A stretch of 20,270 bases of DNA from a virus, in the IMG/VR virus record IMGVR_UViG_3300010155_000142, positions 1-20,270 of that record. The stretch is one strand, 5' to 3'. The notes beneath the pieces were generated by a model. That model made no database searches. It saw only the letters and a program-made list of their open reading frames with translations, and was not told the DNA's origin. A program made the translations under genes and the position numbers. Below, piece by piece: positions 1-20,270 of the stretch; the stretch's first letter is position 1; every line of letters starts with the position of its first letter.

Positions 1-20
1 AGGATCTGTATAAATAGTTC

Positions 21-49
21 TTGACAATCTTCCTTAAATTGCGTATAAT
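21..49 (+). promoter_or_regulatory. Sigma-70-type promoter P1 upstream of ligA
   Basis: A perfect -35 TTGACA (21-26) and a perfect -10 TATAAT (44-49) are separated by exactly 17 bp. The predicted transcription start is near 56, leaving a leader of about 20 nt before the ligA ATG at 78. It shares the upstream AAATA-TTC block and a CCTTAAA spacer motif with the other promoters of the window, which supports function beyond chance. It would be read by unmodified host RNA polymerase, as expected for early phage genes. Confidence 0.85.
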
Positions 50-77
50 AGTCTTCTAAATTAGTGAGAGAACCAAA

Positions 78-1001
78 ATGCGTGCATTTTTAGATAAAGC
101 CAGTGAATTATACTACGAAGGCAACCCTATTATTTCGGACGAGGAGTTCGATATTCTAGCTGAGAAGCATCAGTACAACACTGTGGGATATACAGTTACG
201 GACGCAGTTCCGCACTTATACCCAATGTACTCGTTGCAGAAATGCTTCGACCTTGCTGAAGCTCCTTTAGATGTTGAACGCTGTGTTTGTACCCCTAAAT
301 TAGACGGAGCAGCAGTATCTCTTCTATATGTTGACGGAGACCTACAGTTAGCATTAACTCGCGGAGACGGCAAACAAGGAAGAGACATCACCGATAAGAT
401 GAGAGAGCTAGTACCAGAGTCAATCAATGGTGCTCACTTTTTGCAGATTACTGGTGAAGTTGTTGCCCCAAGTAGTATTCCTAACTCTAGGAACTACGCT
501 GCGGGTGCGTTGAACTTGAAGGACATGGAGGAGTTTCTGAAACGAGACCTCGTCTTTGTAGCCTACGACAAACACCCCCATAACCAAGCGAGCTATCATA
601 ATTCTATGAGCGTTCTCTGGCACTTGGGCATGAATGTTGTTACTAAGTTTGATGCCACAGATTTCCCCACGGATGGAGAGGTTTATCGCCTTAGGTGTAA
701 CGCAGAGTACGAAGAACTGGGGCACACTGCTAAGCACCCCCGAGGTGCGTTTGCGCTGAAGGAGAGGAAAGAGGGTGTAGTAACAACCCTTAATGATGTA
801 GTATGGCAACTAGGAAAAAGTGGAGTAGTCAGTCCAGTAGCAATCTTAGACCCTGTTGTGGTCGGAGAAGCTACAGTTTCTAGAGCAACATTGCATAATA
901 TTGAGTATATTCGTGACCTCAATTTAGAGATTGGGTGTCAGGTAGAAATCATAAGATCAGGGGAAATCATACCCAGGGTTGTCAGACGTGTAGAAAAATA
1001 A
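78..1001 (+). CDS. ligA: NAD+-dependent DNA ligase, N-terminal half (adenylation and OB-fold domains)
   Basis: This is the catalytic half of a bacterial-type NAD+-dependent DNA ligase, which seals nicks during lagging-strand synthesis and repair. Residues 1-30 resemble the NMN-binding Ia domain, with LYY and SDEEFD matching the YH...PDAEYD pattern of LigA; the usual His appears to be Tyr13 and the second Tyr is Phe24. The nucleotidyltransferase motif KLDG is at 74-77, with Lys74 the expected AMP-accepting residue. It is followed by TRGDGKQG, GEVVAP and a C-terminal motif V/OB-fold region with VSRATLHN and the IIRSGEIIPRVV block. The protein stops exactly where full-length LigA (about 670 aa) would enter its zinc finger, and the remaining domains are in the next gene. 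The ATG at 78 is preceded by a weak purine-rich site (GAGAG). Split ligases of this kind are annotated in T5-like phages. Identification is firm. Confidence 0.93.
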   Translation: MRAFLDKASELYYEGNPIISDEEFDILAEKHQYNTVGYTVTDAVPHLYPMYSLQKCFDLAEAPLDVERCVCTPKLDGAAVSLLYVDGDLQLALTRGDGKQGRDITDKMRELVPESINGAHFLQITGEVVAPSSIPNSRNYAAGALNLKDMEEFLKRDLVFVAYDKHPHNQASYHNSMSVLWHLGMNVVTKFDATDFPTDGEVYRLRCNAEYEELGHTAKHPRGAFALKERKEGVVTTLNDVVWQLGKSGVVSPVAILDPVVVGEATVSRATLHNIEYIRDLNLEIGCQVEIIRSGEIIPRVVRRVEK

Positions 1002-1004
1002 TTC

Positions 1005-1033
1005 TTGACAAAAACCTTAATTCTGCGTATAAT
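1005..1033 (+). promoter_or_regulatory. Sigma-70-type promoter P2 between the two ligase halves
   Basis: TTGACA (1005-1010) and TATAAT (1028-1033) are both perfect, with a 17-bp spacer containing CCTTAA. The promoter begins 3 nt after the ligA stop codon, so the AT-rich upstream block overlaps the end of ligA. The predicted start is near 1040, 20 nt before the ligB ATG. The second ligase half therefore has its own transcript. Confidence 0.85.
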
Positions 1034-1059
1034 ACTTATTCAATTTCAGAGGAAAGACC

Positions 1060-1809
1060 ATGACTAAAATCGAGGCTCCAAATAATTGCCCTAGCTGCAA
1101 TTCGGTTCTTGAAGAAGTCAACTATCTTTTGTATTGTAGAAATCCGAGCTGCGGAGAAAAAGCTCTTAAACTAATCGAACACTTTGCCAAGACACTCAAG
1201 ATAAAAGGTCTAGGTCCAGCAACTATCAAAAAGTTAGAACTTACAGGTCTTGAAGAGCTGTATGTTTTAGACGTTGATCAGATTGCGGAAGCCCTTAATT
1301 CTGGTCGTCTTGCAGTAAAGTTAATAGGTGAGTTAGAGAGGTCTAAAGATGCCCCGCTCAATGTATTATTACCAGCATTTAGTATTCCACTTATTGGCAA
1401 GTCAGCAACGGAAAAACTATCTAAAGTCTGCAAAGATATTGAAGAAATAGACTACGATTTATGCCGTTCAGCAGGTCTTGGGGATAAGGCGAGTACTAAT
1501 TTGTGTAATTGGGTTGAAAACGAGTTTTATCAAGTAAGCCTTCTGCCTTTCAGTTTCGAGTTTGACACCCCGAGCGTGGTACAGAAGGTAAAAGGAGTAG
1601 TTTGCATTAGTGGTAAACTGAAAAGTTTTAAATCTAAGGCAGAAGCGAACAATATGCTTGAAAGTCTCGGGTACTTGACTAAATCAAGTTTGACAAAGGA
1701 TGTTACCTTGTTGGTAAATGAAAGTGGAGTAGAATCCGCAAAAACTAAAAAAGCTAGAGATTCTGGCGTTCAAATTATAAATAATTTATTAGATTTTATT
1801 GGAGAATAA
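1060..1809 (+). CDS. ligB: NAD+-dependent DNA ligase, C-terminal half (zinc finger, HhH, BRCT)
   Basis: This supplies the DNA-binding half of the split ligase. A four-cysteine zinc finger opens the protein (C10, C13, C26, C31). Helix-hairpin-helix repeats follow at roughly 45-170, recognisable by IKGLGPATI, PLIGKSATEKL and AGLGDKAS. A BRCT-like domain ends it at about 175-249, with VCISGKL and a conserved spacing to LLVNES and GVQIINNLLDF. These are the domains, in the same order, that follow the OB fold in intact LigA, so the gene boundary falls in an interdomain linker. The start is ATG 1060 with AGAGGA at 1048-1053. The stop overlaps the ribosome binding site of the next gene. The product probably associates with the upstream half in trans; that is inferred, not shown by the sequence. 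Confidence 0.9.
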   Translation: MTKIEAPNNCPSCNSVLEEVNYLLYCRNPSCGEKALKLIEHFAKTLKIKGLGPATIKKLELTGLEELYVLDVDQIAEALNSGRLAVKLIGELERSKDAPLNVLLPAFSIPLIGKSATEKLSKVCKDIEEIDYDLCRSAGLGDKASTNLCNWVENEFYQVSLLPFSFEFDTPSVVQKVKGVVCISGKLKSFKSKAEANNMLESLGYLTKSSLTKDVTLLVNESGVESAKTKKARDSGVQIINNLLDFIGE

Positions 1810-1813
1810 TAAA

Positions 1814-2539
1814 ATGGCACTTCCTAAGTGGACAGACGAGCGAACGGACGCTCTTACAAATTTCGTAGGTGATGAATCACCTGTATCCCAAGCTACTGTT
1901 GCGGAAGCAGCAGGTGAGCTTGAAACCTCTACTCGTTCTATTTCTAGCAAACTGCGAAAAATGGGCTTCGATGTAGAGTTAGCTTCTGCGGCTACCAGCC
2001 GTGCGTTTACTGACGCTCAAGAAGCAACCCTAGCCGCCTTTGTTGCTGACAATAGCGGTGAATACACCTATGCTGAGATTGCAGGTCATTTCGATAATGG
2101 CGCTTTCTCTCCTAAGTCTATTCAAGGCAAGATCTTGTCAATGGAATTGACAGGTCATGTTAAACCAGCTCCTAAAGTTGAAGCAGTACGTACTTATAGC
2201 CCAGATGAAGAGCAAACTTTTGTTAAGCTCGTCAATGATGGTGCTTTCGTAGAAGCTATTGCTGATGCTCTAGGTCGTACAGTTAATTCTGTTCGAGGCA
2301 AGGCTTTGAGCCTGTTGCGTTCTGGTGACATTACTGCCATTCCCCGCCAAGAAACCACTAAAGGCTCTTCTAAAGTAGATCCTTTGGCTGATCTATCGGG
2401 TATTGGTGATATGACTGTTGACGCTATCGCGGAAGCGATTGGTAAAACAGCTCGTGGCGTTAAGACTATGTTGACTCGTCGCGGCATCACCGCAGCTGAC
2501 TATGATGGTGCAGCTAAGAAAGAAAAAGCGTCTGCTTAA
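1814..2539 (+). CDS. Unknown protein with four tandem HTH/Myb-like repeats, probable DNA-binding protein
   Basis: The 241-residue product has four related units of about 45-50 residues (about 5-55, 64-116, 127-175 and 188-230). Most start with an aromatic residue and Thr/Ser plus an acidic helix (WTDER, FTDAQ, YSPDEE), although the fourth starts differently. Each ends in a recognition-helix-like pattern: TRSISSKLRKMG, PKSIQGKILSM, VNSVRGKALSLL, ARGVKTMLTRRG. This is the look of repeated helix-turn-helix or SANT/Myb-type units, so sequence-specific or architectural DNA binding is likely. It is not a named family I can assign. ATG 1814 is preferred because GGAG lies at 1801-1804; an in-frame TTG at 1799 has no such support. 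Codon choice (many GCT, CGT, GGT) looks tuned for strong expression relative to the neighbours. It could be a transcription regulator or an abundant nucleoid-type protein. Confidence 0.8.
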   Translation: MALPKWTDERTDALTNFVGDESPVSQATVAEAAGELETSTRSISSKLRKMGFDVELASAATSRAFTDAQEATLAAFVADNSGEYTYAEIAGHFDNGAFSPKSIQGKILSMELTGHVKPAPKVEAVRTYSPDEEQTFVKLVNDGAFVEAIADALGRTVNSVRGKALSLLRSGDITAIPRQETTKGSSKVDPLADLSGIGDMTVDAIAEAIGKTARGVKTMLTRRGITAADYDGAAKKEKASA

Positions 2540-2556
2540 TTTTTCTTAAAACACAA

Positions 2557-2580
2557 GGGTAGGCTCTACGGGGTCTACCC
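2557..2580 (+). other. Stable hairpin with a C(UACG)G tetraloop in the HTH protein-helicase gap
   Basis: A 10-bp stem (2557-2566 with 2571-2580, including two G-U pairs) is closed by the loop UACG at 2567-2570 with a C-G closing pair. This is the exceptionally stable UNCG tetraloop class. The sequence after it, GACTCTTTAAATT, has only a short broken U tract, so it is a weak terminator at best. A partial terminator, attenuator or 3' mRNA stabiliser for the strongly codon-optimised upstream gene would all fit. Confidence 0.75.
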
Positions 2581-2588
2581 GACTCTTT

Positions 2589-2604
2589 AAATTCGGGGGA
2601 ATTT
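2589..2604 (+). promoter_or_regulatory. Small hairpin presenting the helicase Shine-Dalgarno in its loop
   Basis: The arms AAATTC (2589-2594) and GAATTT (2599-2604) are perfect complements around a GGGG loop. The G-rich ribosome binding site GGGGGA (2595-2600) sits in that loop and the 3' arm. The site is 7 nt upstream of a TTG codon at 2608, which decides the helicase start. The stem is short and AT-rich, so it may only tune translation. Confidence 0.45.
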
Positions 2605-2607
2605 TAT

Positions 2608-3957
2608 TTGAACATCGCATCTGCGCTGATAAAGCAAGTGCTCGCACTACAGGACTTTCAGACCTGGAGTGTTACGCATAGGCATTATTTGCCAAGTGAG
2701 TATCATAGTCTTTATAAGGTTATTGATAAACACTGCGAAACGTTCCATAAGATGCCCACGGTTGAAGATCTGAAGTATGAAATTCGTGATTCAGGTACTC
2801 GTGAAAAACTTTTTGCGATTGAAGCTATCGAGGTCGATGCCGACCCTGCAATGCTTCTTCAGTACTTGAAGAACGAATATACTCAGAAAGAAATTCTGGA
2901 CTCGCTAGAAGATTATGTTGAAAACTCTGTAGCATTTGAAGATGCTCAAGAGTCTGTCAATCATCTTCACCAGATCGTACTCGATGTCGAAGACAAGGTT
3001 GATTTGGAAGATCCGCAGGAAAGTATGCAACGTATTGAACTGTTCGAGCCAGAAGAAGATATAGCCAAGTACATGAAACTCGGACTCAATGAAGAGTACG
3101 ATTACGACATACAGTTCTCCCCCCGAGATCTTGTTATGGTCGGTGGTCGAAGAGGTGCAGGTAAATCGGTTATATGTGCAAACATTGCTAATAATGTTTA
3201 TGCTAGTGGTAAGTCTGCTATCTATTTCACTATTGAGATGGATAGTAGGGCTATCCTACAACGATGCTGTTCTATTGCTACAGAAATCCCTTTTTCTCGT
3301 CTGAGATCCAAAAACCTTAGTATTACTGAGTGGGAACAAGTGGCAGGATGGTGGGCAGCTCGTTATGTTGATGGACAAGACCGCTTGACGGAATATAAAG
3401 AACACCGTGACTTCGCAAAACTGCATACCGTGCTCAAGAACAAGTGCGAGCTTCTCCCGACTCAGCAGTTGATTGTAGAGTACGACCCTTCTTTGACACT
3501 CTCGAAGATTCGAGCTGTGCTAGATAAGAAGGTTAGGCAGCATGACGTAGGAGTCATTGTTGTGGACTATATAAACCAAGTCAAGCGGTCTAGTTTACCT
3601 TCACGCGGAGGACAGTATGACTGGACTGAACAGATCGAAGTAAGTAAGGCGTTGAAGTCCATGGCACAGGAATATGATTGCACAGTATTCTCACCCTATC
3701 AAACAGACGCAAGTGGTGAAGCTCGTTTTGCCAAAGGTATTCTTGATGCGGCAGATGCTGCTTATTCTCTAGAAACTTGGGATCACGAAGATGCGTGTAT
3801 TACACTTAACTGTGTAAAAATGCGTTCAGCTTCCATGAAGTCGTTTACATCAACAGTAGACTGGGACACACTGAAAATTGGTCCAGAGTCTGCCCTTACT
3901 CCTAAAGAGAAAGAAGATTCCTCATCAAAAACAGGTGAAGAAATTAATGATATTTAA
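2608..3957 (+). CDS. dnaB: Replicative DNA helicase, DnaB/gp41-like
   Basis: A hexameric 5'-3' replicative helicase of the RecA-fold DnaB superfamily (SF4) is expected. An N-terminal helical region (about 1-150) precedes the ATPase core. The Walker A motif GGRRGAGKS is at 179-187. The catalytic Glu210 lies in TIEM, corresponding to the SLEM-type segment of DnaB. Walker B VIVVDY is at 316-321, the sensor Gln365 is in PYQTD, and Arg373 lies in SGEARFAKG, a likely finger region. The 449 residues match the family length. The C-terminal 25 residues are acidic and Ser-rich. The start is TTG 2608, because GGGGGA lies 7 nt upstream, no ATG or GTG is available upstream in frame, and the next in-frame Met is residue 49, which would remove part of the N-terminal domain. 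No promoter is visible in the preceding gap, so expression probably depends on read-through from P2. Confidence 0.92.
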   Translation: MNIASALIKQVLALQDFQTWSVTHRHYLPSEYHSLYKVIDKHCETFHKMPTVEDLKYEIRDSGTREKLFAIEAIEVDADPAMLLQYLKNEYTQKEILDSLEDYVENSVAFEDAQESVNHLHQIVLDVEDKVDLEDPQESMQRIELFEPEEDIAKYMKLGLNEEYDYDIQFSPRDLVMVGGRRGAGKSVICANIANNVYASGKSAIYFTIEMDSRAILQRCCSIATEIPFSRLRSKNLSITEWEQVAGWWAARYVDGQDRLTEYKEHRDFAKLHTVLKNKCELLPTQQLIVEYDPSLTLSKIRAVLDKKVRQHDVGVIVVDYINQVKRSSLPSRGGQYDWTEQIEVSKALKSMAQEYDCTVFSPYQTDASGEARFAKGILDAADAAYSLETWDHEDACITLNCVKMRSASMKSFTSTVDWDTLKIGPESALTPKEKEDSSSKTGEEINDI

Positions 3958-3966
3958 AAATATTTC

Positions 3967-3995
3967 TTGACAAAGCAACCTTATTCTAGTATAAT
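3967..3995 (+). promoter_or_regulatory. Sigma-70-type promoter P3 upstream of primase
   Basis: TTGACA (3967-3972) and TATAAT (3990-3995) are perfect, with a 17-bp spacer carrying CCTTATT. The predicted start is near 4002, 23 nt before the primase ATG. It starts immediately after the helicase stop and has the same AT-rich upstream block as the other promoters. Confidence 0.85.
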
Positions 3996-4024
3996 ATACG
4001 CATAATTGAAAGAAGGATAAGCAT

Positions 4025-4852
4025 ATGACAGTAGAAGAACTATTAGCCTCTAGGGATGTCTATTTCATACCAAAAGGCGCAGATTGTTTAGTTAGTTGTA
4101 TCAATCCTGAACACTCTGATAGAAACCCCAGTATGCGTGTCGATCGTATCACAGGTATCTTTCAGTGCTTCTCTTGTGGGTATAAGGGAAATATTTTTAC
4201 ACATTTTGGAGAAAAGGCAAACCATCTACAAGTAAGAAGAGAGTTATTCAAGAAACGAATTAAAGAGAAACGGTCTGAAAGTATTGGTTTGTCATTTCCT
4301 CGAAATGTTGTCCCCTATGTAGGTAATTGGAGGGACATAAAGCCTGAGACTTATAAAAAGTTCGAGGCATTTCAACACCACGACCCTGATTATATCGGAA
4401 GAGTAGTATTCCCAGTACGGGACATATCAGGAAGAATTGTAGCATTTAATGGTCGTCATACCACAGGCGGAACGCCTAAGTATATGATCTCGCCTGCGGG
4501 TGCGAAGATGCCTTTATTCCCTGTAGTAGAGCCGATACAAGGTTCTGTTATACTAGTAGAAGGTATATTTGATATGATAAACTTGCATGATAAAGGACTA
4601 GACAATGCAGTTTGTACTTTTGGAACAAAGAATATCAATGAAGATAAGTTAAAAATGTTGTCTATACAAGGAGTAGATAGTATAGACGTATTTTTTGATG
4701 GAGATGATGCAGGACAGGACGCATCAAAAGTAATACAAGAGATGTGTGAGCGAGTAGGCTTAACATCGCGTAATGTATGTTTAAAGGATACAGATCCTGG
4801 TGCATTACCATTATCCACAGTTCAAAAACTAAAGAGTAAATTATACAGTTGA
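4025..4852 (+). CDS. DNA primase (CHC2 zinc finger and Toprim)
   Basis: This is a DnaG-type primase that would make RNA primers for the polymerase. The N-terminal zinc-binding domain has C25, H30, C48 and C51 in the CHC2 arrangement (CINPEH ... CFSC). A short linker and an RNA polymerase/Toprim core follow: Glu179 in LVEGIFD and the acidic pair Asp225/Asp227 in FFDGDDAG are the expected metal ligands. At 275 residues it is much shorter than bacterial DnaG (about 600 aa) and lacks a helicase-binding C-terminal domain, as is common in phages. The start is ATG 4025 with AAGGA about 7-8 nt upstream. Its position between the helicase and polymerase genes fits a replisome role. Confidence 0.92.
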   Translation: MTVEELLASRDVYFIPKGADCLVSCINPEHSDRNPSMRVDRITGIFQCFSCGYKGNIFTHFGEKANHLQVRRELFKKRIKEKRSESIGLSFPRNVVPYVGNWRDIKPETYKKFEAFQHHDPDYIGRVVFPVRDISGRIVAFNGRHTTGGTPKYMISPAGAKMPLFPVVEPIQGSVILVEGIFDMINLHDKGLDNAVCTFGTKNINEDKLKMLSIQGVDSIDVFFDGDDAGQDASKVIQEMCERVGLTSRNVCLKDTDPGALPLSTVQKLKSKLYS

Positions 4853-4865
4853 TAAAAAATAATTC

Positions 4866-4894
4866 TTGACTTTTTGTCCCACTTTAGGTAAAAT
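4866..4894 (+). promoter_or_regulatory. Sigma-70-type promoter P4 upstream of the HNH endonuclease
   Basis: The -35 TTGACT (4866-4871) and -10 TAAAAT (4889-4894) each differ from consensus by one base and keep the 17-bp spacer. The upstream AAAATAATTC block is shared with the other promoters. The spacer differs from them, and the -10 is embedded in an inverted repeat. The predicted start is near 4901, giving a leader of about 14 nt. Confidence 0.75.
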
Positions 4895-4903
4895 ATTACC
4901 TAA
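4884..4903 (+). promoter_or_regulatory. Inverted repeat over the P4 -10 box, abutting the HNH gene ribosome binding site
   Basis: Perfect 8-bp arms, TTAGGTAA (4884-4891) and TTACCTAA (4896-4903), flank AATA. The left arm overlaps the start of the -10 box. The last two bases of the right arm are the first two of the Shine-Dalgarno AAGGAG (4902-4907). It could be a protein operator in DNA. It could instead be an RNA hairpin that forms only in read-through transcripts, because a transcript starting near 4901 lacks the left arm. Confidence 0.6.
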
Positions 4904-4914
4904 GGAGTGAAATT

Positions 4915-5502
4915 ATGAATTGGACAAATAAAATAATAGTGTGTAAGAAGAAAGCCTATACTATTGAGGATTTCATAGATATTTGTATATCTTCATGGAC
5001 AAGAACAGAAGCAGCAAAACATTTTGACTGCTCCGAAAAAACTTTAGGTCAGGTCTTAAAAGAACAGATACCAGAACTAGAACCCTCTACAGCACCTCTA
5101 GGGAAGAGACTGCTTAGTTTACTAGAACTAAAAAAGTGTTCAGCTTGTGGTGAAGTGAAAATTTTTGAGGAGTTTCATGTTGATAAGTATAAAAAAGACG
5201 GAAGAACAAGTCAGTGTATCGAATGCCGGCACGCTTCCGAGAAAGTTTACAGAACAGAAAACCCTGAAAAAATTGCAGCAAAGACAGCAAAAAGAAGGTC
5301 GGCTAAACTTAAGAGAACCCCAGAGTGGGCAAACCTTTCGCATATAGAAGAATTTTATGCAAACTGCCCAGAAGGATATGAAGTAGACCACATTATCCCC
5401 TTACAAGGCAAGAACGTATCAGGGCTTCATGTAGAAAATAATTTACAGTATTTAACTGTAGTAGAAAACAGAACTAAATCAAATAAATACGGAGAAGAGT
5501 AA
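4915..5502 (+). CDS. HNH endonuclease, probable free-standing homing endonuclease
   Basis: The 195-residue protein has a helix-turn-helix-like N-terminus (about 28-50, WTRTEAAKHFDCSEKTLG), a four-cysteine zinc motif (C75, C78, C101, C104), a basic linker, and a C-terminal HNH nuclease motif. The HNH motif shows VDHII at 157-161 with the catalytic-type His159, then GLHVENNLQ (His172, Asn176) and a final ENRTKSNK. DNA cleavage is the expected activity. It sits between primase and polymerase, both intact, so it is a free-standing gene and not inside an intron or intein. Homing into the replication module is the usual behaviour of such genes. The start is ATG 4915 with AAGGAG at 4902-4907. The stop TAA overlaps the polymerase ATG. 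Confidence 0.85.
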   Translation: MNWTNKIIVCKKKAYTIEDFIDICISSWTRTEAAKHFDCSEKTLGQVLKEQIPELEPSTAPLGKRLLSLLELKKCSACGEVKIFEEFHVDKYKKDGRTSQCIECRHASEKVYRTENPEKIAAKTAKRRSAKLKRTPEWANLSHIEEFYANCPEGYEVDHIIPLQGKNVSGLHVENNLQYLTVVENRTKSNKYGEE

Positions 5503-7796
5503 TGACAGGCACTCTAATAAAGCCTAAAGTAGCTATCGTAGAGACTAAACCAAGTAAAACCAATTACGCACGAGAGTTCGATGGAGAGTTTGAATTTGAC
5601 CAGTATCAACTGTGTTCCGATCCAACTATTAAAAAAGTATTGAAGCGCAATTGCGACATTGAGATAGACATAGATGCGTATGACTGGTTAGTACTTGTAG
5701 GGAGTGATGCTCTGAAGTATTTCACCCCCATTAACTCAGTTACAGAATATTCAGGCAAGAAAGTAGAAGGTAAATTTCTGCCGGTAATTAATCCAGCGAT
5801 GCTTACGTTTAAACCTGAGGCAAGACGCACTTGGGAAGATTCAAAGCAAAGTATTATAGATTATATTACTGATAACAAGCAAGACACAGTTATCACAGAG
5901 GACAATGCTTGGGGTATTCAAAACACTGAAGAAGCCAACGCCTTTATTCAGGCATCTATAGACGCTCCAAGCCCCTATATTGCCCTCGATTCGGAGACTA
6001 CAGGTTTGTACCCGAGAGATGGATATATGCTTGGTATTTCCCTATCGTATGAGAGGGATAAAGGTGCTTACATTGATACAGAGTGCTTCGACGAAACTAC
6101 AGAACAATTATTACAAGAGTTATTCGACAAGAAGGTCGTAGTGTTCCATAACGCTAAGTTTGATATGGCTTTCTTTGAGTATCATTTTAATTTTAAATTT
6201 CCTCGTTTTGAGGACACTATGCTACTGCACTATCTCATAGATGAGAACCCCGGCACACATGGGTTGAAGCAGTTAGCGATGAAATTTACTAAGTATGGCG
6301 ACTATGAAAAACCAATGTATGATTGGATTAATGCCTACCGCAAAGAGCACGGCATACTTAAAAACGATTTCACTTGGGACTGTATCCCTTTTGACATAAT
6401 GAAATTATATGCGGGCATGGATGCTGCGGTAACATTCTTACTCTATGAGAAGTTTGTAAAAATAAAGCAGAACAAGAGACTTGCTAAAGTATACGATAAT
6501 ATATTAATTCCGGGTTGTAGGTTTTTAACCGATATCCAAGATAATGGCGTGCCTTTCGATAAGTCTCGACTGCTCAAATCTCAGTCTTTAATGCAAGACC
6601 AGATTGACGAAGCAGTAGCGGAGCTATATAAAGATCCTGCCATTAGTAAATTTGAGAAAATAAATGGAAAAGATTTTAATCCTAACTCTACTGTCCAGCT
6701 TCGTAGTCTGTTGTTTGACTATGTTGGTCTCACTCCAACTGGTAAAAAGACTGGCACTGGAGCACATTCGACAGACGCAGAGGTTCTTGAGGACCTGTCT
6801 AGACAATCCCACATCCCAGGACTTATATTGGGAATTAGACAGAAATCCAAGATTAAAAATACTTATCTGGACAAAATCTTACCCCAGTTGGATAGAGATA
6901 GCCGACTACGTACAGGTTTCAACCTCCATAGTACTACTTCTGGGAGGCTTAGTTCTAGTGGCAAACTCAACATGCAACAACTGCCTAGGGATAACCCTAT
7001 TGTAAAAGGTTGTATTAAAGCTGCACCGGGACACAAGATTGTTGCGATGGATTTGACCACAGCGGAGGTATATGTTGCCGCTGTGCTTGCTAAGGATAAG
7101 GCATTGATAGAGGTATTTCGTTCAGGCGGAAACTTCCATAGTACCATTGCTAAGAAAGTATTTAGATTACCCTGCCCAGTGGAGGAAGTAGCTGAGAAGT
7201 ATTCTACACAGAGACAGGCGGCAAAAGCTGTTACTTTCGGTATCATGTATGGCGCAGGTGCTAGAAAGATTAGTGAGCAGGTTACTAAGGATTCAGGTAA
7301 GCCTTTCACTAGAACGGATGCACAGGACGTGATTGATGAATATTTTACTGCGTTCCACAAACTAAAATCATGGATTGAAGAAAACCAACAGTTTATCCAA
7401 CAAAATGGATTCATTTACAGCTTCTTCGGAAGAAAGAGGAGATTACCAAATGTCGCATCGTCAGACAAAGGCATCCAGAGCCATAGCGTTAGGTCTGGTC
7501 TTAATTTTTTGGTGCAGTCTGCTGCTAGTGATATTAACCTATTAGGTGCTATCGATATGAACGCCTATATAAAGGCGACTGGTATGAAAGCACGTATCTT
7601 TGCGTTAGTACACGATTCAATTCTAGCAGAAGTACCAGACGATGAGGTAGACCACTATAAAGAGAAACTCGCAGGGTTTATCCAAATAGATAGAGGTGTC
7701 TCTATATCTGGAGTACCTGTAGGTTGTGACTTTGAGATTGTTCACGAAGATTATTCTGGCGGAAAATTCGAGAAGAGGTATGGTGTTCACGTATAA
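5502..7796 (+). CDS. polA: Family A DNA polymerase with 3'-5' proofreading exonuclease
   Basis: This is the replicative polymerase of the phage. Residues about 8-122 form an extra domain that resembles a degenerate family 4 uracil-DNA glycosylase. The DEDDy exonuclease follows: DSETTG (Asp163, Glu165), HNAKFD (216-221) and YAGMD (303-307). The polymerase domain has motif A MDLTTAEVY (Asp517, steric-gate-like Glu522), motif B with Arg571, Lys575, Phe579 and Tyr583 in RQAAKAVTFGIMYG, and motif C VHDS (His704, Asp705). Motif C has Ser706 where Pol I and T7 have Glu. Phe579 corresponds to Pol I residue 762. There is no 5' nuclease domain; that activity is encoded separately at 14441. The start ATG overlaps the HNH stop (TAATG), with GGAGAAGAG just upstream. 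Length 764 is in the range for phage A-family enzymes. Confidence 0.95.
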   Translation: MTGTLIKPKVAIVETKPSKTNYAREFDGEFEFDQYQLCSDPTIKKVLKRNCDIEIDIDAYDWLVLVGSDALKYFTPINSVTEYSGKKVEGKFLPVINPAMLTFKPEARRTWEDSKQSIIDYITDNKQDTVITEDNAWGIQNTEEANAFIQASIDAPSPYIALDSETTGLYPRDGYMLGISLSYERDKGAYIDTECFDETTEQLLQELFDKKVVVFHNAKFDMAFFEYHFNFKFPRFEDTMLLHYLIDENPGTHGLKQLAMKFTKYGDYEKPMYDWINAYRKEHGILKNDFTWDCIPFDIMKLYAGMDAAVTFLLYEKFVKIKQNKRLAKVYDNILIPGCRFLTDIQDNGVPFDKSRLLKSQSLMQDQIDEAVAELYKDPAISKFEKINGKDFNPNSTVQLRSLLFDYVGLTPTGKKTGTGAHSTDAEVLEDLSRQSHIPGLILGIRQKSKIKNTYLDKILPQLDRDSRLRTGFNLHSTTSGRLSSSGKLNMQQLPRDNPIVKGCIKAAPGHKIVAMDLTTAEVYVAAVLAKDKALIEVFRSGGNFHSTIAKKVFRLPCPVEEVAEKYSTQRQAAKAVTFGIMYGAGARKISEQVTKDSGKPFTRTDAQDVIDEYFTAFHKLKSWIEENQQFIQQNGFIYSFFGRKRRLPNVASSDKGIQSHSVRSGLNFLVQSAASDINLLGAIDMNAYIKATGMKARIFALVHDSILAEVPDDEVDHYKEKLAGFIQIDRGVSISGVPVGCDFEIVHEDYSGGKFEKRYGVHV

Positions 7797-8274
7797 AGAT
7801 TTTAATAAGATAACCTTCCCCGCATTTTTACTAGATTCAAGTAATTGGGAGAAGTCAGACGGTCTGTTATTCTGCGAGGGCAAGTTAGTAGATGATTCTA
7901 ATCAGATGGGCGCTACTTTAGGCGCTCGTAGGGTACAGACTCCTTTTAAAGATAAGTATGAACTAAAAAAGGCTGTTACAGCTCCTAACGGTATTTTGAA
8001 ACAGAGCACGCGCTATTTTGTAGATAATAAAGGTATGCCTTTTATATATGAAAAAACGCGGTTTATGCCTTTAAAGTATTTGAAGATTAGAAAAGTGGAG
8101 CGGAAAGAGTATGCTACACTTATATGGGTAAAAGGGCATAATGCTCCTTTTACCGTGCCGCGCCCTCCCGAAGATGGACACGCATGGGCAGGGATTTTGC
8201 ATTTACATGGATTACCGTGGATGCTTTACGAGTACTCTACAGAGAAACTCAAAGACACTAGAAGAAAAGTATAA
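7780..8274 (+). CDS. Unknown protein between polymerase and PhoH
   Basis: I cannot name this 164-residue protein. It overlaps the 3' end of the polymerase gene by 17 nt and ends 3 nt before the PhoH-like gene, so it is co-transcribed with the replication genes. It is rich in aromatic and basic residues (FTYKDFNK, YEKTRFMPLKYLKIRKVERKE) and contains a Pro-rich PRPPEDGHAW segment and a basic C-terminus (KLKDTRRKV). No signal peptide, transmembrane segment, Walker motif or cysteine cluster is visible. ATG 7780 is chosen, although the purine-rich AGAAGAGG ends only 1 nt before it; GTG 7783 (product beginning MFTYKDF) is equally possible and has better spacing. The longer frame to 7726 lies wholly inside the polymerase and is unlikely. 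Confidence 0.75.
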   Translation: MVFTYKDFNKITFPAFLLDSSNWEKSDGLLFCEGKLVDDSNQMGATLGARRVQTPFKDKYELKKAVTAPNGILKQSTRYFVDNKGMPFIYEKTRFMPLKYLKIRKVERKEYATLIWVKGHNAPFTVPRPPEDGHAWAGILHLHGLPWMLYEYSTEKLKDTRRKV

Positions 8275-8277
8275 CTT

Positions 8278-8937
8278 ATGGGTAAACGACGAAAAACTCT
8301 TGCGGGTGTAAATTTTGACCTAAGAGAGATTGAACCTTTAACACGCAACCAACTTAGAGCATTTGAATCGGGTAAGAACCTCGTTCTTCATGGACTTGCA
8401 GGAACAGGAAAAACCTTTATCTCATCATACCTAGCGTTTGATGATATGACAAAAGGCGAGTACCAGAAGCTGATTATTATACGCAGTGCAGTTCCTACAA
8501 GAGATATTGGTTTCCTGCCCGGAACAGAGAAGGAGAAAGCCTCAGTCTATGAGGAGCCTTATAAAGATATTGCTAATGATTTATTCAGTAGAGGGGATGC
8601 TTATGAAATCCTCAAACAGAAAACTTTAGTAGAATTTATGACTACTTCTTTTATACGAGGGATTACACTTAGAGATGCGGTTATTCTTGTTGATGAGTGC
8701 CAAAATATGTCTTTTCACGAGCTAGACTCTATTATTACTCGTATTGGTGAGAATTGTAGAGTTATTTTTTGTGGGGACTTCCGTCAAGCAGACCTGAAAC
8801 AGAACGGGATGCAGGACTTCATACAAATCTTGAAACGTATGAGTTTATTCAACTTTATTGAATTTGAGGTTGAAGACATTGTGCGATCCGACTTTGTTAA
8901 GACTTATATTATTGCTAAGAATGAACTTGAGCTGTGA
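8278..8937 (+). CDS. phoH: PhoH-like P-loop ATPase
   Basis: The 219-residue protein is the single ATPase domain of the PhoH family, related to the helicase domain of RecD-like SF1 proteins. Visible motifs are Walker A GLAGTGKT (39-46), the PhoH hallmark VPTRDIGFLPG (72-82), Walker B VILVDECQN (135-143) and a downstream GDFRQ (166-170). It is common in phages of marine bacteria. Its biochemical role in phages is not settled; RNA or DNA remodelling is usually proposed. The N-terminus is basic (GKRRK). It sits 3 nt after the unknown gene, and its TGA overlaps the GTG start of the next helicase (GTGA), suggesting translational coupling. Confidence 0.9.
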   Translation: MGKRRKTLAGVNFDLREIEPLTRNQLRAFESGKNLVLHGLAGTGKTFISSYLAFDDMTKGEYQKLIIIRSAVPTRDIGFLPGTEKEKASVYEEPYKDIANDLFSRGDAYEILKQKTLVEFMTTSFIRGITLRDAVILVDECQNMSFHELDSIITRIGENCRVIFCGDFRQADLKQNGMQDFIQILKRMSLFNFIEFEVEDIVRSDFVKTYIIAKNELEL

Positions 8938-10217
8938 AGGCAGTCATAAGTCATAGAATATATATGGATTGTAGTGCTGAACTGCAAGAGAGTATCGATA
9001 AAGAACTCACATATACTATTCCTTCGCACAACCCACACGATCCGCCCCAAGTTATTAAAAACATGGGCATTATTCGTAACGGGTTAGTATCACTACCAAT
9101 AGGGCGTACGGATTTAATACCAGAGCACTATGAAATAGTCGATAAGCGGATAAAGAAGCCAGTAGATTTTCCTGAGTTTAAGTTTGAACTACGAGAAAGT
9201 CAACAGAAGGTTTATGATGAAATCGAAGACAATGCTATAATTAACGCATGGGTCAGTTGGGGTAAGACATTTACAGGTCTCGCAATAGCAGGCAAATTAG
9301 GTCAAAAAACACTCGTTGTTACCCATACTGTCCCTCTGCGTAATCAGTGGGCAAAAGAAGTAGAAAAAGTATTTGGGTTTACTCCTGGCATCATAGGCAG
9401 TGGTAGGTTTGAACTTGACGCTCCTATCGTTATTGGGAATACTCAAACTTTATACCGCAATATAGAGAAGATTCGTAAGGAATTCGGCACTGTCATACTT
9501 GATGAGATGCATCATGTTAGTAGTCCGACCTTCTCTAAGATTTTAGATACAAATTACTGTAGATATAAGATAGGATTATCGGGAACTATAGAAAGAAAGG
9601 ACGGTAAACACGTTGTGTTTAGAGATTACTTTGGTAATACTCTCTTTAAGCCGCCTAAAGAAAACTATATGACCCCTACAGTACACATAGTACCTTCCGA
9701 GATACGCTTTATGGATGGTGCTAGAATACCGTGGGCTAATAGAGTAACAAAATTAGCAATGGATGAGGAATATCAACACACAATCAGTATGCTTGCTGCG
9801 GCCTACGCCGCAAGAGGGCATAAAGTGCTAGTAGTAAGTGATCGAGTGAGCTTTTTGAAGCGTTGCGCGGAGCTTACTGGAGACAAAGCAATATGTGTTA
9901 CGGGTGACGTAGCACACGAGGACAGAGAAACGCTTGTAGATCAAATTCTCTACGGGGATGCAGAAGTTTTGTATGGTACGCAAGCAATTTTCTCGGAAGG
10001 GATATCCGTAGACAGCCTGAGCTGCCTTATTTTAGGCACTCCGGTTAATAATGAACCTCTACTCACACAGCTAGTGGGTAGGGTGATACGAAAGAAGGAA
10101 GGTAAGATTGACCCTGTTATTATAGATATTCACTTGAAAGGAAATACTGCTAGAAAGCAGGCTTCTAACAGAGTGGGTTTCTATATGAAACAGGGTTGGA
10201 ACATGAAGTACCTTTAA
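8934..10217 (+). CDS. uvsW: UvsW-like SF2 DNA helicase
   Basis: This is an SF2 helicase of the T4 UvsW/RecG-like functional type, expected to branch-migrate and remodel recombination and stalled-fork intermediates. An N-terminal domain of about 85 residues precedes the helicase core. Core motifs are a Walker A of the AxxxxGKT form (Ala105, Gly110-Lys111-Thr112), DEMH (190-193), LSGT (215-218), a C-terminal lobe with VLVVSDR, and motif VI QLVGRVIR (379-386). Length 427 is slightly below T4 UvsW (about 500). The start GTG 8934 overlaps the PhoH stop. Neighbours SSB, gp46 and gp47 support a role in recombination-dependent replication. A general DEAD/DEAH helicase annotation would be the conservative alternative. 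Confidence 0.87.
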   Translation: MKAVISHRIYMDCSAELQESIDKELTYTIPSHNPHDPPQVIKNMGIIRNGLVSLPIGRTDLIPEHYEIVDKRIKKPVDFPEFKFELRESQQKVYDEIEDNAIINAWVSWGKTFTGLAIAGKLGQKTLVVTHTVPLRNQWAKEVEKVFGFTPGIIGSGRFELDAPIVIGNTQTLYRNIEKIRKEFGTVILDEMHHVSSPTFSKILDTNYCRYKIGLSGTIERKDGKHVVFRDYFGNTLFKPPKENYMTPTVHIVPSEIRFMDGARIPWANRVTKLAMDEEYQHTISMLAAAYAARGHKVLVVSDRVSFLKRCAELTGDKAICVTGDVAHEDRETLVDQILYGDAEVLYGTQAIFSEGISVDSLSCLILGTPVNNEPLLTQLVGRVIRKKEGKIDPVIIDIHLKGNTARKQASNRVGFYMKQGWNMKYL

Positions 10218-10225
10218 AATAATTC

Positions 10226-10254
10226 TTGACAACTTACTTAAACTTCGGTATAAT
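10226..10254 (+). promoter_or_regulatory. Sigma-70-type promoter P5, overlapping the following start region
   Basis: TTGACA (10226-10231) and TATAAT (10249-10254) are perfect with a 17-bp spacer containing ACTTAAA, and AAAATAATTC lies upstream. The predicted start is near 10261. That is downstream of the ATG at 10257 that opens the next reading frame, so transcripts from P5 should lack that ATG. P5 probably serves the SSB-gp47-gp46 genes, or the next protein begins further in. Confidence 0.8.
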
Positions 10255-10256
10255 AT

Positions 10257-10658
10257 ATGCTCTTATTTGATTGGAAGAAGGTTTACGATACGGCAGAGGG
10301 GAACATTTCCTCATGTAATTTAATTATGGAAATGCTCATAAAAGGGCAGATCCCTAAAAATACATACGACCCTATCTATAGATTTTCTCAGATGAACTTT
10401 CACGGGGACTCCTTTCTGGTGCATCCTGAATTTCTTCTGTACAATTCTTATAAGTATACACACCGAGAGCTTAGTATTTATTACGCACTTTCTTCTTTAA
10501 GAAGTTATGCAGAATACTTAGCCTCAAATAAACTTACGCTAGATTCACTGCATTGTCCCGTGGATTTAGATACTATTAAAGACAACAGGCTACTCATTGT
10601 AGAAGAGAAAGATATTACTTTTATATATGAAGAAGTCCAACTGGAGACTATACACTAA
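10257..10658 (+). CDS. Unknown 133-aa protein next to SSB
   Basis: I do not recognise a family. The product is mixed in character with many aromatic residues (LLFDWKKVY, NSYKYTHRELSIYYALSSL) and an acidic C-terminal part (VDLDTIKD, VEEKDITFIYEEVQLE). No nucleotide-binding motif or membrane segment is seen. Its stop overlaps the SSB ATG (TAATG), so it belongs to the recombination operon. The first ATG (10257) lies 3 nt after the P5 -10 box, upstream of the predicted transcript start, and has no Shine-Dalgarno. The next in-frame Met is residue 24 (10326), also poorly supported. Translation from read-through mRNA at 10257, or a start further in, are both open. A helicase loader or small recombination mediator would suit the position but is speculation. 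Confidence 0.7.
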   Translation: MLLFDWKKVYDTAEGNISSCNLIMEMLIKGQIPKNTYDPIYRFSQMNFHGDSFLVHPEFLLYNSYKYTHRELSIYYALSSLRSYAEYLASNKLTLDSLHCPVDLDTIKDNRLLIVEEKDITFIYEEVQLETIH

Positions 10659-11284
10659 TGGCTATTGCATTTAACCAACAAAAGGGCTCTGCCCAAAAAA
10701 CATCTATCGACAGCTTTCGGTTTGTTGATGGCGACAACAAAATGCGTATCGTAGGAGACATTCTTGCTAGATACGTCTACTGGATCAAGGGCGAAAACGG
10801 AAAAAACATTCCTATGGAGTGCCTTTCTTTCGATAGGAACGCTGAACGATTTAACAATGTAGAGAAAGACTGGGTTCGTGAATACTTCCCAGACCTGAAA
10901 TGTGGCTGGAGCTACGCTACTCAGTGCATTGACGGTGGGAAAGTAAAAGTAGTAAACTTAAAGAAAAAACTTTGGGAGCAAATTATCACTGCTGCTGAAG
11001 ATTTGGGCGACCCTACTGATCCTGAGACTGGTTGGGACATTTGTTTCAAACGAGTAAAAACAGGTCCACTTCCTTACAATGTTGAGTACCAACTACAAGC
11101 TCTCAAATGTAAGCCACGTGCTCTGACCGACGAAGAGAAAGAAGCTATTGCTGAATTAAAGTCTATGGACGATGTAATGACTCGTCCTACTCCTGACGCT
11201 CAGAAAGAACTTCTTGATAGGCTTCGTAACCAAGGTAATGAAACTGATGACGAAGCATTAGAGCAAGAGTTTAATGTAGGATGA
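10658..11284 (+). CDS. gp32-like single-stranded DNA-binding protein
   Basis: This is most likely the phage ssDNA-binding protein that coats single strands during replication and recombination. The 208-residue protein has a basic N-terminus (FNQQKGSAQKTS), a central OB-type region with the FRFVDGDNKMRIVGD opening and aromatic-rich WSYATQCIDG and VKVVNLKKKLW segments. Its acidic C-terminal tail (about 193-205, GNETDDEALEQEF) is the hallmark protein-interaction tail of SSBs. It is shorter than T4 gp32 (301 aa), and the Cys/His zinc ribbon of gp32 is not evident. The position directly before gp47/gp46 supports the call. The start ATG overlaps the upstream stop, with GGAG at 10643-10646, and its own stop overlaps the gp47 ATG. 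Confidence 0.8.
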   Translation: MAIAFNQQKGSAQKTSIDSFRFVDGDNKMRIVGDILARYVYWIKGENGKNIPMECLSFDRNAERFNNVEKDWVREYFPDLKCGWSYATQCIDGGKVKVVNLKKKLWEQIITAAEDLGDPTDPETGWDICFKRVKTGPLPYNVEYQLQALKCKPRALTDEEKEAIAELKSMDDVMTRPTPDAQKELLDRLRNQGNETDDEALEQEFNVG

Positions 11285-12240
11285 TTCTCTTTACGGCAGA
11301 CTGGCACATAAAGCTGGGACAGAAAAATGTCCCAGTAAAGTGGGCTACAAACCGTTATCAGATGTTCTTCGAGCAAGTCTATGAGTTAGAGAAAGAGTGT
11401 ACCATGCACATTATCGGGGGCGATCTTTTTGATCGTCTCCCGAACATGGAGGAGTTGGAACTTTACTTCAAGTTTATTCGTGGAGTAAAGATTCCAACAA
11501 TTATATATGACGGGAACCACGAAGCTACAAAGAAAAACAAAACTTTCTTTACTCAGCTAAAACAGGTGTCTCGGGATATAAACCCTCTAATAAACATTGT
11601 TGATATATCTTATATCGACGAAGGTTTAGGTTATGGTATATTACCTTACGCTGACCTACATAGAAAAGGCGCTATAGATCATTTTGATACGCGTATGCCT
11701 TTGTTCACTCATGTCAGAGGAGAGATACCTCCTCACGTTAAACCGGAAATCGACCTAGACCTTCTAGCAGGTTTCCCTGTAGTATTTGCAGGCGATTTAC
11801 ACGCTCATTGCAATACTCAACGAAATATTGTATACCCTGGAAGCCCCATGACTACATCATTTCACAGAAGCAAGGTAAAGACCGGATATCTGTTGATTAA
11901 TGAGAATAATTGGGACTGGATGTGGGAAGCATTTACCCTTCCACAACTTATTCGGAAAACAGTCAATAGCGAAAGCGAGATGGTTCCTACTGAGTTTGAT
12001 CACACGATTTACGAAATAGAGGGTGATATACAAGACCTTGCAGCAGTAAAGAATTCAGAACTGCTGGATAAGAAAGTAGTACTTAGGAAGTCGGAAGCAA
12101 GTCTCATAATTGATAAAGATATGTCAATACAAGATGAGTTAGTAGAGTATCTAAACTATATTCTAGAAATAAACCCTGAGAAAGTACCAGACATCATAGG
12201 AACATACAATGATTACACTTCAAACATTGAAATGGGATAA
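11281..12240 (+). CDS. gp47/SbcD-like recombination endonuclease subunit (Mre11 family)
   Basis: This is the metallophosphoesterase nuclease subunit of the gp46/47 (SbcCD, Mre11-Rad50) complex, which resects DNA ends to start recombination. The metal-binding motifs are in the expected order: DWH (Asp7, His9), GGDLFDR (Asp48), GNHE (Asn79, His80), then THVRG and AGDLHAH. The 319 residues match T4 gp47 (about 339). The C-terminal part (about 230-319) should be the Rad50-binding and capping region. The ATG at 11281 overlaps the SSB stop (ATGA), and the gene overlaps gp46 by 32 nt, ensuring coupled production of the two subunits. Confidence 0.93.
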   Translation: MILFTADWHIKLGQKNVPVKWATNRYQMFFEQVYELEKECTMHIIGGDLFDRLPNMEELELYFKFIRGVKIPTIIYDGNHEATKKNKTFFTQLKQVSRDINPLINIVDISYIDEGLGYGILPYADLHRKGAIDHFDTRMPLFTHVRGEIPPHVKPEIDLDLLAGFPVVFAGDLHAHCNTQRNIVYPGSPMTTSFHRSKVKTGYLLINENNWDWMWEAFTLPQLIRKTVNSESEMVPTEFDHTIYEIEGDIQDLAAVKNSELLDKKVVLRKSEASLIIDKDMSIQDELVEYLNYILEINPEKVPDIIGTYNDYTSNIEMG

Positions 12241-14002
12241 CTGCTTTAGTTATGGTTCTGGTAATGAGTTACAATTAGACGACAACACTGTTACACAAAT
12301 TCTTGGTACTAACGGTATGGGGAAGTCCTCCATACCGTTAATTATCGAGGAAGCGTTGTATAATAAGAACTCTAAAGGAATTAAAAAAGCAGATATCCCG
12401 AATCGTTATGTAAATAATGGTTATAACATCTATCTATCTTTCACGAAAGACGAAGATCGTTATGAAATAACCATTAATAGAAAAACAAGTATTAAAGTTA
12501 AGTTAGAAAAGAACGGCACTGATATATCTAGTCATACGGCTACTAACACATATAAGTCTGTTCAAGAAGTTCTAGGCGTTGACTTTAAAACATTTTCTCA
12601 ATTAGTATATCAAAATACAAATGCAAGTTTGCAGTTTTTGACTGCTACAGATGCGAATAGAAAGAAGTTCCTGATTGATTTGTTACACCTAGAGAAGTAT
12701 GTTGAGTTATTTGAAGTATTTAAAAGTGCCTCAAGAGAGGTATCAATAGTATCAACATCGATAGCAGGGAAGTTAGCAACCGTTGAAAAATGGTTAAAAG
12801 ATAATAAATTGAGTGATACTTCCATACTGCCACTGTTAGATTTAGAAATTGATACATCTGAAGATGAAAAGACTTTACGTTCTTTAACGATAGAAATTGA
12901 GAATATTTCTGAGAAAAATAAAAAAATTCAAACAAACAATCATTACAAGAAGATGCTCGACCAAATAGATATTGCATCTATACAACAATCCTCTGTGACT
13001 GAGTTACAGTCTTATGACCATTTGCAAGAGGAGATGGGATCTTTACAGGCAGTCGCTACGGGTGCTCAACGGACTCTGACAAAGTTAGAAAAAATTAAGG
13101 ACAAGTGCCCTACTTGCGATCAGTCTATCGATATTTCTGTCGAGACGGTAATGATTAAAGTAGAGCGTGAGAAATTTTCTGACGCGAAGGAGAGAATCAA
13201 TGAGATTAAACCAGAAATTATCCGAATTAAAACAGATAATCTTGAGTTCGAGCGTTGTAATACGGCTAGAAAAGATTGGGAGGATTTGTACCGTGCGTAT
13301 TCGCCAGATTTGCCTACCTCTTTGTTGGACAAGGCAGAGCTTGATAATCGCTTGTCTAGCGTTCAAGAAAGACTACGCAACGCAAAGGGACGACTGGAAG
13401 TACTCGCGTCCGAAAACGAGCAGATAACCCGTCGAAATACCCGAATACAAGTTATACAAGAGCAGACTGATGAGTTTCTTGCACAACTTGAAGTATATTT
13501 GGAAAAGTTAGAGAAAAATCGCAAGTTAGAGTCAAACCTGGACATACTGAAGAAGTCCTTCAGTACCAACGGCTTATTGGCTTATAAAATTGAAAACCTT
13601 GTCGGAGAACTCGAAGAATTAGCTAATGAATACTTAGCCGAGCTTTCTGATGGCAGGTTTACACTAGAGTTTATCGTATCGAATGATAAATTAAATGTGC
13701 AAATTACTGATAATGGTAATGTTGTGGACATTCTTGCCTTATCTTCCGGCGAGCTAGCCCGTGTAAACACTGCCACTCTGATAGCGATTCGGAAGCTAAT
13801 GAGTAGTATTTCTAAGTCTAAAATCAATGTATTATTTTTGGATGAAGTTACAAATGTTCTAGATGATTCAGGAAGAGAGAAGCTAGTAGAAGTTCTATTA
13901 GGGGAAGACCTTAATACTTATATAGTTTCTCATGGTTGGTCGCATCCTTTGTTAGAGAAAATTGAGGTCGTCAAGGCTGGTAATATCAGCAGATTGGAGT
14001 AA
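12209..14002 (+). CDS. gp46/SbcC-like recombination endonuclease subunit (Rad50 family)
   Basis: This is the ABC-type SMC-like ATPase partner of gp47. Walker A GTNGMGKSS is at 33-41. A long coiled coil runs from about 170 to 455 and is interrupted by the zinc hook CPTC (300-303), which dimerises two molecules. The ABC signature LSSGE is at 511-515, followed by Walker B VLFLDE (541-546), a D-loop NVLDDSGRE, and a switch His in VSHG. Length 597 is close to T4 gp46 (560). The start ATG 12209 lies inside the gp47 gene with AGGA at 12198-12201. Confidence 0.94.
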   Translation: MITLQTLKWDNCFSYGSGNELQLDDNTVTQILGTNGMGKSSIPLIIEEALYNKNSKGIKKADIPNRYVNNGYNIYLSFTKDEDRYEITINRKTSIKVKLEKNGTDISSHTATNTYKSVQEVLGVDFKTFSQLVYQNTNASLQFLTATDANRKKFLIDLLHLEKYVELFEVFKSASREVSIVSTSIAGKLATVEKWLKDNKLSDTSILPLLDLEIDTSEDEKTLRSLTIEIENISEKNKKIQTNNHYKKMLDQIDIASIQQSSVTELQSYDHLQEEMGSLQAVATGAQRTLTKLEKIKDKCPTCDQSIDISVETVMIKVEREKFSDAKERINEIKPEIIRIKTDNLEFERCNTARKDWEDLYRAYSPDLPTSLLDKAELDNRLSSVQERLRNAKGRLEVLASENEQITRRNTRIQVIQEQTDEFLAQLEVYLEKLEKNRKLESNLDILKKSFSTNGLLAYKIENLVGELEELANEYLAELSDGRFTLEFIVSNDKLNVQITDNGNVVDILALSSGELARVNTATLIAIRKLMSSISKSKINVLFLDEVTNVLDDSGREKLVEVLLGEDLNTYIVSHGWSHPLLEKIEVVKAGNISRLE

Positions 14003-14004
14003 TT

Positions 14005-14451
14005 ATGGTAGATTCAAGAGCAAAGGGAGCGCGTGGTGAGTATCTTGTAAGAGATATGCTACGAGAAGCTACTGGCTTAAAATTTGAAAGAGTACCCGCC
14101 TCGGGCGCTCTTGAGTATCTGAAGGGGGACTTATATGTCCCCAATCAGAGAAATTATTATTGCATTGAGGTTAAAAACTACAAAGATTCTCCACTAAGCG
14201 ACAAGGTCTTTACCCAGAGAAAGACAAATAATCTTACAAGATGGTGGAAGAAGATAGTAGTCCAAGCAGCAGGAGGCGATCAAAAGCCTATGTTATTTTT
14301 TAAATATGATCGATCCAAGGTATTTGTAGTGACAGAAGAAAAACCAGAAAACACAGAAGAGTACCTGTATATTCGGTTCTTGGACTGTTTCGTACTACTA
14401 GCGGAAGATTGGTTGAAAACAGAAAAAGTGGAGTGGATAGGTGGCTTTTAA
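14005..14451 (+). CDS. Hjc-like PD-(D/E)xK nuclease, probable Holliday junction resolvase
   Basis: The 148-residue protein has the layout of archaeal Hjc-type or VRR-like resolvases: a first helix with Glu12 in RAKGARGEYLV, then Asp42 in KGDLYV and the catalytic IEVKNYKD with Glu55 and Lys57. The usual role is to cut four-way junctions. The setting after gp46/47 and near UvsW suggests it resolves recombination or replication branches before packaging, in place of T4 endonuclease VII. ATG 14005 follows GGAG closely. A general PD-(D/E)xK endonuclease without junction specificity is the alternative. Confidence 0.8.
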   Translation: MVDSRAKGARGEYLVRDMLREATGLKFERVPASGALEYLKGDLYVPNQRNYYCIEVKNYKDSPLSDKVFTQRKTNNLTRWWKKIVVQAAGGDQKPMLFFKYDRSKVFVVTEEKPENTEEYLYIRFLDCFVLLAEDWLKTEKVEWIGGF

Positions 14452-15271
14452 TTTTAATGAACGACTAGGAGGTGCGGAAGGCACTACCTTAGTTGTAGAT
14501 GCACTAAACCTAGCCTTCCGTTGGAAACATCAAGGCAGAACAGATTTTCGACATGATTATGTAGCAGTAGTAAAATCATTAGCAAACTCTTATAATTGTG
14601 GTAGGATAATTATTACCGCAGACTGGGGATCTTCTAGTTATAGAAAAGAGATTTTACCTGAATACAAACAGAATCGAAAAGATAAGTATGCCACACAAAC
14701 TGAAGCTGAGAAACAAGCATTTACAGACTTCTTTGAAGAGTATGAAGAAACACTAGAGCTATTAGCAGAGGACTACCAAGTTCTTCGTTTTAAAGGTGTA
14801 GAGGCAGATGATCTTGCTGCCCACCTTGTAAAACGTAAGAAGGACTATGGTTTAGAAGAAATCTGGTTAGTATCTAGTGACCGAGATTGGGACTTGTTAA
14901 TACAGGATAAAGTAAACCGCTTCTCATATGTTACTAGAAAAGAAGTAACTATAGATAACTGGGGTGAGCATTATAATGTTTCTCCAGAGGAGTACATATC
15001 CTTCAAGTGCCTAACAGGTGATAAAGGGGATAATGTCCCAGGCATTACGGGTATCGGACCGAAACGCGCAGAACAACTTATAAAAGCCTATGGCGATGCT
15101 ATGACTATTTATGACAATGTTCCTATAGCGGGAAGCTATAAATATATTCAAGAGTTAAACGCAAACGCAGAAGTTCTCTTGAAGAATTATGAGTTAATGG
15201 ATTTAGTAACATATTGCGATGAAGCAATAGGGGTGGACAATTTGTCCGAGATCGAGGAGAGAATGGTTTAA
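14441..15271 (+). CDS. 5'-3' exonuclease / flap endonuclease (FEN, T4 RNase H-like)
   Basis: This 276-residue 5' nuclease is expected to remove RNA primers and 5' flaps. The acidic metal ligands are in family order: Asp20 in VVDALNL, Asp61 in TADWGSSSYRKE with Arg68, EADD (121-124), SSDRDWD (145-151), and CLTGDKGDN (Asp194, Asp197). A helix-three-turn-helix GITGIGPKRAEQL follows and binds DNA. It corresponds to the N-terminal domain of bacterial Pol I, which the polymerase here lacks. GTG 14441 is the start because GGAG lies at 14430-14433, 7 nt upstream; the gene overlaps the resolvase by 11 nt. Its TAA overlaps the RNR ATG. Confidence 0.92.
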   Translation: MAFNFNERLGGAEGTTLVVDALNLAFRWKHQGRTDFRHDYVAVVKSLANSYNCGRIIITADWGSSSYRKEILPEYKQNRKDKYATQTEAEKQAFTDFFEEYEETLELLAEDYQVLRFKGVEADDLAAHLVKRKKDYGLEEIWLVSSDRDWDLLIQDKVNRFSYVTRKEVTIDNWGEHYNVSPEEYISFKCLTGDKGDNVPGITGIGPKRAEQLIKAYGDAMTIYDNVPIAGSYKYIQELNANAEVLLKNYELMDLVTYCDEAIGVDNLSEIEERMV

Positions 15272-17151
15272 TGGATCAGTATCAAAGTTTTATTCATAAG
15301 AGTCGCTATGCCAGATGGCTAGAAAACGAGGGTCGTAGAGAGACCTGGGACGAGACAGTAAATCGTTATGTTGATTTCTTCGTAGAAAGGGAACAGTTGA
15401 ACGAACATGAAGCATTAGAATTATTTAATGCTATACATAATTTAGAAGTTATGCCTTCTATGAGATGTATGATGACAGCAGGAGAAGCACTAAAGCGTGA
15501 TAACGTTGCGGGCTTTAACTGTAGTTATTTACATATTGACCATCCACGAGCTTTTGACGAGCTTATGTATGTGTTGATGTGTGGAACGGGAGTAGGCTTT
15601 AGTGTAGAACGTAATTTTATTGCTAAACTACCAGAAGTAGCTGAAACCTTCCATAAAACAAATTCTACTATTGTAGTAAGCGATAGTAAACTAGGATGGG
15701 CGAGTGCTTTCCGTGAGTTGATTGCTATGCTATATGCAGGTAAATTACCTCAATGGGACATGAGCCGAGTAAGACCAGCAGGTGCTAGGCTTAAAACTTT
15801 CGGCGGTAGAGCAAGCGGTCCTGAACCACTACAGGATCTTTTCCAGTTTTGTGTTGGAGTATTCCAAAAAGCAGCTGGACGTAAGTTAACTAGTATTGAA
15901 TGCCATGATGTATGCTGTAAGATTGCAGACATCGTAGTAGTAGGCGGCGTGCGTCGTTCTGCATTGATTAGTCTTTCTAATCTTTCAGACCAGCGTATGT
16001 CAAAAGCTAAATCAGGTCAGTGGTGGGTAGACCAAGGCCAAAGACGACTGGCTAATAATTCTGTAGCATATACAGAGAAACCTGATTTTGAAGCGTTTTT
16101 ACAAGAGATGAAGAATCTTTATGAGTCTAAGTCTGGTGAGCGTGGATTGTTCAGTCGAGTAGCGGCACAAAAGATCGCAGCTCGTAACGGACGTAGAGAT
16201 GCTGAACAAGATTTTGGAACTAATCCTTGTTCAGAGATTATTCTACGAAGTAATGAGTTTTGTAACTTATCTGAAGTAGTAGTTCGAGCAGATGATACAC
16301 TAGAAACTCTAAAAGAGAAAGTGCGTAAAGCTACAATTATTGGTACTTTACAATCTACTCTTACAGATTTCCGATACTTACGAATACGCTGGAAGCGTAA
16401 TACAGAAGAAGAGTGTCTACTAGGTGTAAGTTTGACGGGTATCATGGATCATGAGATTCTTGGCAATCCTGAATCAGAAATACTGCCTCAGTGGTTGGAG
16501 GAAATGAGAGATGTTTCAATCGAAACAAATAAAGAATGGGCTGAAAAACTTGGAGTTAATCAGTCTACAGCTATTACTTGTGTTAAACCTAGCGGCACTG
16601 TGTCTCAGCTTGTTGATAGCGCTTCCGGGATTCATCCTCGTTTTAGCAAGCATTATATTCGCAGAGTTCGCTCAGACAAGAAAGACCCGCTTGCTATCTA
16701 CATGGAGCAAGCAGGATTCCCAGTAGAGCAAGATGTAATGTCGCCTTCGTCAGTAGTATTTAGTTTCCCTGTGAAGTCTCCAGAAACAAGTACTGTTGTA
16801 AAAGAAGTCGGTGCAATGCACCAGCTAAGACTGTGGAAAACATACCAGAATCATTGGTGTGAACACAAGCCAAGTGTAACAGTCTACTACACAGATAGCG
16901 AATATCTACAAGTAGCACAGTGGATCTGGGATAATTTTGATCTTTGTTCGGGCATTAGTTTGCTTCCTACAAGTGATCACACTTATCAGCAAGCTCCATA
17001 CGAGGACATTGATGAAGAAGAATATACTAAACTTCTTGGCTCAATGCCGCAAAACATAAATTGGGAAGAGCTATCTCAATTTGAAAAAGAAGACAACACA
17101 ACCGGATCACAAGAACTCGCCTGTGTAGGCGGAGCATGTGAAATTGTATAA
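15271..17151 (+). CDS. nrdJ: Class II (adenosylcobalamin-dependent) ribonucleoside-triphosphate reductase
   Basis: It reduces ribonucleotides to deoxyribonucleotides using vitamin B12 coenzyme. Key residues match monomeric RTPR: Cys84 in FNCSYLHID and the active-site NPCSE (Asn318, Cys320, Glu322). Cys331 follows 11 residues later, the spacing of the Cys408/Cys419 pair in the Lactobacillus enzyme. GGVRRSA is at 225-231. A C-terminal swinging pair CVGGAC (Cys618, Cys623) shuttles electrons from thioredoxin. At 626 residues it is shorter than the 739-residue Lactobacillus enzyme, and no separate small subunit gene is present, consistent with class II. No intein or intron interrupts it. The thioredoxin gene just downstream is the likely reductant. 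Such genes are frequent in marine phages. Confidence 0.93.
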   Translation: MDQYQSFIHKSRYARWLENEGRRETWDETVNRYVDFFVEREQLNEHEALELFNAIHNLEVMPSMRCMMTAGEALKRDNVAGFNCSYLHIDHPRAFDELMYVLMCGTGVGFSVERNFIAKLPEVAETFHKTNSTIVVSDSKLGWASAFRELIAMLYAGKLPQWDMSRVRPAGARLKTFGGRASGPEPLQDLFQFCVGVFQKAAGRKLTSIECHDVCCKIADIVVVGGVRRSALISLSNLSDQRMSKAKSGQWWVDQGQRRLANNSVAYTEKPDFEAFLQEMKNLYESKSGERGLFSRVAAQKIAARNGRRDAEQDFGTNPCSEIILRSNEFCNLSEVVVRADDTLETLKEKVRKATIIGTLQSTLTDFRYLRIRWKRNTEEECLLGVSLTGIMDHEILGNPESEILPQWLEEMRDVSIETNKEWAEKLGVNQSTAITCVKPSGTVSQLVDSASGIHPRFSKHYIRRVRSDKKDPLAIYMEQAGFPVEQDVMSPSSVVFSFPVKSPETSTVVKEVGAMHQLRLWKTYQNHWCEHKPSVTVYYTDSEYLQVAQWIWDNFDLCSGISLLPTSDHTYQQAPYEDIDEEEYTKLLGSMPQNINWEELSQFEKEDNTTGSQELACVGGACEIV

Positions 17152-17166
17152 TACAAGGACATTATA

Positions 17167-17241
17167 ATGACTGAAGTAACTGAAAATGCAGGCGCTTGTT
17201 TAGCGTGTGAGGGGGTAAAAAATGGAAATATTAAAATTTAG
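17167..17241 (+). CDS. 24-codon micro-ORF with CxxC, upstream of thioredoxin
   Basis: A short frame from ATG 17167 to TAG 17239-17241 encodes a 24-residue peptide containing GACLACEG (Cys11 and Cys14). AAGGA at 17155-17159 lies 7 nt before the start, which is good spacing. It fills the gap between RNR and thioredoxin and overlaps the thioredoxin start by 20 nt, so its translation would pass through the thioredoxin ribosome binding site (GAGGGGG). It may be a translated leader that couples thioredoxin expression, or a small redox or metal-binding peptide. Its length is too short for certainty. Confidence 0.5.
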   Translation: MTEVTENAGACLACEGVKNGNIKI

Positions 17242-17464
17242 TGCGGCTTGGTGTCAGCCTTGTAAAATGTTAGCTAAAACCTTAGAGGGGTTAGACTTGC
17301 CTTATTATGTTAAGCATATCGATATCGACCTCGATTCAGACCTAGCGGCAGAATATCGAGTACTGAGTGTGCCAACAATGATACTTGTAGATGGTCATGG
17401 AACAGAGTTCAGTAGACTAGTAGGTATACAATCTAAATCCGATATAGAGGAGTGGGTAGCGTGA
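17222..17464 (+). CDS. Thioredoxin-like protein
   Basis: This 80-residue minimal thioredoxin-fold protein has the active site WCQPC (10-14) near the N-terminus and the cis-proline motif SVPT, followed by the expected final strand (MILVDGHG) and helix (SDIEEWV). The likely role is to re-reduce the C-terminal cysteine pair of the adjacent class II RNR. It is shorter than E. coli thioredoxin (about 108 aa), as is usual for phage thioredoxin/glutaredoxin-like proteins. ATG 17222 is preceded by GAGGGGG at 17209-17215. Its stop is overlapped by a GTG (GTGA) that starts the next small frame. Confidence 0.9.
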   Translation: MEILKFSAAWCQPCKMLAKTLEGLDLPYYVKHIDIDLDSDLAAEYRVLSVPTMILVDGHGTEFSRLVGIQSKSDIEEWVA

Positions 17465-17614
17465 GTAACTTACTAGAAGAGAGAGTACTATAAACCTTCA
17501 GAGTGGCTAGACTATATTCTTAATGGAGTTGAGCACACTAACTTTTTTGAAAACAGAGCCACTGAGTACTCAAAAGCGAGTACTACAGGTAATTGGCAAG
17601 ATATATTTAAATAG
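17461..17614 (+). pseudogene. Small gene disrupted by a frameshift behind thioredoxin
   Basis: GTG 17461 has an excellent ribosome binding site (GAGGAG, 17447-17452, 8 nt upstream) and overlaps the thioredoxin stop. The frame nevertheless ends at TAA 17491-17493 after ten codons. In the +1 frame, 42 sense codons run from 17486 to TAG 17612-17614. They contain KPSEWLDYILNG and ENRATEYS, have protein-like composition, and offer no ATG, GTG or TTG start. Joining the frames after codon 8 by skipping G17485 would give a 50-residue protein. The break lies in a GAGAGAG run (17479-17485). A one-base indel (mutation or sequence error) is most likely; programmed +1 shifting at an AGA codon is possible. 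Confidence 0.6.
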
Positions 17615-17622
17615 GAATAATT

Positions 17623-17832
17623 ATGACAGAACAAGCACAAACTATTAATCTCAACGATAAAGAGTATAATATCGATGATCTTAGTGATAAAGCTAGGTAT
17701 ATTATAAGTCAGTTACAAGACTTAAATCAGCAATCTTTGCAGCTAAAAACTAAGTTAGACCAGGTTGAGGTAGCTTCAAAAGGCTTCACAAACCTTCTAG
17801 TAGAAGAAGTAGAGAAACCAGAAGAAGAGTAG
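17623..17832 (+). CDS. Small coiled-coil protein of unknown function
   Basis: The 69-residue acidic protein starts at ATG 17623 with AGGA just upstream, and ends at the intrinsic terminator. Residues about 18-50 (LSDKARYIISQLQDLNQQSLQLKTKLDQVE) form a heptad-like helix, and the tail is Glu-rich. No enzyme motif is present. Being the last gene before the terminator and next to a tail gene, it could be a structural or assembly helper, but nothing in the sequence proves this. Confidence 0.75.
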   Translation: MTEQAQTINLNDKEYNIDDLSDKARYIISQLQDLNQQSLQLKTKLDQVEVASKGFTNLLVEEVEKPEEE

Positions 17833-17838
17833 CAGAAA

Positions 17839-17861
17839 GGGGGCGTAAGCCCCCCTTTTTT
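17839..17861 (+). terminator. Rho-independent terminator closing the plus-strand operon
   Basis: The stem GGGGGC (17839-17844) with GCCCCC (17849-17854) has a GUAA tetraloop. It is followed by C and a run of six T (17856-17861). It lies 7 nt after the stop of the 69-aa gene. On the minus strand the same hairpin is followed by only TTT, so it would end the convergent tail gene less efficiently. Confidence 0.9.
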
Positions 17862-17873
17862 ATAGTGTTGAAA

Positions 17874-20270
17874 TTATTTCCCCTCCAAAGCCTCTATTCT
17901 TGCAGTAAGATCCTCTATTAATTTATTTTGGTCTTTCAAAGCTTTTAGCATAGGAGTAATTAACTTTCTGTAGCCAACACCTACTAACGTTTTGTTGCCT
18001 TCATTATCAACGTCATACTCGCAAAAATCTGTATTAACGAGTTCAACATCTTCAGCAATCAAACCATATTCAATTTCAGAGCTATAAGTATCTAAATAAT
18101 TCTTAACTGTCTTAGTATGTGTTTCCTCACCTACCTCAAAAGTTTCATCTGTTTTTTCATACTCTCTATAATTAAATGACACTGGGGATAGATTGTATAA
18201 CCAATCAATATTACTTAAGTCCTGTATGTTTGCTTTACTTTCGCGAATTGACGAAAGGTAGCCCATTTCACCCGAAGACGTTATATATACATCTCTAGAT
18301 CCGTATGCGATACCATTACTGTAAACGACAGGAGCCCATAACTCTCCATTATAGTTTATATACATACCAAGTGTGTTATTTACGCCGTTGCGTGAGTAAA
18401 ACTCTAGCTTACTACTGGCATTGGTGCCAACACCCGCGCCATGAGTAGTAGTTGATACACATTTAATCTGCGAGGCGTACTCAGCTTGCCCTGCATCTGT
18501 TCCTGAAAAAACTATATGACCAATCACATCATCCGCAACTATAGTGCCATCATTATTCACTAAGTTTAATATAGGTCCGTCCGACGCATCTCCTAAATTA
18601 CTTAGGCACATCACAGGATCACCGTCAACCTCGAACGTTATCGCATCTCCTGCACCACCTAAGTAGCCTTCGACGGTAGTGATAGAGGTATCTCCGTCTG
18701 CATCATCGATACCGCTTGCATTACCTGTAAGAGGACCTGAAAAACCGGTGGCTGTGACAGTGCTATTAAACGTAGCCGCTCCTCCAGATTCAATGGACGC
18801 GACTTCCGCGCTGCCTGCATATAATTTTAAATCGTTTCCAGTAGCACCAATACCTACAATAGTACCCGTGGCGTTATCAGCAAAGGTTATATATTGATTC
18901 GCATCGGTAGACTTGAATCTAGCAGTTTCTTCAAGCGCATTCTCAACTTGTAACGGTGCTACCAGAGAGGCACCATTCACACCTATACCTACAAAGCCGT
19001 CGTGGTTAATGCGCACTACTTCGTCAAGAGTGCTATCTGCCTGAGAAACAAAAAACGCCAATCCTGTACTTTCATCTGTATCATCATCATCCTCCCTCAT
19101 TGCTGCTATAGAAGCACCTGTTAGAGGGGTAGCATTATCAGAAGCAATCTTAAACTTGATACCTATGCCGGAGTTCGTGGTCTGGTCTACAACGTTACTA
19201 ACTGTATCAGTAGCCGAAATTTCCACAGGGTAATATATAGTATCAGCAGTTATAGTTTGTTCAACATGTAACAATGTATTTGGGTCGCTAAGTCCGATTC
19301 CCACCTTACCTTCGTGACTAATACGCATATGTTCTGTAACAACGTCATTATCATCGCCACTAAGATTGTTTTGTGTTAAAAACCTTAAAGCTGTTCCAGG
19401 GGAGGCAGACTCGAAGATGGCTTGTATTTGTGCCTGCACCTCTGTTGTATCATTGGTATAGCTGGCATCACTTGCTTTAAACTCTAGAGTGCCTAGAATT
19501 TGGTCGATTGATGCAGTTGTATCAGTATTTGTCAGTCTTATGGTGGGGTTATCTGCTTTTCTAACTTCAAAGTCTGTATCTGGCACAAAAGATGCGGTGC
19601 CTACGCCCAATTTACCATCTGCAATATTTATCCCAACGGCACCGGTACCCGTGCCCGCACCCAGTTGCATAATGTGAGTATCATTACTAAACTGAATTAA
19701 GCCTCTGGTTTGGAATCCTGCCGAAGCGTCATTAAATGCTAGATAACAATTATTGCCGTCTCCTGATGTTATATATTGGCTTACATTTCCAGAGTTTTTA
19801 ACCCATACTCCACCGGTACCGGATTCGCCATCAAGGGTACTCTGAAGCGTAAGTACTCCATCTGCTGTGAGTGTCATATCTGCAGCAGCAGCAGCAGTAT
19901 CAACAGTTGTTATAGCCAAATCTCCATTAGAACCTACTGTTAATGTGGCTGTATCATCTGTAGCACCTGTCATGGTAATTACTTTACCGTCTATTGCTAC
20001 ATCATCAACTGTTAATGCAGTTAAAGTGCCTAAAGATGTAATAGCTGTTTGAGCGGCCGTCGTAACTGTAGCCGCAGTACCGCTTGCATTACCTGTAAGA
20101 TCACCTGTAACATTACCAGTTACTTGAGTAGTTGTTAGAACTCCTGTACTTGGGTTATATGTTAATCCTGTGTCAGTTTCAATTCCTTGAGTTCCAGTAG
20201 CACCATCAACGAATGTTGGATATACTGTCTCGTCGGCGGTATTGTTAGCAGTTGCAGTAACAGAAGTTGC
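17874..20270 (-). CDS. Tail fibre/appendage protein with C-terminal S74 intramolecular chaperone (5' end outside window)
   Basis: The frame is open from the stop at 17874-17876 to the window edge, so at least 798 residues are encoded and the start lies beyond 20270. The visible part is low-complexity and Gly/Thr/Ala-rich with repeated LTGNASG units and tail-fibre-like strands. It includes several EVRKADNPTIRL, HMRISHEGKVGIG and VVRINHDGFVGIG blocks typical of phage fibre shafts. The last about 125 residues are a peptidase S74 chaperone: SIRESK carries the Ser-Lys dyad (Ser codon 18249-18251, Lys five residues later), followed by SFNYREY, YGLIAEDV and a C-terminal coiled coil (DQNKLIEDLTARIEALE). 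The chaperone should trimerise the fibre and then cut itself off just before that Ser. It is the only minus-strand gene and points convergently at the replication operon. Confidence 0.87.
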   Translation of the reverse strand, partial: ATSVTATANNTADETVYPTFVDGATGTQGIETDTGLTYNPSTGVLTTTQVTGNVTGDLTGNASGTAATVTTAAQTAITSLGTLTALTVDDVAIDGKVITMTGATDDTATLTVGSNGDLAITTVDTAAAAADMTLTADGVLTLQSTLDGESGTGGVWVKNSGNVSQYITSGDGNNCYLAFNDASAGFQTRGLIQFSNDTHIMQLGAGTGTGAVGINIADGKLGVGTASFVPDTDFEVRKADNPTIRLTNTDTTASIDQILGTLEFKASDASYTNDTTEVQAQIQAIFESASPGTALRFLTQNNLSGDDNDVVTEHMRISHEGKVGIGLSDPNTLLHVEQTITADTIYYPVEISATDTVSNVVDQTTNSGIGIKFKIASDNATPLTGASIAAMREDDDDTDESTGLAFFVSQADSTLDEVVRINHDGFVGIGVNGASLVAPLQVENALEETARFKSTDANQYITFADNATGTIVGIGATGNDLKLYAGSAEVASIESGGAATFNSTVTATGFSGPLTGNASGIDDADGDTSITTVEGYLGGAGDAITFEVDGDPVMCLSNLGDASDGPILNLVNNDGTIVADDVIGHIVFSGTDAGQAEYASQIKCVSTTTHGAGVGTNASSKLEFYSRNGVNNTLGMYINYNGELWAPVVYSNGIAYGSRDVYITSSGEMGYLSSIRESKANIQDLSNIDWLYNLSPVSFNYREYEKTDETFEVGEETHTKTVKNYLDTYSSEIEYGLIAEDVELVNTDFCEYDVDNEGNKTLVGVGYRKLITPMLKALKDQNKLIEDLTARIEALEGK
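18710..18732 (-). repeat. 23-bp direct repeat, copy 1, in the tail gene
   Basis: This is identical to 20078-20100. It encodes the LTGNASG shaft unit in the same frame. Perfect identity over 23 bp between units about 1.37 kb apart suggests recent duplication or gene conversion within the fibre shaft. Confidence 0.8.
19882..19897 (-). repeat. GCA/TGC trinucleotide run in the tail gene
   Basis: Five consecutive trinucleotides (plus-strand GCAGCAGCAGCAGCAG) encode most of a five-alanine stretch in VDTAAAAADM. Length changes by slippage would stay in frame. Confidence 0.7.
20078..20100 (-). repeat. 23-bp direct repeat, copy 2, in the tail gene
   Basis: This is the second copy of the repeat at 18710-18732, here within LTGNASGTAATVTT. 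Recombination between the copies would delete about 456 codons in frame. Confidence 0.8.

Follow-up and report, generated by a model that had tools for sequence, protein, structure and literature searches.

The HNH endonuclease gene between the primase and DNA polymerase genes of this phage is quite probably part of a cassette that carries its own promoter and is insulated from upstream read-through. Sequence comparison and RNA folding models together make this the best explanation as a whole.

The window, i.e., the whole stretch of DNA that was analysed, comes from a T5-like phage (virus record G000) and is a fragment of 20,270 bases. Comparison with the T5 map showed that its genes stand in the T5 early replication order: a split NAD ligase, a D5-like regulator, DnaB helicase, primase, the HNH gene, DNA polymerase and further genes. 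Between this early cluster and a convergent tail gene there is a strong intrinsic-terminator-like hairpin (GGGGGCGTAAGCCCCC-CTTTTTT, 17839-17854, plus strand). The features around the HNH gene are the following, all on the plus strand.

3967-3995, plus strand: upstream promoter P3, TTGACA-17-TATAAT, matching 12/12 consensus positions, with the AAATATTTCTTGAC motif at 3958 and a predicted start at about 4002; source of the read-through RNA
4025-4852, plus strand: DNA primase (Toprim and zinc ribbon), 5' neighbour of the HNH gene
4846-5521, plus strand: inserted cassette of about 676 bp (right edge approximate) with promoter, hairpin, HNH gene, and the ribosome-binding site (RBS) and new start codon of the DNA polymerase
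4857-4894, plus strand: HNH gene promoter P4, AAATAATTCTTGACT-17-TAAAAT, 10/12 consensus, with the exact phage-class motif at 4857 and a predicted start at about 4901
4873-4879, plus strand: 5' strand of an outer helix, UUUGUCC, in the predicted minimum-energy fold of 4850-4935; read-through RNA only
4880-4891, plus strand: left arm CACUUUAGGUAA, within the promoter spacer and -10 box; missing in RNA begun at P4
4896-4909, plus strand: right arm UUACCUAAGGAGUG, including the Shine-Dalgarno sequence (SD) AAGGAG at 4903-4908
4915-5502, plus strand: HNH/endonuclease VII-like endonuclease of 195 aa, a predicted free-standing homing endonuclease
4922-4928, plus strand: 3' strand of the outer helix, GGACAAA, in codons 3-5, enclosing the AUG in the same predicted fold
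5502-7796, plus strand: DNA polymerase A (PF00476, 7e-76), 3' neighbour of the HNH gene

The HNH protein matched phrog_1035, endonuclease VII (4e-23), and a Pfam search with it gave no match. Among 12 homologues both CxxC pairs are invariant and a DHxIPL...GLHV.NNLQY block is conserved; the phrog_1035 match and the invariant DH..PL and NLQYL block identify the HNH catalytic motif. The gene is also distributed like that of a free-standing HNH homing endonuclease, by sporadic insertion at a conserved site that is empty in relatives, and is predicted to encode one.

The empty site was analysed in the 80 closest relatives, retrieved via the primase (82-91% identity), 78 of which hold both primase and polymerase. 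The HNH gene and the insert are absent from the primase-polymerase junction in 78/78 relatives with readable junctions, and in 78/78 having both genes the two frames overlap directly (TATATGCCTAA). Relative to this arrangement, the primase now ends at a TGA brought by the insert (4850-4852), and the polymerase starts at an ATG, likewise from the insert, at 5502, which overlaps the HNH stop (TAATG). The junction comparison shows that promoter, hairpin and HNH gene arrived jointly as one insert of about 676 bp. Mean column conservation near the empty junction was 0.96-1.00, a level that would be expected of a homing site. An SD-like stretch of the polymerase itself, GGAGAAGAG, lies near 5490, and this gene is probably translated from both the P3 read-through RNA and the P4 RNA.

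The leader of the HNH gene contains an exact inverted repeat, TTAGGTAA (4884-4891) and TTACCTAA (4896-4903), around the loop AATA (4892-4895), followed by the HNH start ATG at 4915. An earlier sequence-only reading had placed 8-bp arms at 4884-4903, around the junction of the P4 -10 box and the predicted start and with the right arm running into the SD. The sequence bears out both points, and the predicted stem is even longer: CACUU/GAGUG extends it to 4880-4909, so that CACUU-UAGGUAA pairs with UUACCUA-AG-GAGUG and the SD is buried. The read-through segment 4850-4935 has a predicted folding energy of -16.7 kcal/mol (z -3.0; 1/200 shuffles), and its 35-nt core stands out further (z -4.7; 0/200 shuffles), whereas RNA 4901-4940 is predicted to be unfolded. 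Opening the 30S site is predicted to take 13.8-14.8 kcal/mol on the read-through transcript and about 2 on the P4 transcript; for the SD alone the values are 5.4-5.6 and 0.5-1.2 kcal/mol. The models thus agree with the earlier proposal that read-through RNA folds at the RBS and P4 RNA stays open. The predicted SD cost remains low (1.0-1.5 kcal/mol) for any start point from 4897 to 4903. In a 200-nt P4 RNA the SD is also predicted to pair with distant sequence, which counts against an open P4 RNA.

These features suggest the following mechanism. A free-standing HNH cassette that inserted at the primase-polymerase junction brought with it the sigma70-type promoter P4, and the P4 DNA 5' of the start point encodes an antisense to the RBS of the HNH gene itself. 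Read-through RNA from P3 would contain this antisense and fold, hiding SD and AUG, and would remain untranslated. P4 RNA would start inside the right arm, lack the antisense and be open to ribosomes. The amount of endonuclease would then depend on P4 and be shielded from the strong upstream primase promoter, which may serve to limit the dose of a DNA-cutting enzyme within the replication operon.

P4 is a credible promoter, judged by its sequence. Its boxes, TTGACT (4866-4871) and TAAAAT (4889-4894), are separated by a 17-bp spacer, and the left arm ends inside the -10 box. The window contains exactly five copies of the 14-mer AAATANTTCTTGAC, at 12, 996, 3958, 4857 and 10217 (all plus strand); each copy takes in the upstream region as well as the -35 box, and its TTGAC forms the -35 of one of the promoters P1-P5. 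With up to two mismatches there are seven matches in the window against 1.0 expected (0/100 shuffles), and the 14-mer is found again in contigs of the relatives L162 and L165. Because it sits at the -35 box of all five promoters, P4 belongs to the usual promoter class of this phage, with 10/12 consensus positions against 12/12 for P1, P2, P3 and P5. The element is a promoter signature of the phage and can be used in operon mapping. At the consensus promoter P5 (10226-10257, plus strand) the -10 box ends three bases 5' of the first ATG of an ORF, so this ORF is either leaderless or starts further down.

The shared promoter class bears on one part of the earlier analogy with T4, a timing switch in which read-through RNA would be made early and P4 RNA late. 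The anatomy is that of the I-TevI, SegB and Aeh1 mobE leaders (PMC2988022), and P4 has a weaker consensus than P3. However, P4 carries the same AAATANTTCTTGAC element as P1, P2, P3 and P5, early replication genes use this element, and no late-type promoter is visible at P4. We therefore consider such a timing switch unlikely: transcript-dependent translation, the other part of the analogy, gains comparative support, whereas the change from early to late does not agree with P4 and P3 being of one class. For the same reason, dose insulation is the likelier role of the HNH cassette than change with time.

Insulation of an enzyme gene from outside transcription has precedents. In the mobile elements IS10 and IS50, transcripts that enter from outside fold over the RBS and so yield no enzyme; there the element end supplies the arm, whereas in the window the promoter spacer does. 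For T4 I-TevI, I-TevII and I-TevIII, the free-standing segB and mobE of Aeromonas phage Aeh1, a read-through hairpin hides the endonuclease RBS, and the RNA from the gene's own promoter lacks the 5' arm (PMC2988022). The window leader is predicted to work similarly, with an RBS-including hairpin in the read-through RNA and a promoter sited so that RNA from its predicted start lacks the 5' arm. It differs in that the T4 and Aeh1 leaders are controlled in time by middle or late promoters of the T4 type, whereas P4 is a host sigma70-type promoter of the upstream promoter's class, and in that it belongs to another phage lineage and to an endonuclease VII-like HNH family. Since the shared -35 element gives no sign of a later temporal class for P4 than for the read-through promoter, we do not class the leader as T4-type despite the similar working. 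The T4 genes e, soc and 49 show that inhibitory RNA structure over the RBS also occurs in non-endonuclease genes; for gene e, the long early RNA is folded and the late-promoter RNA open (PMC3014915). These genes have late promoters and are not mobile elements, and the likeness lies in the principle of hiding the RBS, which there serves ordinary phage genes. A literature search limited to open-licence papers returned no report of the design in T5-like phages; reports outside that set may exist.

The palindrome alone is not significant: the window contains five perfect 8-bp inverted repeats with a 3-8 nt loop against 2.4 expected. Shuffling the spacer and leader of this gene with -35, -10 and SD fixed gave P = 0.063. 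Because the palindrome by itself is within chance, comparison with relatives decides. Full-length HNH homologues (33-48% identity) have the same leader design with different arms.

L001: arms AATCTCCTATTAAGTTA/TAACTTAAATAGGAGATT
L004: arms ATTCCTCA/TGAGGAAT
L008: arms ATCTTCCGCCAA/TTGGCGGAAGAT
L166: arms TTTCTCTTTTTGG/CCAAGGAGAGAAA
L197: arms TCCTCTGTTA/TAACGGAGGA
L162-164, same primase-polymerase junction as the window: arms TTGTCTC/GGAGACAA, still pairing
L165, same primase-polymerase junction: arms TATCTCT/TGGAGGTA, still pairing

The design was also found at L018 (two genes), L175, L179 and L181. At the shared junction, base changes next to the SD in L162-164 and L165 relative to the window are matched by changes in the promoter spacer. 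A clear hairpin of this kind is missing in four promoter-bearing HNH relatives (L003, L196, L281 and L174). Matches limited to the C-terminal part of the HNH protein (many of L009-L080) form a separate class without promoters and were set aside. In four further HNH relatives (L005:2905, L019:2920, L023:2908 and L006:2953) the -10 box abuts the ATG, which suggests leaderless mRNA, and some of these leaders have palindromes over the -10 box. Upstream of the HNH genes at L007:2857, L177:2758, L207:2788 and L208:2929 a similar structured stretch is present (GCGAAAAGGGTAGCTCCCCTG...), for which no Rfam family was found; two of these four loci are rich in tRNA genes. More generally, Rfam gave matches to tRNAs alone, in some of the relatives, and to no family at the leader.

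The divergence of the arms also bears on the possibility that the palindrome is an operator, to which a repressor or the endonuclease itself (in I-TevI-like autorepression) would bind over the -10 box. The symmetric 8-bp arms do adjoin this box, and the leader is weakly similar to the empty insertion site (19/25 aligned columns). However, the latter similarity has a P of 0.04-0.15 and is absent in the same-site relatives L162 and L165, and a search for further copies of the 20-mer palindrome, allowing up to three mismatches, found none in the window, nor was there one in its record. The homologous leaders share no motif between phages, yet each keeps complementarity to the SD of its own gene. 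Moreover, many stems contain G-U pairs and bulges: the stems that span the start point comprise 124 A-U, 55 G-C and 23 G-U pairs, i.e., 23/202 are G-U. The operator, which the sequence-only reading had offered as its alternative, is thus highly improbable.

The leader design could be examined statistically over many leaders. Just 5' of the start, 51% of the 39 distinct HNH leaders whose gene has a complete N-terminus show a promoter with at least 10/12 consensus positions; among 1107 other genes from the same loci the share is 6%. Start codons were picked by rule, so that some leaders may be misplaced. Spacer and leader shuffles with -35, -10 and SD fixed gave P values mostly at or below 0.05 for 18 HNH leaders (Fisher combined P 5e-14). 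In an arm-swap test, promoter halves were exchanged among phages and the SD-opening cost was computed. For 17 HNH leaders, taken without hairpin selection, this cost was 9.0 kcal/mol with the own half against 3.6 with foreign halves (0/20,000 permutations). No effect was found for 25 other promoter-driven genes (2.25 against 2.30 kcal/mol; 11,207/20,000). In a first control set, 12/49 genes had looked like switches; since most of these belonged to a single 92-aa family sharing one hairpin, the family was separated ahead of the final test.

In close relatives (L144:2725-3004, L122, L140, L162:1840-2121 and others among L081-L160), helicase and primase are separated by the 92-aa gene (MALTFGSLRHT...YTIAPAYNKGAYQVIS; weak match to phrog_4593), which has its own promoter-in-hairpin leader. 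Its arm-swap costs were 6.95 kcal/mol with own and 5.42 with foreign halves (0/20,000; strong in L162, L144, L122 and L140) in a set of 24 leaders that are not independent because they are closely related. The window is without this gene, and there P3 drives the primase directly; the primase leader forms no more than a weak stem (SD cost 3.3 kcal/mol) and showed no arm-swap effect.

In T5 itself, the genes with adjacent promoters were examined, and in three of them the promoter spacer is complementary to the gene's own SD.

T5.053: AY543070 26436-26717, minus strand
T5.058: AY543070 28302-28592, minus strand
T5.090: AY543070 46057-46335, minus strand

Like the window leader, these have a spacer that can mask the SD, but they are not endonuclease genes and their stems are stronger. 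The predicted SD cost is 12-13 kcal/mol in read-through RNA against 0.3-1.5 in RNA from the own promoter (0/200 shuffles), and the T5 arm-swap gave 7/20,000. The stems are kept in orthologues of other T5-like phages, and those of T5.053 and T5.058 show compensatory changes. In the T5.058 stem of Yersinia phage phiR2-01, a C-G pair is replaced by U-A and a U-G by C-G; in the T5.053 stem of Salmonella phage bobsandoy, a U-A pair (as in SIA3lw) has become C-G and one other pair is lost. The stem is missing in the distant Klebsiella homologues L322 and L332. Two other T5 candidates were rejected: hegH has a correctly placed ATCTCC/GGAGAT but a shuffle P of 0.205, and hegG has a shuffle P of 0.085.

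The compensation that the sequence-only reading had proposed to look for is thus present, among HNH relatives as well as T5-like phages: the arms vary and the pairing is kept. It is very doubtful that these hairpins are functionless products of AT-rich intergenic DNA in which pyrimidine-rich promoter spacers happen to pair with purine-rich SDs, as the near-expected palindrome frequency and the single-leader P of 0.063 would allow, because control genes whose promoters and SDs are of the same kind do not respond to the arm swap and T5-like phages carry compensatory changes. What exceeds chance is the placement of the palindrome and its recurrence in relatives, not the palindrome as such.

Genes other than those of endonucleases share the design, so its sole reason cannot lie in restraining a harmful nuclease. 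Its use by ordinary genes makes a broader role possible, in which each gene of a dense operon would be set by its own promoter. We lean towards the view that T5-like and related phages use self-insulating promoters as a general means of regulation, with homing endonucleases as one user among several and the 92-aa gene 5' of the primase, T5.053, T5.058 and T5.090 as others. The arm-swap comparison offers an easy screen of any phage genome for switches of this type. The protein made from read-through RNA may be less than transcript maps of these phages imply. The device known from T4 is seen here in another phage lineage, under host-type promoters and at non-endonuclease genes too, and its arms go on changing without loss of pairing to the SD of the gene concerned.
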